Below are positions 1 through 64,000 of a DNA stretch of 64,000 nucleotides, in pieces. Source of the DNA: Propionimicrobium sp. PCR01-08-3 (GTDB lineage Bacteria > Actinomycetota > Actinomycetes > Propionibacteriales > Propionibacteriaceae). Positions within the stretch are counted from its first letter, which is position 1. Every line of letters begins with the position of its first letter. The stretch lies in the NCBI RefSeq assembly GCF_030286045.1, contig NZ_CP127390.1, positions 1,240,001-1,304,000 of the forward strand. Direction: 5' to 3'. The notes under the pieces were generated by a model. The model was not told the origin of the DNA. It searched no databases and worked only from the letters and a program-made list of their open reading frames with translations. The translations under genes were made by a program, and so were the position numbers.

Positions 1-1372
1 GGTTGAAGCTGACCAGGTCGCGCATGGTGAAGCCGTCGTGGGCCGTGATGAAGTTGACGCTCGCGGAGGGTGGGCGATCGGAGCCGTCGAACAGGTCGGC
101 TGACCCGGTCAGCCGGGTGGCGAGCTCTTGGACGCCGGCGGCGCCGCGCCAATAGTCGCGCATGAAGCCGCGGTAGCGGTCGTTCCATTCACTCCAGCCC
201 CGGCCGAAGCGTCCGACCTGATAGCCGTAGGGGCCCATATCCCATGGCTCGGCGATCAGTTTGATGCCGTCGAAGACGGGGTCGTCGGCGATCACCCGCT
301 TGAACGGATGGTCCTGGTCGACGTGGTGATGCGAGTCTCGGATGAGCGCGGTTGCCAGATCGAAACGGAAACCGTCGACCCCCATTTCGGTGACCCAGTA
401 GCGCATCGAATCGAGCACCAGCGCCAACACCGCGGGCTTCGATGTGTCGAGCGAGTTGCCGCAACCGGTGACGTCGTAGTCGGTGCTCAGGTCGGAATGC
501 AGCCGGTAGTAGTCACGGTGATCGATGCCGCGGAACGACAGCGTCGGACCGTCCACGCCGCCCTCGCAGGTGTGGTTGTACACCACGTCGAGAATCACTT
601 CGATACCCGCCCGGTGCAGAGCGGCGACCATCGATTTGAATTCGTCGACCTGTTCTCCGGTGGTGCCGACCGAGCAGTAGCCGGCATGCGGCGCGAAGAA
701 GCCCAGGGTTGAATAGCCCCAATAATTGGTCTTGCCACGGGCGGTGATGGCCGACTCGCTGATGAAGTGGTGCACCGGAAGCAACTCGAGTGCGGTGACA
801 CCGAGCCTGGTGAGATGATCGATCACCGCCGGGTAGGCCACTCCCGCGTAGCTGCCGCGCAGGTGCTCGGGCACCTCGGGATGGAGCCTGGTGAGTCCCT
901 TCACATGGGCCTCGTAGATCACCGAATCGCTCATCGGGCGCCGTTCGGCGACCGGCGGCGGTGGGGGAGTCTCGTTGACCACCACCGAGAGCGGAACCGC
1001 GCAAGAGGAGTCACGCTGATCGATCTCGAAACCCGCGTTCGGCAGATGATCGCGTACCGGGCCGGCATAGTCGACGCCACTGGTGATGGCCCTGGCGTAG
1101 GGATCGACGAGCAGCTTCGCGGGATTGTCCCGTAGCCCCGCTGCGGGGTTCCATTCGCCGTAGACGCGGTAGCCATAGCGTTGCCCGGGGCCGACTCCGG
1201 GCACCCGGGTGTACCAGATGCCATCCAGTACCGACATCGGGAAGGTGCGCTGATTCATCTCCGGATCGAGCAGAACCAACTCGACAGCCTTGGCGCGTGG
1301 GGCGGGCAGCCGGAATACGCAACCACGACTGGTGAGATGCGCGCCGGGGGCGCCCGAGGCATCGGTCGGCAT
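1..1372 (-). CDS. glgX: glycogen debranching enzyme GlgX, N-terminal part (runs off left edge)
   Basis: GH13 glycogen debranching enzyme, expected to hydrolyse alpha-1,6 branches left after phosphorylase trimming of glycogen in the cytoplasm. The first 457 codons are present and the frame stays open through base 1, so the C-terminus is missing. A carbohydrate-binding-like N-terminal part (about residues 15-110) precedes the catalytic barrel. All four GH13 signatures are readable: DVVYNH, GFRFDLAT with the nucleophile Asp at about residue 338, LIAEPWD with the acid/base Glu at about 375, and FITAHDG close to the edge. The ATG at 1372 lies 6 bases after AAGGAG. It is divergent from the cysteine desulfurase gene, with a 30-bp palindrome in between. 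GlgX/TreX is preferred over other GH13 enzymes from the overall N-terminal sequence; a GH13 hydrolase is certain. Confidence 0.93.
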   Translation of the reverse strand, partial: MPTDASGAPGAHLTSRGCVFRLPAPRAKAVELVLLDPEMNQRTFPMSVLDGIWYTRVPGVGPGQRYGYRVYGEWNPAAGLRDNPAKLLVDPYARAITSGVDYAGPVRDHLPNAGFEIDQRDSSCAVPLSVVVNETPPPPPVAERRPMSDSVIYEAHVKGLTRLHPEVPEHLRGSYAGVAYPAVIDHLTRLGVTALELLPVHHFISESAITARGKTNYWGYSTLGFFAPHAGYCSVGTTGEQVDEFKSMVAALHRAGIEVILDVVYNHTCEGGVDGPTLSFRGIDHRDYYRLHSDLSTDYDVTGCGNSLDTSKPAVLALVLDSMRYWVTEMGVDGFRFDLATALIRDSHHHVDQDHPFKRVIADDPVFDGIKLIAEPWDMGPYGYQVGRFGRGWSEWNDRYRGFMRDYWRGAAGVQELATRLTGSADLFDGSDRPPSASVNFITAHDGFTMRDLVSFN

Positions 1373-1462
1373 GCTGCACTCCTTACCAGATCGGCGTGGC
1401 CCGGTCACCGAGTCGGTCTCGCCGGGCCGCACGGTGTGCGCCACGAGATCGTCGATCAGCCT

Positions 1463-1492
1463 GGCCTACGCTGGTGAGCACCAGCGTAGGCC
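1463..1492. promoter_or_regulatory. 30-bp palindrome between divergent glgX and iscS
   Basis: Two perfect 14-base arms (GGCCTACGCTGGTG and its complement) flank the dinucleotide AG. Divergent genes need no terminator here and no T-run follows, so an operator or a 5'-UTR hairpin of one of the two genes is more likely than a terminator. The function is inferred from position only. Confidence 0.6.
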
Positions 1493-1536
1493 CAGAAGCC
1501 CCCACGCTGAAACGTTGAACCCAATGATAGGCAGCT

Positions 1537-2706
1537 ATGACCCATCAGTTTCGCCGAGACCACGGCGCACCGGTCTACCTCGACCATGCCGCGACCTCGC
1601 CGCTGCGCACTGCGAGCAGGGAGGCACTCGGCGAGTATGCCGACCTGGTCGGTAACCCCGCCGCTCTTCATGGGGGCGGACGAGCGGCTCGCGCCGTGCT
1701 CGAGGATGCCCGTGAAGAATTGGCCGGCCTGTTGGGTGCCCAGCCCGACGAGGTGATCTTCACCTCCGGCGGCAGCGAAGCCGACGCGATCGCTGTTGTC
1801 GGGTCTGCACGCCGGTGGGCGTCCGATCGTCCGGGAATCGTGATCAGCGGTTTCGAGCATCCGGCGGTGCAGTCGGTGCAAACGCTATGGCCCGACCGCG
1901 TGCAGGTCCTCGGCTTGGACGCCGGCGGCCACGTCGGTCTCACCGAGGCAAAGAACCGGATCGTCGGTCATCGGGCCGGGCCGGTCGCGATCACCAGTGT
2001 GATGCTCGTGAACAATGAGGTCGGCACCATCCAACCGATTCGTGGGCTGGCCGAGATCGCGCATCGGCACGGCTCCTGGTTTCACACCGACGCCGTCCAG
2101 GCGTTCGGCCACTACCCGGTGAACTTCGCCGACCTGGATGTCGACCTGGCGTCGGTCTCGGCGCACAAGATCGGTGGGCCGGTCGGTATCGGCGCGCTCG
2201 TCGTGCGCAGGGGCGTCCAGTTGCCGCCCTATGGGCTGGGAGGCAAGCAGGAGGGCGGTATCAGGTCGGGCACCCAGCAGGCGGCGCTCGCCGCCGGATT
2301 CGCAGCCGCGGCACGGGTCACGGTCGCCGGACGCGAGGCCGAGAGCGCGCGTCTGCGCGATCTCAAGGACCGGGTGCTCGACGCGGCGCGCCGTATCGGG
2401 GGCTGCCAGGTGAACGGTGCCGAGCCTTGCAGCCCGGCGATCATCAACCTCGGCTTCGACGGCGCGTCGGCCGACGACGTGATGTTTCTGCTCGACCAGC
2501 AACAGATCTGGTGCTCGACGGGATCGGCTTGCCGCGCCGGAGTGCATGGCCCCAGCGAGGTGCTGATGGCCATGGGCCGCGACGATCGGGCTGCCCGCGA
2601 GGGTGTGCGGCTCAGCCTGGGCTGGACGACCACTCAAGATGACATCGACCGGTTGATCGCCGAGTTGCCCGGAGCCGTCGAGCAAGCGAGGCGGGTGCCG
2701 CACTAA
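1537..2706 (+). CDS. iscS: cysteine desulfurase, IscS/NifS type
   Basis: PLP-dependent cysteine desulfurase that takes sulfur from cysteine and forms an enzyme persulfide for tRNA thiolation and Fe-S cluster assembly. The 389-residue length is normal. The N-terminal VYLDHAATSP motif, the SAHK motif with the PLP lysine at residue 211, and the catalytic-loop motif STGSACRAG with Cys332 are all present. HTDAVQAFG, which contacts the cofactor, is at about 183-191. The ATG at 1537 has only a weak upstream AGG. mnmA, whose product uses the sulfur, lies 282 bases downstream on the same strand, matching the iscS-trmU pairing known in mycobacteria. The gap holds two copies of a dispersed stem-loop repeat. 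The symbol iscS follows actinobacterial usage; a role in Fe-S assembly is assumed. Confidence 0.93.
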   Translation: MTHQFRRDHGAPVYLDHAATSPLRTASREALGEYADLVGNPAALHGGGRAARAVLEDAREELAGLLGAQPDEVIFTSGGSEADAIAVVGSARRWASDRPGIVISGFEHPAVQSVQTLWPDRVQVLGLDAGGHVGLTEAKNRIVGHRAGPVAITSVMLVNNEVGTIQPIRGLAEIAHRHGSWFHTDAVQAFGHYPVNFADLDVDLASVSAHKIGGPVGIGALVVRRGVQLPPYGLGGKQEGGIRSGTQQAALAAGFAAAARVTVAGREAESARLRDLKDRVLDAARRIGGCQVNGAEPCSPAIINLGFDGASADDVMFLLDQQQIWCSTGSACRAGVHGPSEVLMAMGRDDRAAREGVRLSLGWTTTQDDIDRLIAELPGAVEQARRVPH

Positions 2707-2748
2707 GCACATCAGGTTTGCTCGAAACGGTGCCAGGTGATGGTGAGC

Positions 2749-2807
2749 CGGTTTCGGTTGCCGACGTTCGCGCAAAGGATAAGCTCACTTCCCGGCTACC
2801 GAAACCG
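2749..2807. repeat. dispersed stem-loop repeat, copy 1
   Basis: The 15-base arms CGGTTTCGGTTGCCG and CGGCTACCGAAACCG pair with one mismatch around a 29-base loop. The right half (AAGCTCACTTCCCGGC) matches the corresponding part of copies at 30988-31038 and 61770-61834. It lies in the iscS-mnmA gap. The family assignment rests on visual alignment. Confidence 0.6.
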
Positions 2808-2863
2808 CCTCTTGACCGCAGCACGTTAATGCGCGTTGAACAGAGATGGGCTACCCGAACTGA

Positions 2864-2918
2864 GGATGCGGCTTGCCGGGAAGCAAGTCTCGTTTCTCCC
2901 CGGCGAGCGCCGGCATCC
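2864..2918. repeat. dispersed stem-loop repeat, copy 2
   Basis: The outer arms GGATGCGGCTTGCCGGG and CCCGGCGAGCGCCGGCATCC pair with a few bulges. The core GCTTGCCGGGAA...TCTCGTTTC...CCGGC resembles the core of copy 4. It is 57 bases downstream of copy 1 in the same intergenic gap and 71 bases before mnmA. Confidence 0.5.
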
Positions 2919-2940
2919 CGACTCCCTCCGTAGCCGTCGC

Positions 2941-2946
2941 TAGACT
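2941..2946 (+). promoter_or_regulatory. candidate -10 element for mnmA
   Basis: TAGACT matches the actinobacterial TANNNT -10 pattern and is 42 bases before the mnmA start. No convincing -35 hexamer is visible. An AAGGAG ribosome site follows at 2975-2980. Confidence 0.4.
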
Positions 2947-2988
2947 GATTGAGACGTGAATCAATAGGCATGAGAAGGAGATCACCAG

Positions 2989-4080
2989 ATGCGGGTCTTA
3001 TCGGCCATGTCGGGTGGCGTCGATTCGTCAGTCGCCACGGCGCGGTTGATAGCCGCAGGGCACCAGGTCACCGGCGTCCATCTGGCCTTGTCGCGTACCC
3101 CGCTTGCGCAGCGGGTCGGTTCTCGTGGCTGCTGCTCGCTGGCCGACGTGCACGATGCCCGCAGGGTGGCCGACAAACTGGACATCGACTTCTATGTCTG
3201 GGATTTCTCCGATCGGTTCGCCGACGATGTGATCGGCGACTTCCTGGCCGAATACGCGGCAGGCAGGACCCCTAACCCCTGCCTGCGCTGCAATGAGCGG
3301 ATCAAATTCGCCGCTCTGCTCGAGAAGGGCATCGCGCTCGGCTATGACGCGGTCGCGACCGGGCACTATGCCCGGTTGCTCGAGGGCTTCGACGGTCTGG
3401 AGCTTTGGCGCTCGCGGGATCCGGGCAAGGACCAGTCCTATGTGCTGGGCGTGCTCGACCAGTATCAGCTGCAGCATTCGCTGTTCCCGCTGGGAGACTC
3501 ACTGAAATCCGAGGTGCGCGAAGAGGCTGCGGGGCTCGGGCTCGCGGTGGCCAGCAAGCCGGACTCCACCGACATCTGCTTCATCCCGGACGGCAACACT
3601 GCAGGCTTCCTGGCCGAGAAGCTCGGCGATGCCCCCGGTGAGATCGTCGACGAACAGGGCCACCATCTCGGCGAACACCAGGGCACCTTCCGCTATACCA
3701 TCGGCCAGCGCAAGGGCCTCAACCTAGGTATTCCGGCCGTCGACGGGCGCCCCCGCTATGTGACCGGACTCGATCCGGAATCCCGGCAGGTCGTGGTCGG
3801 GCCGGCTGAAGATCTCGCGGTCGACGAGTTGCGGGGCATTCGTCCGACCTGGACGGGCGAGGTTCGCGACCAGCCGTGGCGCGGCAAGGTGCAGGTGCGC
3901 GCGCACGGCGAGCCGCGGGATGCGTGGATTGGTATGGATCAGGGCGAGATCGTGATGCGGTTGGACGAGGGCTACCGCGGTGTGGCGCCTGGCCAGTACG
4001 CGATCTGCTACGACGGTGACAAGGTGATCGGCAGCTCGGTGATCTCGTCCGCTGTTCGAACCCGTGCGAAGGCTGCCTGA
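2989..4080 (+). CDS. mnmA: tRNA-specific 2-thiouridylase MnmA
   Basis: ATP-dependent enzyme that places sulfur on U34 of Lys, Glu and Gln tRNAs, using persulfide sulfur from a cysteine desulfurase. The PP-loop SGGVDSS is at residues 8-14. The catalytic cysteines are Cys101 (in NPCLRCNERIKF) and Cys197 (in DSTDICFIPDG), in the spacing expected for the family. The length, 363 residues, is normal. The C-terminal part (about 215-355) is the usual beta-barrel. The ATG at 2989 has AAGGAG 8 bases upstream. The stop overlaps the next start by one base (TGATG), so it is probably cotranslated with the MetE-like gene. An upstream cysteine desulfurase on the same strand supports the assignment. Confidence 0.97.
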   Translation: MRVLSAMSGGVDSSVATARLIAAGHQVTGVHLALSRTPLAQRVGSRGCCSLADVHDARRVADKLDIDFYVWDFSDRFADDVIGDFLAEYAAGRTPNPCLRCNERIKFAALLEKGIALGYDAVATGHYARLLEGFDGLELWRSRDPGKDQSYVLGVLDQYQLQHSLFPLGDSLKSEVREEAAGLGLAVASKPDSTDICFIPDGNTAGFLAEKLGDAPGEIVDEQGHHLGEHQGTFRYTIGQRKGLNLGIPAVDGRPRYVTGLDPESRQVVVGPAEDLAVDELRGIRPTWTGEVRDQPWRGKVQVRAHGEPRDAWIGMDQGEIVMRLDEGYRGVAPGQYAICYDGDKVIGSSVISSAVRTRAKAA

Positions 4081-5075
4081 TGATCGCCACCGCGCTGGGG
4101 TCGATGCCCGGAGATGACTTCCGGGAGTCGGTCAAGATGGCGGCCGATCTGCTGCCGGAGCTGCTCGCCTGGCCCGAGGTGCCCGCCAGAGATCCGTCGT
4201 CGGCGATGATCGGACGAACCCTGGGCCTGCTCGAACAGCCCTGCGAGTTGAGCCCGGATGGTTGGCGATTGGCCACTCGTCCGGACCAGGCTCAGCGACG
4301 TGCCGCGAGATGGTGGAGCAGCGATCTGGACGATTTCGAAGAGCTCACCCAAGACCATGGCGGCGCGGTGAAGATCGCGCTCGCGGGGCCGTGGACGCTC
4401 GCCACATCGATACGTCTGGCGCCCCCGACCATGACTCATGTGATCGCGGACGAGGGAGCCTGCCGTGACCTCGCTCAGGCCCTCGCGGAAGCGGCCGGCG
4501 AGATCGCTCGCACACTGGTAACGCGGCTCGGCAAGCCGCTGATCATGCAATTCGACGAACCTGTGATCGGCGCGGTGTTGAGTGGTTCGTTGCCGACCTT
4601 CTCCGGTCTGCACCGCTATCCGGTTCCCGACCGTGGCGTGGTCGGCGACAGCTGGCACGCGATCATCGAGTTGGTGCGCGCCGTTGATGGCGTCGAGGGA
4701 GTATGGCTGCACAGCTGTGGCCAGGGGATCCCGTTCGACCTGGTGGGTAAGTCCGGATTCACCGGTTTATCGCTGGACGTCCGCTACATTGGCTCGTCCG
4801 AGTTGGACGCCTGCGGCCAGTGGATCTCCGATGGCCGAACCTTGGCCTTGGGGATCGCGCGCACCGATGAGGTGAAGGTGCCCTCGACCGATGAGCTCAC
4901 CGACCGGGCGCTGCAACTGTTGCGTCCGCTGGAGATCGAGCCCCAGCTCTTGAACAAGCAGGTCATCCTCACGCCGGCCTGCGGACTGGCCGGCTGGGAC
5001 GCCGCCTCGGTAGCGCGCCTATTGACCAACCTGCGCGAGGCAGCCGGGCTGGCCGCAGAGTATGCGTCCTCGTGA
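4080..5075 (+). CDS. MetE-like protein (cobalamin-independent methionine synthase C-terminal fold)
   Basis: 331 residues corresponding to the catalytic barrel of cobalamin-independent methionine synthase, without the N-terminal half of full-length MetE. Zinc-ligand motifs are retained: LHSCGQG (His-x-Cys) near residue 212 and TPACGLAGW (Cys) near 300. MQFDEPVIG near 157 matches the conserved DEP motif of the family. Short MetE-like proteins of this kind sit directly after mnmA in many actinobacteria (in M. tuberculosis near ligA), but their substrate is not established, so no met gene symbol is given. The start overlaps the mnmA stop by one base. A methyltransferase using a zinc-activated thiol is the likely chemistry, by family inference. 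Confidence 0.85.
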   Translation: MIATALGSMPGDDFRESVKMAADLLPELLAWPEVPARDPSSAMIGRTLGLLEQPCELSPDGWRLATRPDQAQRRAARWWSSDLDDFEELTQDHGGAVKIALAGPWTLATSIRLAPPTMTHVIADEGACRDLAQALAEAAGEIARTLVTRLGKPLIMQFDEPVIGAVLSGSLPTFSGLHRYPVPDRGVVGDSWHAIIELVRAVDGVEGVWLHSCGQGIPFDLVGKSGFTGLSLDVRYIGSSELDACGQWISDGRTLALGIARTDEVKVPSTDELTDRALQLLRPLEIEPQLLNKQVILTPACGLAGWDAASVARLLTNLREAAGLAAEYASS

Positions 5076-5109
5076 AGTTTTGAGCGCGATCGTCATGGTG
5101 ACCCGCTGG

Positions 5110-5134
5110 TAAGATTCTAAAGAAACTCAAGAAT
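5110..5134 (+). promoter_or_regulatory. promoter/operator of the AbrB-PIN module
   Basis: TAAGAT at 5110-5115 fits a -10 element. It is followed by an unusually AT-rich patch with ATTCT (5114-5118) and AGAAT (5130-5134) in inverted order, covering the expected transcription start. An AAGGAG site follows at 5142. This layout suits autoregulation by the AbrB-type antitoxin, which is inference. Confidence 0.45.
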
Positions 5135-5154
5135 TTCAAATAAGGAGTCTTGCG

Positions 5155-5424
5155 ATGGACGTGGCAACGATCTCTGCCAACGGACAGATCACCCTGCCGG
5201 TCGATGTTCGTAAGCGCCTTCAACTCGTGCCTGGTGACAAGGTGGTGTTCGTCGAGAACGAACAGGGCGACATTGTCGTCGTACGCCCAGCAGTTGCTGC
5301 GCTCCTGGAGGCGCAGCGTGCTTTCCGGGGAGCTGCCGCACAGGCCGGTCTTCATGACGATGACGATGTTCAGGCCCTGGTTGACGAGGTGCGTTACACG
5401 AGTAGTAAGAAGGGCTCTGCGTGA
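5155..5424 (+). CDS. AbrB/MazE-type antitoxin
   Basis: 89-residue protein with a SpoVT/AbrB swapped-hairpin DNA-binding domain at about residues 1-48; the TISANGQITLPVDVRKRL stretch is the family hallmark. The C-terminal half is acidic (DDDDV near residue 70) and would be the toxin-binding part. It is expected to neutralise the PIN toxin encoded next and to repress the shared promoter. The ATG has AAGGAG 7 bases upstream. It overlaps the toxin gene by four bases (GTGA), the usual antitoxin-first arrangement. The pair sits in an accessory stretch between mnmA/metE-like and gatC, with an AT-rich promoter unlike its neighbours, which suggests acquisition by transfer. Confidence 0.88.
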   Translation: MDVATISANGQITLPVDVRKRLQLVPGDKVVFVENEQGDIVVVRPAVAALLEAQRAFRGAAAQAGLHDDDDVQALVDEVRYTSSKKGSA

Positions 5425-5822
5425 GTCTTTCAGCGAGGCGCGTGCTCGCGGACACGAATATTCCCGTCTCTGCGTTCATCTTTCCGAGCTCGGTGCCTGA
5501 TCAGGCGTTGCAGCACATTTTGTCTTTCGACCGACTGGTGCTCACGAATTGGATCCTCGAAGAGTTTGATCGAATTATCGAGACGAAGTGGCCGGAGCGG
5601 ATCGAGGCGGCACGCACGATGATTGCGGCATTGAAATACGAACTCGCGGAACCGACCGCAATAGAGCTTCAGATCTCTGACCCAAACGGTCAGCCGATCC
5701 TCGAGGCCGCAGTGACAAGCGCAGTGGACATCATCGTGACAGGAGACAAGCGATTCTTCGCTTTGGAACTGGCTCGTCCACAGATCGTCACCGCACGGCA
5801 GTTCCTTTCGTCGCTCACGTGA
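5421..5822 (+). CDS. PIN-domain toxin of AbrB-PIN pair
   Basis: 133-residue PIN-domain protein of the putative-toxin PIN family, expected to be a Mg-dependent ribonuclease. Acidic residues typical of PIN sites are visible: Asp in LADTNIP near residue 11, Glu in LEEFDRII near 47, and Asp in VTGDKRFF near 110. The third site, usually DPDD followed by LE, reads DPNGQPILEAAV, so one of the usual acidic residues is replaced. The start is GTG at 5421, overlapping the antitoxin stop. Activity is probable but the altered motif leaves some doubt. Confidence 0.85.
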   Translation: MSLSARRVLADTNIPVSAFIFPSSVPDQALQHILSFDRLVLTNWILEEFDRIIETKWPERIEAARTMIAALKYELAEPTAIELQISDPNGQPILEAAVTSAVDIIVTGDKRFFALELARPQIVTARQFLSSLT

Positions 5823-5834
5823 ATCAGGCGGCGG

Positions 5835-5840
5835 TACTAT
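5835..5840 (+). promoter_or_regulatory. -10 element for a leaderless transcript
   Basis: TACTAT ends 7 bases before the ATG at 5848 and no Shine-Dalgarno sequence is present. The spacing predicts a transcript that begins at or next to the start codon. Confidence 0.45.
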
Positions 5841-5847
5841 CTGAAAT

Positions 5848-6087
5848 ATGCGGTTCAAGGCGATGGTGAACAAGCTGAGCGTTCTGTTCAGCGACCTCAA
5901 CCTCAATTCCGACACGCCCGTGCGGGTGCAGCCGGTGGTGGGGGAGTGGGGGCCGCAGCGGGTACCCACCACCAAACAGAAGAAGCGTGCCCGTTTCACC
6001 GTCACCGGAGTTTTCGCGGCGGTGGTGACCGCGCTATTCCTGTTGGGAAACTACTTCTATAAGATCCTGATGGGAATCACTGGATAG
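5848..6087 (+). CDS. small membrane protein, unknown function
   Basis: 79-residue protein that I do not recognise. The first 45 residues are hydrophilic, then a basic KQKKRAR patch precedes one hydrophobic helix (about residues 51-75, TVTGVFAAVVTALFLLGNYF), so it is likely a single-span membrane protein with a cytoplasmic N-terminus. There is no signal peptidase site. The start is supported by a -10-like TACTAT exactly 7 bases upstream and no ribosome site, as in other leaderless genes here. It converges on the VTT-family gene, with a strong hairpin between them. Confidence 0.6.
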   Translation: MRFKAMVNKLSVLFSDLNLNSDTPVRVQPVVGEWGPQRVPTTKQKKRARFTVTGVFAAVVTALFLLGNYFYKILMGITG

Positions 6088-6130
6088 CGGTACCCGGCCA
6101 TCAGCATGGTTCTCCGTAGACGTCGCCAGA

Positions 6131-6190
6131 CGCGCCCGAAATCGGCTCCCGCGCCAGGTATCTCGGGCGCTTCTGCGGATTTCGGGCGCG
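6131..6190. terminator. hairpin between convergent genes (likely bidirectional terminator)
   Basis: Perfect 13-base arms (CGCGCCCGAAATC at 6131-6143, complement at 6178-6190) with an inner GCGCC/GGGCGC pairing. It lies between the stops of two convergent genes at 6087 and 6210. There is no T-run, which is usual for actinobacterial hairpin terminators. Confidence 0.6.
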
Positions 6191-6209
6191 GATGCGTGTG
6201 GCGCTACCC

Positions 6210-6716
6210 TCAGCTGAAGAAACGGACGAACAGTCCGCCCGCAGCGAGCCCCACCACCACATAACGAGCGACGAAGCCCAAGGTCATGAAGATGGCAAAG
6301 ATCGCGAAATTGATCTTTGTCGTCGCGGCAAGGATCGTGGTGGGATAGTTCGGCGGCACGCTCACCGAACTCGACAGGAACAAGCCCAGCGGACCCCACC
6401 TGGGATGTTCGACCAGCGAGGTGCCCCACGCGATGACGCGCGACCAGCGGTACCGCCACGTTCCCGGGACAGGGGCCGGACGTTGTTTGGGCTTGCGGCG
6501 CAGCACGGGCAGTTTCCTGGCGTGTTTCACCGCCTGGAAAAGCACCATCTTCCCGATTCCCTGCCCGAGCCCGAGACAGATGCCGGCCTCGACCGGGCCG
6601 ATGAGATTGGTCGCGATCGCGGCGACGATGAAGGCCTCGCCGTTGACGACGGGAATAAGTGAGCCACCCAGCCCATAGCCGAACGCCAGCAGCAGCTGCC
6701 ACCAGGTCTCACTCAT
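6210..6716 (-). CDS. VTT/DedA-like integral membrane protein
   Basis: 168-residue polytopic membrane protein with about four hydrophobic segments (residues 5-35, 40-60, 105-130 and 135-165) separated by a basic cytoplasmic loop around 63-95 (KHARKLPVLRRKPKQRP). Overall pattern, with Gly-rich first helices and a SVSVPPNYP turn before the third, resembles the VTT/SNARE-associated fold of DedA and YqaA proteins, which move lipids or ions. Key DedA residues cannot be confirmed by eye. It is the terminal gene of a minus-strand pair with the ACT-domain gene, 158 bases apart. Function is unassigned. Confidence 0.7.
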   Translation of the reverse strand: MSETWWQLLLAFGYGLGGSLIPVVNGEAFIVAAIATNLIGPVEAGICLGLGQGIGKMVLFQAVKHARKLPVLRRKPKQRPAPVPGTWRYRWSRVIAWGTSLVEHPRWGPLGLFLSSSVSVPPNYPTTILAATTKINFAIFAIFMTLGFVARYVVVGLAAGGLFVRFFS

Positions 6717-6802
6717 GCCTTCAGCTTGTCATCTCGTTCAGGACGCCGGGTGCCGCCACACGGTAACGAACCGGCTAGCGCAGCCGGGCCGCTATTTCCA
6801 AG

Positions 6803-6876
6803 CATGAACGGGCGCTTGGAGTACGGCACCCTCACGAGCGCTGTTCTCACCGGTCTTCCGGACATGAACGGACGCT
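6803..6876. repeat. pair of 14-base direct repeats, 60 bases apart
   Basis: CATGAACGGGCGCT at 6803 and CATGAACGGACGCT at 6863 differ at one base. The second copy overlaps the stop codon of the ACT-domain gene, and both precede the VTT gene on the minus strand. They may be an operator pair or chance. Confidence 0.3.
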
Positions 6877-7615
6877 AGACGTCGTCGGAGGATGCGAGGG
6901 ACGACGTGGCGCCGTCGGGCCGATCCCACCCGCGCGCCATCCGCACCAGGTGATGCAGCCGGTACAGCTCGGATTCGAGGAAATCGGGCCCGCCATGCCG
7001 AGCGGCAACCAGCACCTGGTTGCGTCCGGCGGGAATGACCGCCAGCGATACCGCACCCCAGCCCGGCAGCCACGACTCGGACATCTCCGAGAAATGTTCC
7101 ACGTCGAATGGTTCGAGCGCCGCGATCTGTTCGGACGCCAGCTCGGGAGCGTTCTCGGTGCCCATCAGCACCTTCTGTTCGCGCAGGCCGATGACCGCGG
7201 CCCACTGGGCGTGAAAGACCTGCGGAACTCGTTCCAGCAGCACCTCGAGTCCGCGTTCGCGGCCGTTGCCGATCTCGCTGGCGATGGCTACGTCCGACTC
7301 GATGCCATTGCCATCGGGGTAGCGCGACAGCCACAGCACCTGTACGCCGTCCACCTGCAGGCAGGCGGAGACCAGATCCTCGGGCAGGGTGCCGGGCGAC
7401 AGCTGCAGCAAGAAGTCGTCGATGACGGTGTTCGAGGAGGCCTTGTCAACGACCTCTATCGAATAGATGTCCGCCCCTACCGAGCCGATGGCGGTGGCCA
7501 CCTGGCCGAGGGCGCCAGAACGGTCAGGCATCTGGATTCGCAGCAGGAACATGGTATTCAGTCTGCCCGCCGCGCCAAGCTGCCATGCGCCGCCCGTGTT
7601 TCGATCAGATGACAT
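6875..7615 (-). CDS. ACT-domain protein (amino-acid-sensing type)
   Basis: 246 residues. An ACT domain starts at about residue 22 (FLLRIQMPDRSGALGQVATAIGS, then GADIYSIEVV) and binds small ligands, usually amino acids. The C-terminal half (about 120-235) is a conserved companion region without a catalytic motif that I recognise. In M. tuberculosis an ACT protein (Rv3013) sits beside gatC, so this looks like the same conserved neighbour; its role is unknown. Two starts are possible: the ATG at 7615, 7 bases after CATAGT and so perhaps leaderless, or the internal Met at 7552 just before the ACT domain. It is divergent from the sugar porter. Confidence 0.8.
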   Translation of the reverse strand: MSSDRNTGGAWQLGAAGRLNTMFLLRIQMPDRSGALGQVATAIGSVGADIYSIEVVDKASSNTVIDDFLLQLSPGTLPEDLVSACLQVDGVQVLWLSRYPDGNGIESDVAIASEIGNGRERGLEVLLERVPQVFHAQWAAVIGLREQKVLMGTENAPELASEQIAALEPFDVEHFSEMSESWLPGWGAVSLAVIPAGRNQVLVAARHGGPDFLESELYRLHHLVRMARGWDRPDGATSSLASSDDV

Positions 7616-7675
7616 TGCATCTACTATGTTGCAGCGGAGGCCCCCACGTCCTCCATAGCCAGGAGGAAGAGTCCT

Positions 7676-9106
7676 ATGTCACAGGCCGATGCCACATCTC
7701 GGGTGCGCGCACTGCCGCTCGGTGCGGTTGCCCTGATCGCAACCTTGGGGAGCCTGCTGTTCGGATACGACACGGGCGTGATCTCCGGTGCCCTGCCCTT
7801 CATGGCCCATCCGGTCGACCAGGGCGGCCTGGGGCTCAGCGATGTGGCCGAAGGCGTCATCACCGCCGCCTTGCCCATCGGTGCCGCTCTCGGCTCGGTC
7901 TTCGGCGGGCAGCTCTCGGACAAATTCGGACGCCGCCGGATGCTGGTATGGCTGGCCTTCATCTTCTTCATCGGCGCCGTCGGCGCGGCAACCTCGCTGA
8001 ACATGGGCTTGATGGCCTTCTTCCGCGTCGTGCTCGGAATCGCCGTGGGCGGCGCGTCCACCACCGTGCCCGTCTACCTGGCCGAGGTTTCTCCGGCAGA
8101 GAAGCGCGGCTCGATCGTGGCCATAGATCAGGTGATGATCGTCACCGGGCAGCTTTTGGCCTACACCAACAACGCGCTGATCGCGCATCTGTACGGCGAA
8201 TCGTCATCGTGGCGGTGGATGCTGCTGTTGGCGTCCATACCCGCGATCGGGCTGTGGATCGGCATGCGGGTGATGCCGGAATCGCCGCGCTGGTTCGTCG
8301 CGCAGAACCGCGAGGATCAGGCACGGCATTCGCTCGAACGCGTCGGTGCCGAGCACATCGAGGCCCAACTCGATGACATCCGCTCCACGATCGACAAGGT
8401 TGACTCCCAGGAATCCATGGGATTCGGTGCGCTGCGGCTGCCGTGGGTGCTGCGGATCGTGGTGATCGGCATGGGGCTGTCGGTGATTCAGCAGATCACC
8501 GGCGTGAACGCCATCATGTATTACGCGCCGCGCATCCTCGAATCGACCGGTATCGGCACCAATGCGGCGCTCACCGCGACGATCGCCAACGGCGTGATCA
8601 GCGTGCTCGCGGCCCTCCTCGGCCTGATTCTGGTGCGCAAACTTCCCCGCAAGAAACTGCTGGCGCTCGGCCAGGGACTGATCGTCTTCTCACTGGTCGG
8701 TATCGGCGCCATCTCGCTCGCCACCGACGGCCAGGGTGCGACCTGGCTCGTCCTGGTGCTGATGCTGGTCTTCCTCACCGGGCAACAGGGCGCAGTCTCG
8801 CCGGTGACCTGGGTGATGATCTCCGAGGTCTTTCCGCTGCGGGTGCGCGGGCTCGGCGTGGGATTGTCGGTCCTCGTGCAGTGGCTGGCCAACGCGCTGA
8901 TCACCTTCAGCTTCCCGATCCTGCTCGGCCTGGTCGGTCTCGGACCGGTCTGCATGGTGTTCGCCGGCCTCAACGTGCTCGCGTTGATCCTTGCCGCCAG
9001 GCATCTGCCCGAGACCTCGGGACGCACGCTCGAAGAGATCGAACAGATCATGGCTGCCAGCAAACGCAGGTCGCGCGTCCGGGCGGCCGACACCCACGTC
9101 AACTGA
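7676..9106 (+). CDS. MFS sugar porter (sugar:H+ symporter family)
   Basis: 476-residue major facilitator with 12 predicted membrane spans, of the sugar porter family that includes XylE, GalP and AraE. Signatures are clear: FGYDTGVISGALPF in span 1, DKFGRRRM after span 2, PVYLAEVSPAEKRG after span 4, PESPRW before the central loop, QQITGVNAIMYYAP in span 7, and PETSGRTLEEIE at the end. The QQITGVN motif lines the sugar site in characterised members. Substrate cannot be told from sequence; a pentose, hexose or inositol is possible. The ATG at 7676 follows AGGAGG by 7-8 bases. No sugar-catabolic gene is adjacent. Confidence 0.93.
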   Translation: MSQADATSRVRALPLGAVALIATLGSLLFGYDTGVISGALPFMAHPVDQGGLGLSDVAEGVITAALPIGAALGSVFGGQLSDKFGRRRMLVWLAFIFFIGAVGAATSLNMGLMAFFRVVLGIAVGGASTTVPVYLAEVSPAEKRGSIVAIDQVMIVTGQLLAYTNNALIAHLYGESSSWRWMLLLASIPAIGLWIGMRVMPESPRWFVAQNREDQARHSLERVGAEHIEAQLDDIRSTIDKVDSQESMGFGALRLPWVLRIVVIGMGLSVIQQITGVNAIMYYAPRILESTGIGTNAALTATIANGVISVLAALLGLILVRKLPRKKLLALGQGLIVFSLVGIGAISLATDGQGATWLVLVLMLVFLTGQQGAVSPVTWVMISEVFPLRVRGLGVGLSVLVQWLANALITFSFPILLGLVGLGPVCMVFAGLNVLALILAARHLPETSGRTLEEIEQIMAASKRRSRVRAADTHVN

Positions 9107-9165
9107 TCGGCCGTTGGTCTCGATCGGCCGGTTTGGCTGATGTCAATGCCGCCCGGCCCGGTGGG

Positions 9166-9171
9166 TAAGAT
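9166..9171 (+). promoter_or_regulatory. candidate -10 element for gatCAB
   Basis: TAAGAT lies 73 bases before gatC. TGTCAA, 19 bases upstream, could serve as -35. The position just before the first gene of the gatCAB operon supports it. Confidence 0.4.
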
Positions 9172-9243
9172 GTGCCGAGTTGGCTGTGCCCGGCCGACGT
9201 GCTCGCCGACAGCCGGCGAATCTGATGTCATACAGGAGTGCTC

Positions 9244-9543
9244 GTGGAGTTGTCGGCGCAGGACGTCGCGAAGCTGGCCGATCTGGCCCGCATCGAATTG
9301 ACCGAGGAGGAGCTTGCCCGGTTGGCTCCGCAACTGGATGTGATTCTGACCTCGGTCGCGAGTGTTGCCGAGGTGGCGGCCGAAGATATCCCTCCGATGT
9401 CGCACGCCGTGCCGATGGAAAACGTCTTCCGCGACGACCAGGTGCGTCCGAGTCTGCCGGCCCTGGCCGTGCTGGCCGCGGCTCCTGCCGTCGAGGACGC
9501 GCAGTTCCGCGTCCCCCGTATCTTGGACGCGGAGGAGAACTGA
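9244..9543 (+). CDS. gatC: Asp/Glu-tRNA amidotransferase subunit C
   Basis: Small (99 residue) subunit that clamps GatA and GatB in the amidotransferase that converts misacylated Glu-tRNA(Gln), and possibly Asp-tRNA(Asn), to the correct product. [14 protein letters not shown] near the N-terminus and the C-terminal VPRILD are typical of GatC. Start chosen at GTG 9244, 5 bases after AGGAG; an in-frame GTG at 9238 overlaps that site and is less likely. First gene of gatCAB; its stop overlaps the gatA start (TGATG). Confidence 0.95.
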
Positions 9544-11069
9544 TGTCGGCAACCATCAAGCAGACCGCCCACGAGCTCGCCCGCCGGATCGCCTCCGGGG
9601 AGCAGTCCAGTGAAGAGATCACCCGCGTGCATCTGGACCGCATCGAAGAAGTCGATGGCGATGTGCATGCCTTCCTGGCGGTGGACCGCGATCGCGCCCT
9701 CGAACAGGCCCGCGCGGTGGACGCCAAGGTCGCCGCCGGTGAAAGGCTGGGCCCACTGGCCGGCGTCCCGATCGGGGTCAAGGACCTGTTCTGCTACCAG
9801 GGCCTGCCCACCACCGCAGGATCCCGCATTCTCGAGAACTGGATCCCGCCCTACAACGCGACCGTGGTGAACCGGCTATTGGACGCCGGCATGGTGATCC
9901 TCGGCAAGACCAACCTCGACGAATTCGCGATGGGCTCGTCGACCGAGACCTCCTACTTCGGGCCCACCCGCAATCCGTGGGATCTCGGACGCATTCCCGG
10001 CGGATCGGGGGGCGGGTCGTCCGCCTGCGTGGCGGCCTATGAGGCGCCGCTGGCGGTGGGCACCGACACGGGCGGCTCGATTCGTCAACCCGCTGCTGTG
10101 ACCGGCACCGTCGGCGTCAAGCCCACCTACGGCGGGGTGTCCCGGTTCGGGGTGATCGCGATGGCCTCATCGCTGGATCAGCCGGGCCCGGTCGCCCGCA
10201 ATGTGCTGGATTCTGCGCTGCTGCATCAGGTGATCACGGGTCATGACCCGGCCGATTCGACCTCCATCGACGCGCCGGTTCCCGACATCGTCGCTGCCGC
10301 GCGTAAGGCCGACATCAAGGGCCTTCGCGTCGGTGTGGTGAAAGAGCTGGGTGGCGAGGGATACCAGCCCGGTGTCGAGCAGCGCTTCAACGAGACGATC
10401 GAGTTGCTGGGCGAACTCGGTGCCGAGGTCGTCGAGGTCAGCTGCCCGCACTTCGTGCACGCGCTGGCGACCTATTACCTGATCATGCCGGCCGAGGTCT
10501 CCAGCAACCTGTCGCGCTATGACGGCATGCGCTACGGCTTGCGGGTGAACGATGACGGAACGCACTCCACCGAGCAGGTGATGCGGGCAAGCCGCGCAGC
10601 CGGATTCGGCGACGAGGTGAAGCGGCGCATCATCATCGGCACCTACGCGCTGTCGGCGGGCTACTACGACGCCTATTACGGCTCGGCGCAGAAGATGCGT
10701 ACCTTGATCTCGCGAGACTTCGCGTCCGCGTTCACCAAGTGCGATGTGCTGGTTTCGCCGTCCACCCCGACCACCGCCTTCAAGTTCGGCGAGCGGATGA
10801 ACGATCCGATCGCGATGTACAAGTCCGATCTGTGCACGATCCCGGCGAATCTGGCGGGCAATTCCGCGGCGAGTTTCCCGATCGGTTTGGACGCCCCGGG
10901 CGGGCTGCCGGTCGGCTTGCAGGTGATGGCACCTGCGATGGCGGACGACCGCTGTTACCTGGTGGGAGCTGCCGTGGAGGCCGCGCTGAACGATCGCTGG
11001 GGAGGGCCCCTGCTGGATCAGGCTCCCGAGCTCGGGCATGCCGCCGGCCAGAAGGAGAGCGTGCGATGA
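9543..11069 (+). CDS. gatA: Asp/Glu-tRNA amidotransferase subunit A
   Basis: Amidase subunit that releases ammonia from glutamine for transamidation on the tRNA. Amidase signature with the Ser-cisSer-Lys triad: Lys80 in [10 protein letters not shown], Ser155 in [10 protein letters not shown] and Ser179 in [12 protein letters not shown]. Length of 508 residues is slightly above the 485-500 usual for the family. The ATG overlaps the gatC stop by one base; a longer reading frame that begins further upstream overlaps gatC and lacks a ribosome site, so it is rejected. It overlaps gatB by four bases (ATGA), indicating translational coupling of all three subunits. Confidence 0.97.
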
Positions 11070-12568
11070 GCGTCTATGTCAGCAATGAGCTGATGGACTA
11101 TGACGAGGCGATGACCCGCTTCGACGTGGTGCTCGGCCTCGAGGTTCACGTCGAACTCAACACGAAGTCGAAGATGTGGTGCGGATGCACGACCGAGTTC
11201 GGCGGCGAACCGAACTCACACACCTGCCCGGTCTGCCTGGGGCTGCCCGGCTCGCTGCCGGTGGTGAACAAGAAGGCCGTCGAATCGGCCATCCGGATCG
11301 GGCTGTCGCTGGGCTGCGATATCGCCGAATGGTGCCGGTTCGCGCGCAAGAATTACTTCTACCCGGATATGCCGAAGGACTACCAGGTCTCGCAATACGA
11401 CGAGCCACTGTGTATCGACGGCGAGGTCACCATCGAGCTCGACGGCGAGAACTATGTCGTCCCGATCGAGCGGGTGCACATGGAAGAAGACGCCGGAAAG
11501 AACACCCACGTCGGGGGATCCGGACGCATCCAGGGGGCCGGGCATTCGCTGGTCGACTACAACCGGGCCGGTGTGCCGCTGATGGAGATCGTCACCCGCC
11601 CGGTGTTCGGCACCGGACGCAAGGGCCCCGAGGTGGCGCGCGCTTATATGGCGTATCTGCGCGAGATGATGCGGGCTTTGGGTGTTTCCGAGGCGCGGAT
11701 GGAGCGCGGCAATATGCGCTGCGACGCCAACGTGTCGCTGATGCCGAAGGGCTCGACCGAGCTCGGCATCCGCACCGAGACGAAGAACGTGAACTCGCTG
11801 AAGTCGGTCGAGGGAGCGCTGCGCTTTGAGATCTGCCGGCAGGCCGCCGTCTTGGCTTCCGGTGGCCGGGTGCATCAAGAAACCCGGATGTGGAACGAGG
11901 CGGGATTCACCACCTCGGGCCGCTCCAAGGAGGAGGCTGAGGACTACCGCTACTTCCCCGAGCCCGATCTGGTGCCGGTGGCGCCCTCGCGCGAATGGGT
12001 GGCCGAACTGCGTGCCACCTTGCCCGAGCCTCCTGCTCAGCGCCGCGCCCGGTTGCAGACCGAGTGGGGATTCACCGACCTCGAGATGCGCGACGTCAAT
12101 GGCGTCGAAGGGGCACTGGAATTGATCGATGCGACCGTCCAGGCAGGCTGCTCGGCCGGTGCCGCCCGCAAATGGTGGGTGGGTGACTTGGCCCGCCGGG
12201 CCAACGAGTCCGGTATTGCCTTGGACGAGGTCGCCATGACGCCCGCCCAGGTCGCCGCTCTGCAAGGCCTGGTGGACGACGGCACCCTGACCGACAAGCT
12301 CGCGCGCCAGGTGATCGACGGCGTGCTGGCCGGCGAAGGCGAGCCCGCCGATGTCGTCGCGGCCAGAGGTTTGGCCGTGGTCAGCGACGACGGTGCCCTG
12401 TCAGCTGCGGTGGACGCCGCCATCGACGCGAACCCGGGCGTCGCCGAGAAGATCCGCGGCGGCAAGGTCCAGGCGGCCGGTGCCCTGATCGGCGCGGTGA
12501 TGAAGGCGATGAAGGGCCAAGCCGACGCCGCCCGCGTCCGGGAACTGATTCTGGAAAAGCTCAGCTGA
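11066..12568 (+). CDS. gatB: Asp/Glu-tRNA amidotransferase subunit B
   Basis: 500-residue subunit that phosphorylates the misacylated aminoacyl-tRNA and carries out transamidation with ammonia from GatA. The N-terminal [21 protein letters not shown] and [11 protein letters not shown] carry the four zinc-binding cysteines. [16 protein letters not shown] is the family core motif. The C-terminal YqeY-like tail (about 385-500) binds tRNA. The ATG at 11066 follows AAGGAG by 8 bases and overlaps the gatA stop. In mycobacteria pfkA intervenes between gatA and gatB; here they are directly joined. The convergent HAAS protein gene follows after 40 bases. Confidence 0.97.
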
Positions 12569-12608
12569 GCAGCAGTACTACCGGCCCCGGTGATCGTCCG
12601 CCTCCCGC

Positions 12609-13979
12609 TCAGCTGAAGGCGAAGATGGGCGGGACCACCAGCACGACGAAGAGGGCCCAGATCGGGTAGACGGGAAGGAACAGCGTCTGCCATCTGAGCA
12701 GCCGGGCAAAGGGTGATCGGCCCGCACAGAACCCTGCCGCGAGCACGGCCGACCAGGTGAGCTGCACACCGAGAAGGACATTGAGCCCGAGTGCCACGAC
12801 CTTGTTGGGGCTGGCCCCGAACTCGGCAATGCGGGTGGTCATCGCGGCCATCCCCACGGCATCGACGGCGAGTGCCGCTAGCAGCAGAGCGATGAGCAGC
12901 CAGTCGAAGAACTGCGGTGGCGCCAGCGGATCGCGGGCCGAAATCGAGTAGAGCAAGAGGCACAGCACCAGCATCCCGATCGCGTCCATCACTATCAGCA
13001 GCGTCCGGTCGGCCTCGGTGAGGTCGCCCGCGTTGATCAGAGCGATCAGGCAGCCGATCAACATCGCCAGGGTGAGCGGCGTGAAGATCTTGGTGAGCAC
13101 CGGGGCGAGGTTCTCGATGACGTTCTGCTTGGCTTCGACCAGCCAACAGGCCACCACCAAAGCTCCGGGAACCCCCAGCGGCAGAATCCAATCTCCGACC
13201 AGCGGACCGCTCACGGCGTACGGCACCCGGGCGAGGTCGAGCACCGATAGCAACAGAGCAATGAGCACGCCTCCTCCGATCGCCAGCAAGCCGAAGTAGA
13301 TCGCAAATTCGCCGCTGAACCGGACGAAGTTCATCCGGCGTTCGGCAGATCGCCAGCGTCCGGATACGTAGGCGAGCCCAACTGCAGCCCAGCCAACGAC
13401 AGACGCGTGCAGTACCGCGATCATCTGGGTGCTGCCCGAGGTGTCGAACGGGTAGACATTGAGAGCTGTGGCGAGCACCGCAAAGATCGCTGCGATGGCC
13501 ACGGCCACAGGCAGTGAGAGCTGGCGTTTCCAACCGAGATAGCAGGCGGCGAAGGGCAGCGCCAGTAGCGCGGCATTTGCGATGAACGACGTCTCATCGA
13601 GCAATGCGAATCCGGCCTTGACACAGATTCCTGCGGCAACGGCGATGAGCAGGGTGACGAGCAATTCGCGGGACGAACGGCATCGCGCCGTGGGCCCGGG
13701 CGAGACCAATACGAGCTGCTTCCACAGCCGCTCGGAGTGCTCTTGCGCGAACTCTCGCGAGAGCTCATCCAACCGGCCCATCCGCTTGACTGCCACCAGG
13801 AACGCTTCCTCATCGTCGAGGCCCGCTGCCTTGAGATCGGTGATGCATTCGCGCAGATGGTCCTCCATTTCGTCCACATCTGCCGCCGAGATCGCCTCGC
13901 GGCGCTGCACGAAACGGCGCCATTGCCCGATCTGGGCCTCCAGCGCGTCGGTGGATCCGGCTTCGGAATAGGCGCTCAT
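12609..13979 (-). CDS. HAAS-domain (permease prefix) multi-span membrane protein
   Basis: 456-residue protein with a cytoplasmic helical HAAS/permease-prefix domain at about residues 10-85 (ALEAQIGQWRRFVQRREAI, then DEMEDHLRECITDLKAAGLDDEEAFLVAVKRMG), followed by about ten hydrophobic spans. HAAS domains are known to be encoded next to PadR-type winged-helix repressors and are thought to pass signals to or from them. That pairing is exact here: the start at 13979 overlaps the PadR stop (TGATG), so the two are cotranscribed. The membrane part has no transporter motif that I recognise. The reading frame could extend upstream across padR, but the overlap and the AGGGTGGG site support the chosen start. 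Confidence 0.85.
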   Translation of the reverse strand: MSAYSEAGSTDALEAQIGQWRRFVQRREAISAADVDEMEDHLRECITDLKAAGLDDEEAFLVAVKRMGRLDELSREFAQEHSERLWKQLVLVSPGPTARCRSSRELLVTLLIAVAAGICVKAGFALLDETSFIANAALLALPFAACYLGWKRQLSLPVAVAIAAIFAVLATALNVYPFDTSGSTQMIAVLHASVVGWAAVGLAYVSGRWRSAERRMNFVRFSGEFAIYFGLLAIGGGVLIALLLSVLDLARVPYAVSGPLVGDWILPLGVPGALVVACWLVEAKQNVIENLAPVLTKIFTPLTLAMLIGCLIALINAGDLTEADRTLLIVMDAIGMLVLCLLLYSISARDPLAPPQFFDWLLIALLLAALAVDAVGMAAMTTRIAEFGASPNKVVALGLNVLLGVQLTWSAVLAAGFCAGRSPFARLLRWQTLFLPVYPIWALFVVLVVPPIFAFS

Positions 13980-14341
13980 CAGGCCCACCCTTGGGCTGGG
14001 CGTTCCGCCGGACGGGCGCTGTTCCACACCTGTGCGAGTGCCGCGGCCACCACATCCCATTGACTCTGCCGATCGGCGAGCAGAGCCAGGCCCGACTCGG
14101 TGATCGCATAGTGCTTGCGGCGGCGTCCGATTTCGGAGGTGCCCCACGATGATTGCACGTAGCCGAGGCGCTCGAGCCGGTGCAGCAGGGGATAGAGCAT
14201 GCCATCGGTCCACTGCATCCGGCCATCGGACAGTTCGTTCACGCGTTTGAGAATGGCGTAGCCATACGACTCTCCATTGGCCAGAATGCCCAGGACGAGC
14301 GGTGTCGCCGAGGCGGCCACCAGATCCTTGTCGATATGCAT
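13979..14341 (-). CDS. PadR-family transcriptional regulator
   Basis: 120-residue PadR winged-helix protein. The segment LVLGILANGESYGYAILKRVNELSDGRMQWTDGMLYPLLHRLERLGYVQSSW is the classic PadR DNA-binding region, followed by RRRKHYAITESGLALL in the wing. The C-terminal helix (about 90-118) would form the dimer. The ATG at 14341 has AGGAG 4-5 bases upstream; that site lies inside the left arm of an inverted repeat, so autorepression of translation or transcription is likely. Cotranscribed with the HAAS membrane protein, the probable target or sensor. The effector is unknown. Confidence 0.93.
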   Translation of the reverse strand: MHIDKDLVAASATPLVLGILANGESYGYAILKRVNELSDGRMQWTDGMLYPLLHRLERLGYVQSSWGTSEIGRRRKHYAITESGLALLADRQSQWDVVAAALAQVWNSARPAERPAQGWA

Positions 14342-14348
14342 TGGTCTC

Positions 14349-14397
14349 CTATCCCTAGATCCGCTAGGTGTCGTAACCATAGCAGACCTAGGGATAG
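14349..14397 (-). promoter_or_regulatory. promoter and probable PadR operator
   Basis: Perfect 10-base arms CTATCCCTAG (14349-14358) and CTAGGGATAG (14388-14397) flank TATGGT, a plausible -10 element for padR on the minus strand. A second CCTAG-N5-CTAGG repeat starts within the first arm. Binding by PadR is inferred from position and symmetry. Confidence 0.6.
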
Positions 14398-14402
14398 TCA
14401 TT

Positions 14403-14515
14403 GGAAACGGCGAGCGCCGACAGTTCATCCTCACTCCACAAATCGATGCCGAAGAGTTCAAGTCGCTGACGCCGTAATAGGCCATTACGAGGTGAGTCGG
14501 CGCTCGTGTTTCGCT
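14403..14515. repeat. long imperfect inverted-repeat element, about 110 bp
   Basis: CGAGCGCCGAC at 14411-14421 and GTCGGCGCTCG at 14496-14506 are perfect complements. Pairing continues imperfectly outward (GAAAC with GTTTC) and inward (TCATCCTC with GAGGTGA). A small inner hairpin GTAAT/ATTAC lies near 14474. No protein is convincing inside. It may be a MITE-like repeat or a structured RNA; it lies between the PadR promoter and a decayed toxin gene. Confidence 0.45.
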
Positions 14516-14535
14516 TCGATGCGAATCCGTTAACG

Positions 14536-14652
14536 TCAGGAGTTAAGTTTGTGCTCCCAGTCTTGACCACCGTGGAAGACGCCGATGACGTTGATGACGG
14601 TTTCGTCTATCGATTCGTCGACTGTGTAGGCCACAACCGTCCGGACTATCAC
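14536..14652 (-). pseudogene. RelE/ParE toxin C-terminal remnant
   Basis: Minus-strand frame of 38 codons that reads RTVVAYTVDESIDETVINV and then IGVFHGGQDWEHKLNS before a TGA at 14536. The YTVD strand and the VFHGGQDWE ending are characteristic of the last third of RelE/ParE-type ribosome or gyrase toxins, which are normally 90-100 residues long. The N-terminal two thirds are missing, replaced by the end of the alpha/beta hydrolase gene, whose stop codon overlaps the fragment. No antitoxin is recognisable nearby. The remnant is judged inactive. Confidence 0.6.
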
Positions 14653-15467
14653 GACCGGGCAACCGCTGCATTGAACAGGTCACCGACCGCGTCGTCCCGG
14701 GCGACGTCCTCGCACAGCACTTGGGGCCACCTGGCGACATCTGTGGGCCGGTTGGCGACCTGAAGGGTGGCGTTCGGCATCAGATCGAGCAGGGCATGGG
14801 CGGTGGACAGCGGGTGCCCGGAATCCTCGGTCCAGGTGAGGATGGTCGCCGGCGCCGTGATGTCCTTGATCTGCTGACGGGCGGGGAAATTGCTCTTCGC
14901 CGCACCGCGCAGCGCGGAGGGCAGCAGAGCCTCGGAAATATCAGGAGTGGTATCCGGGCGTCCGAAAGTTGCCGGTGGTTGCGGGGAATCCTGGTCAAGG
15001 GCGATGAATGCGCGGACGCCCTCACGTTCGACCAGTTCGGCCCGTTGCACATAGTTGGACGCCTGCGCAGCGCGGGTCTCCCAGGCCGTCGGCGGCAACA
15101 GCAAAGTGAACCCGCTGAAGCGATCCGGCTGCATGACCGCCGCATGCAACAGCGTGCCCACCCCCATGGACGATCCGACGCCGTGCACCTTCTCACCCGG
15201 GAACCAGGCGTCCAGCACGATCAGCAGATCGCTTGCGAGTACCGGCCAGCGGTAGTCATCGGGAACCGGGCGTCCGGTGGAGCGGCCATGCCCGCGCGCG
15301 TCGTACCGCAAGAGCCGCGTCCCGCTCAATCCGATGCCCAGGTCCAGGTCGAGCAGGCGGTCTCGCTTGCGGCTCGACATCAGGCCATGCAGCTGGACGA
15401 CCGGATGCCCACCTTCATCGCTCATCTCGACATCGAGCAGCGCTCCGGGAACAGACTGTTCGGGCAC
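14649..15467 (-). CDS. alpha/beta-hydrolase fold protein
   Basis: 272-residue alpha/beta hydrolase. VVQLHGLM near residue 25 is the oxyanion-hole HG motif, LLRYDARGHGRSTG is the loop typical of the fold, and GVGSSMGVG near 98 holds the nucleophile serine (G-x-S-x-G). The distal Asp is probably in TWTEDSGHPL; the catalytic His is not obvious at the expected C-terminal position. Substrate is unknown; esterase, lactonase or non-heme peroxidase-type activity is possible. Start chosen at GTG 15467, 6 bases after GGAGG; the preceding GTG at 15470 is too close to it. Divergent from the condensation-domain gene with a shared control region. The 3' end overlaps a toxin relic. Confidence 0.8.
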   Translation of the reverse strand: MPEQSVPGALLDVEMSDEGGHPVVQLHGLMSSRKRDRLLDLDLGIGLSGTRLLRYDARGHGRSTGRPVPDDYRWPVLASDLLIVLDAWFPGEKVHGVGSSMGVGTLLHAAVMQPDRFSGFTLLLPPTAWETRAAQASNYVQRAELVEREGVRAFIALDQDSPQPPATFGRPDTTPDISEALLPSALRGAAKSNFPARQQIKDITAPATILTWTEDSGHPLSTAHALLDLMPNATLQVANRPTDVARWPQVLCEDVARDDAVGDLFNAAVARS

Positions 15468-15497
15468 CACACACCTCCAGAGCCGACCATGATCATC

Positions 15498-15520
15498 GAT
15501 TCAGGGGGCGACCCTGAATC
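15498..15520. promoter_or_regulatory. inverted repeat in divergent promoter region
   Basis: Perfect 9-base arms GATTCAGGG and CCCTGAATC separated by GGCGA, in the gap between the divergent hydrolase and condensation-domain genes. It is 31 bases before the hydrolase start and could be an operator controlling both genes. Confidence 0.5.
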
Positions 15521-15658
15521 CGCCGATTTCCGCGTCACCCGCTACGGCGACCATCAGCATGCTCAGGCTAACGAACAACCTGGTTGGGCCGTGACACGGT
15601 CATGCCTCGTCACGAAGAATTAACGTGGCACCGATCGATATACACCTAGGCTTGCCGA

Positions 15659-17014
15659 ATGCGGCTGACCAATATCGCCCAACTCAATCTGCCGTTCGGA
15701 AGGTTGATGGGCTATGACGTTGCGGTGCTGAGCCGTGAAGGATCACTCCCGGTTTCTTTCGATCAAGGACGCCACGTCGGTGCGGGGCTGCGTCCCGGAT
15801 CATGGATGGCGCTGTCGTTCCAGGTCCCGGAGCGATTGTCGCTGGGCGATCTGGAACAGGCGTGGCTGGCGGTGATCGACCGGCACCTGACTCTGCGGTC
15901 GGTCTTCGAGCCGGGCCCTGACGGCCCGCGTCTTCACCAGGTGAGGCTCGGGCCCGGACGATGGGTGGAGCACCCGATCAGTACCGGCCAGCCGGTCAAT
16001 GCCGCGGTGCGCGATGTGCTCGATCTGGCGTGTGCACCTTATGCCCAGCCTTCGCACCGGCTGTGCGTGCTGGAGACCGCGGTCAGCACCACGGTCCTGA
16101 TCGCTGCCGATCACGCCCATGTCGACATGTGGTCGATGCTGGTGCTGGCCCGCGACTTGTTGCGGGCGTTGGGGCAGTTGGGCACCGGGCACACCCCTGA
16201 GCTTGCCGTGGCTCCGGGATTCGCCGAACACACCCAAGCTTTGCTGTCCCGGCAAACTGCTCCCGAACAGGTGCGCGAACGCTGGACGGAGATACTGGGG
16301 GCGAGCGGCGAGGTGATGCCGAGATTTCCGCTGCCGCTGGGAGAGCCTGAGCCGTTCCCCGAAAGGGTGGAGGTGCGCGACGTGCTGGGCACCGCCGAGG
16401 ACGCCGCGTTCGAGGCTTTTGCCAAGGACCAAGAGATCTCCACGTTGTCGCTGGCGGTATCGGTGATGACGAAGGTGACCTTGGAGGTGGCCGGTCAGCC
16501 GCTGCGAGCGGTCTTCCCCGTCCACAGCCGCTACGAGGAGACCTGGCACGACTCGGTCGGCTGGTTCATCACCAATTCGGTCATCGAATCTGCCGATCCC
16601 GAGCCCCGGTTGGCCCAGGCAGCGGTACGCGAGGCGATCAGGCTGGGGTCCTGGCCCCTGGACGACATCTTGCAACCGTGGGGCGGTATGCCCGAGGCCC
16701 CCGGCATGTTCGCGATTTCGTGGCTCGACCTGCGGAGGCTTCCGGTGCAGATCGACACCACCAGTTTGCAGGCACAGTATGTCAGCGCAGTCATCCGTAC
16801 CGATGGGGTGATGCTGTGGTTCGTGTTCGACCAGCAAGGTCTGCATCTTCGCTGCCGCTACCCGGACACCCGTAAGGCGCGCCGCAATGTCGGCGGCTGG
16901 CTCGATCGAACCGTCGCTCAGATGCGCGAGGTGGCAAACACCTATCCCCACGCAGCAGCTGCCGAAATGGACGATGGCTTGGGGCATGCGGCAAGCCAAG
17001 ATCGAAACCGGTAG
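15659..17014 (+). CDS. stand-alone condensation-domain acyltransferase-like protein
   Basis: 451-residue protein with the fold of NRPS condensation domains and PapA/wax-ester-type acyltransferases. LSLGDLEQAWLAVIDRHLTLRSVF (about 60-83) is the typical N-terminal helix and strand. The catalytic HHxxxDG motif appears as DHAHVDMW near 156: the active His and Asp are kept, the final Gly is Met. VGWFITNSV near 300 matches the second lobe VGxFxN motif. No carrier or adenylation domain is present or adjacent, so it probably transfers an acyl or aminoacyl group from a free thioester or a carrier encoded elsewhere. TAGGCT lies 6 bases before the ATG and there is no ribosome site, so the transcript is probably leaderless. 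Confidence 0.78.
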   Translation: MRLTNIAQLNLPFGRLMGYDVAVLSREGSLPVSFDQGRHVGAGLRPGSWMALSFQVPERLSLGDLEQAWLAVIDRHLTLRSVFEPGPDGPRLHQVRLGPGRWVEHPISTGQPVNAAVRDVLDLACAPYAQPSHRLCVLETAVSTTVLIAADHAHVDMWSMLVLARDLLRALGQLGTGHTPELAVAPGFAEHTQALLSRQTAPEQVRERWTEILGASGEVMPRFPLPLGEPEPFPERVEVRDVLGTAEDAAFEAFAKDQEISTLSLAVSVMTKVTLEVAGQPLRAVFPVHSRYEETWHDSVGWFITNSVIESADPEPRLAQAAVREAIRLGSWPLDDILQPWGGMPEAPGMFAISWLDLRRLPVQIDTTSLQAQYVSAVIRTDGVMLWFVFDQQGLHLRCRYPDTRKARRNVGGWLDRTVAQMREVANTYPHAAAAEMDDGLGHAASQDRNR

Positions 17015-17088
17015 CCAGAACGTTACCCGCCACTTAGCCGCTGCGGATGAGCGTCCACATCGGTGCCCCGCTGTGAGCTGTGAGTTGC

Positions 17089-17131
17089 GTCCGAAACGGT
17101 AGGACGCGCCGTGAGGCCTACCGTTTCGGAC
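17089..17131. terminator. strong hairpin between convergent genes
   Basis: Perfect 15-base arms (GTCCGAAACGGTAGG at 17089-17103, complement at 17117-17131) with a 13-base loop, between the stops at 17014 and 17148. A bidirectional terminator is the most likely role. Confidence 0.7.
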
Positions 17132-17147
17132 AGCTACCGCTCGGCCA

Positions 17148-17897
17148 TCAGTCGGGGACGATGGCCCAGGCGCGCACCGGCATGCCGTTCGCGTCCGCGA
17201 TACGGGCGGCACCCACGAAGATCAGGGCGCCGGTGGCGGGAACCTGATCGAGGTTGGCCAGCAACTCGACCTGGAAACGGTCCTGGGCAAGCACGTAGCG
17301 CTCGCACTGCAGATCGTCCACAGCGGATGAGGTGATCGGGGCATCGGTGTCGAGAGTCTCGTGGCCGACCGCGGCGACGTCGCGCTCTTCGATCAGGTAC
17401 TTCAGCGCCTCCATCGACCAGCCGGGCGCATGCTCTCGGCCATCGTAGACATTGGCGAGCGCCTCGCCGTCGGGCCAGCGCTTCGACCAGTCGGTGCGCA
17501 GCGCAACGAAAGTGCCCGCCGGGATGGTGCCGTGAGTGGCCTCGAATGCCTTGATGTCGTCGACCGTGACCTCGTAATCGTCGTTGGTGGCGGCCTGCTC
17601 ATGGATGTCGACGACCACCAGCGGAAGCACCTCGTCGATAACCGGGAAATCCTTGTTCAGCCGGGCACCCGGGACGAAGTGCCCGGGAAAGTCGATATGG
17701 GTGCCGAACTGGCCGGGCAGCTTATGCCCCTGGATCTTCAGGTTGAAGCCGCCATCGAAATCCATCAGCACGCTGTTCAGGTCGACACAACCGTCGGGCA
17801 TGCCCTCCCAATAGGGCGAATCCTCGGTGAGCTCGTGCGACAGTTCGACCCAGCGATGCTGCTTCAGCTGCTCGAGTACCGGCCACAGGCTTGACAT
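17148..17897 (-). CDS. cyclase-family (kynurenine formamidase-like) metal-dependent hydrolase
   Basis: 249-residue protein of the putative cyclase family (PF04199), which includes kynurenine formamidase and isatin hydrolase. The metal motif reads GQFGTHIDFPGHF near residue 64-76; the first position of the HxGTHxDxPxH consensus is Gln, with the remaining His, Asp and His conserved. VVDIHEQ and GHETLDTDAP are further family blocks. Likely a Mn or Zn hydrolase that opens an amide or lactone ring; substrate unknown. Start chosen at ATG 17897, 8 bases after AGGAG; an ATG at 17903 is too close to that site. It converges on the condensation-domain gene. Confidence 0.82.
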   Translation of the reverse strand: MSSLWPVLEQLKQHRWVELSHELTEDSPYWEGMPDGCVDLNSVLMDFDGGFNLKIQGHKLPGQFGTHIDFPGHFVPGARLNKDFPVIDEVLPLVVVDIHEQAATNDDYEVTVDDIKAFEATHGTIPAGTFVALRTDWSKRWPDGEALANVYDGREHAPGWSMEALKYLIEERDVAAVGHETLDTDAPITSSAVDDLQCERYVLAQDRFQVELLANLDQVPATGALIFVGAARIADANGMPVRAWAIVPD

Positions 17898-17914
17898 GGG
17901 CATCTCTCCTCATT

Positions 17915-17944
17915 GCTCGTGGTTGCTCTGCTCGTGTTTGCTCT
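17915..17944. repeat. tandem 15-base repeat upstream of the cyclase-family gene
   Basis: GCTCGTGGTTGCTCT and GCTCGTGTTTGCTCT are adjacent, with one mismatch. They lie just upstream of the cyclase-family start, in its leader or promoter. Confidence 0.4.
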
Positions 17945-18031
17945 GCACAGGCTAGCGGGATGCACGTCGGCACATCGCAGCTGCTTTCTACAAGCGAACA
18001 CCGTTGGCCGCGCCCCGGCAAAGGAGGATAA

Positions 18032-18061
18032 TAGCCACATATCTGATCCACATTCTGGCTA
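18032..18061 (+). promoter_or_regulatory. candidate operator of the Phd-VapC module
   Basis: TAGCCA (18032-18037) and TGGCTA (18056-18061) form an inverted repeat just before the antitoxin. CCACAT is repeated between them. Such a site suits autoregulation by the antitoxin; this is positional inference. Confidence 0.35.
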
Positions 18062-18074
18062 CAAGGGGTCTGAG

Positions 18075-18329
18075 ATGGGTGTAGGTATTCGCGAATTGCG
18101 GGATGGGCTGAGTCGGCATCTGAAGTCGGTGCGGGAGGGGCACACGATCACGGTCACCGATCATGGTCGTCCGATTGCGCGGATCGTCCCCGCTGATGGG
18201 CCGACGGTGCTTGAGCTGATGATCGCTGAGGGCGTGGTCACTCCGGCCCGGGCACCGCGGCGCCCGCTTCCTGAGCCGATCAAGACGGCCGGCCCGGTAA
18301 GTGACCTCATCTCGGAACAGCGAAGATGA
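18075..18329 (+). CDS. vapB: Phd/YefM-type antitoxin
   Basis: 84-residue antitoxin. The N-terminal segment GIRELRDGLSRHLKSVREGHTITVTDHGRPIARIVP is the Phd/YefM DNA-binding fold. The C-terminal tail (about 45-84), ending SDLISEQRR, would wrap the toxin. The ATG at 18075 has AAGGGG 6 bases upstream, which fixes the start against a longer in-frame extension. It overlaps the toxin gene by four bases (ATGA). Together with the PIN toxin it forms a VapBC-like module placed just before hisI. The symbol vapB is given by partner; the family is Phd rather than AbrB. Confidence 0.88.
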   Translation: MGVGIRELRDGLSRHLKSVREGHTITVTDHGRPIARIVPADGPTVLELMIAEGVVTPARAPRRPLPEPIKTAGPVSDLISEQRR

Positions 18330-18757
18330 TCGCATATTTGGACTCGTCCGCGATCATCCCGATCATCATCAGTGAGCCGTCGAGCGAATTGTGCCGGAGA
18401 ATCTGGAGCGACGCCGACCAGCTGCTCAGCTCACAGCTGTCGTACGTCGAAGTCGCGGCGGCTTTGGCTATGGCGGAGCGCCAGGGACGTATTACATCGG
18501 ACGAGTTCGAACACGCGTGGGCGGACTTTACGCTTCGGTGGGCCGAAGTCGGTGTTATCGCGGTATCGGCGGGGTTCGTTGTCAGGGCTGCACGTGTTGC
18601 CCGTTCGCACGCGCTACGCGGATATGACGCGGTGCATTGCACGATGGCGCTCGCCCTCAATGATGCTGACCTGGTGGCGGTCAGCGGAGATAAGGAGCTA
18701 TTGCGCGCGTGGGATGAACTCGGAGTTGCGACAGCAGACACCAATCGGGCGCGGTAG
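18326..18757 (+). CDS. vapC: VapC-type PIN-domain ribonuclease toxin
   Basis: 143-residue PIN toxin, expected to cleave tRNA or rRNA when freed from the antitoxin. All four acidic positions are present: Asp in AYLDSSA near residue 6, Glu in SYVEVAAAL near 42, Asp in RGYDAVHC near 100 and Asp in VSGDKELL near 120. The length and the ATGA overlap with the Phd-type antitoxin are typical. Unlike the PIN toxin at 5421-5822, no catalytic residue is altered, so it is probably active. hisI begins 75 bases later on the same strand. Confidence 0.92.
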   Translation: MIAYLDSSAIIPIIISEPSSELCRRIWSDADQLLSSQLSYVEVAAALAMAERQGRITSDEFEHAWADFTLRWAEVGVIAVSAGFVVRAARVARSHALRGYDAVHCTMALALNDADLVAVSGDKELLRAWDELGVATADTNRAR

Positions 18758-18832
18758 AAACCCTGCCGAGTCTTGCGTCCGTCTGTGGGGCGCCGGGGGA
18801 TGCCGGTTGCGGGATGCGAGAGAATAGGGCTC

Positions 18833-19261
18833 ATGCCTGAGTCGATGCCTGCTCTTTCGCCCGAGATCGCGTCCAAGCTGAAGCGCAACGCCGACGGCTT
18901 GGTGCCTGCCGTGGTGCAGGACGCCACCAGCGGGCGGGTGCTCATGATGGCGTGGATGAGCGACGATTCGCTCGCTCTCACCTTGCAGACCAGGCAGGCG
19001 ACCTACTGGTCGCGCAGCCGTCAGGAATTGTGGCGCAAGGGTGCGACCAGCGGCAACACCCAGCAGGTGCGTGAACTGTCCAGCGACTGCGACGGCGACA
19101 CTCTCCTGATGATCGTCGACCAGCAGGGCCCCGCCTGCCACACCGGCGCCGAGAGCTGTTTTGATGCCGGAGGTGTGCTTCTAGCCGACGACTCGACAGG
19201 TGCTTCCGGAGCCGAGATTGACCAGGCCGGCCACCACCGAACCGGTGAGGCTGCCGAATGA
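18833..19261 (+). CDS. hisI: phosphoribosyl-AMP cyclohydrolase HisI
   Basis: Third step of histidine biosynthesis, opening the adenine ring of PR-AMP. The 142-residue protein has the metal-binding segments [14 protein letters not shown] and [20 protein letters not shown] with the conserved Cys and Asp ligands. It is the stand-alone cyclohydrolase, without a HisE pyrophosphatase domain. The start ATG at 18833 is the one nearest the conserved region; no clear ribosome site is seen. The last four bases overlap trpE (ATGA), so a his gene leads the trp operon, as in other actinobacteria. The other his genes here are 22 kb away at 40516-44984. Confidence 0.95.
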
Positions 19262-20829
19262 GTCTCGACGAGGCCGACATTCACCCGAGCCGTGACGAGT
19301 TCGTCGCCGCCGCCGACCGCCGGGTGATCAGCGTCTACGCGAAACTGCTGGCCGACGACATCACCCCGGTCGGAGCGTTCCGGCAACTGTGCGGCGACCG
19401 GCCCGGCACGTTCTTGTTCGAGTCGGCCGAGCAGGGCACCTGGTCGCGGTGGTCGTTCATCGGCGTCAACAATGTCGCGACGCTCTACGGCGACCATGGC
19501 GAATCGGAGTGGATCGTCAACACCGATCGTCCGATCGCGGGCCTGCCCGCCACCGGACGACCACTCGAAGTCTTGGACGAAACCCTGCGGCTGCTGCACA
19601 CCCCACGCGACCCAAAGTTGCCGCCGTTCACCTCCGGAATGGTCGGCTACCTGGGATACGAACTGGTACGTGAACGGGAAAACATCCCCGACTCGAATCC
19701 GGACGACATCGGCGTGCCAGAGATGGTGATGATGCTGGCCGGAGACCTCGCCGTGCTCGACCATCACACCGGCGAGATCTGGCTGATCGCCAACGCCATC
19801 AACTTCGACGCGTCGGCCGAGCATGCCGACCGAGCCTGGCAGGACGCGGCAGACCGCGTCCGAACGATGGCCGAGCAGCTGGCCGAACCCCATCAGCCGA
19901 TGGCCACCGTGCGAAGCAATGTCGACCCCGCCCCGGCGAAGCGCCAACGCAGCCACGACGAGTTCGTGGCGATGGTGGAGGCCGCCAAGGAACACATCCG
20001 CGCCGGCGACATCTTTCAGGTGGTGCCCAGCCAGCGATTCGAAATCGACACCACCACCGCCGACGCGCTGGCGATCTACCGCGAGCTGCGCACCTCGAAC
20101 CCGAGCCCCTACCTGTATCTGCTGCAACTCGAACGGAGCGGCAAGCGGTTCGCGCTGGTCGGATCCAGCCCGGAGGCCCTGGTCACCGTCAAGGACGGCC
20201 TGGCCACCACCCGCCCGATCGCCGGCACCCGGCCACGCGGCGCGAACCCCACCGAGGATCTCGCCTTGGAGACCGAACTGCTGGCCGACGAGAAGGAACG
20301 CGCCGAGCACCTGATGCTGGTCGACCTGGGCCGCAACGATCTCGGGCGGGTGTGCGAGCCGGGCACCGTCGAGGTCACCGAATTCATGCACGTGCATCGC
20401 TACTCGCACGTCATGCACCTGGAGGCCAGCGTGGTCGGAAAGATCAAACCGAACCTGAGCGCGCTCGACGTCACCATGTCATGTTTTCCGGCAGGAACGT
20501 TGTCGGGAGCCCCGAAGGTTCGGGCGATGCAGATCATCGACGAATTGGAGACCAGCCGCCGCGGCCCGTACGGGGGAGTGATCGGATACTTTGACTTCAC
20601 CGGCGACTCGGACGCAGCCATCGCGATCCGCACCGCGCTGATCACCGACGGCAAAGCGTATGTGCAAGCCGGAGCCGGAATCGTGGCGGACTCGGTGCCG
20701 GACAGCGAAGATCTGGAGACCCGGAACAAGGCGGCGGCCGTGATCGGCGCCGTCTCGCGGGCGTCCGGCCATCGGGTTTTGTCAGTGCCAGCAGGTAGCG
20801 TCGATGCACGAAAGGGGGACCACGCATGA
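19258..20829 (+). CDS. trpE: anthranilate synthase component I
   Basis: Converts chorismate to anthranilate using ammonia supplied by TrpG, the first committed step of tryptophan synthesis; normally inhibited by tryptophan. 523 residues. The chorismate-binding domain is complete in the C-terminal half: [66 protein letters not shown] and [14 protein letters not shown]. The N-terminal FLFESAEQG corresponds to the feedback-site region. No glutamine amidotransferase is fused or adjacent, so trpG lies elsewhere. It overlaps hisI and trpC by four bases each; the membrane protein found between trpE and trpC in mycobacteria is absent. Confidence 0.97.
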
Positions 20830-21614
20830 CCACCGTGCTCGATGACATCATTGCCGGCGTCCGGGAAGACCTGGCCGCTCGCGAGGCCCAGACATCGCTC
20901 GATGAGGTGATCGCTGCGGTGGAGGGCGCACCTGCGGTTCGTGATCCGATGCCCGCCTTCAGAGCGTCCGGCCTGTCGGTGATCTGCGAGGTCAAGCGGT
21001 CCAGCCCGTCCAAGGGGGCGCTGGCCGAGATCGATGATCCTGCCGTGCTGGCGCTGGCCTACGCCGGGGGAGGTGCCGCCGCGATTTCGGTGCTGACCGA
21101 GCAACGCAGATTCGGTGGCTCCCTCGACGATCTTGATCTGGTGCGTTGGCGGGTCGACCAGCCGCTGCTGCGCAAGGACTTCATGGTCGAGCCGTACCAG
21201 ATATATGAGGCCAGGGCCCATGGCGCCGACCTGATCCTGCTGATCGTGGCCGCCCTCGACGACGCGAAGCTCCGCGAGCTCTATGACGTCGCCACCGGTC
21301 TGGGACTCACTCGGCTGGTCGAGGTGCACACCCCGGACGAGGCCAAGCGGGCCGTAGATCTGGGTGCCGAGCTGATCGGGGTGAACAACCGCAACTTGAA
21401 GACACTCGACGTCGACCTGGCACGGTTCGAGCAGATCGCCGAATCGATTCCGGGCGGCATTGTCAAGGTCGCCGAGTCAGGCATCAAGTCACCGGTCGAT
21501 GCGGCACGGGTGACCTCCGCCGGCGCCGACGCCATCCTGGTCGGCGAGGCGCTGGTGACCGAAGCGAATCCGGGTGCCATGATCGCCGCCATGATCGCTG
21601 CAGGCAGCCGATGA
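20826..21614 (+). CDS. trpC: indole-3-glycerol phosphate synthase
   Basis: Closes the indole ring from carboxyphenylaminodeoxyribulose phosphate. 262 residues forming one TIM barrel. Characteristic motifs: [13 protein letters not shown] (active-site Lys), [53 protein letters not shown] and VAESGIKSP. It is not fused to TrpF, and trpF is absent from the window; PriA in the his operon should cover that reaction. The start overlaps trpE by four bases, with AAAGGGGG upstream. Unlike its neighbours, it is separated from the next trp gene by 126 bases. Confidence 0.97.
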
Positions 21615-21754
21615 TGGGTACCTCACCGGGCACCCTGCCTCACTGGGCCGGGCGCCTGAGCTCAGCCATGAATCTCTCTTCGAACGCACAAGCCGTTTCG
21701 GGCGATCCGCGTTCGGTCACGACAATATTTCAGGATCACCATGAAACTCTCTGA
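21611..21754 (+). CDS. 47-codon reading frame bridging trpC and trpB (candidate coupling peptide)
   Basis: A frame beginning ATGATG at 21611 overlaps the trpC stop and runs without interruption across the 126-base gap to a TGA at 21752-21754, inside the first codons of trpB. The peptide would be hydrophilic with a single Trp at residue 12 (TLPHWAGRL). Overlap with both neighbours is the pattern of translational coupling, and would let ribosomes pass from trpC to trpB, whose own ribosome site (CAGGATCACC) is weak. No homology is recognised and it has no run of Trp codons expected of an attenuator leader. It may simply be chance, as GC-rich DNA has long open frames. Confidence 0.35.
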
Positions 21755-22985
21755 CTATCCGGACTCCCGCGGACACTTCGACGACTTCGGGGGCAGATAC
21801 GTGCCCGAAGCATTGGCTCCCGCCTTGCAGCAGCTGAACCAGGAGTTCAACGATGCGCAGGCCGACGCCGGTTTTCTGGCCGAGTTGCACGATCTGCAGG
21901 TCAACTACGCCGGACGCCCGAGCCCGCTGACCGAAGCGAAGCGCTTCAGCGAACACTGCGGCGGCGCGACGATCCTGCTCAAGCGGGAAGATCTCAATCA
22001 CACCGGCTCCCACAAGATCAACAACGTCTTGGGCCAGGGATTGCTGGCCCGCAGGATGGGCAAGACCCGGCTGATCGCCGAAACCGGGGCAGGCCAGCAC
22101 GGTGTCGCCACAGCGACCATCGCCGCACTGTTCGGCATGGAATGCCGCATCTACATGGGCAAGGTCGACACCGAGCGGCAGGCACTCAACGTGGCCCGCA
22201 TGCAACTGCTCGGCTCCGAGGTGGTCGCGGTCGCGGCGGGCAGTGCGACCCTCAAGGACGCTATGAATGAGGCGATGCGGGACTGGGTGACCAACGTCGA
22301 GAACACTCACTACCTGATCGGTACGGTGTCGGGCCCGGATCCGTTCCCGAAGATCGTCCGCGAGTTTCAGCGCATCATCTCCACCGAGACCAAGGCGACC
22401 ATGTTGGAGCGCTATGGCAGGCTGCCCGACGCGGTCTGCGCCTGCGTGGGCGGGGGCTCGAATGCGATGGGCATGTTCGCCGACTTCATCGACGATCCCG
22501 AGGTGGGGCTGTACGGCTTCGAGGCCGGCGGCGACGGCGTCGAGACCGGACGTCACGCCGCGTCCATCAACGGTGGCTCGCTCGGCGTGCTGCACGGCAC
22601 CAAGACCTATATCTTGCAGGACGACGACGGCCAGACCATCGAATCGCATTCGATCTCGGCAGGCCTCGACTATCCCGGGGTGGGTCCCCAGCACGCACAA
22701 CTCGCCAAGAGCGGCCGCGCCCACTACGAGCCGGTGACCGACGCCGAGGCGATGGACGCCTTCAAGCTGCTGTGCCGCACCGAAGGCATCATGCCGGCCA
22801 TCGAGTCGGCCCATGCGGTTGCCGGTGCACGCAGACTCGCCCTGCGGCAGATCGAAGAGAACCCTGGATCGAAGCCGGTGCTCGTCATCAACATCTCGGG
22901 GCGCGGCGATAAGGATGTCGACACCGCGATGAAGTACTTCGGCATTCGCGGCGAAGCCGATCAGTCGACGGGAGACCTGAAGTGA
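21741..22985 (+). CDS. trpB: tryptophan synthase beta chain
   Basis: PLP enzyme that condenses indole with serine to give tryptophan. The 414-residue protein is of the standard TrpB1 type. [14 protein letters not shown] near the N-terminus, HTGSHKIN with the PLP lysine near residue 91, [13 protein letters not shown] and [10 protein letters not shown] (phosphate-binding loop) are all present. It pairs with TrpA, encoded next with a four-base overlap (GTGA). The ribosome site is weak, which makes coupling from the upstream small frame plausible. Confidence 0.97.
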
Positions 22986-23836
22986 ACGCGCAGGCGACGA
23001 CACCTGACCCACGGCTCGGTATCTCCGGCAAGCGGGTGCGGGCTGCAAATGACTCAGGCCGTGCAGCACTGGTCGGCTACCTGCCGGTCGGTTACCCCGA
23101 TGTGCCGGGCTCGCTGGACGCGATGCGGGCTTTGGTGGAGGGAACCGACGGTGTGGGCGTCGATCTGGTCGAGATCGGCATGCCCTACTCCGATCCGATG
23201 ATGGATGGCCTGGTCATTCAGCACGCCACCACCAAGGCGTTGGAGCGCGGGGTACGTACCCGTGATCTGTTCAGCGCAGTTGAGACCGTCGCCACCGCAG
23301 GGGCCGTGCCGATGGTGATGATCTACTGGAACCTCGTGCTCCGCCACGGCGTCGACGCCTTCGCTCGCGACCTCGCGGCAGCCGGCGGGGCCGGTCTGAT
23401 CACCCCCGATCTCACTCCGGACGAGGCCGGCGAGTGGATGGCGGCCTCCGACGCGCACGGTCTCGACCGGGTCTTCTTGATCGCGCCGAGCTCGTCGGAT
23501 GAACGCATCACGAAGGTGATGGGAGCCTGCCGTGGCTGGGTCTACGCCACCTCGGTCATGGGGGTGACCGGTGCTCGCGACCACACCTCGGATGCCGCCC
23601 CGGTGATCGTGCGGCGGGCACGTGAACTCGATCCGAGCCTGCCGGTCGGGGTGGGGCTCGGGGTCTCCAACGGAGACCAGGCCGCAGAAGTTGCCGGTTT
23701 CGCCGACTCGGTGATCGTCGGGTCCGCGCTGGTCAGCTGCCTGATCGACGCCGAAGATCGGGGCAGCAGTGATCTTCGTCCGCTTCGGGAAAAGGTCGCC
23801 GATCTGGCGGCCGGAGTACGCCGGGCGGACAGATGA
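22982..23836 (+). CDS. trpA: tryptophan synthase alpha chain
   Basis: Cleaves indole-3-glycerol phosphate and channels indole to TrpB. 284 residues. The catalytic Glu and Asp are in [20 protein letters not shown] near residues 61-75. [32 protein letters not shown] and [13 protein letters not shown] complete the family pattern. It starts with GTG, overlapping the trpB stop, and overlaps lgt by four bases. Confidence 0.97.
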
Positions 23837-24783
23837 CTCCGCTCCAGATTCCGGCACCGCCGTCCAGCGGAATCAGCCTGGGCGGATTCACGCTGCATTA
23901 CTACGCCCTGTGCGTGCTGGCCGGCATCATCGTGGCCGTGCTGATGGGACGTACGCGGTTCGTCCGGCGGGGCGGCAGCCCCGATCGATTCGATTCGGCC
24001 GCATTCATCATCGTCATCACCGGAATCATCGGGGCGCGGGCCTATCACGTCATCACCGACCACCAGCTGTACTTCGGGCCGGGCCGCGATCCGTGGCAGG
24101 CTCTCAACATCCGTGCCGGGGGATTGGGCATCTGGGGTGGTGTGATGGTCGGCGCTCTGGCGTCCTGGCTGATCTGCCGCCGGCACAAGCTCGACTTCGG
24201 ATCGTTCGCCGACACCCTGGCACCGGGGCTGTTCTTTGCCCAGGCAATCGGACGCCTCGGCAACTGGTTCAACCAAGAACTCTTCGGACGCCCCACCGAT
24301 CTGCCCTGGGGGCTCTATGTCGACTCGGCCCACCGGCCGGACGGCTACCGCGAGTTCGAGACCTTTCATCCCACCTTCGCCTACGAGATGATCACCAACA
24401 CGATAGGTGGCATCTTGCTGTTGTGGGCGGAACGCCGATTCAAGCTGGGCCGGGGCAAGCTGTTCAGCTGTTACATCATCTGGTACACGCTGTGCCGGTT
24501 CTTCATCGAGATGGTGCGCATCGATCCGGCAAACGAGATCGGCGGATGGCGCATCAACAACTATGTGTCATTGATCTGCTTCGTCGGCGCGGTCATCCTG
24601 CTGATCTGGCAGTTGCGCAAGCGTCCCGGCGTGATGTGGTGGCCCTTCGGGTTCCCCGATGGCGGTGCGGGCCTGTCACCGGCACGTTCCCGTGTGCCGT
24701 CAGACGACACCAGCCCGGTCGAGCTCACCGATTCCGATGCTTCCGACATGGCAGGCCCCGAGACTCACCCCGACGACCGGTAG
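23833..24783 (+). CDS. lgt: prolipoprotein diacylglyceryl transferase
   Basis: Inner-membrane enzyme that transfers diacylglycerol from phosphatidylglycerol to the lipobox cysteine of prolipoproteins. 316 residues with about seven spans. HYYALCVLAG in the first span, GGLGIWGGVMVGA, GRLGNWFNQELFGRPTDLPWGLY (signature loop with essential Arg and Asn) and HPTFAYEM are all conserved. The C-terminal 50 residues are a polar tail not found in the E. coli enzyme but common in actinobacteria. Location after trpA matches the mycobacterial order. The start overlaps the trpA stop. Confidence 0.96.
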   Translation: MTPLQIPAPPSSGISLGGFTLHYYALCVLAGIIVAVLMGRTRFVRRGGSPDRFDSAAFIIVITGIIGARAYHVITDHQLYFGPGRDPWQALNIRAGGLGIWGGVMVGALASWLICRRHKLDFGSFADTLAPGLFFAQAIGRLGNWFNQELFGRPTDLPWGLYVDSAHRPDGYREFETFHPTFAYEMITNTIGGILLLWAERRFKLGRGKLFSCYIIWYTLCRFFIEMVRIDPANEIGGWRINNYVSLICFVGAVILLIWQLRKRPGVMWWPFGFPDGGAGLSPARSRVPSDDTSPVELTDSDASDMAGPETHPDDR

Positions 24784-24897
24784 CCGGAGCCGGCCGTGGA
24801 TCACGTGACGCGCCGCTGCGCCGATTCAGATGGTGTGCCGATGGGCCCGCCGTGGCGCGACGCCTATCCGCGCGATCTCTCAAGCTGACTCGCTTTC

Positions 24898-24939
24898 GTT
24901 ACACGCTGTAAAAAATCTGTAACACAGGGGCGTTATTCT
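24898..24939 (+). promoter_or_regulatory. gltB promoter with inverted-repeat operator
   Basis: TTACA-CGC-TGTAA (24899-24911) is a perfect inverted repeat, and a further TGTAAC follows at 24918-24923. TATTCT at 24934-24939 fits the -10 element, so the repeats cover the -35 zone. A nitrogen regulator (GlnR or AmtR type) would be a logical ligand; the match to a GlnR box is weak. Confidence 0.5.
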
Positions 24940-24985
24940 CACGCACTGGGCCGCGTCCGTATGCGGTGCCGAGACAGGAGTGCAG

Positions 24986-27900
24986 ATGACCTCGTTTAGT
25001 TCAGCACCCGCCAGGCAGGGCCTTTACGATCCGGCCTACGAACACGACGCGTGTGGCTTGGCCTTTGTCGCCAAGCTTGACGGCGCACCCACCCACGGCA
25101 TAGTGCTCGATGGTTTGACGGCTTTGGCCAACCTCGACCACCGCGGCGCGACCGGCGCCGACGAGGCCGCCGGCGACGGCGCGGGCATCCTGGTCCAGAT
25201 TCCGGACGCCTTCTTCCGCGACGAGGTCGACTTCCTGCTGCCCGAGCCGGGCGAGTATGCGGTCGGCATGGCATACCTGCCTGAAGACGAAGCCGAACGC
25301 GACATGGCGATGATCTCCATCGAGAAGATCGCCCTGGAGGAGCGTCTCAAGGTGCACGGCTGGCGAGACGTGCCGGTCCGAACCGACACCCTGAGCCCCA
25401 TCTCGCTCGGCGTGATGCCGCACATGGCGCTACTTTTCGTCTCCGATCGCAGCCACGCCGCAGGCATCGATCTCGACCGTCAGGTGTATCCGCTGCGCCG
25501 CCGTGCCCGCTTCGAGGCAGGCGTCTACTTCTCGTCGCTGTCGGCCAGGACGCTGGTATACAAGGGCATGCTGACCACCTCCCAGCTTTCCGAGGTGTAC
25601 CCCGACCTCACCGATGAGCGTTTCGCCTCCGCGCTGGCGCTGGTGCATTCGCGCTTCTCGACCAACACTTTCCCGTCGTGGCCGCTGGCGCACCCCTACC
25701 GGATGATCGCGCACAACGGTGAGATCAACACGGTCAAGGGCAACCGCAACTGGATGCGGGCCCGCGAATCGCTGCTGTCGTCCGCGCTGATCCCCGGCGA
25801 CCTGGAGCGGCTGTTCCCGATCTGCGACGCCCAGGATTCGGACTCCGCGTCCTTCGACCAGGTACTCGAACTGCTGCACCTGGGTGGTCGCTCGCTGCCG
25901 CATGCGGTGATGATGATGGTGCCCGAGGCCTGGCAGCACAACGACGACCTGCCGCAGGCTCACCGCGATTTCTTCGACTATCACGCCTGCCTGATGGAGC
26001 CCTGGGACGGCCCGGCTTGCATCTGTTTCACCGACGGCTCGCTGATCGGCGCCACGCTCGACCGCAATGGGCTTCGTCCCGCCCGCTACTGGGTGACCGG
26101 TGACAAGGTGATCTTCGCCTCCGAGGCGGGCGTGCTCGATGTACCGGCGTCCGAGGTCAAACAGAAGGGCCGTCTGACGCCGGGCCGGATGCTGCTCGTC
26201 GACCTGGCCGGTCACCGGTTGATCGATGACCGCGAGATCAAGGATCAGTTGGCCGCCGAACACCCCTACGGCGAGTGGCTCCAGCAGGGCCGCGTGTTCT
26301 TGGACGATCTGCCCGAGCGCACCCACATCGTGCACGGCTCCAGTTCGGTAGCCCGCCGCCAGCAGGTCTTCGGCTACTCGCACGAAGACCTCACGATGAT
26401 CGTCGCGCCGATGGCCAACAGCGGTTCGGAGCCGCTGGGGTCGATGGGCACCGACACTCCGCTGCCGGTGCTGTCAGACAAGCCACGGCCGCTCTTCGAC
26501 TACTTCAGTCAGCTTTTCGCCCAGGTCACGAACCCGCCGCTGGACGCGATCCGCGAGGAACTGGTCACGTCTCTCGAGGTGCGCTCCGGTCCGCAGGGCA
26601 ATCTGCTGGAGCCGGACGCAGAATCGGCCAACCAGCTGGTGCTGAGCTCGCCGATCATCGATTCGGAGCAGCTGTCGAAGATCGTCCATCTGGGGGAGCG
26701 CGCCGACGATCCGAACGGGCTGACCCGGGTGATCAGCTGCCTGTACGACGCCGCCGGCGGCCCGGACGCGCTGCGTGAGCGGCTGGCCGAGATGCGCGAT
26801 GAGATCACCGAGGCCGTTGACCAGGGTGCGTTGTACATCGTGCTCAGCGACCGGCACTCCAACGATTCCCGCGCGCCGATTCCGTCGCTGCTGTCGACAG
26901 CGAATATGCACCACCACCTGGTGAAGCTGAAGAAGCGCGCCAATATCGGGCTGTTCGTCGAGGCCGGCGACGTGCGCGAGGTGCACCATGTGGCGCTGCT
27001 GACCGGCTACGGCGCGGCTGCCATCAACCCATACCTGCTCTTCGAGTCGGCCGAAGACCTGGCCCGCCGCGAGCAGCTGGTCACCGTCACCCCGGAGACT
27101 GCGATCCGCAACGTGATCAGCGCCCTGGAGCACGGCCTGCTCAAGGTGATGAGCAAGATGGGCGTCTCGACGATGGCCTCCTATGGAGGTGCCGAGATTT
27201 TCGAGGCGGTCGGCCTGAATGCCGAGTTCATGGCCGAGTTCTTCCCGGGCACCAGCTCGCGGATCGAAGGCATCGGCCTGGACGAGATCGCCCGCGACGT
27301 GGCCGTGCATCACCGCAACGCCTACCCGGCGACCAACGCGCTGCCGCACCGCACGCTGATCACCGGCGGCCAATACAAGTGGCGCCGCGAAGGCGAGCAG
27401 CACCTGTTCGATCCCGAAAGCGTCTTCCGGCTGCAATACGCCACCCGCACCGGACGCTACGACGTCTTCAAGCGCTACTCGGCCAGGGTGGACGACCGGT
27501 CGTCCAGGCTGATGACATTGCGCGCCCTGCTGGACCTGAAGCCCGCGGCCGAGCCCATCGACATCGACGAGGTCGAACCGGTATCGGAGATCGTCAAGCG
27601 CTTCAGCACCGGCGCCATGAGCTACGGCTCGATCAGCCAGGAAGCCCACGAAACCCTGGCCATCGCGATGAACCGGCTCGGTGCGCGCTCGAACACCGGC
27701 GAGGGCGGCGAAGATCCGGAACGGTTGCACGACCCGGAGCGCTGCTCGGCGATCAAGCAGGTCGCCTCCGGCAGGTTCGGCGTGACCTCCGAATACCTGA
27801 GCTATGCCCGCGATCTGCAGATCAAGATGGCTCAGGGCGCCAAGCCCGGCGAGGGCGGCCAGCTGCCCGGCCCGAAGGTCTATCCGTGGATCGCCCGCAC

Positions 27901-29509
27901 CAGGCATTCGACTCCCGGCATCGGGCTGATCAGCCCGCCGCCGCACCACGACATCTACTCGATCGAGGATCTCAAGCAGCTGATTCACGACCTGAAGTGC
28001 GCCAACCCGAGCGCTCGGGTGCACGTCAAGCTGGTGTCCGAGATCGGGGTTGGCACGGTGGCGGCAGGCGTCAGCAAGGCCAAGGCCGACGTGGTGCTGA
28101 TCTCCGGCCATGACGGCGGAACCGGCGCCGCCTCGCTCACCTCGATCAAGCACGCCGGCGGTCCGTGGGAGCTCGGCCTGGCCGAGACCCAGCAGACGCT
28201 GCTGCTCAACGGGCTGCGTGATCGCATCGTCGTGCAGTGTGACGGCCAGCTGAAGACCGGACGCGATGTCATCGTCGCCGCCCTGCTGGGCGCCGAGGAG
28301 TTCGGTTTCGCGACCACCGCGCTGGTCACTACCGGCTGCATCCTGATGAGGGTCTGCCACAAGGACACCTGTCCGGTGGGTGTGGCGACCCAGAATCCGG
28401 AGCTGCGCGCGAAGTTCGAAGGCAAACCCGAGTACGTGATCAACTTCATGGAGTTCATCGCCCAGGAGGTGCGGGAATATCTGGCGATGCTCGGCTTCCG
28501 CACCCTCGAGGCGGCGGTCGGACGCGTCGACAAGCTGGAGACCCGTAAGGCCGTCGAGCACTACAAGGCGAAGGGACTCGACCTATCGCCGGTGCTGCAT
28601 CAGGTCGAGGTTCCTGAGGGAACCGTGCGACACCACCGCATCGCGCAGGATCACGAACTGGACAAGTCGATCGACGTCGAGATGATCCAGATCGCCCGGC
28701 CTGCACTGGCCACCGGTGAGCCGGTGGCCGCTGTGCTGCCGATCAGCAACATCCGGCGCACCGTCGGCACTACGCTCGGTCACGAGGTCACCATGGCGAC
28801 CGAAGGCCGAGGCCTTCCCGACGACACCATCCGCTTCGAATTCATCGGCACGGCGGGGCAGAGCTTCGGGGCATTCTTGCCCAGGGGTGTCAGCCTGCTG
28901 CTGACCGGTGACGCCAACGACTACCTGGCCAAGGGGCTGTCCGGTGGCAAGGTGGCGGTTCGGGCCGATCCGGCGTCCACCTTTGATGCCGGCACTCAGA
29001 TTATCGCCGGAAACGTGATCGGCTACGGTGCCACCTCGGGTGAGATCTTGCTGAACGGGGTGGTGGGCGAGCGGTTCTGCGTCCGCAACTCGGGTGCCAC
29101 GGCCGTGGTCGAGGGCGTGGGCGACCACGGTCTCGAATACATGACCGGCGGCGAGGCGTTGATCATCGGCTCTACCGGACGCAACCTGGCGGCCGGCATG
29201 TCCGGCGGCACGGCCTGGGTGCTCGACATGCGTCCTGAGGTGCTGAACGGCGAATACGTGGACGCGGTGCCGATGACCGAGGCCGACATAGAACGGGTCG
29301 TCGAACTGTTGAAGCGGCATCTGGAGGTGACCGGTTCGAAGCGGGCGTCCGAATTGCTCGATATGCCCCGGGCACAGCTGGCCGCCCGGTTCACCAAACT
29401 CGAGCCTCGCGACTTTGCCCGCGTGATGCGCGTACAGGCCGAAGCCACCGCCGAGGGCCTGCCCATAACGAAAGTGACCGATCGCATGATGGAGGCTGCT
29501 CGTGGCTGA
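24986..29509 (+). CDS. gltB: glutamate synthase large subunit
   Basis: NADPH-dependent GOGAT alpha subunit: transfers the glutamine amide to 2-oxoglutarate, giving two glutamates. 1507 residues. A short propeptide precedes the class II amidotransferase nucleophile Cys23 ([11 protein letters not shown]), so the N-terminus is processed. The amidotransferase domain spans about 23-430, the central domain about 470-770, the FMN synthase domain about 800-1180, and the glycine-rich beta-helix the C-terminal 250 residues. The 3Fe-4S cysteines are in [15 protein letters not shown] near 1118-1132. Start ATG 24986 is 5 bases after AGGAG; a GTG at 24980 overlaps that site. Eight-base overlap with gltD. 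Confidence 0.98.
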
Positions 29510-30965
29510 TCCGACTGGATTCATGACGACTCCCCGCGAGGTCGCCGCCCGGCGTCCCGTGGAGCAGCGCGTCGAGGACTGGAACGAGGTGTACCCGGGC
29601 ACCCCGGGTATCTCTCTGCTGCCGATCATCGTCAAGCAGGCCGGACGTTGTATGGATTGCGGCATCCCGTTCTGCCACAGTGGGTGCCCGCTGGGCAACC
29701 TGATTCCGGAATGGAACGATCTGCTGTGGCGCGACGAGTGGCAGGACGCGCTGGAACGGCTGCATGCCACCAACAACTTCCCGGAATTCACCGGCCGGCT
29801 GTGCCCGGCTCCCTGCGAGACGGCCTGCGTGGAGGGCATCAACCGCGACCCGGTGACCATCAAGAACGTCGAGGTCGCGCTGATCGACAAGGGCTGGGCC
29901 GACCGCCGCGTCACCCCGCAGCCACCGAACTGGCACACCCTGAAGACGGTCGCCGTGGTTGGCTCCGGGCCGTCGGGCCTGGCTGTCGCGCAGCAGCTCA
30001 CCAGGGCCGGCCACACGGTGGTCGTCTACGAGCGGGCCGACGCCATCGGCGGGCTGCTGCGCTATGGCATCCCCAACTTCAAGATGGAGAAGTCGGTTCT
30101 CGATCGCAGGCTCAAGCAGATGGTCTTGGAGGGCACCACCTTCAAACCGTCGACCAGGATCGGTGACGACATCACCGGCGAGCAACTGCTGGAGCGGTTC
30201 GACGCGATCGTGCTGGCCATCGGCTCCACCAGACCCCGCGGGCTGAGCGCCCCGGGCAGTGATCTGGGCGGTATCCACCAGGCGATGGAGTTTCTCACCC
30301 AGGCAACCAAGGCGCTGAACGACGAGGTGCCTGGCCAGATCACGGCCGAGGGCAAGGACGTCATCGTCATCGGTGGTGGCGACACCTCGAATGACTGCCT
30401 CGGCACGGCGCTTCGCCAAGGAGCCCGTTCGGTGACGCAACTGGAGATCATGCCGCATCCGCCGGCCGATCGTCCCGACTCGCAGCCGTGGCCGACCTAC
30501 CCGATGATCTTTCGGATTGCCTCGGCAAACGAAGAGGGCGGCGAGCGGCTGTATTCGGTCAACACCACCGAGTTCCTCGGCGAGAACGGCCAGGTCTCGG
30601 GCCTGCGCATCACCGAGGTCGGCGGGCCGCAGACCAAGTTCGCCCCCATTGAGGGCACCGAGCGGATCATCCCGGCGCAGCTGGTGCTGTTCGCGATGGG
30701 CTTCCTCGGCCCGGAAACCGACGGTGTGGTGTCGCAGCTGGGTGTCGAGCTGGACGAGCGCGGCAACATCTCCCGCGACGGCAACTACCAGACCAGCATT
30801 CCCGGCGTGTTTGCGTGCGGTGATGCCGGCAGGGGCCAGTCGCTGATCGTCTGGGCGATCGCCGAGGGACGCGGTTGTGCCAACGGGGTGGACGCGTTCC
30901 TGACCGGTGAGGACAGCATCCTGCCCCGTCCGATCAACCCCAGTGATCGGCAGATGCTGGCATAA
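29502..30965 (+). CDS. gltD: glutamate synthase small subunit
   Basis: FAD and NADPH-binding beta subunit that feeds electrons to GltB. 487 residues. The N-terminal Fe-S domain has [22 protein letters not shown] and [15 protein letters not shown]. The FAD-binding motif is [17 protein letters not shown] near residue 150; the NADPH site is [15 protein letters not shown] near 290; the C-terminal FAD contact is [19 protein letters not shown]. The GTG start overlaps gltB by eight bases, preceded by GGAGG. The operon ends here, followed by a stem-loop repeat and a terminator-like hairpin. Confidence 0.97.
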
Positions 30966-30987
30966 CAGACGCGGTCGGCCCAGGAAC

Positions 30988-31038
30988 GTGGGGTGCCGTC
31001 GCAAACCGAGAACAGAGGTTCGCTTCCCGGCACCCCAC
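30988..31038. repeat. dispersed stem-loop repeat, copy 3
   Basis: Perfect 11-base arms GTGGGGTGCCG and CGGCACCCCAC. The right half (GAGGTTCGCTTCCCGGC) matches copies 1 and 4. It is 23 bases after the gltD stop, so it may also act as terminator. Confidence 0.6.
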
Positions 31039-31059
31039 TTCACCTGGTCCTCAGCCAGG

Positions 31060-31129
31060 CAAACCAACAAGGATGGCTTGTCGGTTGGTTTGAGTTCCGC
31101 AAAGCGAGCCTATTGGTTCGAGCGAACTC
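31060..31129. terminator. hairpins between convergent gltD and fuconate dehydratase genes
   Basis: CAAACCAAC (31060-31068) pairs with GTTGGTTTG (31084-31092), with AAG/CTT inside. A second pair, GAGTTC/GAACTC (31092-31097, 31124-31129), reaches into the stop codon of the convergent gene. Bidirectional termination is likely. Confidence 0.55.
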
Positions 31130-32444
31130 AGCGGACCGACGCCCAGTAACTGCCGTCCGGGAAGCTGAACTCGTCGATGGCGGCCTGGGTCATCTCTGTG
31201 TTGTATCCCGGGTCGCCGGTGACCTGGTAGCGTCCGTTCGCGACCTTCACCGGATGGACGAAGTACTCGTGCAGGGAGTCGACGTACTCGGTCAGACGGC
31301 CCTCGTAGCTGCCGGAGACCGCGACGTAGTCGAGCATCGACATGTGATGTACCATCTCGCACAGCCCGACCCCGCCGGCGTGCGGGCAGACGGGCACCTC
31401 GAAGTGGGCAGCCAACAGCAGCACCGCGAGGATCTCGTTGACCGAGGCGAGCCGGCCGGCATCGATCTGACAGTAGTCCATGGCGCCGGCCTCGAGGAAC
31501 TGCTTGAACATCACCCGGTTGTGGCAGTGCTCGCCAGTGGCGACACCTATCGGGGCGACTGCATCCCTGACCTTGCGGTGGCCGAGGACGTCGTCGGGGC
31601 TGGTGGGCTCCTCGATCCACTTCAGGTCGAATTGCTTGAGCGCGTTGACCCAGCGGATGGCGGTGGGAACATCCCAGATCTGGTTGGCGTCAATCATCAG
31701 CGGACGATGGGCCCCGATGGCTTCCCGGGCCTTCGTGCAGCGTCGGATGTCGTCATCCAGGTTCGCGCCGACCTTCAACTTGACGGCGGTGAAGCCGAGT
31801 TGTTCCTGCTCGGCGATGATGCGCAGCATCTTCTCGTCCGAATAGCCCAGCCAACCCGCAGCGGTGGTGTACGCGGGGTATCCGGCCGCCTCCAGGTCGG
31901 CGATCCGCTCCGCCTTGCCGGCCTCGGCTTGCTGAAGAATCTCCAGGGCGCGCTCCCTGGGCAGCACATCGGCCAAATAGCGGAGGTCTGCAATATCGAC
32001 CAGCTGCTCGGGAGTCATCTCGGCGAGCAGCCGCCAAACCGGCTTGCCGGCGAGCCGTCCCGCCAGATCCCAGACGGCATTCATGACCGCCGATAGCGCG
32101 AGATGAACCACGCCCTTCTCCGGGCCGAGCCAGCGCATCTGGGAGTCGGACGCGAGATGCAGATAGATGCCACCCATATCGGCGGCCATCTGGTCGACGT
32201 CGCAGCCCACGAGCCGATTGCCGTATTCCTGTGCCGCCGCGCAGACGATGTCATTGCCGCGGCCGATGGTGAAGGTGAGACCGTATCCCGTCAGCTGATG
32301 GCCCCGAGCGTCGGTGCCGTCGGTGTGGATCACCACATAACTGGCCGAATAGTCGGCGTCCGGATTCATCGCGTCGGATCCAGACGCGTCCAGTGACGTG
32401 GGGAAGCGAAGGTCGATGGTCTCGACCGAAGTGATGGTGGCCAT
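31128..32444 (-). CDS. L-fuconate dehydratase (enolase superfamily)
   Basis: 438-residue member of the mandelate racemase subgroup of the enolase superfamily. The catalytic layout is intact: AVKLKVG with Lys (residue about 220), DANQ and IEEP for the Mg ligands, GVATGEHCHNR with the third Glu, and CPHAGGVG with the catalytic His. The combination ATGEHCHNRVMFKQFL with length around 440 is the signature of L-fuconate dehydratase, which turns L-fuconate into 2-keto-3-deoxy-L-fuconate. Related sugar acids may also be accepted. The ATG at 32444 follows AGGAAG by 5 bases; a longer in-frame start is rejected. Upstream on the same strand is an MDR oxidoreductase, but no fucose dehydrogenase or lactonase is adjacent. 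Confidence 0.85.
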   Translation of the reverse strand: MATITSVETIDLRFPTSLDASGSDAMNPDADYSASYVVIHTDGTDARGHQLTGYGLTFTIGRGNDIVCAAAQEYGNRLVGCDVDQMAADMGGIYLHLASDSQMRWLGPEKGVVHLALSAVMNAVWDLAGRLAGKPVWRLLAEMTPEQLVDIADLRYLADVLPRERALEILQQAEAGKAERIADLEAAGYPAYTTAAGWLGYSDEKMLRIIAEQEQLGFTAVKLKVGANLDDDIRRCTKAREAIGAHRPLMIDANQIWDVPTAIRWVNALKQFDLKWIEEPTSPDDVLGHRKVRDAVAPIGVATGEHCHNRVMFKQFLEAGAMDYCQIDAGRLASVNEILAVLLLAAHFEVPVCPHAGGVGLCEMVHHMSMLDYVAVSGSYEGRLTEYVDSLHEYFVHPVKVANGRYQVTGDPGYNTEMTQAAIDEFSFPDGSYWASVR

Positions 32445-32546
32445 GGTTCTTCCTGTCATAGGTCGCTGCATTGAGACGGACGAGAGGGCGTGTCCCGGGC
32501 AACGAAGGTCAGGTCCATTGCCCGATCACATGAAACGAGTGGACGA

Positions 32547-33512
32547 TCAGTAGGTGAAGGCGATCTTGCCGAAGATCTCGCCGGCTTCCATCCGGGCGAA
32601 TGCCCGGCGGGCCTGGGCCAGCGGCAGCTCTTGATCGATCACCGGCGTGATGCCGGCAGTCTGCACGAAGCTGGCGAGGTTGCGCAGATCGTCGATCGAC
32701 CCGGAGGTCGAGCCGTGCACCCGTAGTTCGCGGAAGAAGATCTTGGTCAGTTCGGTCTTTTCCGGTTCGCCGGTGGTGGCCCCGCAAGTCACCAGGGTGC
32801 CGCCCGAACGCAGCACGTTGATCGAATGGCTCCAGGTGGCCTTGCCGACATTGTCGATCACCGCATCGACCTTTTCGGGAAGTCTGGCACCGGACTCGAA
32901 TGCCTGCTCCGCGCCCAGACCGAGAGCCCGCATCCGGCGGTGTTCGTCACGGCTGCTTGCCCAGACCCTGATGCCAGCCGCCGCGGCCAGCTGGATGGCT
33001 GCCGAGTTGACGCCGCCGCCTGCGCCCTGGATGAGCACCAGGTCGCCCGGCCGCAGCCCTGCCTGGACGAACAGCATCCGGTAGGCGGTCAGCATCGTCA
33101 GCGAACAGCAGGCCGCCGTCGTCCAGCTCATTTCTGCGGGCTTGGGAACCAGATTGAAGGTGGGCACCAGAACCGTGGACGCGAAGGTTCCGTCGAAGTT
33201 CTCCGACAACATGGAGCGCTTGGGATCGAGCGGCGCAGGCCCGCTCCAGCCGGGGCTGGTGACCACATTGTGAATGATCACCTCGTTGCCGAACTCATCG
33301 ATCCCGGCACCGTCACAGCCGAGGATCCGGGGTAGCTGTTCCCGCCTCAAACCGACGCCCTTCAGCGACCACAGATCGTGCCGGTTGAGGGTGCTGGCCC
33401 GCATCGTGACCTTCGTCCAGCCCGGCTTGGCGTCCGGCTCGGGCCTTTCGCTGATCTGCAAACCGCCCAGGGGATCGGCGGAAGAAAAGGACACTGCGCT
33501 GACTGCCAACAT
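32547..33512 (-). CDS. MDR-family NAD(P)-dependent oxidoreductase (zinc-less, quinone-oxidoreductase-like)
   Basis: 321-residue medium-chain dehydrogenase/reductase. The N-terminal catalytic domain (about 1-125) includes STLNRHDLWSLKG and LGCDGAGI, but lacks the GHE zinc motif. The nucleotide-binding domain has LVLIQGAGGGVNSAAIQLA near 150. Such proteins reduce enones or quinones; a sugar or aldehyde dehydrogenase role in the neighbouring fuconate pathway is possible but unproved. The ATG at 33512 lies 7 bases after TAGCGT, a TANNNT element, so the transcript may be leaderless. The gap to the fuconate dehydratase gene is 102 bases, so cotranscription is plausible. Divergent from the EIIC-like gene. 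Confidence 0.8.
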   Translation of the reverse strand: MLAVSAVSFSSADPLGGLQISERPEPDAKPGWTKVTMRASTLNRHDLWSLKGVGLRREQLPRILGCDGAGIDEFGNEVIIHNVVTSPGWSGPAPLDPKRSMLSENFDGTFASTVLVPTFNLVPKPAEMSWTTAACCSLTMLTAYRMLFVQAGLRPGDLVLIQGAGGGVNSAAIQLAAAAGIRVWASSRDEHRRMRALGLGAEQAFESGARLPEKVDAVIDNVGKATWSHSINVLRSGGTLVTCGATTGEPEKTELTKIFFRELRVHGSTSGSIDDLRNLASFVQTAGITPVIDQELPLAQARRAFARMEAGEIFGKIAFTY

Positions 33513-33747
33513 GGTTCCCACGCTAGAGGATTTCGGCACGGCCGGCGATCGGTGCGTCCACCAGACGGTCAGAGATCCGGTGGGCAGTCCCGGACGGGCA
33601 CGCTATCTGCGGAAGCGTCGTTCGGATACGGGCCTGACGGCACCGAGACCGGTAGCGGCGATCACCGGTTCTGGTCGAACCTGAATCCGCAGCGAACGCA
33701 CATCGGGCGACAACCGGTGGATCTGGGTGAAAGCTGATGGGAGAAGC

Positions 33748-35328
33748 ATGGAAGCCGGAAAGCGGCGTGTTGTCATTCTCGGGAGCAGCGGCGGAAATCT
33801 TCGCTCTCAAGGTGGCGATGAGCCCGCCAAGCTGTTGACCGAGATCGTCAAGCAACTGGAGGCCGCGGGCATGGAGGTAGCCGGTGCCCAATTCGTTTCG
33901 GCCGCCCAGCCGATGGACCATGCCACCGACCAAACCCAGGCTGCACTGTGGAGTCTCGACGACTCACGTGCCCCGGTCATCACCGCTGAAGGCGTCCTCG
34001 GCGAGATCAACATCGCAGCCCGGCGGGCCGACGCCGACCTCGCCCGCCAAGTCGCGGAGGCACAGATCGACGGATTGGTGCTGGTCAGTGCCGACCCCGG
34101 TGACACCAACAAACTGACGGTTCAGGCCGCGGCGGCCCAAGGCCTTCCAGCGGCCGGCACCGGGGGCACCTCAATCGCCGGTGCGCAGGCGGCAGGGCTG
34201 AATCTGGTGGCCGTATCGGGGACGATCGGTTCGACGAACCGCACCCGCGCGGTGTCTTATGCGTCCGGATTGGCAAAGTACTGGAAGCTCAAGTACCGGC
34301 CGTCGCTGGGCACCGCCCAGGCAGCGGGCGGACAAGGTGAATCGCCGTGGCGGCGGATCAGTATCCGTGGCTCGATCGTTCCGGCGATTCCGGCCTTCAT
34401 CGCGATGGCGCTGGTGCTCGCAGTGTCGAAGATCCCCGGGATGGACGGCCTCACGCCCGCCTTCGACGCTCTGATCGCAGGCATCCCGATCGTCGTCGCT
34501 ATCGTCGCGGCCCGCAAGGTCTCGGGCATGGACGAGATCGGTGCCGTGGCCGGTGCGGTGGCGGGCATCCTCGCGGTCAACGGTGGGGTGATCGGCGGAC
34601 TGCTCGGCGGTCTGATGGCGGGCATCCTGGTCTATTACCTGATGAGCAAGACGCTCGCCTGGGGGTGGCCGGTCACCACGGCCAACATCGTGTCGGGTGG
34701 TCTTGCAGGCCTCGCATCGGGGCTGGTCATCTTCTTTCTGCTCGCTCCCTTCACGAGTTGGCTCGGCGAGGCCGTGAAGAACGGCATCGAGGCCGCCGTC
34801 GGGTTCAGTCCGCTGCTGGCGGGCGCCATCGCCGGGCTGATCATCTGGCCGGCCATCATGTTCGGCATCTATCACTCGGTGATCCTGCCGCTGGTGCTGG
34901 TCGAGATGAGCGAAAAGGGGCACTCCTTCTTCGGCGCTGTCGACATGGTGGGGCTGGTGATGGTCAGCCTCGGCATCACGCTGGCCAATATCGTGCGGCC
35001 ACGCAGCTCGGGCGAGCGGGCGCTGGCGGCCTCGGGGGCCTCCATCAACTTCTTCTTCGGCACCTTCGTCGAGGCGGCATACCCCTTCATGTTCGCCGAC
35101 CGCAAGGTGCTGGGTTCCGCGCTGGCGGCGGCGACCGTCGGGGGAGCTCTGGTGGGGCTGACCGGCTCGGAGGCGACCGCCTATCTGCCGGCCTTCGTGG
35201 CGCCGTTCGTCTCCACCAATGCCTGGGGGCTGGTGCTCTCGATGGTCGTCGCAGCGGGACTGGCTTTTACGCTCACGCTGTTGTCGAACATCGCGGCGCT
35301 GCACAAACAAGAACCTGCCGCCGCCTGA
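33748..35328 (+). CDS. EIIC-like membrane protein with N-terminal alpha/beta domain
   Basis: 526-residue two-part protein. Residues 1-170 form a soluble alpha/beta domain I do not recognise, with Gly-rich turns ILGSSGGNLRSQGGDEPAKL and GTGGTSIAGAQ. Residues about 205-520 hold nine or ten hydrophobic spans, with IPAFIAMALVL, MFGIYHSVILPLVLVEM and SINFFFGTFVEAAYPFMF; this resembles the PTS EIIC_2 (fructose-like) permease family. No EIIA histidine or EIIB cysteine domain is visible here or in adjacent genes. It could import a sugar or sugar acid for the divergent fuconate locus. Start chosen at ATG 33748, with GGGAG just upstream. EIIC family is probable; the fusion partner is undefined. Confidence 0.6.
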   Translation: MEAGKRRVVILGSSGGNLRSQGGDEPAKLLTEIVKQLEAAGMEVAGAQFVSAAQPMDHATDQTQAALWSLDDSRAPVITAEGVLGEINIAARRADADLARQVAEAQIDGLVLVSADPGDTNKLTVQAAAAQGLPAAGTGGTSIAGAQAAGLNLVAVSGTIGSTNRTRAVSYASGLAKYWKLKYRPSLGTAQAAGGQGESPWRRISIRGSIVPAIPAFIAMALVLAVSKIPGMDGLTPAFDALIAGIPIVVAIVAARKVSGMDEIGAVAGAVAGILAVNGGVIGGLLGGLMAGILVYYLMSKTLAWGWPVTTANIVSGGLAGLASGLVIFFLLAPFTSWLGEAVKNGIEAAVGFSPLLAGAIAGLIIWPAIMFGIYHSVILPLVLVEMSEKGHSFFGAVDMVGLVMVSLGITLANIVRPRSSGERALAASGASINFFFGTFVEAAYPFMFADRKVLGSALAAATVGGALVGLTGSEATAYLPAFVAPFVSTNAWGLVLSMVVAAGLAFTLTLLSNIAALHKQEPAAA

Positions 35329-35508
35329 ACCGGAGGTCATGCTGATACCGTCAGCCCACCGACGTTGTCAAACTCGATCCGGTGGCCCTGGGCGATCCGA
35401 CGAAAGGCGTTCTTCGCTGACCGCTGAGCCCCCGACGTGCCTGCTATGTGAGCCCGTCCTCCAGGGGTAGGGTGATGCAGTCGCACGTTACGTAGGAGGG
35501 CCCAGGTC

Positions 35509-38500
35509 ATGGCGCAGGGATTCGTCCATCTGCACAATCACACCGATTTCTCGATGCTGGACGGTGCGGCCCGCGTCGAAGATCTGATCGTGGCGGCCAA
35601 GGAGCAGGGCATGCCCGCCATCGCGATCACCGACCACGGCAACATGTTCGGCGCCTTCGACTTCTTTAAGACCGCCACCAAGCACGAGATCAAGCCGATC
35701 ATCGGTTTGGAGGCCTACCTCACCCCGGGCACGCCCAGGTGGGAACGCAAACGCGTGCAGTTCGGTGACGGCACCGGCGACGATGTCGCCGCGAAGGGTG
35801 CCTACACCCACATGACCATCTGGAGCCAGACCCGCCAGGGCATGCACAACCTGTTCAAACTGAGTTCGCGCTCCAGCATCGAAGGCCAGTTCTACAAGCC
35901 CCGCGCCGACCGGGAACTGCTGAACGAATACCATGACGGGCTGATCGCCACCACCGGCTGCCCCTCGGGTGAGGTGCAGACCTATCTGCGGCTCGGACTG
36001 TTCGACAAGGCGGTGGCCTCGGCGGCCGAGTTTCAATCGATCTTCGGCAAGGAGAACTTCTTCGTCGAGCTGATGGATCACGGCCTGTCGATCGAGACGA
36101 AGGTGCGCGCCGACCTGCTGCGGCTGGCCAAGAAGATCGGCGCCCCGATGGTCGCCACCAACGACCTGCACTATGTCCACGCCGAGGACGCGAAGTCTCA
36201 GGACATCTTGCTGTGCGTGTCATCCGGATCCCGGGTGAACGAGCCCAACAGGTTCAAATTCGACGGCACTGGGTACTACCTCAAGTCCGCGGACGAGATG
36301 CGGACGCTGTTCAGTAACTATCCGGAGGCCTGCGATTCGACCTTGGAGATCGCGGAACGCTGCGAAACCGGCTTCGACGAGGGATCGGGCACCTTCATGC
36401 CGCAGTTCCCGGTGCCCGACGGCGAGACCGAGGAATCCTGGTTCAGGCACGAGGCCGAGATCGGCCTGCGCAAGCGTTTCGGCGACCCGCTGCCACACGA
36501 GATCCGGGAGCGCGCCGACTACGAGATCGGCATCATCTTGCAGAAGGGCTACCCGGGGTATTTCCTGGTGGTGGCCGACTACATCATGTGGGCCAAGAAC
36601 AATGGCATCCGGGTGGGGCCGGGCCGAGGCTCGGGCGCAGGGTCGATCATCGCCTACGCGATGGGCATCACCGAACTCGATCCGCTGCGTTACGGCCTGC
36701 TGTTCGAGCGATTCCTGAACCCGGAGCGGCCCTCGCTTCCCGACTTCGACGTGGACTTCGACGAGCGCCGCCGCGGCGAGGTACTCGACTACGTGACCCG
36801 CAAGTACGGCAAGGATCACGTCGCCCAGATCGTCACCTACGGCACCATCAAGGCCAAACAGGCGGTCAAGGACTCCGCCCGGGTGCTCGACAAGCCGTTC
36901 AACGTGGGGGAGCGCATCACCAAGGCGATGCCGGCCGCGGTGATGGGCAAGGACGTCCCGCTCAAGCAGATCTTCAATCCCGAGCATGGGCGTTACGGCG
37001 AAGGGGTGGAGTTTCGCGAGCTCTACGCGTCCGACCCCGAGGTCGAAGAAGTCGTCGACACCGCCCAGGGCATCGAGGGCCTGAAGCGGCAGTGGGGCGT
37101 GCACGCCTGCGGCGTCATCATGGGATCGGTTCCGCTGACCGACGTCATCCCCGTGATGAGGCGCGAGCAGGACGGCGCCATCATCACCCAGTTCGACTAC
37201 CCGAGCGCCGAGTCGCTGGGCCTGGTCAAGATGGACTTCCTGGGCTTGCGTAACCTCACGGTGATCGACGACGCGCTGCACAACATCGAGCGCAACCAGG
37301 GCGAGAAGATCGACATCAACCAGATCGCGCTCGACGATCCGGCCACCTTCGACCTGCTGCAACGCGGCGACACCCTCGGCGTCTTCCAGCTGGACGGCGG
37401 CCCGATGCGTGCCCTGCTGCGCTCGATGCGACCCGACCAGTTCGAGGACATCTCGGCAGTCGGTGCGCTGTATCGTCCGGGCCCGATGGGCGCCGACTCG
37501 CACAACAAGTACGCCAGGCGCAAGACCGGACGAGAACCGGTCACGCCCATTCACCCCGAGTTGGAGGAGCCACTCAAGGACATTCTGGGCGAGACCTACG
37601 GCCTGATCGTCTATCAAGAGCAGGTCATGGCCATCGCCCAGCGGTTGGCCGGCTACACACTGGGCGCCGCAGATCTGCTGCGCCGCGTGATGGGCAAGAA
37701 GAAGAAGAAAGAACTGGACGCCCAATACGACCGGTTCCGCGACGGCATGCTGGGGCGCGGCTATTCGCAGGCCGCCTTCCAGACCGTCTGGGACATTTTG
37801 GTCCCGTTCTCCGACTACGCCTTCAATAAATCTCACTCGGCCGCATACGGCCTGGTCAGCTATCAGACGGCCTGGCTGAAGGCCAACTATCCGACCGAAT
37901 ACATGGCGGCCCTGCTGCAGTCGGTGAAGGACGAAAAGGACAAGTCGGCGGTCTATCTGGCCGAATGCCGCCGGATGGGCATCAAGGTGCTACCGCCCGA
38001 CGTCAACGAGTCCGAATCGATCTTCACCGCTGTCGGCTCCGACATCCGCTTCGGGCTGGGCGCCGTGCGCAATGTCGGCGAGAACGTGGTGAAGGCGATC
38101 ATCGCCGGGCGTGAAGAACACGGCCCGGCCACCGATTTCTACTCCTACCTCGACAACATTCCGCTGGCTGCCTGCAACAAGCGGGTCACCGAATCGTTGA
38201 TCAAGGCGGGCGCCTTCGACTCCTTCGGGCACTCCCGGCGCGCCCTGATGGAGATCTTCGAGAACGCCGTCGACCAGGTGACCGAGCTCAAACGCAACGC
38301 CGAACACGGCCAGGATTCGCTGCTCGGCGGCTTCGGCATGGCGGACGAGTCTGCGACGCTGGCCCACGAACCGGTGCCCGAGATCGAGGACTGGGACAAG
38401 CGGACCAAACTCGCCTTCGAGCGCGAGATGCTCGGCCTGTACGTGTCGGATCACCCGCTCAATGGTCTGGAGCATGTGCTGCAGACCGAACGGTCGACGA

Positions 38501-39030
38501 CCATCGCTGGCTTGAGTGAACGCGGTGAGGGCGCCCAGGGCTCGACCCAGACCATCTGCGGAATGATCACCCAGGTGCAGCGCCGGCAGACCAAACAGGG
38601 CCGCATCTGGGCATCGCTGATCGTCGAGGACATGGACGCGTCCATCAACGTCTCGGTCTTCCCGAATGTCTACGAGCAGGTGGCCGGTGAGCTGGTGCCC
38701 GACTCGATCGTCCGGGTGAAGGGACGCGTGAACGTGCGTGACGACTCGGTCGAGCTGCACGCCGACACCGTGACCAGCATGGACGTGACTTCCGCGGACA
38801 ACCGCCCGGTGATCATCGAGATGAGGGTCAACCGTTGCACACCGGGAGTGGTCGACTCGCTGCGCGGCGTGTTGTGCGCGCACCCCGGCCCGACCCAGGT
38901 GAGGTTGCGGCTGAAGAGCCCGGACAGCTCCACCCTCTTCCAGTTAGCCGACGAATTGCGGGTCAGCCCCTCTCAGCCTTTGGTGGCCGACCTGAAGGCG
39001 CTGCTGGGCCCATCCTGCCTCGGGGTGTGA
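35509..39030 (+). CDS. dnaE: DNA polymerase III alpha subunit DnaE
   Basis: Catalytic subunit of the replicative polymerase. 1173 residues, the DnaE1 size. The N-terminal PHP domain (about 1-280) retains HLHNHTDFSMLDGA and ITDHGNMFG metal-site motifs, as in actinobacterial enzymes with intrinsic proofreading. The palm has LPDFDVDFDERRRGEV with the catalytic aspartates at about residues 412-416. RPGPMGADSHNKYARRK and QEQVMAIAQ follow in the fingers. The C-terminal part carries an OB fold near 990-1070 and the tau-binding end. AGGAGG lies about 9 bases before the ATG, and TAGGGT at 35468 is a possible -10. It appears to be a single-gene transcript. Confidence 0.98.
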   Translation: MAQGFVHLHNHTDFSMLDGAARVEDLIVAAKEQGMPAIAITDHGNMFGAFDFFKTATKHEIKPIIGLEAYLTPGTPRWERKRVQFGDGTGDDVAAKGAYTHMTIWSQTRQGMHNLFKLSSRSSIEGQFYKPRADRELLNEYHDGLIATTGCPSGEVQTYLRLGLFDKAVASAAEFQSIFGKENFFVELMDHGLSIETKVRADLLRLAKKIGAPMVATNDLHYVHAEDAKSQDILLCVSSGSRVNEPNRFKFDGTGYYLKSADEMRTLFSNYPEACDSTLEIAERCETGFDEGSGTFMPQFPVPDGETEESWFRHEAEIGLRKRFGDPLPHEIRERADYEIGIILQKGYPGYFLVVADYIMWAKNNGIRVGPGRGSGAGSIIAYAMGITELDPLRYGLLFERFLNPERPSLPDFDVDFDERRRGEVLDYVTRKYGKDHVAQIVTYGTIKAKQAVKDSARVLDKPFNVGERITKAMPAAVMGKDVPLKQIFNPEHGRYGEGVEFRELYASDPEVEEVVDTAQGIEGLKRQWGVHACGVIMGSVPLTDVIPVMRREQDGAIITQFDYPSAESLGLVKMDFLGLRNLTVIDDALHNIERNQGEKIDINQIALDDPATFDLLQRGDTLGVFQLDGGPMRALLRSMRPDQFEDISAVGALYRPGPMGADSHNKYARRKTGREPVTPIHPELEEPLKDILGETYGLIVYQEQVMAIAQRLAGYTLGAADLLRRVMGKKKKKELDAQYDRFRDGMLGRGYSQAAFQTVWDILVPFSDYAFNKSHSAAYGLVSYQTAWLKANYPTEYMAALLQSVKDEKDKSAVYLAECRRMGIKVLPPDVNESESIFTAVGSDIRFGLGAVRNVGENVVKAIIAGREEHGPATDFYSYLDNIPLAACNKRVTESLIKAGAFDSFGHSRRALMEIFENAVDQVTELKRNAEHGQDSLLGGFGMADESATLAHEPVPEIEDWDKRTKLAFEREMLGLYVSDHPLNGLEHVLQTERSTTIAGLSERGEGAQGSTQTICGMITQVQRRQTKQGRIWASLIVEDMDASINVSVFPNVYEQVAGELVPDSIVRVKGRVNVRDDSVELHADTVTSMDVTSADNRPVIIEMRVNRCTPGVVDSLRGVLCAHPGPTQVRLRLKSPDSSTLFQLADELRVSPSQPLVADLKALLGPSCLGV

Positions 39031-39134
39031 TTTCCGGCCCTACGGCGAATCCGGTGACCTCGTCCCGGCGCGAAGCATCGCCGATCCGAAGCCTCCGCTC
39101 GGCGCCCATTGTTCGTCACGCCCTAGACTGAGGA

Positions 39135-39159
39135 GCGGTCGCGGCAATACCGCGGCCGC
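39135..39159 (+). other. hairpin between a candidate promoter and the next gene
   Basis: GCGGTCGCGG and CCGCGGCCGC pair with one G-T wobble around the loop CAATA. It follows TAGACT (39124-39129, a candidate -10) and precedes the start at 39195, so it would lie in the 5' UTR or act as the dnaE terminator. Confidence 0.4.
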
Positions 39160-39194
39160 TGGCGGCACGAGCATCCGAGATGAGGAAGGTGTTG

Positions 39195-39860
39195 ATGAGC
39201 GACACAGCAGCCGACAACAGGCTCACCGAGGACGTGACCGTGCCCGTTGCCGAACCCGGACGCGGTATCCCACCGGCCGGCGACAAGGCCCGGCGTCGCC
39301 TGAACCCGGATTCGTTAGGGGTGCGGATCGGCTTGTACCTCGCCATCGTCGTGCTCTTGGGTGTCGTGGCAGGGCTGGTCTGGCATGCGATCGTGAAGTT
39401 GCCGACCTATCTGACCAGTGACGACGGCTCGGTTCAGATGACCGAGCGCGCCATCGGCCAGATCTTCGCCATCGATGCGATCTTCGTGATCATCGGTCTG
39501 CTCGTCGGGGTCGTGCTGGGGCTGGTGGCGTGGTTCCTCTTCAACAAGATGGGCTGGCCACTCGCCGTCATGGCGACACTCGGCGGCTTGGCGAGCGGAG
39601 GAACCTGCTGGCTGATGGGGATCATTCTGGGCCCGAGAAACTTCGCGGAACGAGTGGTGTCCGCGAACGTGGGAGACCAGGTGCCGATCGACTTCCAACT
39701 GCACACAGTGTCCGCGCTGCTGGTCTGGGCGCTCGGCGCGATCATCCCGGTGATGCTGTACGCGAATCTGAGCCGTGAGGACGACGGCGACGAGTCAGCC
39801 GACGCGTCCGATGTCGGCGAAGCTCGCTCCGACAGCGCCGGCAAGATCGCGAGCGGCTAG
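39195..39860 (+). CDS. four-span membrane protein, unknown function
   Basis: 221-residue protein that I do not recognise. The N-terminal 40 residues are polar and end in KARRRLN. Four hydrophobic segments follow (about 48-68, 90-118, 123-146 and 163-182), and the last 30 residues are acidic ([20 protein letters not shown]). No catalytic motif is visible. The ATG at 39195 is 5 bases after GGAAGG; an ATG at 39180 is in frame but lies before that site. The last 66 bases overlap the convergent ybaK gene, which constrains its acidic tail. A role linked to dnaE or the his operon is not implied. Confidence 0.8.
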   Translation: MSDTAADNRLTEDVTVPVAEPGRGIPPAGDKARRRLNPDSLGVRIGLYLAIVVLLGVVAGLVWHAIVKLPTYLTSDDGSVQMTERAIGQIFAIDAIFVIIGLLVGVVLGLVAWFLFNKMGWPLAVMATLGGLASGGTCWLMGIILGPRNFAERVVSANVGDQVPIDFQLHTVSALLVWALGAIIPVMLYANLSREDDGDESADASDVGEARSDSAGKIASG

Positions 39861-40301
39861 TTCCACGGAAAACCCGCGCCTGCCACCCGACACCAGCATG
39901 GTGTCGAACTGCAACGCCGACTCGTCGATGAAGACCGGAAGCTGGCGTTTTTGCCCAATCGGAGAGATGCCGCCGACGATGTAGCCGGTGAGGCGTTCGG
40001 CGTCCGCCGGGTCGGCCATGGTGGCCTTCTTGGCGCCGGCGGCCTGGGCCAGGGCCTTCAGATCGAGTTGGCCGGAAACCGGCACCACGGCGCACACGTG
40101 CGGGTGCTTGGCGCCGGTGAGTTCGGCGACCAGAGTTTTGAACGTGCGGTGCGGGTCGACGCCCATCACCGCGACGGTTTCTTCACCGAAATGATGGTTG
40201 CCGGGGTCGTGCTCGTATTCGTGAACGGTGAACGGCACCTTGGCACGGGTCAAGACGGTCGTGGCCGGGGTGGCCGCCCCGGCAGTCTTGCGTTTGCTCA
40301 T
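39795..40301 (-). CDS. ybaK: Cys-tRNA(Pro)/Cys-tRNA(Cys) deacylase, YbaK family
   Basis: 168-residue YbaK-type editing protein that hydrolyses mischarged Cys-tRNA(Pro). [39 protein letters not shown] at the N-terminus, the Lys in [23 protein letters not shown] and [22 protein letters not shown] are all typical of the bacterial family. Start at ATG 40301 (MSKRKTAG); the upstream extension has no conserved sequence. The 3' end overlaps the convergent membrane-protein gene by 66 bases. Divergent from hisD. Related functions, such as free Cys-tRNA deacylation, are possible. Confidence 0.92.
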
Positions 40302-40331
40302 ACTCGACACATACCAGAACCCGGCAACCAC

Positions 40332-40411
40332 GACGCTCGACCGCAAGATGTCCGCGTCTCGGCTCTTCACGTCAATAGCGGACGCTCGCGGAGACGCTCG
40401 ATCGCAAGATG
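40332..40411. repeat. pair of 19-base direct repeats, 61 bases apart
   Basis: GACGCTCGACCGCAAGATG (40332-40350) and GACGCTCGATCGCAAGATG (40393-40411) differ at one base. They lie in the ybaK-hisD intergenic region and might be regulator sites or the traces of a short duplication. Confidence 0.45.
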
Positions 40412-40502
40412 CGCGCGCAGCTGGCCGCATCACGAGGATGACCGGAAAGAACCGGTGGATACCGCCGGCAAGACTGGTCCGCGCCAGGCACGCGTGCACC
40501 AT

Positions 40503-40508
40503 TAGAAT
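40503..40508 (+). promoter_or_regulatory. -10 element for leaderless hisD transcript
   Basis: TAGAAT ends 7 bases before GTG 40516, the chosen hisD start, and no Shine-Dalgarno sequence is present. This fits the leaderless spacing seen at several other genes in the window. Confidence 0.5.
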
Positions 40509-40515
40509 CGGGTAT

Positions 40516-41826
40516 GTGCTTTCGGTGATCGACCTGACCAATCAAACCCTGGATGACTATTCGGCCGTGTTGCCGCGCGGACGCTTCGACGTCGACCATG
40601 CGGTGGCCACCGTGCGTCCGATCAGCGAGGCGGTGCGCGACGAAGGGGTGGACGCCCTGCTGCGCTTCAGCGAGCAGTTCGATCATGTGATTCCGGCCGA
40701 TCTCAGGGTGCCCGCCGAGGCGCTCCGAGCCGCCCTCGGCGAGCTCGATCCGAAGGTGCGCGAAGCGATCGAGGTGTCGATCGAACGCCGCCGCAAGGTG
40801 TGCGAACAGATCGAGACCGAACCCCAGTGGCGCAGCGTCGAGCTCGCCCCGGGCGCGGTGGTCGGCAACGAGATGGTTCCGGTGCGCAGAGTCGGATTGT
40901 ATGTGCCCGGGGGGCTGGCCCCGCTGGCCTCCAGCGTCGTGATGAACGTGGTGCCCGCCCAGGTCGCCGGAGTCTCCTCGCTTGCGGTGGCGACTCCGCC
41001 GCAGGCCGAGTTCGGCGGCCTGCCGCACCCGGTGACCCTGGCCACCTGTGCGCTGCTCGGTGTGGACGAGGTCTATGCGGTGGGTGGCGCCCAGGCGATC
41101 GCGATGTTCGCCCACGGAGTGGCCGGATTGTGTCCCAGGGTCGATCTGGTGACCGGGCCGGGCAATATCTATGTGGTCGCGGCGAAGAGGCTGCTGCGCG
41201 GGGTGGTCGGCATCGACGCGGAGGCCGGCCCGACAGAGATCGCGGTGCTGGCCGACGATACCGCCGACCCGCGTTTCGTCGCATCCGACCTGATCAGCCA
41301 GGCCGAACACGATCCGATGGCCGGATCGGTGCTCATCACGCCCAGCCGGACCCTGGCCGAGCAGGTGCAGGCCGAGGTGGCCGCCCAGGTCGCCGCACTC
41401 GCCACCGCCGAACGCCTGACGAAGGCCCTGACCGGCGAGCAATCGGCGATCGTGCTGGTCAAAGACCTCGACCAGGGTGTCGAGGTCGCGAATGCCTACG
41501 CGGCCGAGCATCTCGAGATACAGACGTCCGATGCGGTGCAGGTGGCGCATCGCATTCACAATGCCGGCGCGATCTTCGTCGGTGACTACGCGCCGGTGCC
41601 GCTCGGTGACTATTCGGCGGGCTCCACGCATGTGCTGCCGACCGGCAGCGCGGCGCGCTACTCGTCCGGGCTGACGGTGCGCAGCTTCATGAAGTCGATC
41701 CACGTCATCGCGTACTCCCGCGAGGGGCTGGCCGCGATAGGCGAGGAAATCATGAACTTCGCGCATGCCGAGAATCTGCCCGGCCACGCCGCGGCCATCG
41801 ACGTCCGGTTGGGGGAGCAGCGATGA
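40516..41826 (+). CDS. hisD: histidinol dehydrogenase
   Basis: Last two oxidations of histidine synthesis (histidinol to histidine), NAD- and Zn-dependent. 436 residues. [49 protein letters not shown] and the zinc-site region around AEHLEIQT are conserved. Start taken as GTG 40516, 7 bases after TAGAAT; GTG 40525 is an alternative. A much longer upstream frame has no conserved sequence and crosses the divergent ybaK gene. First gene of a tightly overlapped his operon (hisD-C-B-H-priA). Confidence 0.97.
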
Positions 41827-42953
41827 GCGCGGGCAGCGACATCACCTTGGACCAGTTGCCGCTGCGTCCCGAGCTGGTCGGCCAGGAGCCCTACGGTGCT
41901 CCGCAACTCGATGTGCCGGTGATGCTGAACGTCAACGAGAACCCATATCCGCCGAGTTCCAAGGTGCGCATCCAGATGGCCGAGGCCATCCGTGACCTGA
42001 CCAAGACGATCAACCGGTACCCCGACCGGGAGGCCCTGGCGCTGCGGCAAGATCTGGCGCGCTATCTCGGATTCGGACTCGGCGCCGAAAACATCTGGGT
42101 GGCCAACGGCTCCAACGAGGTGATGACCCATCTGCTGCAGGCCTTCGGCGGTCCCGGACGCACCCTGCTGGCCTTCACTCCGACCTATTCGATGTATCCG
42201 GAGTATGCGCGCAACACCCACACCGGATATGTCACCGTGCCCAGGAAACACGACTTCACCGTGGACGCCGAGCTGGTGCTCTCGGCGATCGCGGAACACC
42301 ATGCCGACATCGTGCTGATCTGTACCCCGAACAACCCGACCGGCACCCAGACCCCGGTCAGCGTCATCGAGGAGATCTGCGCCGGCACCGATGCGATGGT
42401 GATCGTCGACGAGGCCTACCAGGAATTCACCGAGGTGCCGGCCGACTCCTCGCTGGCCCTGCTGCCACGCTTCGGCAAGCTCGTGGTGAGCCGCACCATG
42501 AGCAAGGCATTCGCCCTGGCCGGTGGACGCGTCGGTTACTTCGCGGCGGCCCCGGCGGTGGTGGATGCCTGCCGGATCGTCCGGCTGCCCTATCACATGT
42601 CGGCCCAAACCCAGGCGGTCGCCCGGGTGGCGCTTGCCCACACCCCCGAGATGCTCGGGCAGGTTGATGCCCTGCGGGATTCCTGCCAGCAGATCCAGCA
42701 ATGGCTGCGCCACCTCGGCCTCGAAGTCATCCCCAGCCAATCGAACTTCTGTCTGTTCGGCCGTTTCGCAGACCGGCATGCCGTCTGGCAAGCACTTTTG
42801 GACCGTGGTGTGCTGATCCGGGAGACCGGGCCGCAAGGATTCCTGCGGGTGTCGGCGGGAACCGGCCAAGAAATGTCAGAGTTCCGTGCTGCACTGAGTG
42901 ACATCCTTCCCGACCACCAGGTGCTCAGCCCAGATGAGGAGCCAGCCAGATGA
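41823..42953 (+). CDS. hisC: histidinol-phosphate aminotransferase
   Basis: PLP enzyme converting imidazole acetol phosphate to histidinol phosphate. 376 residues. [13 protein letters not shown] at the N-terminus, [31 protein letters not shown] and [17 protein letters not shown] with the PLP lysine are all present. It overlaps hisD and hisB by four bases each (ATGA). GGGGGAGCAGCG upstream provides the ribosome site. Confidence 0.97.
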
Positions 42954-43567
42954 CCAACGAGCCACGTATCGCCGAGATCCACCGGGCGACCAGTGAATCA
43001 GATGTGCACGTCAAGCTGAACCTCGACGGCACAGGGGAATCCACCATCAGCACCGGCGTCGGCTTCTACGACCACATGCTCACCGCTTTGTCGAAGCACT
43101 CGCTGATCGACATGGAGGTCGCCACCACCGGAGACCTCTTCATCGACGGACATCACTCGATCGAGGACACCGCGATCGCGATCGGGCAGGCCCTGGGTCA
43201 GGCGCTCGGCGATAAACGGGGCATCCGCCGCTATGCGGACGCCACCGTTCCGTTGGACGAAGCCCTGGCCAGGTGTGTGGTCGACGTAGCCGGCCGACCC
43301 TATGCGGTGGTCAGCGGCGAACCGGAAAGCCAGATCACGGCGCGCATCGGCGGCACCGACCCGCTGTACGCGGGGTCGATGACCGCCCACGTGGTCGAGT
43401 CACTGGCCTTCAACGCCGGCATCTGCGTCCACCTGACCCTGCTGGCCGGACGCGAACCGCACCACATCGTGGAGTCCGAATTCAAGGCGCTGGCCCGCGC
43501 GCTGCGCTTCGCTGTCGAACCCGATCCGCGGGTGAGTGGCATCCCCAGCACCAAGGGTGCGCTGTGA
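42950..43567 (+). CDS. hisB: imidazoleglycerol-phosphate dehydratase
   Basis: Mn-dependent dehydratase of histidine synthesis. 205 residues, monofunctional (no histidinol phosphatase domain). Metal-binding repeats are readable: [34 protein letters not shown] and [15 protein letters not shown]. The ATG overlaps the hisC stop by four bases and the stop overlaps hisH (GTGA). The histidinol-phosphate phosphatase activity must come from another gene outside the window. Confidence 0.97.
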
Positions 43568-44202
43568 CGGCTTCGGTCAAGGTCGGAGTGCTCGACTACG
43601 GGTCGGGCAACCTGCACTCGGCCTGCCGTGCCCTCGCCGCCGCCGGGGCCGAAGTCGAGCTGGGTTCCGAGCCCGGTGACTTCGCCTCGTCCGATGCTCT
43701 GGTGGTGCCCGGAGTCGGTGCGTTCGCCGCTTGCATGGCCGGGCTGCACCAGGTCGGTGGCGACGACCTGGTGCGCGACTGGGTCGCGGCCGGACGCAAA
43801 CTGCTCGGCATCTGCGTGGGCCATCAGGTGCTGTTCGCACGGGGCGTCGAGCGCGGCATCCAGGCAGACGGCATCGGCGTGTTCCCGGGAACCGTCGAGA
43901 GGCTTACCGCCACGAGGCTTCCGCACATGGGCTGGAACACCGTCGAGGTGCCCCGGCCGGCCGGGGTCTTCGAGGACTTGGGTGAGAGTAGGTTCTACTT
44001 CGTCCACTCGTACGGGGTACATGCCACCGATGACGATGGCACGCCATCCGTACCGCCAGATGCCCGCATCACCTGGTGCGAGCATGAAAAAGATAGGTTC
44101 ATCGCTGCCGTTCAGTGGGGAAGTGTGACCAGCACTCAGTTCCATCCCGAGAAATCGGGAGCCGCCGGTGCCGCACTACTCCGCCATTGGCTGATGAGTT
44201 AG
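43564..44202 (+). CDS. hisH: imidazole glycerol phosphate synthase glutaminase subunit
   Basis: Class I amidotransferase giving ammonia to HisF. 212 residues. [11 protein letters not shown] near the N-terminus, [11 protein letters not shown] (oxyanion region), [10 protein letters not shown] with the nucleophile Cys, [17 protein letters not shown], and FHPEKSG with catalytic His and Glu. GICVGHQ replaces the more usual GICLGMQ. It starts at GTG 43564 overlapping the hisB stop. Its partner hisF is not in the window. Confidence 0.96.
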
Positions 44203-44213
44203 GCTCGATAGAC

Positions 44214-44984
44214 GTGTCCATGACCCATACTGCACCTGTTGCAGAACCGACCAGGCTGGTCTTGCTGCCGGCGGTTGACGTACAAAACGGCAAGGCCGTG
44301 CAGCTCATCCAAGGAGCCGCAGGCACCGAACGGGTATTCGGGGATCCACTCGAATCCGCGCTTCGCTGGCAATCCCAAGGCGCCACCTGGTTGCACCTGG
44401 TCGATCTCGATGCTGCTTTCGGACGCGGCTCCAACGCCGACCAACTCGCCGAGGTGATCGATGCCCTCGACGTGGATGTCGAGCTGTCCGGCGGCATCCG
44501 CGACGACACCTCGCTGGAGCGGGCATTGGGCACCGGAGCGCGCCGGGTCAACGTCGGCACGGCCGCCCTGGAGAATCCGGAATGGTGCGAGGAGATCATC
44601 CAAAGCTTCGGCGACCGGATCGCCATCGGGCTCGATGTGCGCGGGGAAGAGCTGGCTGCCCGCGGCTGGACGACCAGTGGCGGCAACGTCTTCGACACCG
44701 TTGCCCGGATGACGGCTGCCGGCTGTGAACGTTTCGTGGTGACCGATGTCGCCAGTGACGGGATGCTGAGCGGCCCGAATCTGGAGCTGCTCGGTGCGGT
44801 GTGTGCGCGCACCGATGGCAAAGTGGTGGCGAGCGGCGGCATCTCCTCGTTGCATGACCTCAAGATGCTGTCGGGGTTGGTGCCGATCGGCGTGGAGGGT
44901 GCCATCATCGGGACCGCGCTGTATGTGGGCAACTTCACCTTGACCGAGGCGCTGGAGACCGTGCACGCGCCCCAGTTGAGCTGA
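44214..44984 (+). CDS. priA: bifunctional phosphoribosyl isomerase PriA (HisA/TrpF)
   Basis: TIM-barrel isomerase that in actinobacteria serves both histidine (HisA) and tryptophan (TrpF) synthesis. [18 protein letters not shown] contains the first catalytic Asp. [33 protein letters not shown] (with second Asp region), VTDVASDGM and [10 protein letters not shown] follow. Dual function is supported by the absence of trpF beside trpECBA in this window. No ribosome site is visible; TAGGCT lies 8 bases before GTG 44214, so a leaderless start is likely, with ATG 44220 as alternative. It is separated from hisH by 11 bases, so an internal promoter would lie within the operon. Confidence 0.93.
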
Positions 44985-44997
44985 GAAATGGGCCGCC

Positions 44998-46023
44998 ATG
45001 CCAGAAAACCAGCTGCCCTGGGGTGAGGCGATCGTCGAGGGAAGCCTCGAATGGTCATTCCTCGCCCCCAGCGATCTTCCCGAGATCGCCGACCTGTGCC
45101 AGGCGATCGAGTATTTCGATGACCCGACCCAGCACCGCGAGTTGTCCGGGCTGCAAGAAGACTTCGACCGTCCGTGGGCCTATCCCTCGAATCATGCGGT
45201 GGTCGGACGCGACAAGGGCGGCACGATCGTCGCCTACGGCTGGAACCACATCACCCCGAGCGACGATCTGCTGCCGCATGCCTGGATGGAGATCGGCGTT
45301 CATCCCGCGTGGCGCCACCACAAGATCGGCGTCAAGCTGGTCGAGTGGCTGATCGACCGGGCCCGCGCCTGGTACCGGCACATCCGTGAGACCCATGTCA
45401 GGATCGGTCCGTTGTGGGTGGGATGCGCAGCCGACGAAGGTTCACGGGTGGCCGACGACCTGCAGGCCAGCGGCCTGCTCGGGCCGCAACGCTGGTTCTG
45501 CGACGCCCATCGCAGCCTGACCGACGCTCCGCACCCGCTCGTGGTGCCTCCTGCCGGGGTTGAGTTGCGTGCGTTCGAACGCGAATGGTCGGAGAAGGTG
45601 CGCCAAGCGCACAACATGGCCTTCGGTACCCGGCACGGTTCCCACGATGTGCCACAGGACGCCTGGCAGGCGTCGCTGGAACGAACCGATTCCCGCCCGG
45701 AGTGGTCGTGGATAGCGGTACCGACCGATGATCGGGATGCGCCGGTGGTCGGGTATGCGATCAACTGCGAGATCATCGACGCACAGACCGGCTGGCGAGA
45801 GGGCTGGACCGAACGCATCGGCGTGGTGCCCGCGTATCAGGGAGCGGGGCTGGCGCATGCGTTACTCGCTGCGTCCATGCAGAGGTTCGCCGACCGCGGT
45901 TGTGTGCTGGCCGGTATCGGGATCGACACCGACAACCTCGCCGAAAGCGAGTCGCTGTTCGGCGGCATGGGGTACCGCTTCGAGGATCGCGTGGTGCTGT
46001 ACGGGGCGACGTTCAACGATTGA
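44998..46023 (+). CDS. tandem-GNAT N-acetyltransferase
   Basis: 341-residue protein with two GNAT folds, N-terminal (about 15-170) and C-terminal (about 185-340). The acetyl-CoA loops are VHPAWRHHKIGVKLVEWL in the first and VVPAYQGAGLAHALLAASM in the second; the second matches the Q-x-x-G-x-A pattern best, so it is probably the active half. The two-domain layout recalls mycothiol synthase MshD, but similarity is not enough for that call. It begins 13 bases after priA, so it is likely cotranscribed with the his operon. Substrate unknown. Confidence 0.8.
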   Translation: MPENQLPWGEAIVEGSLEWSFLAPSDLPEIADLCQAIEYFDDPTQHRELSGLQEDFDRPWAYPSNHAVVGRDKGGTIVAYGWNHITPSDDLLPHAWMEIGVHPAWRHHKIGVKLVEWLIDRARAWYRHIRETHVRIGPLWVGCAADEGSRVADDLQASGLLGPQRWFCDAHRSLTDAPHPLVVPPAGVELRAFEREWSEKVRQAHNMAFGTRHGSHDVPQDAWQASLERTDSRPEWSWIAVPTDDRDAPVVGYAINCEIIDAQTGWREGWTERIGVVPAYQGAGLAHALLAASMQRFADRGCVLAGIGIDTDNLAESESLFGGMGYRFEDRVVLYGATFND

Positions 46024-46228
46024 GAGCGTTCCGGCGAATGCCGGCTGTGGGGGAGTCATTCCGGTTGAGCAGCCGGCTGCGTCGTGCTCGCGGTCGCGTG
46101 CTCACCGAGGTTGTCGGCCTGCCCGGCGCACCGATTCCCCGAGGCCCGGTTACCTTGTGCGAGGCCTTTCTCGGGTTCGACTATGATGAGCAAGGTTTGT
46201 TGGTAGGGACGTAGGGGGTTAGCCAGGT

Positions 46229-47029
46229 ATGTCAGGCCACTCGAAGTGGGCAACCACGAAGCACAAGAAGGCCGCTATCGATGCCAAGCGCGGCAAATTG
46301 TTCGCCAAGCTCATCAAGAACATCGAGGTGGCGGCCAGGATCGGTGGCGGCGACCTGAGCGGCAACCCGACGCTGTTCGATGCGGTTCAAAAAGCCAAGA
46401 AAAACTCGGTGCCCAATGACAACATCGACCGCGCCGTCAAGCGTGGTTCGGGTGAGGGCGCCGACGCGGTCAACTACGAGTCGATCATGTATGAGGCCTA
46501 CGGCCCGGCAGGTGTGGCGATCTTGATCGAGTGCCTGACCGACAACCGCAACCGCGCGATCTCCGATGTGCGGATCGCCGTCACCCGCAACGGCGGATCG
46601 ATGGCCGACGGCGGTTCGGTGCAGCGGCTGTTCAACCGTAAGGGCGTGGTCACCGTTGCCAAGGAGCAGGAGATCGACACCGACTCCCGCAAGACGCAGA
46701 CCCGCACGATCACCGAGGACGACCTGCTGGAAGCCACCATCGAGGCCAACGCGGAGGACATCTCCGACGAAGGCGACACCTTCGAGCTGACCAGCGACCC
46801 GAACGATCTGGTGGACGTCCGCAAGGCCGTCCAGGCCGCCGGAATCGACTACGACTCGGCTGAGGTGCAGTTCGTCGCCAGCTTCGATCAGAGTGTCGAC
46901 TCCGTTGACGAGGCACAGAAGCTCTTCCGCATCGTCGACGCCCTGGAAGATCTCGACGATGTCCAGACCGTCTTCACTAACGCCGACCTGACCGACGAGG
47001 TGCAGCAGGCACTCGACGAACAGGAGTGA
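46229..47029 (+). CDS. yebC: YebC/PmpR family protein
   Basis: 266-residue YebC-family protein; members bind DNA as regulators or help ribosomes through proline-rich stretches. [37 protein letters not shown] at the N-terminus is the family signature, with [12 protein letters not shown] and [22 protein letters not shown] following. The conserved location upstream of ruvCAB supports the call. AGGGGG lies about 14 bases upstream of the ATG, and TATGAT at 46182-46187 is a possible -10. Confidence 0.95.
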
Positions 47030-47233
47030 GCCCCTTCCTCCGTCGACCGAGCGTGGGCGGCGCTGCCGGTGCCCTCGCTGAGCCCGATCGCCAGGTGAGT
47101 CTGCTCCTTCAGCAGCGACAGCGTGGGTAGCGGTGATGGCAACGGCGCGCCTGCACCCCGGCAGGTGGCCGAGACACTAGAATCCGAACAGACGTTCGGT
47201 ACTGGCGCCTCGGCGCTCGGCTTGGTGGTGTGC

Positions 47234-47776
47234 ATGCGGATTCTTGGAGTCGATCCCGGATTGACCCGATGCGGCGTGGGCGTGATCGACGCAGCGTCGA
47301 TACGCAATCCTAAACTCGTCGATGTCGGTGTGATCCGTACTCCTGCCGACCTCGATCATGCCCACCGGCTGCTCGCCATCGAGCAGGGCCTCGAATCCTG
47401 GATACAGGCCAACAGGCCGGACGCCATCGCCGTAGAACGGGTATTCGCCCAGCACAACAAACAGTCGGTCACCGGTACCGCCCAGGCGGCCGGCATCGCC
47501 ATGCTGATCGCCGCGCGGCACTCGATTCCGGTCGTGCTGCACACCCCCACAGAAGTGAAGGCCGCCATCACCGGATCCGGGGCCGCTGACAAGGCCCAGG
47601 TGGGGGCGATGGTCGTCCGTATCCTCAAACTGGACGCGGTACCCAAACCCGCCGATGCGGCGGACGCTGTCGCGCTGGCCCTGTGTCATCTATGGCGTGG
47701 CGGCGCCGTCAACAGATATGCGGCCGCCGCCGAGGCCCACGCGGCGAAGATCCGGGTCAGGACAGGTGGACGATGA
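47234..47776 (+). CDS. ruvC: Holliday junction resolvase RuvC
   Basis: Endonuclease that cuts Holliday junctions. 180 residues. The acidic residues are at ILGVDPGLTRCG (Asp7), AVERVFAQ (Glu near 69) and ADAADAVALALCH (Asp residues near 140). ATG 47234 is chosen since the motif starts within seven residues; the frame continues upstream without conserved sequence. TAGAAT at 47178-47183 may be the operon -10, giving a UTR of about 45 bases. It overlaps ruvA by four bases. Confidence 0.96.
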   Translation: MRILGVDPGLTRCGVGVIDAASIRNPKLVDVGVIRTPADLDHAHRLLAIEQGLESWIQANRPDAIAVERVFAQHNKQSVTGTAQAAGIAMLIAARHSIPVVLHTPTEVKAAITGSGAADKAQVGAMVVRILKLDAVPKPADAADAVALALCHLWRGGAVNRYAAAAEAHAAKIRVRTGGR

Positions 47777-48387
47777 TTTCTCAACTCAGCGGAGCGGTGG
47801 CGGCTCTCGGCCCGAACTGGGCGGTCGTCGACGTCTCGGGAGTCGGATTCAAGGTGGCCTGCACCCCGGCCACGGCGGCCGGACTGCGGCCCGGTGAACA
47901 ATGCTTGTTGCTCACCACCTTGATCGTCCGCGAAGACGCCCTCACGCTCTATGGCTTCGCCGAGGCCAGCGAGCGGGCCGCCTTCGATCTGCTGCTGACC
48001 GCATCGGGAGTCGGACCCAAGCTGGCGCTGGCGGCGATCTCGGTGTTGAATCCCGCCGAACTGGTGGGCGCGATCCAGCAGGACAACGTCGCGGCGCTCG
48101 TCAAGGTTCCCGGTATCGGACGCAAGGGGGCCGAAAAGATCATCGTCGAGTTGCGGGACAAGGTTGCGATACTCGCCGCCGACCTCGAACCGGTGGCCCC
48201 GCCTGCGACCGACAGCAGTTCGGAGCTGTGGCGAGAACAGGTCGCCAGCGGCCTGGAGGGGCTCGGCTGGTCGTCCAAGGACGCGGACGCCGCGGTCGAG
48301 AAGGTCGCGCCGCTGGTCGACGACGATCCGCGGGTCTCGCTGGGTAGGCTGATGAAGGCGGCCCTTCAATCGCTGGCCCGATCATGA
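47773..48387 (+). CDS. ruvA: Holliday junction branch-migration protein RuvA
   Basis: Tetrameric junction-binding subunit of RuvAB. 204 residues. MISQLSGAVAALGPNWAVVDVSGVGFKV is the OB-fold start, followed by two helix-hairpin-helix motifs (LLTASGVGPKLALAAIS and LVKVPGIGRKGAEKIIVELRDK) and a C-terminal RuvB-binding domain after an acidic linker. AGGTGG precedes the ATG, which overlaps ruvC by four bases. Confidence 0.96.
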   Translation: MISQLSGAVAALGPNWAVVDVSGVGFKVACTPATAAGLRPGEQCLLLTTLIVREDALTLYGFAEASERAAFDLLLTASGVGPKLALAAISVLNPAELVGAIQQDNVAALVKVPGIGRKGAEKIIVELRDKVAILAADLEPVAPPATDSSSELWREQVASGLEGLGWSSKDADAAVEKVAPLVDDDPRVSLGRLMKAALQSLARS

Positions 48388-48414
48388 CCACCTCAATCTG
48401 AACAAGGACGCGTT

Positions 48415-49476
48415 TTGGCTGATTCTCCGGTTGACCCCCGGCATTCGCCGGTGGACCCGTGGCCGGCACCCGAAGAGGTGGCCGCCGAGGGGGCGTTGCG
48501 TCCATCGACACTGGCCGACTTCGAAGGCCAGCCCAGAGTCGCCGACCAACTCAGCCTGGTGCTGCAAGCGGCCAAGCATCGCGGCAGCACCCCCGACCAC
48601 GTGCTGTTGTCGGGCCCGCCCGGGCTGGGCAAGACGACGTTGGCGATGATCATCGCCAACGAGATGAGTGTGCCGCTGCACATCACGTCGGGCCCGGCCA
48701 TCCAGCATGCGGGCGACCTCGCGGCCATCTTGTCGGGGTTGAGTGAAGGCGAAGTGCTGTTCCTCGACGAGATTCACCGGATGAGCCGCCCGGCCGAAGA
48801 GATGCTCTATCTGGCGATGGAAGATTTCCGGGTCGATGTGGTGGTCGGCAAGGGTCCCGGAGCCACCGCGATCCCGATCGAGATCCCGCCCTTCACCCTG
48901 GTGGGCGCCACTACCAGGGCTGGCCTGTTGCCCGGGCCGCTGCGCGACCGTTTCGGTTTCACCGCCCAACTCGACTACTACGGCGCAAACGATCTGCAGC
49001 AGATTGCGATGCGTTCGGCGGCGAAACTCGGCATCAGCCTGGACGCCGCCTCCGCTGCGGAGATAGCCCGGCGCTCCCGCGGCACGCCACGCATCACTAA
49101 CCGGCTGCTTCGCCGGGTGCGCGACTATGCGCAGGTGAACAACGCCGGGACGGTGACCGAGCAGCTGGCCCGCGACGCCCTGGAGCTCTACGAGGTCGAT
49201 CCGCTGGGCCTGGACCGGCTCGATCGCGCGGTACTGGATTCGATCTGCCGCAAATTCGGCGGGGGACCGGTCGGACTGTCGACCCTGGCGATCAGCGTCG
49301 CCGAGGAGACCGAGACGATCGAGGAGGTCGCCGAACCCTTCCTGGTCAGGTTGGGGTTTTTGATGCGTACTCCCCGTGGACGCGTGGCCACCCCGGCAGG
49401 CTGGGCGCACCTGGGCCTGAGGCCACCGGCGCGCGAGGAGTCATCCGGGCAGCCGGGACTCTTCGGCGAGAATTAG
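48415..49476 (+). CDS. ruvB: Holliday junction helicase RuvB
   Basis: AAA+ motor of branch migration. 353 residues. Walker [12 protein letters not shown] near residue 70, Walker [10 protein letters not shown], sensor 1 [19 protein letters not shown] with the Arg finger, and the C-terminal winged helix are all present. The start is an unusual TTG at 48415, 8 bases after AAGGA; no ATG or GTG is placed well for the conserved N-terminus. It lies 27 bases after ruvA. A 357-base gap to yajC follows. Confidence 0.96.
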
Positions 49477-49833
49477 TATCCCGCGGAGGATTCTCGCCGA
49501 GCCAATTCTTTGTCAGCCTCTCGATGACGCCGCGATCCACCTGCGGCTGTCCATGGCAGTCGCATCCGCACCACACCCGCCGAATTTGAGCGGGCCGGCC
49601 GCTGCAGTCGGCCGTGCCCGCGCTGGCCACTGAGCGCGAAGGGTTCGTACTGTCTCCAGGTCGTAGTACCGCGCACCGCCGATCATGCTGTGGGTCGAAA
49701 TCACCGCAACTGCGGTGGGCGGATGTGGTGATCATCGATTGAATCGGTAGGATCGGCGTGGCGCGTGACTTTGCGCGCGTGCTCCTGCACGTCCAGGCAA
49801 CGGCCTGGTTGCCGACTAGTGAGGTTGTCTTCA
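49477..49833. other. intergenic region between ruvB and yajC; possible gene relic
   Basis: No intact gene is convincing. On the minus strand, two short frames (reading GGARYYDLETVRTLRAQWP near 49690-49640 and VVRMRLPWTAAGGS near 49575) look protein-like but are out of frame with each other and match no family that I can name. TAGGAT at 49748-49753 is a possible -10 for yajC. Confidence 0.25.
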
Positions 49834-50391
49834 ATGGAAATCCTGCTCATCTTGGCCGTTTTCATCGGCCTGATGTATTTCATGACCATCCGGCCGCAGA
49901 AGAAGCGGATGGACGAGCAGCGCAAGATGCTCGAGGCTTTGCAGCCGGGAGCCCGGGTGCTGCTCAATTCCGGTATTTTCGGCACGATCCGCGCCACCGG
50001 CGAACAGCAGATGGTCGTCGAGCTGGCACCGGGCACCGAGGTGACGGTGCTCAAGCAAACGGTGGCCCGGGTTGCGAACCCGGACGAGGAAGAATTCGAG
50101 TACTCCGACACCGACACCCCCGAGGCACTGACCGACACCTTCAGCTCCGATGAGGAGCCCGGCGCCGTGGCCCCGAGCGACGACCTTGCCTTCCAGGACC
50201 CGGACGTCGAGACTGCCTTCCGGGACCCTGACGCCATCACCGGCGAGGCTGCCGAGGTACCGCCGGCATCGGACGACGATGTGCAGTCCGGCGATGTCAT
50301 CTACCGGCCGGGTGAGAACTCGATCTATCAAGCCGGCCAGGCCGAGGAGAACGCCACCGACGATGCCGGCGAGCGCCCGACCGAACGCTGA
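49834..50391 (+). CDS. yajC: preprotein translocase subunit YajC
   Basis: Single-span membrane partner of SecDF. 185 residues, longer than the 100-110 usual in proteobacteria because of an acidic Pro/Asp/Glu-rich tail from about residue 85. The N-terminal span is EILLILAVFIGLMYFM, followed by TIRPQKKRMDEQRKMLEALQPGARVLLNSGIFGTI, the conserved YajC core. The ATG at 49834 directly precedes the span; GAGG is about 9 bases upstream. It is the first gene of the yajC-secD-secF-apt cluster. Confidence 0.95.
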   Translation: MEILLILAVFIGLMYFMTIRPQKKRMDEQRKMLEALQPGARVLLNSGIFGTIRATGEQQMVVELAPGTEVTVLKQTVARVANPDEEEFEYSDTDTPEALTDTFSSDEEPGAVAPSDDLAFQDPDVETAFRDPDAITGEAAEVPPASDDDVQSGDVIYRPGENSIYQAGQAEENATDDAGERPTER

Positions 50392-50406
50392 CGGGAGCGC
50401 GCCCAA

Positions 50407-52149
50407 GTGGCATCATCTGCAAAATCCACAAGTACATTCAAACCCGGGCGCACCCTGATCGGGTTCGTCATCGTGGTCGCCATGCTCTTCGGCCTGATGG
50501 CCTTGACCGGCACCTGGACGCCCCGGCTGGGTCTCGACCTGCGTGGCGGGACGACCATCACGTTGACCGCCCGCACCGAAGACGGCAGCACCGTGCCCAG
50601 GGAGAATCTGGAGACGGCGCGCGGCATCATCCAAAATCGCGTCGACTCGCTGGGCGTCGGCGAATCGTCGGTGACGATCCAGGGCAACGACAAGATCGAG
50701 GTCGCGGTGCCGAATATGGGCAGCGATGAACTCGTCGAGCTGGTCGGCGCCACCGCCAAGCTGGCCTTCCGGCCGGTGATCGCCGTTCAAGAGGTGCAGC
50801 CGGCCGCCACCGAGACAACCGAGCCGTCCGCCGAGGCGACGCCGAGCGACCAGGCCACATCCGAGGCTACTGAGACCGGTAGCCCGAGCGCCGCGGCAAG
50901 CACTGCACAACGCCGGCCGGTGCCGCAACTGCCCACGGAGCCGCCGGCCTCAAGCACTCCGCGTCCGACCGCTCCCGGCGATGAAGAGCTGAGCCTGGAC
51001 GACGAGCTGAACTACAGCCCGACCGACCAGGACGTCGACGACTATCTCGCCTACCAGTGCGGCGACGACTTTCCCGACGTCGTCGATCAGCCGCTGATCG
51101 CCTGCGACGAGACCGGCACCGCGAAGTACTTCCTCGGTCCGGTCATCCTGAGCGGCGAACACGTCACCGACGCGTCGGCCGGCATTCCGCAGGGCGAGGT
51201 GTCGTGGATCGTCTCGCTGAGTTTTGACGACCAGGGCTCGGCGACCTTCGCCGACGCCACCGAGGCACTTTCGGCCAATCAGCAGCCGCAGAACCAGTTC
51301 GCCATCGTCCTGGACAGCGAAGTGATCTCTGCCCCGAGCGTGAGCGAACGCATCTCGGGCGGGCAAGCGTCCATCTCGGGCACCGGCATCACCGAGGACA
51401 CCGCCAAGGCGCTGGCGTCCACCCTGCGGTATGGCTCGCTGCCGGTCGACTTGGAGACCAGTTCGGTCGACACGGTTTCGCCGGCTCTGGGTGGCAACCA
51501 GATGACCGCCGGCCTGATCGCAGGGCTGATCGGCTTGGCCTTGGTGCTGGTCTACAGCCTGGTTTACTACCGTGGCCTGACGCTCGTGGTCGCGGGATCC
51601 CTGGTGGCTGCGGCGACCGTCACCTACGCGGTGATGGTGTTGCTCGGCTCTGCGGTCGGGTTCGCCCTCAACCTGCCCGGTATCGCCGGCGCGATCGTGG
51701 CCATCGGTGTGACGGCCGACTCCTTCGTCGTCTACTTCGAACGAATACGTGACGAGATTCGCGACGGACACTCGCTGCGTCACTCCATCCAATCGGGCTG
51801 GCACAAGGCCCGGGGCACCATTCTGATGGCCGACGGCGTGCAACTGCTGGCTGCGGTGGTGCTCTACTTCTTGGCCATCGGCTCGGTGAAGGGATTCGCG
51901 TTCACGCTCGGCGTGACGACCGCCATCGATCTGCTGCTGGTGATCTTCTTCACCCATCCGCTGATGACGGTGCTGGGCCGGACGAAGTTCTTCGGCCAGG
52001 GCCACAAGAACTCCGGGCTCGATCCCGCTCACCTCGGGGTGAGCCGCGCGTCCCTGCTCGGACGCCGGGGCACCACCCGCAAGCGGACCAAGACGCGTAG
52101 TGCCGGCAAATCCGGCAAGCTGCAGGCGGAGGAGGCCAGCAATGAGTGA
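50407..52149 (+). CDS. secD: protein translocase subunit SecD
   Basis: RND-type membrane subunit that uses the proton gradient to pull proteins across the membrane. 580 residues. The first span is at about 15-35, then LGLDLRGGTTITL, a Thr/Glu/Pro/Ala-rich insertion at about 130-200 within the extracytoplasmic P1 domain, and five C-terminal spans with LRYGSLPVDLE, GVTADSFVVYFERIRDE and ADGVQLLAAVVLYFLA. GTG start, with GGGAG upstream. The 3' end overlaps secF by eight bases. Confidence 0.96.
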   Translation: MASSAKSTSTFKPGRTLIGFVIVVAMLFGLMALTGTWTPRLGLDLRGGTTITLTARTEDGSTVPRENLETARGIIQNRVDSLGVGESSVTIQGNDKIEVAVPNMGSDELVELVGATAKLAFRPVIAVQEVQPAATETTEPSAEATPSDQATSEATETGSPSAAASTAQRRPVPQLPTEPPASSTPRPTAPGDEELSLDDELNYSPTDQDVDDYLAYQCGDDFPDVVDQPLIACDETGTAKYFLGPVILSGEHVTDASAGIPQGEVSWIVSLSFDDQGSATFADATEALSANQQPQNQFAIVLDSEVISAPSVSERISGGQASISGTGITEDTAKALASTLRYGSLPVDLETSSVDTVSPALGGNQMTAGLIAGLIGLALVLVYSLVYYRGLTLVVAGSLVAAATVTYAVMVLLGSAVGFALNLPGIAGAIVAIGVTADSFVVYFERIRDEIRDGHSLRHSIQSGWHKARGTILMADGVQLLAAVVLYFLAIGSVKGFAFTLGVTTAIDLLLVIFFTHPLMTVLGRTKFFGQGHKNSGLDPAHLGVSRASLLGRRGTTRKRTKTRSAGKSGKLQAEEASNE

Positions 52150-53398
52150 GGCCACGAAAACCGCGGCGTCCAAGAAGACGACCTTCGCCCACCGGCTGTA
52201 TACCGGCGACTTCCAGTTCGACTTCATGACGCACCGCCGTCGCTGGTACACCTTCAGCGCGGTCCTGCTGTTGATCTCGGTGCTGGCAGTATCTGTTCGC
52301 GGGCTGAACCTCGGCATCGAGTTCGTGGGCGGATCGGTCTTCCAGGCCCCGACCCAGGTCAATTCGCAGACCATCGATGACTTCGCTCGCGCGGCGAACG
52401 ACTCGGAAGTCGCCGAGCTGGACACCCAGGTCAATACGGTCGGCGACCAGACGGTGCGCATCCAGACCCGCAGCCTCGACAACGACGAGGTCATCCAGGT
52501 GCGCGAGGCGGTCGCCGAACAGGCCGGCATCGACTCCGACGACGTCGCCTACTCGCTGGTCGGCCCGTCTTGGGGCAAACAGATCACCCAGCAGGCGGTT
52601 GTCGCGCTGGTGGTCTTCCTCGCACTGGTCGGCGTACTGATCTGGGCATACTTCCGGGAGTGGAAGATGTCGGTGTCGGCCCTGGTGGCGCTGCTTCATG
52701 ACCTGATCGTCACCGTCGGCCTTTACGCCCTGGCGGGGTTCTCGGTGACCCCCGCCACGGTGATCGCGGTGCTGACGATTCTGGGCTATTCGCTCTATGA
52801 CACCGTGGTCGTCTTCGACATGGTGCGTGAGCAGACCAAGGATCTCAAGAACCAGTCCCGCACCTACACCCAGGCCGCGAACGCGGCAGTGAATCAGGTG
52901 CTGGTGCGGTCGATCAACACCACGATCATCGCGGTGCTTCCGGTACTGGCGATTCTGGTGGCCGGTCTGGTGGTGCTGGGCGGTGAAGGGCCGCTGGCCG
53001 ATCTCGGCTTGGCCATGCTGATCGGCATGATCGCCGGGGCCTATTCTTCGATCTTCCTGGCCACGCCGATGCTTGCCCAGTTGCGCGAGCGCGAACCCGC
53101 CATGATCAAACACCGCAAGGCGCTGGAGAAGGCACAGCGCCGCGGCAAGACCAAGGTGGTCGCGACCCTCGCGTCAGCAGCAGAGGACGTCAGCCCGACC
53201 AGTGTTCCGCTGGCTGCGGCGCCCGCCGGAGGCGTCCTCGAATTCGCCTCCGACGACACCGAATCGCCGGACGAAGTCCCCTCCGCCTCGTCCGAGGATG
53301 ACAACCAAGGTGAGGGCGAGCCCGCAGACCATGATGGCGAAGCCCGGCCGCGCGTCCAACCGAGTAAGAAGAAGCCTCGTTCGGCAAGGAAGAAGTGA
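52142..53398 (+). CDS. secF: protein translocase subunit SecF
   Basis: RND-type partner of SecD. 418 residues with six spans. NLGIEFVGGSVFQ after the first span, VGPSWGKQITQQAVVALVVF, LTILGYSLYDTVVVFDMVRE and RSINTTIIAVLPVLAI are conserved. The last 100 residues are a polar tail, acidic then Lys/Arg-rich (RVQPSKKKPRSARKK), typical of actinobacterial SecF. The ATG overlaps secD and follows GGAGGAGG. Confidence 0.96.
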   Translation: MSEATKTAASKKTTFAHRLYTGDFQFDFMTHRRRWYTFSAVLLLISVLAVSVRGLNLGIEFVGGSVFQAPTQVNSQTIDDFARAANDSEVAELDTQVNTVGDQTVRIQTRSLDNDEVIQVREAVAEQAGIDSDDVAYSLVGPSWGKQITQQAVVALVVFLALVGVLIWAYFREWKMSVSALVALLHDLIVTVGLYALAGFSVTPATVIAVLTILGYSLYDTVVVFDMVREQTKDLKNQSRTYTQAANAAVNQVLVRSINTTIIAVLPVLAILVAGLVVLGGEGPLADLGLAMLIGMIAGAYSSIFLATPMLAQLREREPAMIKHRKALEKAQRRGKTKVVATLASAAEDVSPTSVPLAAAPAGGVLEFASDDTESPDEVPSASSEDDNQGEGEPADHDGEARPRVQPSKKKPRSARKK

Positions 53399-53399
53399 G

Positions 53400-53939
53400 A
53401 TGGACGAACGGGTAACTCGTGCCGCCGGTCTGATCCGGACCGTGCTCGATTTTCCGAAGCCGGGAGTCAAATTCCGGGACATCACGCCGCTGCTGAGTGA
53501 CGTGCAGGCATTTCGCGGTGTCATCGATGTGATGGCCGAACATGCCCCGGCCGGTCTCGACGCTGTCTGCGGTGTCGAGTCCAGGGGCTTCATCTTCGGT
53601 ACCCCACTCGCCTTGCGGCTCGGGGTCGGTTTCGTCCCGATCCGCAAGCCCGGCAAGCTGCCGGGCACCGTGGTGGAGGAGAGCTTCGACCTGGAATACG
53701 GATCGACGACCTTGGCCATGCATATCGATGCTTTGCAGGCGGGCGATCGGGTGCTGGTGGTGGACGACCTGCTCGCGACCGGCGGAACCCTGCAGGCGTC
53801 GAAGCGCCTGGTGGAGCGGCTGGGGGCGAGCGTGGCGCAGATGCAGGTGGTGCTCGAATTGGCCGGGCTGCCCGGACGCACCCTGTTGGACGCGGCCGGT
53901 GTGAACGATCTTTACTCGCTGATCCGGGTGGATGAATGA
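53400..53939 (+). CDS. apt: adenine phosphoribosyltransferase
   Basis: Salvages adenine to AMP with PRPP. 179 residues. PKPGVKFRDITPLL near the N-terminus, GVESRGFIFG, GFVPIRKPGKLPG and the PRPP loop VLVVDDLLATGGTLQAS are typical. Start ATG 53400 is one base after the secF stop, with AAGGA inside the secF tail. Upstream in-frame extension overlaps secF and is rejected. apt between secF and rel is conserved in actinobacteria. Confidence 0.96.
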   Translation: MDERVTRAAGLIRTVLDFPKPGVKFRDITPLLSDVQAFRGVIDVMAEHAPAGLDAVCGVESRGFIFGTPLALRLGVGFVPIRKPGKLPGTVVEESFDLEYGSTTLAMHIDALQAGDRVLVVDDLLATGGTLQASKRLVERLGASVAQMQVVLELAGLPGRTLLDAAGVNDLYSLIRVDE

Positions 53940-54055
53940 AAGACCAGGATTAAACGTTCCCGGTTGCGCGTTCTGCCGAGGTAATACACTCGGCATCAAC
54001 GTTTGAGCGGGTTCATGGTTGGCCGGCTCGGGCCTGAGAACGGAAGGGGGCGACG

Positions 54056-56413
54056 ATGTCTGAGGACAGCGTTTACGGGCCTTACGGATCTGGCCAAGGG
54101 ACTCCGGGGTCGCCCCGTTCGAGCACTTTGGAGCGGGTCTCGAGTGGGCCCGAGCAGCCCCGGCTGAGAATGCGTCAGCGGCTGGCCTGGTTCGGCGCAG
54201 CCAATCGTCCGCCGCAGTCCGCGGTGCTCGATCCGTTGTTCTCGGTGGTCAAAGCGAACCATCCGAAGGCCGACCTGGAGCAGCTGGAGCGTGCCTACCA
54301 CACGGCGGAGCACTATCACCGCGGGCAGTCCCGCAAGAGCGGCGAACCGTACATCACCCATCCGCTGGCCGTCGCCACCATTCTCGCCGAGCTCGGCATG
54401 ACCGAGTCGACGCTGTGCGCGGCCCTGCTGCACGACACGGTCGAGGACACCAGCTACACCCTCGACCAATTGCGCACCGACTTCGGCGACGAGATCGCCC
54501 AATTGGTCGACGGCGTGACCAAGCTCGACAAATTGACCTACGGCGAATCGGCCAAGGCCGAGACGATACGCAAACTCGTGGTCGCGACCGCGCGCGACGT
54601 CCGCGTCCTGGTGATCAAGCTGGCCGACCGGCTGCACAACATGCGCACCATCAGCTATCTGCGGCCGGACAAGCAGCAACGCATCGCCCGCGATACCTTG
54701 GAGATCTTCGCTCCGCTGGCCCACCGGCTGGGCATGAATGCCATCAAGTGGGAGCTGGAGGATCTCTCGTTCGCGACCTTGCAGCCGAAGGTGTACGACG
54801 AGATCGTCCGGATGGTGGCCGAGGCCGCCCCGCAACGGGAGCGTCAGCTGCGGGAGGTCATCGACCAGGCCCAGAAAGACCTCTCGGACGCCGGCATCAA
54901 GGCGACCGTCTACGGCAGGCCGAAGCACTACTACTCGATCTACCAGAAAATGGTGGTGCGCGGGCGCGACTTCTCCGACATCTACGACCTGGTCGGGTTG
55001 CGGGTGCTGGTCGACACCACCCGTGACTGTTACGGCGCTCTGGGCGTCCTGCACACGAGGTGGAACCCGCTGCCGGGCCGGTTCAAGGACTACATCGCAA
55101 TGCCGAAGTACAACATGTACCAGTCGTTGCACACCACCGTGCTGGGGCCCGGCAACCGTGCGGTGGAGTTCCAGATCCGCACCCATGAGATGCACCGGCG
55201 TGCCGAGTACGGCGTCGCCGCGCATTGGAAGTACAAGGAGGACGCCGGCAAGAACAGCGCCAAGAACGGCTCCGAGGTCGACCCCGACAGCTCCGAGTTG
55301 TCCTGGGTTCAACAGATCAACGAGTGGCAGCGCGAGACCGATGACCCGGGCGAATTCCTGGAATCGTTGCGGTTCGAGCTCAACACCACCGAGGTCTACG
55401 TCTTCACCCCCAAGGGAGACGTGATCGCGCTGCCGAAGGACGCCACCCCGGTCGACCTTGCCTACGCGATTCACTCCGAGGTGGGGGACCGATGTATCGG
55501 CGCTCGGGTCAACGGCCGCCTGGTGCCGTTGAGCAGCAAGCTGGCCAATGGCGACATCTGCGAGATCCTGGTGTCGCGGGCCGAGGACGCGGGGCCGAGC
55601 CGTGACTGGCTGAGCTTCGTGGCAAGCCCCCGCGCGACCTCGAAGATCAAACAGCACTTCACCCGGGAACGCCGCGAAGAGGCGATCGAGAACGGCAAGG
55701 ACCAGCTGGCCCGCCAGCTGCGCAGGTCTGGTCTGCCGATTCAGCGGCTGCTGACCGTCGAGCATCTGGCGGCGGCCGCCGACAGCTACCGGCTGCCGAG
55801 TGTGGACGCACTGTATGCGGCCATCGGTGAAGGAAATGTCGGTGCGCAAGGCGTGGTGCAGCGCATCGTCGAATCTGAGGGCGGTCTGGAGGCCGCCGTC
55901 GACGAAGGCTCCGAGGACCAGCAGATCGTCGCCCCCCGCCGCCGTTCGACGGCGAAGAACGATGCCGGAGTCGTCGTCGAGGGACAGCCCGACATGTGGG
56001 TCAAGCTCGCGAAATGCTGCACGCCGCTGCCCGGCGACGCGATCATCGGGTTCGTGACCCGTGAGAACGGAGTCTCGGTGCACCGCCGGGACTGCACCAA
56101 CGCGGCCAACCTGCTTTCCCATCCCGAGCGGATCGTGGACGTCGATTGGGCAACCAGCAGCGGGGTCGGCTACCTGGTGGCCATTCAGGTCGAGGCGCTC
56201 GACCGTACCGGTCTGCTGTCGGAGCTCACCCGGGCGCTGAGCGATCAAAGCATTTCGATCACGTCGGCGGTGGTGAACACCACGAAGGACCGGCTGGCGA
56301 AGGTGCGCCTCACCTTCGAATGCAGCGATCCCCAGTACCTGGACCACATCATCAACCAAATCCGCCGGGTATCCGGTGTCTACGACGTCTTCCGAGTGAG
56401 CCAGGCGAGCTGA
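54056..56413 (+). CDS. relA: bifunctional (p)ppGpp synthetase/hydrolase Rel
   Basis: Stringent-response enzyme that makes and degrades (p)ppGpp, activated by uncharged tRNA on ribosomes. 785 residues. An HD hydrolase domain (THPLAVATIL, then LLHDTVED with His126-Asp127) is intact. The synthetase domain has GRPKHYYSIYQKM, DIYDLVGLRVLV and R342-F-K-D; this RxKD motif, rather than ExDD, marks bifunctional Rel. TGS (about 442-505) and C-terminal ACT domains follow. AAGGGGG lies 6 bases upstream of the ATG. TACACT near 53986 is a possible -10. Confidence 0.97.
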   Translation: MSEDSVYGPYGSGQGTPGSPRSSTLERVSSGPEQPRLRMRQRLAWFGAANRPPQSAVLDPLFSVVKANHPKADLEQLERAYHTAEHYHRGQSRKSGEPYITHPLAVATILAELGMTESTLCAALLHDTVEDTSYTLDQLRTDFGDEIAQLVDGVTKLDKLTYGESAKAETIRKLVVATARDVRVLVIKLADRLHNMRTISYLRPDKQQRIARDTLEIFAPLAHRLGMNAIKWELEDLSFATLQPKVYDEIVRMVAEAAPQRERQLREVIDQAQKDLSDAGIKATVYGRPKHYYSIYQKMVVRGRDFSDIYDLVGLRVLVDTTRDCYGALGVLHTRWNPLPGRFKDYIAMPKYNMYQSLHTTVLGPGNRAVEFQIRTHEMHRRAEYGVAAHWKYKEDAGKNSAKNGSEVDPDSSELSWVQQINEWQRETDDPGEFLESLRFELNTTEVYVFTPKGDVIALPKDATPVDLAYAIHSEVGDRCIGARVNGRLVPLSSKLANGDICEILVSRAEDAGPSRDWLSFVASPRATSKIKQHFTRERREEAIENGKDQLARQLRRSGLPIQRLLTVEHLAAAADSYRLPSVDALYAAIGEGNVGAQGVVQRIVESEGGLEAAVDEGSEDQQIVAPRRRSTAKNDAGVVVEGQPDMWVKLAKCCTPLPGDAIIGFVTRENGVSVHRRDCTNAANLLSHPERIVDVDWATSSGVGYLVAIQVEALDRTGLLSELTRALSDQSISITSAVVNTTKDRLAKVRLTFECSDPQYLDHIINQIRRVSGVYDVFRVSQAS

Positions 56414-56445
56414 CGGCCGCCCGCCCGGCCGCTGCCGGAGGGACC

Positions 56446-57693
56446 TCAGTTCGCGGTGAACTCGTCCAGTGCCTTGCGGGCCTGATCCAGCCACTCGTTG
56501 TAGGTCTTCACCTGGTCACGGGTCTTTTCGGCCTTCTTCAGATCGCCACGGGCCTCCGCATCGTCGGCTTGCTTGACAAGCTTTTCGATCTGGGCGGTGA
56601 ACATCTCGACGGTATCGCTGGCACGCTTGCGCGCCTCGGGATCGGTGCGTTTCCACTCGGCGTCCTCGGCGTCCTTGATGGCCCGTTCGAGGGAGCGTAA
56701 CCGGTTCTCCAGCGGACGAATGGACTCCCGCGGCACCTTGCCGTACTCGTTGTAGCGACTCAAGAATTCCCGGAATGCCTCCCTGGCGGCCTTCACATCG
56801 TCCACCGGAAGAATGGACGCCTCCGCCTCGTCGAGCAGCTGCTGCTTGGCGGCCAGATTGCCGCGATACTCCTCGTCCTCGGCGCTGAAAGCCGCGGACC
56901 GGGCATTGAAGAACTGATCTTGCAATCCCCGGAACTCCGCCCACAACTTATCGTCGATCTCGCGCGGCGCGCCGCCGGCCGCCTTCCATTGGCTCATCAA
57001 CTGGCGGAACTGCGTCGAGGTGGCCGACCAGTCGGTCGAATCGGCGATCTGGCTCGCCTCGACGATGATGGCTTCCTTCTTCTTACGGGCCTCCTCGCGG
57101 CGCTCATTCTCGGCGGCAAACTGTGCCTTGCGGCGCCTGGTGTAGGTGGTGCGGGCGCCGCTTAGCCGATGCCACAGCTCGTCGTCGGTCGCCTTGTCGA
57201 TGCGCGGAAGGGCCTTCCACTCGTCCAGCAAGGCACGGAATTTGTTGACCCCGCCCCGCCAATCATTGCCGGCAGCCAGCTTCTCGGCCCGCGCGACCAT
57301 CGCCTCCTTGGCCGCCCTCGTCTCTTCGTTCTGCTGCGCCCGCTGCGCCTTGCGTGCCTGTTGCGCGGCGGCGAGTTGCGGGGCCAGAGCATCGAGTTTG
57401 CCGACCAGAGCATCCAGGTCGCCGACCGCATTCGCCTCGGCAACCGAGGTTTTCAGACCATTGATGGTCTTACGCGCCTCTTCAGGTGAAACGGTGCCGG
57501 ACTCGATGCGTTTCGAGATCAAACTGACCTCGGTCTCGAGAGCCTCGTAACGGCGGACGAAAAACGCCAGCGCCTCTGCTGGATCGGTATCTGGAACTTG
57601 ACCAACTCTGCGTTCGCCCGCTGAAGTGACAACGTAAACGGTGCCATCCGACTCGACGCGACCGAAACTGGCCGGTCCTGCACTTTCACTCAT
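56446..57693 (-). CDS. DUF349-domain coiled-coil protein
   Basis: 415-residue mostly helical protein. DUF349 repeats are spread over about residues 135-370, with recurring patterns like ATDDELWHRLSGARTTYTRRR and IDDKLWAEFRGLQDQFF. Residues about 75-130 are rich in Ala, Gln and Arg and likely coiled coil. Bacterial DUF349 proteins are common next to rel and MBL-fold genes in actinobacteria, and their role is not settled. Start is ATG 57693, preceded by GGTG only. It is convergent with rel and divergent from the MBL hydrolase gene. Confidence 0.85.
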   Translation of the reverse strand: MSESAGPASFGRVESDGTVYVVTSAGERRVGQVPDTDPAEALAFFVRRYEALETEVSLISKRIESGTVSPEEARKTINGLKTSVAEANAVGDLDALVGKLDALAPQLAAAQQARKAQRAQQNEETRAAKEAMVARAEKLAAGNDWRGGVNKFRALLDEWKALPRIDKATDDELWHRLSGARTTYTRRRKAQFAAENERREEARKKKEAIIVEASQIADSTDWSATSTQFRQLMSQWKAAGGAPREIDDKLWAEFRGLQDQFFNARSAAFSAEDEEYRGNLAAKQQLLDEAEASILPVDDVKAAREAFREFLSRYNEYGKVPRESIRPLENRLRSLERAIKDAEDAEWKRTDPEARKRASDTVEMFTAQIEKLVKQADDAEARGDLKKAEKTRDQVKTYNEWLDQARKALDEFTAN

Positions 57694-57723
57694 GACACCA
57701 TCTTGCCCGATAGGCTGCAAAAT

Positions 57724-58416
57724 GTGTTCATCGTGCCAATCATCACCGGGCCCTGGCAGACCAATTGCTATGTGATAGCTTGCGGCACCCCGGGAGTCCA
57801 GAAGATACAACCTGCCGTGATCATCGACCCTGGTGCTCAGGCCGCGCCCAAGGTGCGCCAGGTGCTCGCGGAGCAGCAGCTTCGGGCCGAGTCGATCATC
57901 TGCACCCACGGCCATTTCGATCACGTCGCCGACGCGGCCACGCTGGCGGGCGAATTCGGCATACCGGTGTGGTTGCATCCCGACGACCGCCCCATGCTCA
58001 CCGAGCCGGTGCTGGGGCTGGGCCCGGGTTCCGAGCCGCTCATCATGCAGGTCTCCGGAAGCCTCACCCTGCCTGCGCCCGACGACCTTCGCCTGATGAA
58101 CGATGAAGACCACGTTCAGGCGGCCGGTATCGACTTCGAGGTGATCCATGCTCCCGGGCACACGCCGGGCTGTGTGGTGCTGCGCACCTGGGTGGAGGGC
58201 GAACCGCTGCTGTTCAGTGGTGACGTCGTTTTCGCCGGATCCATCGGGCGGGTCGACCTGCCCGGCGGCTCCATGGACGTGATGAGGCAATCGCTTCGCA
58301 GGCTGAGTACGCTCATCGGGCCACAAACAGGTATTCTGCCGGGGCACGGTCAGACCACGTCCATGGCCCGTGAGCTGGCTACCAACCCTTATCTGTCCAA
58401 GGAGGCTCTCGCCTGA
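57724..58416 (+). CDS. MBL-fold hydrolase (glyoxalase II-like)
   Basis: 230-residue metallo-beta-lactamase fold hydrolase. Metal ligands: THGHFDHVA near residue 62-70, His in APGHTPG near 145, Asp in FSGDVVF near 165, and GHGQTT near the end. It resembles hydroxyacylglutathione-hydrolase-like proteins found before hisS in mycobacteria (Rv2581c); in a mycothiol-using organism the thiol would differ. GTG 57724 is exactly 7 bases after TAGGCT with no ribosome site, so a leaderless start is likely; a TTG at 57703 is possible. It ends overlapping hisS by one base. Confidence 0.88.
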   Translation: MFIVPIITGPWQTNCYVIACGTPGVQKIQPAVIIDPGAQAAPKVRQVLAEQQLRAESIICTHGHFDHVADAATLAGEFGIPVWLHPDDRPMLTEPVLGLGPGSEPLIMQVSGSLTLPAPDDLRLMNDEDHVQAAGIDFEVIHAPGHTPGCVVLRTWVEGEPLLFSGDVVFAGSIGRVDLPGGSMDVMRQSLRRLSTLIGPQTGILPGHGQTTSMARELATNPYLSKEALA

Positions 58417-59753
58417 TGGCCCGACCCAAGGCGCTTTCCGGCTTTCCGGAGTATCTGCCCGCTCAGCGGATCGTGGAGCAGCGGGTGATCGACATCATCC
58501 GCGAGACATTCGAGCTGCACGGCTTCGCGAACATCGAGACCCGTGCGGTCGAGACGATGGAATCACTGACCCGCAAAGGCGAGATCACCAAGGAGGTGTA
58601 TGTCGTCCGCAGGCTGCACGCCGAACCCGGCGATGCCGGGGACGACCTCGGCCTGCATTTCGATCTGACGGTGCCGCTGGCCCGCTACGTGCTGGAGAAC
58701 TCCGGCCACCTGCAGTTCCCGTTCCGGCGCTACCAGATCCAGAAGGTATGGCGGGGCGAGCGCCCGCAGACCGGCCGCTACCGCGAGTTCACCCAGGCCG
58801 ACATCGACATCGTCGGAGAGAACACCCTGGCCGAGCACCATGACGTCGAGGCGCCGCTGGTGATGCTGGAAGCCCTGGAGCGGCTGCATCGAGAACTCGG
58901 ACTGCCGCCGGCGCGGATGCACGTCAACAACCGCAAGCTGTCCGAGGGCTTCTACCGCGGGTTGGGCATCGACGACACCGCGGCCGTACTGCAGCGGGTC
59001 GACAAGTTCGACAAGATCGGCCCGGACGCGGTCGCGGAATTGTTGACCGATGAGCTCGGGCTGCCGGCCCAGGTCGCCCAAAAATGCGTTGAGCTGGCCA
59101 CCATTTGCACCGAAGACGATTCGTTCGTTGAGCGGGTACGTGCCCTCGGGGTCGGCTCCGAGATGCTGGACGAGGGCCTCGACGCGCTGGCGAACGTGAT
59201 CAATGCCGCCCGGGCCGAGGTTCCGGGCCGGATGATCGCCGACCTGAAGATCGCCCGCGGCCTCGACTACTACACCGGAACGGTCTACGAGACCGAACTG
59301 GTCGGGCATGAGCACCTGGGGTCGATCAGCTCGGGTGGACGCTACGACTCGCTGGCCAGCGACGGCAAGCGCAGCTACCCGGGTGTCGGTATCTCGCTGG
59401 GGCTGACCCGGCTGCTGATGCCGCTACTGGACAAAGGCGAACTCGTCGCTTCGCGCAGTGTGCCGACCTGCGTGGTGGTGGCGGTGGACGCCGAGGAGAC
59501 CCGGAGCACGGCCATGCAGGTGGCCACGGTGTTGCGCGGCCGGGGCATCCCGACCGAGGTGGCGCCGAAGGCGGACAAGTACGGCAAGCAGATCCGCTAC
59601 GCCGACCGGCGCGGCATCCCCTACGTCTGGTTCGGGGCAACCACCGGCGAAGTGAAGGACATCCGCTCCGGCGACCAGGTCGCGGCCGATGCATCAGATT
59701 GGACGCCGCCGGCAGCAGATCTGCACCCTGAGGTCGGGCCGGCCGGAAAGTAG
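58416..59753 (+). CDS. hisS: histidyl-tRNA synthetase
   Basis: Class II synthetase charging tRNA(His). 445 residues. Motif 2-type segments FDLTVPLARYVLEN and FRRYQIQKVWRGERPQTGRYREF, the HisRS-specific ARGLDYYTGTVYETE, and GGRYDSL are present. The C-terminal anticodon-binding domain spans about 345-430. AAGGAGG is upstream and the start overlaps the MBL gene stop (TGATG). HisRS and the his operon in the same window are not otherwise linked. Confidence 0.96.
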   Translation: MARPKALSGFPEYLPAQRIVEQRVIDIIRETFELHGFANIETRAVETMESLTRKGEITKEVYVVRRLHAEPGDAGDDLGLHFDLTVPLARYVLENSGHLQFPFRRYQIQKVWRGERPQTGRYREFTQADIDIVGENTLAEHHDVEAPLVMLEALERLHRELGLPPARMHVNNRKLSEGFYRGLGIDDTAAVLQRVDKFDKIGPDAVAELLTDELGLPAQVAQKCVELATICTEDDSFVERVRALGVGSEMLDEGLDALANVINAARAEVPGRMIADLKIARGLDYYTGTVYETELVGHEHLGSISSGGRYDSLASDGKRSYPGVGISLGLTRLLMPLLDKGELVASRSVPTCVVVAVDAEETRSTAMQVATVLRGRGIPTEVAPKADKYGKQIRYADRRGIPYVWFGATTGEVKDIRSGDQVAADASDWTPPAADLHPEVGPAGK

Positions 59754-59871
59754 CCGAGTTCTGCCGATCGGGAAACTGCCGCGTCCTGGTCGGCCGACGG
59801 GGCAGATGATGGTGACCCGCGCGGGCGCGCACCGTGAACCGGCCGGGGGCCGCGCGATGTGACGAAACGGC

Positions 59872-59877
59872 TAGAAT
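59872..59877 (+). promoter_or_regulatory. candidate -10 element for aspS
   Basis: TAGAAT, 47 bases before the aspS GTG. No clear -35 is visible. AAAGGA at 59911-59916 serves as ribosome site. Confidence 0.4.
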
Positions 59878-59924
59878 GTGCGATCGGCCACTGAACTTGG
59901 GCCAGACGTGAAAGGACGATATCT

Positions 59925-61757
59925 GTGATCCGCACCCACGAGGCAGGAACACTGCAGCGACCCGCAATCGGGAACACCGTCAAGCTGGCCGGCTGGGTGG
60001 ACGCCAGGCGAGATCACGGAGGCGTGGTTTTCATCGACCTGCGCGATGCCTCGGGCATCGTCCAGTGCGTGATCCGCGAAGAGCTGGTCAATGAACTCGG
60101 CGCGCACAAGCTGCGCAACGAGTACTGCATCGCGGTGACCGGTGTGGTGGATGCCCGCTCCGACGAGACCATCAACCCGAACATGGCCACCGGTGAGGTC
60201 GAGGTCGTGGTGAGCGAACTCGAGGTGCTGAACCCGGCCGCCCCGCTGCCTTTCCCGATCGATGAGCGCGTCAACGTCGGCGAGGACGCCCGGCTCAAGT
60301 ACCGCTACCTCGATCTGCGCCGCCCCCGCCAGGCCGAGGCGATCCGGCTTCGCTCGAAGGTCACTCACACCATCCGCCAGGCGCTCGATGACCTCGGCTT
60401 CGTCGACATCGAGACCCCGACGCTGACCCGCTCCACCCCCGAGGGAGCGCGTGACTTCCTGGTGCCGGCGCGGCTTCGTCCGGGATCGTGGTACGCGCTG
60501 CCGCAAAGCCCCCAGCTGTTCAAGCAGCTGCTGATGGTGGCCGGCATGGAGCGCTACTACCAGATCGCCCGCTGCTACCGTGATGAGGACTTCCGCGCTG
60601 ACCGGCAGCCCGAGTTCACCCAGCTCGACATCGAGATGAGCTTCGTCGACCAGGACGATGTCATCGCGATGAGCGAAGAGGTGATGGCCCAGGTCTGGAA
60701 GCTGATCGATGTCGAGTTGTCGCGTCCGATGCAGCGCCTCACCTGGCAGTATGCGATGGACAATTACGGCTCCGACAAGCCCGATCTGCGGTTTGACCTG
60801 AAGATCCACGAAGTCACTGAGCTGTTCGCCGACACCTCGTTCCGGGTTTTCCAGGCCCCCTACGTGGGCTGTGTTGTGATGCCCGGGGGTGCCTCGTTGC
60901 CGCGCCGTCAGTTCGATGCCTGGCAGGAATGGGCGAAGCAGCGCGGCGCCAAGGGGCTGGCTTACATCACCATCAACGAGGCGGGCGAGCTGGCCGGTCC
61001 GGTCGCCAAGAACCTTTCGGACGCCGAGAAGCAGGCCATCGTCCCGGCCGCTGAGGCGAACCCCGGTGATGCGATCTTCTTCGCGGCAGGGGAGCGGGAG
61101 ACCTCTCAGGAACTGCTGGGTGCGGCCCGGCTGGAGATCGGCCGCCGGTGCAATTTGATCGACGAAAGCGCCTGGGCGTTCTGCTGGGTGGTCGATGCGC
61201 CGATGTTCAAGTCGGCGGCCGCCGCCACCGCAGAAGGCGATGTGGCGCTCGGCCACAGCCGCTGGACCGCCGTGCACCACGCCTTCACCTCACCCAAGCC
61301 CGAGTCGATGGACACCTTCGACACCGATCCTGGTTCGGCGCTGTCGTACGGGTATGACTTCGTCTGCAACGGCGTCGAAGTCGGCGGCGGATCGATCCGT
61401 ATTCATCGCCGCGACGTGCAAGAGCGGGTTTTCAAGGTGATGGGGCTGACCGAAGAAGAGGCCCAGGAGAAGTTCGGCTTCCTGTTGGACGCCTTCCAGT
61501 TCGGTGCCCCGCCGCACGGTGGTGTGGCCTACGGTCTGGACCGGCTGGTGATGCTGCTCGGCGGTTTCGAATCGATCCGCGACGTCATCGCCTTCCCGAA
61601 GTCGGGCGGCGGTTACGATCCGCTGACCGATGCGCCCGCCCCGATCACGCCGCAGCAGCGCCGCGAGGCCGGTGTCGACTTCAAACCGAAGGCGGAGAAG
61701 ACCAAGGCGGATCTGGCCGCAGACGGTCAGGATGGCGCCTCCACCGCGGCGAAGTAG
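59925..61757 (+). CDS. aspS: aspartyl-tRNA synthetase
   Basis: Class II bacterial-type AspRS. 610 residues: anticodon-binding OB fold (about 1-110), catalytic core with [53 protein letters not shown], a GAD insertion (about 290-420), and [14 protein letters not shown] near the end. Because GatCAB is encoded at 9.2-12.6 kb, it could be non-discriminating and charge tRNA(Asn) too; that depends on whether asnS exists elsewhere. GTG start, 8-9 bases after AAAGGA. Confidence 0.97.
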
Positions 61758-61769
61758 TAAGTGAGCCGT

Positions 61770-61834
61770 CCGGTTTTGGGTCGCCGACGCTCGCCGGGAA
61801 AAGACGAGGCTCGCTTTCCGGCAACCAAGACCGG
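61770..61834. repeat. dispersed stem-loop repeat, copy 4
   Basis: Outer arms from CCGGTTTTGGG and CCAAGACCGG pair imperfectly; inner GCCGGGAAA pairs with TTTCCGGC. The core GAGGCTCGCTTTCCGGC matches copies 1 and 3. It follows the aspS stop by 12 bases, so it may serve as terminator as well. Confidence 0.6.
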
Positions 61835-61917
61835 TGTATCAGGGCAGAGATTTTGGTCTTTCGCTGGCCGCGGCCCAACTAGTCGAAGGCAGCGAGAAGG
61901 GTTGGTAGGTTCGCAGT

Positions 61918-62697
61918 ATGGCTTATGAACCGAATTGGCTCGATGTTGCGGGCCTGGTCAATATTCGTGACTTCGGCGGCATGAGCACGGCTGATGGACG
62001 CACCATTCGCGCCGGTGTGGCGATGCGCTCGGACAATCTGGATGATCTGCCAGAACCGTCGATCGACTGGCTGCTGGGCGAACGGCAGGTCAGCGACATC
62101 ATCGACCTGCGCACCAACAGCGAACGCGCTCACGCGCACGGCTTCCCGTTCGATGGACGCGTCCGAGTGCACGAGCTCAGCCTCTATCCCGAGGACAATC
62201 CCGACGACCCGATACCGACCTGGTTCGGTGAGATGTCGGTGCTCGAAGACGGCGACCCGCCCGACACCGTGCACATCGTGGCCGGCCATTACCTCGGCTA
62301 CTTCCGCACCCGCCCGGAAAACATCGTGCAGGCGGTGCGGGCCGTGGCGCAGGCCCCGGGCGCCGCGATCATCAACTGCGCCGCCGGAAAGGACCGCACC
62401 GGAACCGTCAGCGCCGTGCTGCTGAGCGCCCTCGGCGTCCCCGAAGATCAGGTGCTGGCGGATTATGCGGCCAGCACCGACCGGATCGTCGCCATTCTCT
62501 CGAAGCTCGGATTCGGGGCGAGCGCCGGATCGGCCGAGCACGACGCCGACGTGCAGTCCCAGTCGACCCCGCCCGAGCTGATGGAACTGGTGCTCAGCCG
62601 GGTGACTCGTGACTTCGGATCGGTCTCGGACTGGCTCGAGGTCAACGGTTGGATGCCCGAAGACCAAGAGCGCCTCGAGGCGAAGCTGCTCGGCTGA
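61918..62697 (+). CDS. tyrosine/lipid phosphatase family protein
   Basis: 259-residue protein of the Y_phosphatase3 (MptpB-like) family. NIRDFGGMSTADGRTIRAGVAMRSDNL at the N-terminus and the P-loop NCAAGKDRTG near residue 158 are characteristic; the P-loop Cys and Arg are kept, while the usual preceding His is Asn. Substrates of the family include phosphotyrosine and phosphoinositides. The ATG at 61918 is 6 bases after TAGGTT and lacks a ribosome site, so leaderless. No kinase is adjacent. Confidence 0.88.
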   Translation: MAYEPNWLDVAGLVNIRDFGGMSTADGRTIRAGVAMRSDNLDDLPEPSIDWLLGERQVSDIIDLRTNSERAHAHGFPFDGRVRVHELSLYPEDNPDDPIPTWFGEMSVLEDGDPPDTVHIVAGHYLGYFRTRPENIVQAVRAVAQAPGAAIINCAAGKDRTGTVSAVLLSALGVPEDQVLADYAASTDRIVAILSKLGFGASAGSAEHDADVQSQSTPPELMELVLSRVTRDFGSVSDWLEVNGWMPEDQERLEAKLLG

Positions 62698-62743
62698 CAC
62701 GGCGTCCTGCTGGATGTGATGGCATCTCAAGCGTCACTCCTAC

Positions 62744-62773
62744 TTGTCGCAACTCTACCGGTATAGGTATAGT
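62744..62773 (+). promoter_or_regulatory. promoter of the AbiE locus
   Basis: TTGTCG (62744-62749) and TATAGT (62768-62773) are separated by 18 bases, the clearest -35/-10 pair in the window. GGTATAG is repeated twice over the -10 and could be bound by the AbiEi antitoxin. The ATG follows the -10 by 6 bases. Confidence 0.65.
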
Positions 62774-62779
62774 CGTGAC

Positions 62780-63322
62780 ATGGCTGCTGATGTGAAGTAT
62801 CGGGATGCCGTGCGCGAGGTCGCGCGCGATCACTACGGGTATGTCACGACGAGCCAGGCAGCTGAGGCCGGAGTGCCCGCCGTCGAGCTGCCCAAGCTCA
62901 CGGCACGTGGCGGTCTGGAGCACGTGGCCTACGGGCTCTACCGTGTGTCAGACATCCCACGGGCACCTTACGATCAGTTCGCTGAAGCGCTGCTACGAGC
63001 AGGCGAGGGGGCATACTTGCACGGTGAGTCGGTGCTGGCGCTATTCGGTCTTGCTGATGTGAATCCCAGACGGATCAAGGTAGCTGTTCGCCGCCGGACT
63101 CGTCCCACGTTGCCGCCTTTCATGGAGCTGACGCAGGTGAAGGGCGAGGCACACACGACGCTCTACGAGGGTCTCGCCGCGCAACCGGTCGCTGACGCCA
63201 TCCTCGAGTGCCGTGGTCGCATCGAGACCGAGCGTCTGCTGGAGGCGGCCAAGCAGGCACGCAGCGAGGGGCTGCTAACGACGTCCGAGTGGCGGCAGGT
63301 GCAAAACGGACTGCCATCATGA
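62780..63322 (+). CDS. AbiEi-type antitoxin (type IV toxin-antitoxin)
   Basis: 180-residue AbiEi-like antitoxin. The N-terminal winged helix (about 5-60: YVTTSQAAEAGVPAVELPKLTARGGLEHVAYGLYRVSDIP) is the family hallmark, followed by a C-terminal domain (YLHGESVLALFGLADVNPRRIKVAVRRR) that opposes the toxin without stable binding. Promoter sites suited to autoregulation lie just upstream. The ATG follows TATAGT by 6 bases with no ribosome site. It overlaps the toxin gene by four bases (ATGA). AbiE systems confer abortive infection against phage and stabilise plasmids. Confidence 0.88.
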   Translation: MAADVKYRDAVREVARDHYGYVTTSQAAEAGVPAVELPKLTARGGLEHVAYGLYRVSDIPRAPYDQFAEALLRAGEGAYLHGESVLALFGLADVNPRRIKVAVRRRTRPTLPPFMELTQVKGEAHTTLYEGLAAQPVADAILECRGRIETERLLEAAKQARSEGLLTTSEWRQVQNGLPS

Positions 63323-64000
63323 GCTACAGCAGTGCGCCGACGAGCGTGCGCTCGCTGGAACAACGCATCCGCAACGTCGAAGGCGACGAAGGCCTTGCTC
63401 TGCGTCGCCGGATCACGATGGCTCTGGTTGTGGTCGGGCAGATGCTCCCCGAGGGTGCAATCAAGGGCGGCAGCGCAATGGCGCTGCGCTACGGGCGCCG
63501 TACGCGGTTCACTCGCGACCTCGACGCCGCACGAGTCACGCCACTGCGCACATTCCGCAATGAATTCGAGGAGTCGCTGTCCGCTGGTTGGGCAGGCTTT
63601 ACCGGGAGACTGGTCGAGAAGGCCGCGCCTCGTCCGCCTGCCGTGCCAACGGCGTACGTGATGCAACCCTTCGCGGTGAAGCTCGACTACTGGGGCAGGG
63701 CATGGTGCACGGTGAGTTTCGAGCTGGGGCACAATGAGATCGGTGATGCCGACGAGCCCGAGTACCGACTTTCCACCGAACTGGTTGATCTCTTTACGGA
63801 AGTGGGACTTGAAGCGCCAAAACCCGTGCCGGTCATGCGAGTCGACCACCAGGTAGCGCAGAAACTCCATGCCGTCTCTGCGGAGGGAAGCGAACGGGCA
63901 CGCGACCTGGTGGACCTCCAACTCCTCCACGATGGTGAAGACCTTGATCTCGCGCGGGTGGCCGCGACATGCGTCCGGCTCTTTGACTACCGCCAGCAGC
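63319..64000 (+). CDS. AbiEii-type nucleotidyltransferase toxin, N-terminal part (runs off right edge)
   Basis: Partial gene: 227 codons are visible and the frame is open to the end. The nucleotidyltransferase motif is clear: IKGGSAMALRYGRRTRFTRDLDAA near residues 50-73, with the GGS and the D-x-D metal site. Later motifs are KLDYWG near 120, then VAQKLHAV and RARDLVDLQLL near 180-205, the expected Lys and Asp motifs of the DUF1814/AbiEii family. It would transfer nucleotides to tRNA or another acceptor and halt growth during phage infection. The ATG overlaps the AbiEi stop. Confidence 0.88.
   Translation, partial: MSYSSAPTSVRSLEQRIRNVEGDEGLALRRRITMALVVVGQMLPEGAIKGGSAMALRYGRRTRFTRDLDAARVTPLRTFRNEFEESLSAGWAGFTGRLVEKAAPRPPAVPTAYVMQPFAVKLDYWGRAWCTVSFELGHNEIGDADEPEYRLSTELVDLFTEVGLEAPKPVPVMRVDHQVAQKLHAVSAEGSERARDLVDLQLLHDGEDLDLARVAATCVRLFDYRQQ

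Follow-up and report, generated by a model that had tools for sequence, protein, structure and literature searches.

A family of fusions between a Rossmann-like domain and a glucose-superfamily EIIC fold, candidate permeases independent of the phosphotransferase system

Introduction

EIIC transporters are usually described as tied to the PEP phosphotransferase (PTS) chain. EIICs without partners are already known as 'incomplete' or 'orphan' PTS (PMC2848229). Another paper describes the glutamate of the GITEP motif as essential for transport and phosphorylation in EIIC, and the HP1b histidine H226 as implicated in phosphotransfer (PMC12900739).

Here we describe a gene of Propionimicrobium sp. 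PCR01-08-3 whose product joins a soluble N-terminal domain to a membrane domain of the EIIC type. It lies in a stretch of 64,000 nucleotides, hereafter the window (contig NZ_CP127390.1, positions 1,240,001 to 1,304,000 of the forward strand). A search of the titles and abstract starts of the open-access literature found no paper on a fusion of this N-domain to an EIIC.

Results

The fusion gene and its product

The listing of open reading frames gives an open frame at 33727-35328 on the + strand, which opens with GTG 33727 and encodes 533 aa if counted from there. The gene is given here from ATG 33748; conservation across the fusion family sets in a few residues after this ATG. The GC3 of the gene is 0.815, beside 0.81-0.88 for four other window genes, and the frame is confirmed as a real coding gene. 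Residues H383 and E449 are numbered from GTG 33727 (533 aa), and the A1 numbering of the N-domain begins at residue 12. The features, in window coordinates, are as follows.

33748..35328, + strand: gene of the fusion protein (526 aa, start ATG 33748), a Rossmann-like N-domain joined to a glucose-superfamily EIIC
33739..33743, + strand: likely ribosome-binding site GGGAG for ATG 33748, by direct reading
33760..34314, + strand: N-terminal alpha/beta domain (A1 residues 1-185), where the window protein matches no Pfam family; modelled with pLDDT 92.6
33781..33798, + strand: conserved loop GSSGGN, after strand 3-9
34087..34098, + strand: conserved loop SADP, after strand 105-109
34156..34173, + strand: conserved loop GTGGTS, after strand 130-134
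34216..34251, + strand: conserved loop SGTIGSTNRTRA, after strand 148-153
34309..34344, + strand: interdomain linker, poorly conserved, its first part of low model confidence
34348..35325, + strand: membrane domain, its modelled fold of the glucose-superfamily EIIC type (Z 24.4 with the PtsG model 9a3b, 21.5 with bcMalT 5iws)
34873..34875, + strand: His383 codon, kept in 81/81; aligns with the His of the own-genome EIICs L001 and L002
35071..35073, + strand: Glu449 codon, in GTFVEAAYPF; aligns with the motif Glu of all four own-genome EIICs

The original prediction, made from the sequence, had the two-domain layout right: a modelled alpha/beta domain of 185 residues is followed by a membrane domain that can be superposed on structures of EIICs.

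The N-terminal domain

The structure prediction and fold search that had been proposed for the N-domain yielded a model (pLDDT 92.6, pTM 0.90) with a Rossmann/flavodoxin-like sheet and a hairpin insert, but no known family among those tested. Fifty-two of its residues are conserved at 90% or more, and 33 of these fall within the 65 of 185 positions that lie at or just past strand C-ends (hypergeometric P 7e-7), a statistic that treats the five main strands as parallel, on the basis of the fold, and uses windows picked by the analyst. The Gly-rich loops of the prediction were found and show conservation (GSSGGN, GTGGTS and SGTxGxTNRTRA); in the model, the conserved loops at the strand C-ends look like one ligand or phosphate pocket.

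The best histidine column of the domain, at position 185, holds His in 44 of 81 sequences, and the best cysteine column, at 183, holds Cys in 22 of 81. No Cys or His that could be phosphorylated as in an EIIB is conserved in the N-domain across the 81 sequences, and an identity as EIIA or EIIB is thereby ruled out, as had been foreseen: none of their carrier residues is there. The expectation that the protein would show no phosphoryl-carrier residue was likewise borne out, the sole Cys/His column conserved in 81/81 sequences being H383, which belongs to the EIIC part.

Foldseek searches with the N-domain against the PDB and BFVD gave no match at E<=0.001. The best VIA matches were to a flavodiiron protein (Z 10.6 over 126 residues) and uroporphyrinogen III synthase (Z 10.4 over 120 residues), and those with Z 8-10.6 were scattered across unrelated folds, within or little above the background stated for the tool. 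By sequence, phmmer with the whole protein against the PDB returned nothing convincing (best E 0.019, RuvB-like 2), and profile searches of the PDB gave a best E of 1.1, or 0.88 with a whole-protein profile. The N-terminal domain of UPF0261/Tm-1 (PF06792) gave a structural match by Foldseek/VIA but was rejected as a candidate, with an hhalign probability of 7.5 against 6 members. At E<=1, six of 27 members matched PF13407 (best 5.5e-07) and the window protein did not; in a set of 10 members, one matched at E<=0.01, and the best score, over about 48 residues, was 28.8 bits, below the cut-off of 35.1. The families listed for the N-domain (25 of 34) included no kinase family.

The membrane domain

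The membrane part had been assigned to the EIIC_2 type; it is instead glucose-superfamily (PF02378-like) by its modelled fold, and the 11 families listed for it include no EIIC_2 model. At E<=10 no Pfam family, PF02378 included, matches the window protein, and NCBIfam yields three partial hits that fall far short of their cut-offs, all to EIIABC/EIIBC models and confined to residues 224-529; among 27 members, nine match PF02378 at E<=0.1 (best 1.3e-06). With the full-length model (pLDDT 85.0, pTM 0.56), Foldseek returned four matches at E<=0.001, all to glucose-type EIICs (1.5e-07 to 3.6e-04). VIA gave Z 26.7 to 9a6a_B (listed as GLPD-PTTBC), 24.4 to the PtsG model 9a3b and 21.5 to bcMalT 5iws with 312 residues aligned; its top three matches align 304-316 residues, and two of the three are model-based entries. 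Inward-facing and other structures superpose less well (9lgt, Z 12.2; 6bvg, Z 12.1; ChbC 3qnq, Z 9.4), and the superposition on 8qsr, an experimental inward-facing cryo-EM structure, is also looser (Z 13.0, rmsd 6.7). On this modelling, the membrane part is a member of the EIIC fold family.

The residues that mark an EIIC transport domain, its histidine and the glutamate of the GITEP motif, are both found, with the motif itself altered to GTFVEA. E449 is invariant in 27/27 members and, by hhalign against the four PF02378 proteins of the same genome (probabilities 23.6, 47.0, 96.2 and 94.4 for L001 to L004), pairs with the motif Glu in all four (GISE in L001, GIHE in L002, MITE in L003 and ISE in L004). 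H383, present in 81/81 sequences as the only Cys or His conserved throughout, pairs with a His in two of the four, L001 (GLHW) and L002 (NAINH); L003 and L004 have no His at this position.

Distribution of the fusion family

A scan of genome contigs gave 209 stretches, 143 of them encoding relatives. The architecture search that had been suggested thus found the same fusion elsewhere: the best 80 of the 143 relatives, a fetched set biased by a ranking that favours full-length proteins, are 45-77% identical over nearly the whole length, and both domains are present in 80/80. The claim of an undescribed architecture is supported in that none of the Pfam or NCBIfam models attains its cut-off with the window protein. 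The protein is not unique. The homologues come mostly from Bacillota, with others from Chloroflexota and Spirochaetota and few from Actinomycetota. The window protein groups with those of a Propionibacterium MAG (L005) and Kineosporia (L006), at 100/100 support, in an 81-row tree where long branches are flagged. A search of plasmid records gave no match.

The N-domain alone was searched for across the class to which G545 belongs, in 299 genomes that included two holders known beforehand, G545 and G585. Fifteen had a match at E<=0.001, 11 strong and four weak. All 11 strong matches (two known beforehand) sit in frames of 514-560 aa with both domains; the weak ones span about 40-50 residues each and sit in shorter frames, 312-335 aa long. 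Within the window's phylum the N-domain occurs in one of 396 sampled genomes, the window's own, and within its family in three of 147, all of one genus and including the own genome.

Presence of the PTS

We surveyed the PTS in 49 genomes that bear the family (50 were chosen behind the 80 loci, 38 from non-Bacilli and 12 from Bacilli). EI (PF05524) and HPr (PF00381) were each found in 43 of the 49, and a PF00367 EIIB in 22, leaving 27 without one. The same six genomes lacked detected EI, HPr and PF00367 EIIB: G561 (L017), G563 (L024), G547 (L038), G570 (L041), G554 (L063, Longilinea arvoryzae KOME-1) and G580 (L083). Five of the six are titled as MAGs and may be incomplete; Longilinea arvoryzae is titled as a strain, an isolate. 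Because several genomes have the EI and HPr genes only a few kb apart, a single assembly gap could drop both from a MAG.

The window's own genome encodes four PF02378 EIICs, all outside the window. For the genome check for a matching EIIAB that had been called for, the genome was searched for PF00367 EIIB; the single one found lies in an EIIB-EIIC fusion frame about 620 kb away. The fusion protein itself holds no PF00367 domain, and the only genomic one belongs to another EIIC.

A TIM barrel and other neighbours

In 24 of the 80 loci a TIM-barrel gene follows directly downstream on the same strand, as checked by tblastn. Twenty-three of these genes are whole, at about 279 aa, and that of L009 breaks off after 112 residues, where the contig ends. 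The other 56 loci, the window's nearest kin among them, have no adjacent TIM barrel. The protein is matched in 27 of 49 genomes at E<=0.001, in 25 of them at >=54% identity; in 24 of these 25 the gene adjoins the EIIC gene, and in the genome of L068 it lies elsewhere. Five of the six PTS-less genomes encode the barrel, the exception being G570 (L041), and searches of the L005 and L006 genomes turned up no relative. One member scanned against Pfam had no family above cut-off, and TMP-TENI was matched by 20/20 members scanned at E<=0.1 (best 2.6e-07). The C-terminal GGIN...VVGT of the barrel is similar to the phosphate motif seen in barrels of the ribulose-phosphate type.

Within two genes of 13 of the 24 EIIC-TIM pairs lies a regulator gene of the GntR/UTRA or DeoR type. 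GntR-type genes, all of one cluster, are near 10 pairs, the GntR/UTRA typing resting on two members by Pfam, one of them that of L006, which has no TIM barrel. DeoR-type genes are near three pairs, with one member typed. Seven Chloroflexota loci (L013, L024, L031, L038, L043, L059 and L063) share a conserved family of 357-419 aa encoded upstream and divergently, of which the scanned member had no Pfam match at E<=1e-5.

In the window, an enolase-superfamily gene and a zinc-type reductase gene lie at 31128-33539 on the - strand; uptake tests with fuconate and related acids had been suggested in the original prediction. Among the 80 loci the enolase-family gene recurs only in L005 (87%, tblastn), while the reductase has counterparts in L005 (78%) and, as a weak match, L033 (28%) alone. 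We dropped the fuconate operon, which has its enolase-family neighbour in 1/80 loci and is unsupported beyond close relatives.

Histidine biosynthesis genes were seen near several loci. Those of the window (40228-43567) are hisD-, hisC- and hisB-like and start about 5 kb downstream of the fusion gene. Others lie within a few kb in six of the 80 loci (L006, L021, L029, L064, L068 and L077), five from one Lachnospiraceae-type clade and one from Kineosporia; at a seventh, L036, the match is a weak one to an aminotransferase. The EIIC-TIM pair of L021 is flanked by hisD (PF00815) on one side and by a His_biosynth/PRA-CH/PRA-PH fusion on the other. This histidine link was not read as a function. 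Next to the Kineosporia homologue, and divergent from it, is a gene for an aromatic amino acid lyase (PF00221; L006:4166-5779) that by eye looks like histidine ammonia-lyase. In the Propionibacterium MAG, a gene for a ThrE-type exporter (PF06738) and a short gene (L005:7625-9496) stand between the homologue and a dnaE-like gene; both are absent from that place in the window.

Discussion

We propose that the fusion protein is a one-protein permease of the EIIC type that works independently of the PTS, with a ligand-binding domain in place of EIIB; we give this proposal about an even chance of being correct. On the elevator fold of a glucose-superfamily EIIC, a Rossmann-like domain would have replaced the EIIB at the N-terminus. 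This domain, which by analogy with EIIB-EIIC proteins would lie on the cytoplasmic side, would hold no phosphoryl group on Cys or His and would bind a small ligand, probably a sugar, a sugar acid or a phosphate-bearing molecule. The solute would be bound by the usual His/Glu pair of the EIIC, cross the membrane and be freed inside without the help of EI, HPr, EIIA or EIIB, and the N-domain may capture the solute, sense it or gate its release. Where the TIM-barrel gene follows, the enzyme would probably act on a phosphorylated form of the solute. We infer both the transport activity of the fusion protein and its direction.

Could the protein nevertheless be a PTS permease, in which the EIIC borrows EIIA and EIIB in trans and the N-domain is regulatory? 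The EIIC His and Glu are kept, and phosphorylation in trans could take place because EI and HPr are encoded in 43 of the 49 genomes and ordinary EIIC fusions, the EIIB-EIIC frame among them, occur in the window's own genome. We nonetheless consider this unlikely: the N-domain takes the position of EIIB, 27 of the 49 genomes are without PF00367 EIIB, the partner type of such EIICs, and six are without that domain and EI and HPr as well. Since EI and HPr are absent together in 6/49, they are not required by the fusion family, and the gene content of six genomes contradicts the idea that the family belongs to a working PTS. The histidine, on the other hand, is retained and is implicated in phosphotransfer in EIICs, and is a poor fit with a plain facilitator. 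The suggestion in the original prediction that transport is uncoupled from phosphorylation is possibly wrong: the six family genomes without detected EI, HPr or PF00367 EIIB back an uncoupling from the PEP-PTS, but H383 and E449 are kept and the family has a phosphate-type TIM partner elsewhere.

These last features would also suit a PTS-independent group translocation. Here the N-domain would take the phosphoryl group from ATP or some other bound donor and pass it to the solute on the EIIC, in place of the EIIB reaction. Loops of Gly, Ser, Thr and Arg at the strand C-ends of a domain in the EIIB position, the retained His/Glu, a TIM partner weakly but generally similar to phosphate-binding barrels, the GntR/UTRA or DeoR-type regulator genes beside 13 of the barrels and the genomes without a detected PTS are all consistent with it; set against them are the lack of a kinase family among the N-domain families listed (25 of 34), the lack of profile similarity to UPF0261 and the low model confidence of the linker, and we think this mechanism distinctly unlikely. 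That it amounts to a second route of group translocation, in which the EIIC would use a non-PTS donor such as ATP, bound to the N-domain, to phosphorylate the solute on import and would supply a dedicated TIM-barrel enzyme that binds phosphate, in bacteria without any PTS, is slightly more doubtful again. A membrane sensor or receptor, whose EIIC part binds the solute and whose N-domain signals inside, seems to us very unlikely. No dedicated enzyme is visible beside the gene in the 56 of 80 loci without an adjacent TIM gene, as would suit a sensor, but the full EIIC core and the transport residues are conserved, and the putative enzyme paired with it in 24 loci points to catabolism.

A conserved EIIC family in genomes that lack the PEP-PTS, with an undescribed domain where EIIB would be, would show the EIIC acting either as a plain permease or in a new form of coupled import, and the fusion family would make the contribution of phosphorylation to EIIC transport testable. 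Coupling to a non-PTS phosphoryl donor, if true, would be a more important result than a plain permease. The link to the TIM barrel, furthermore, gives the uncharacterised structure 4ml9 a transport context.

How, then, does the fusion compare with described systems? The likeness of the N-domain to UPF0261/Tm-1 (PF06792; PDB 9mpy) consists in a Rossmann-like fold, with Z 8.8 over 144 residues, a value in the range of common folds, and there is no profile similarity. With the type I periplasmic-binding/LacI lobe (PF13407) it shares a stretch around IDGLxxxSADP, and CcpA 4rk6, of the LacI type, superposes with Z 8.8. PDB 4ml9, listed as 'Uncharacterized protein', is a full-length relative of the TIM partner (E 6e-147); no gene of this type stands next to the window's fusion gene. 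The PTS EIICs of the glucose superfamily (PtsG, bcMalT and BglF-type) differ from the window protein in that it has no EIIA or EIIB, reads GTFVEA where they have GITEP and does not match PF02378; the fusion family differs further in being found in genomes where EI, HPr and PF00367 EIIB all went undetected. With these EIICs the window protein nevertheless shares, in its predicted structure, the fold over nearly the whole membrane domain, and it too keeps the conserved His and Glu. What is known here is the EIIC fold of the glucose superfamily; what is undescribed is the soluble domain at the position of EIIB.
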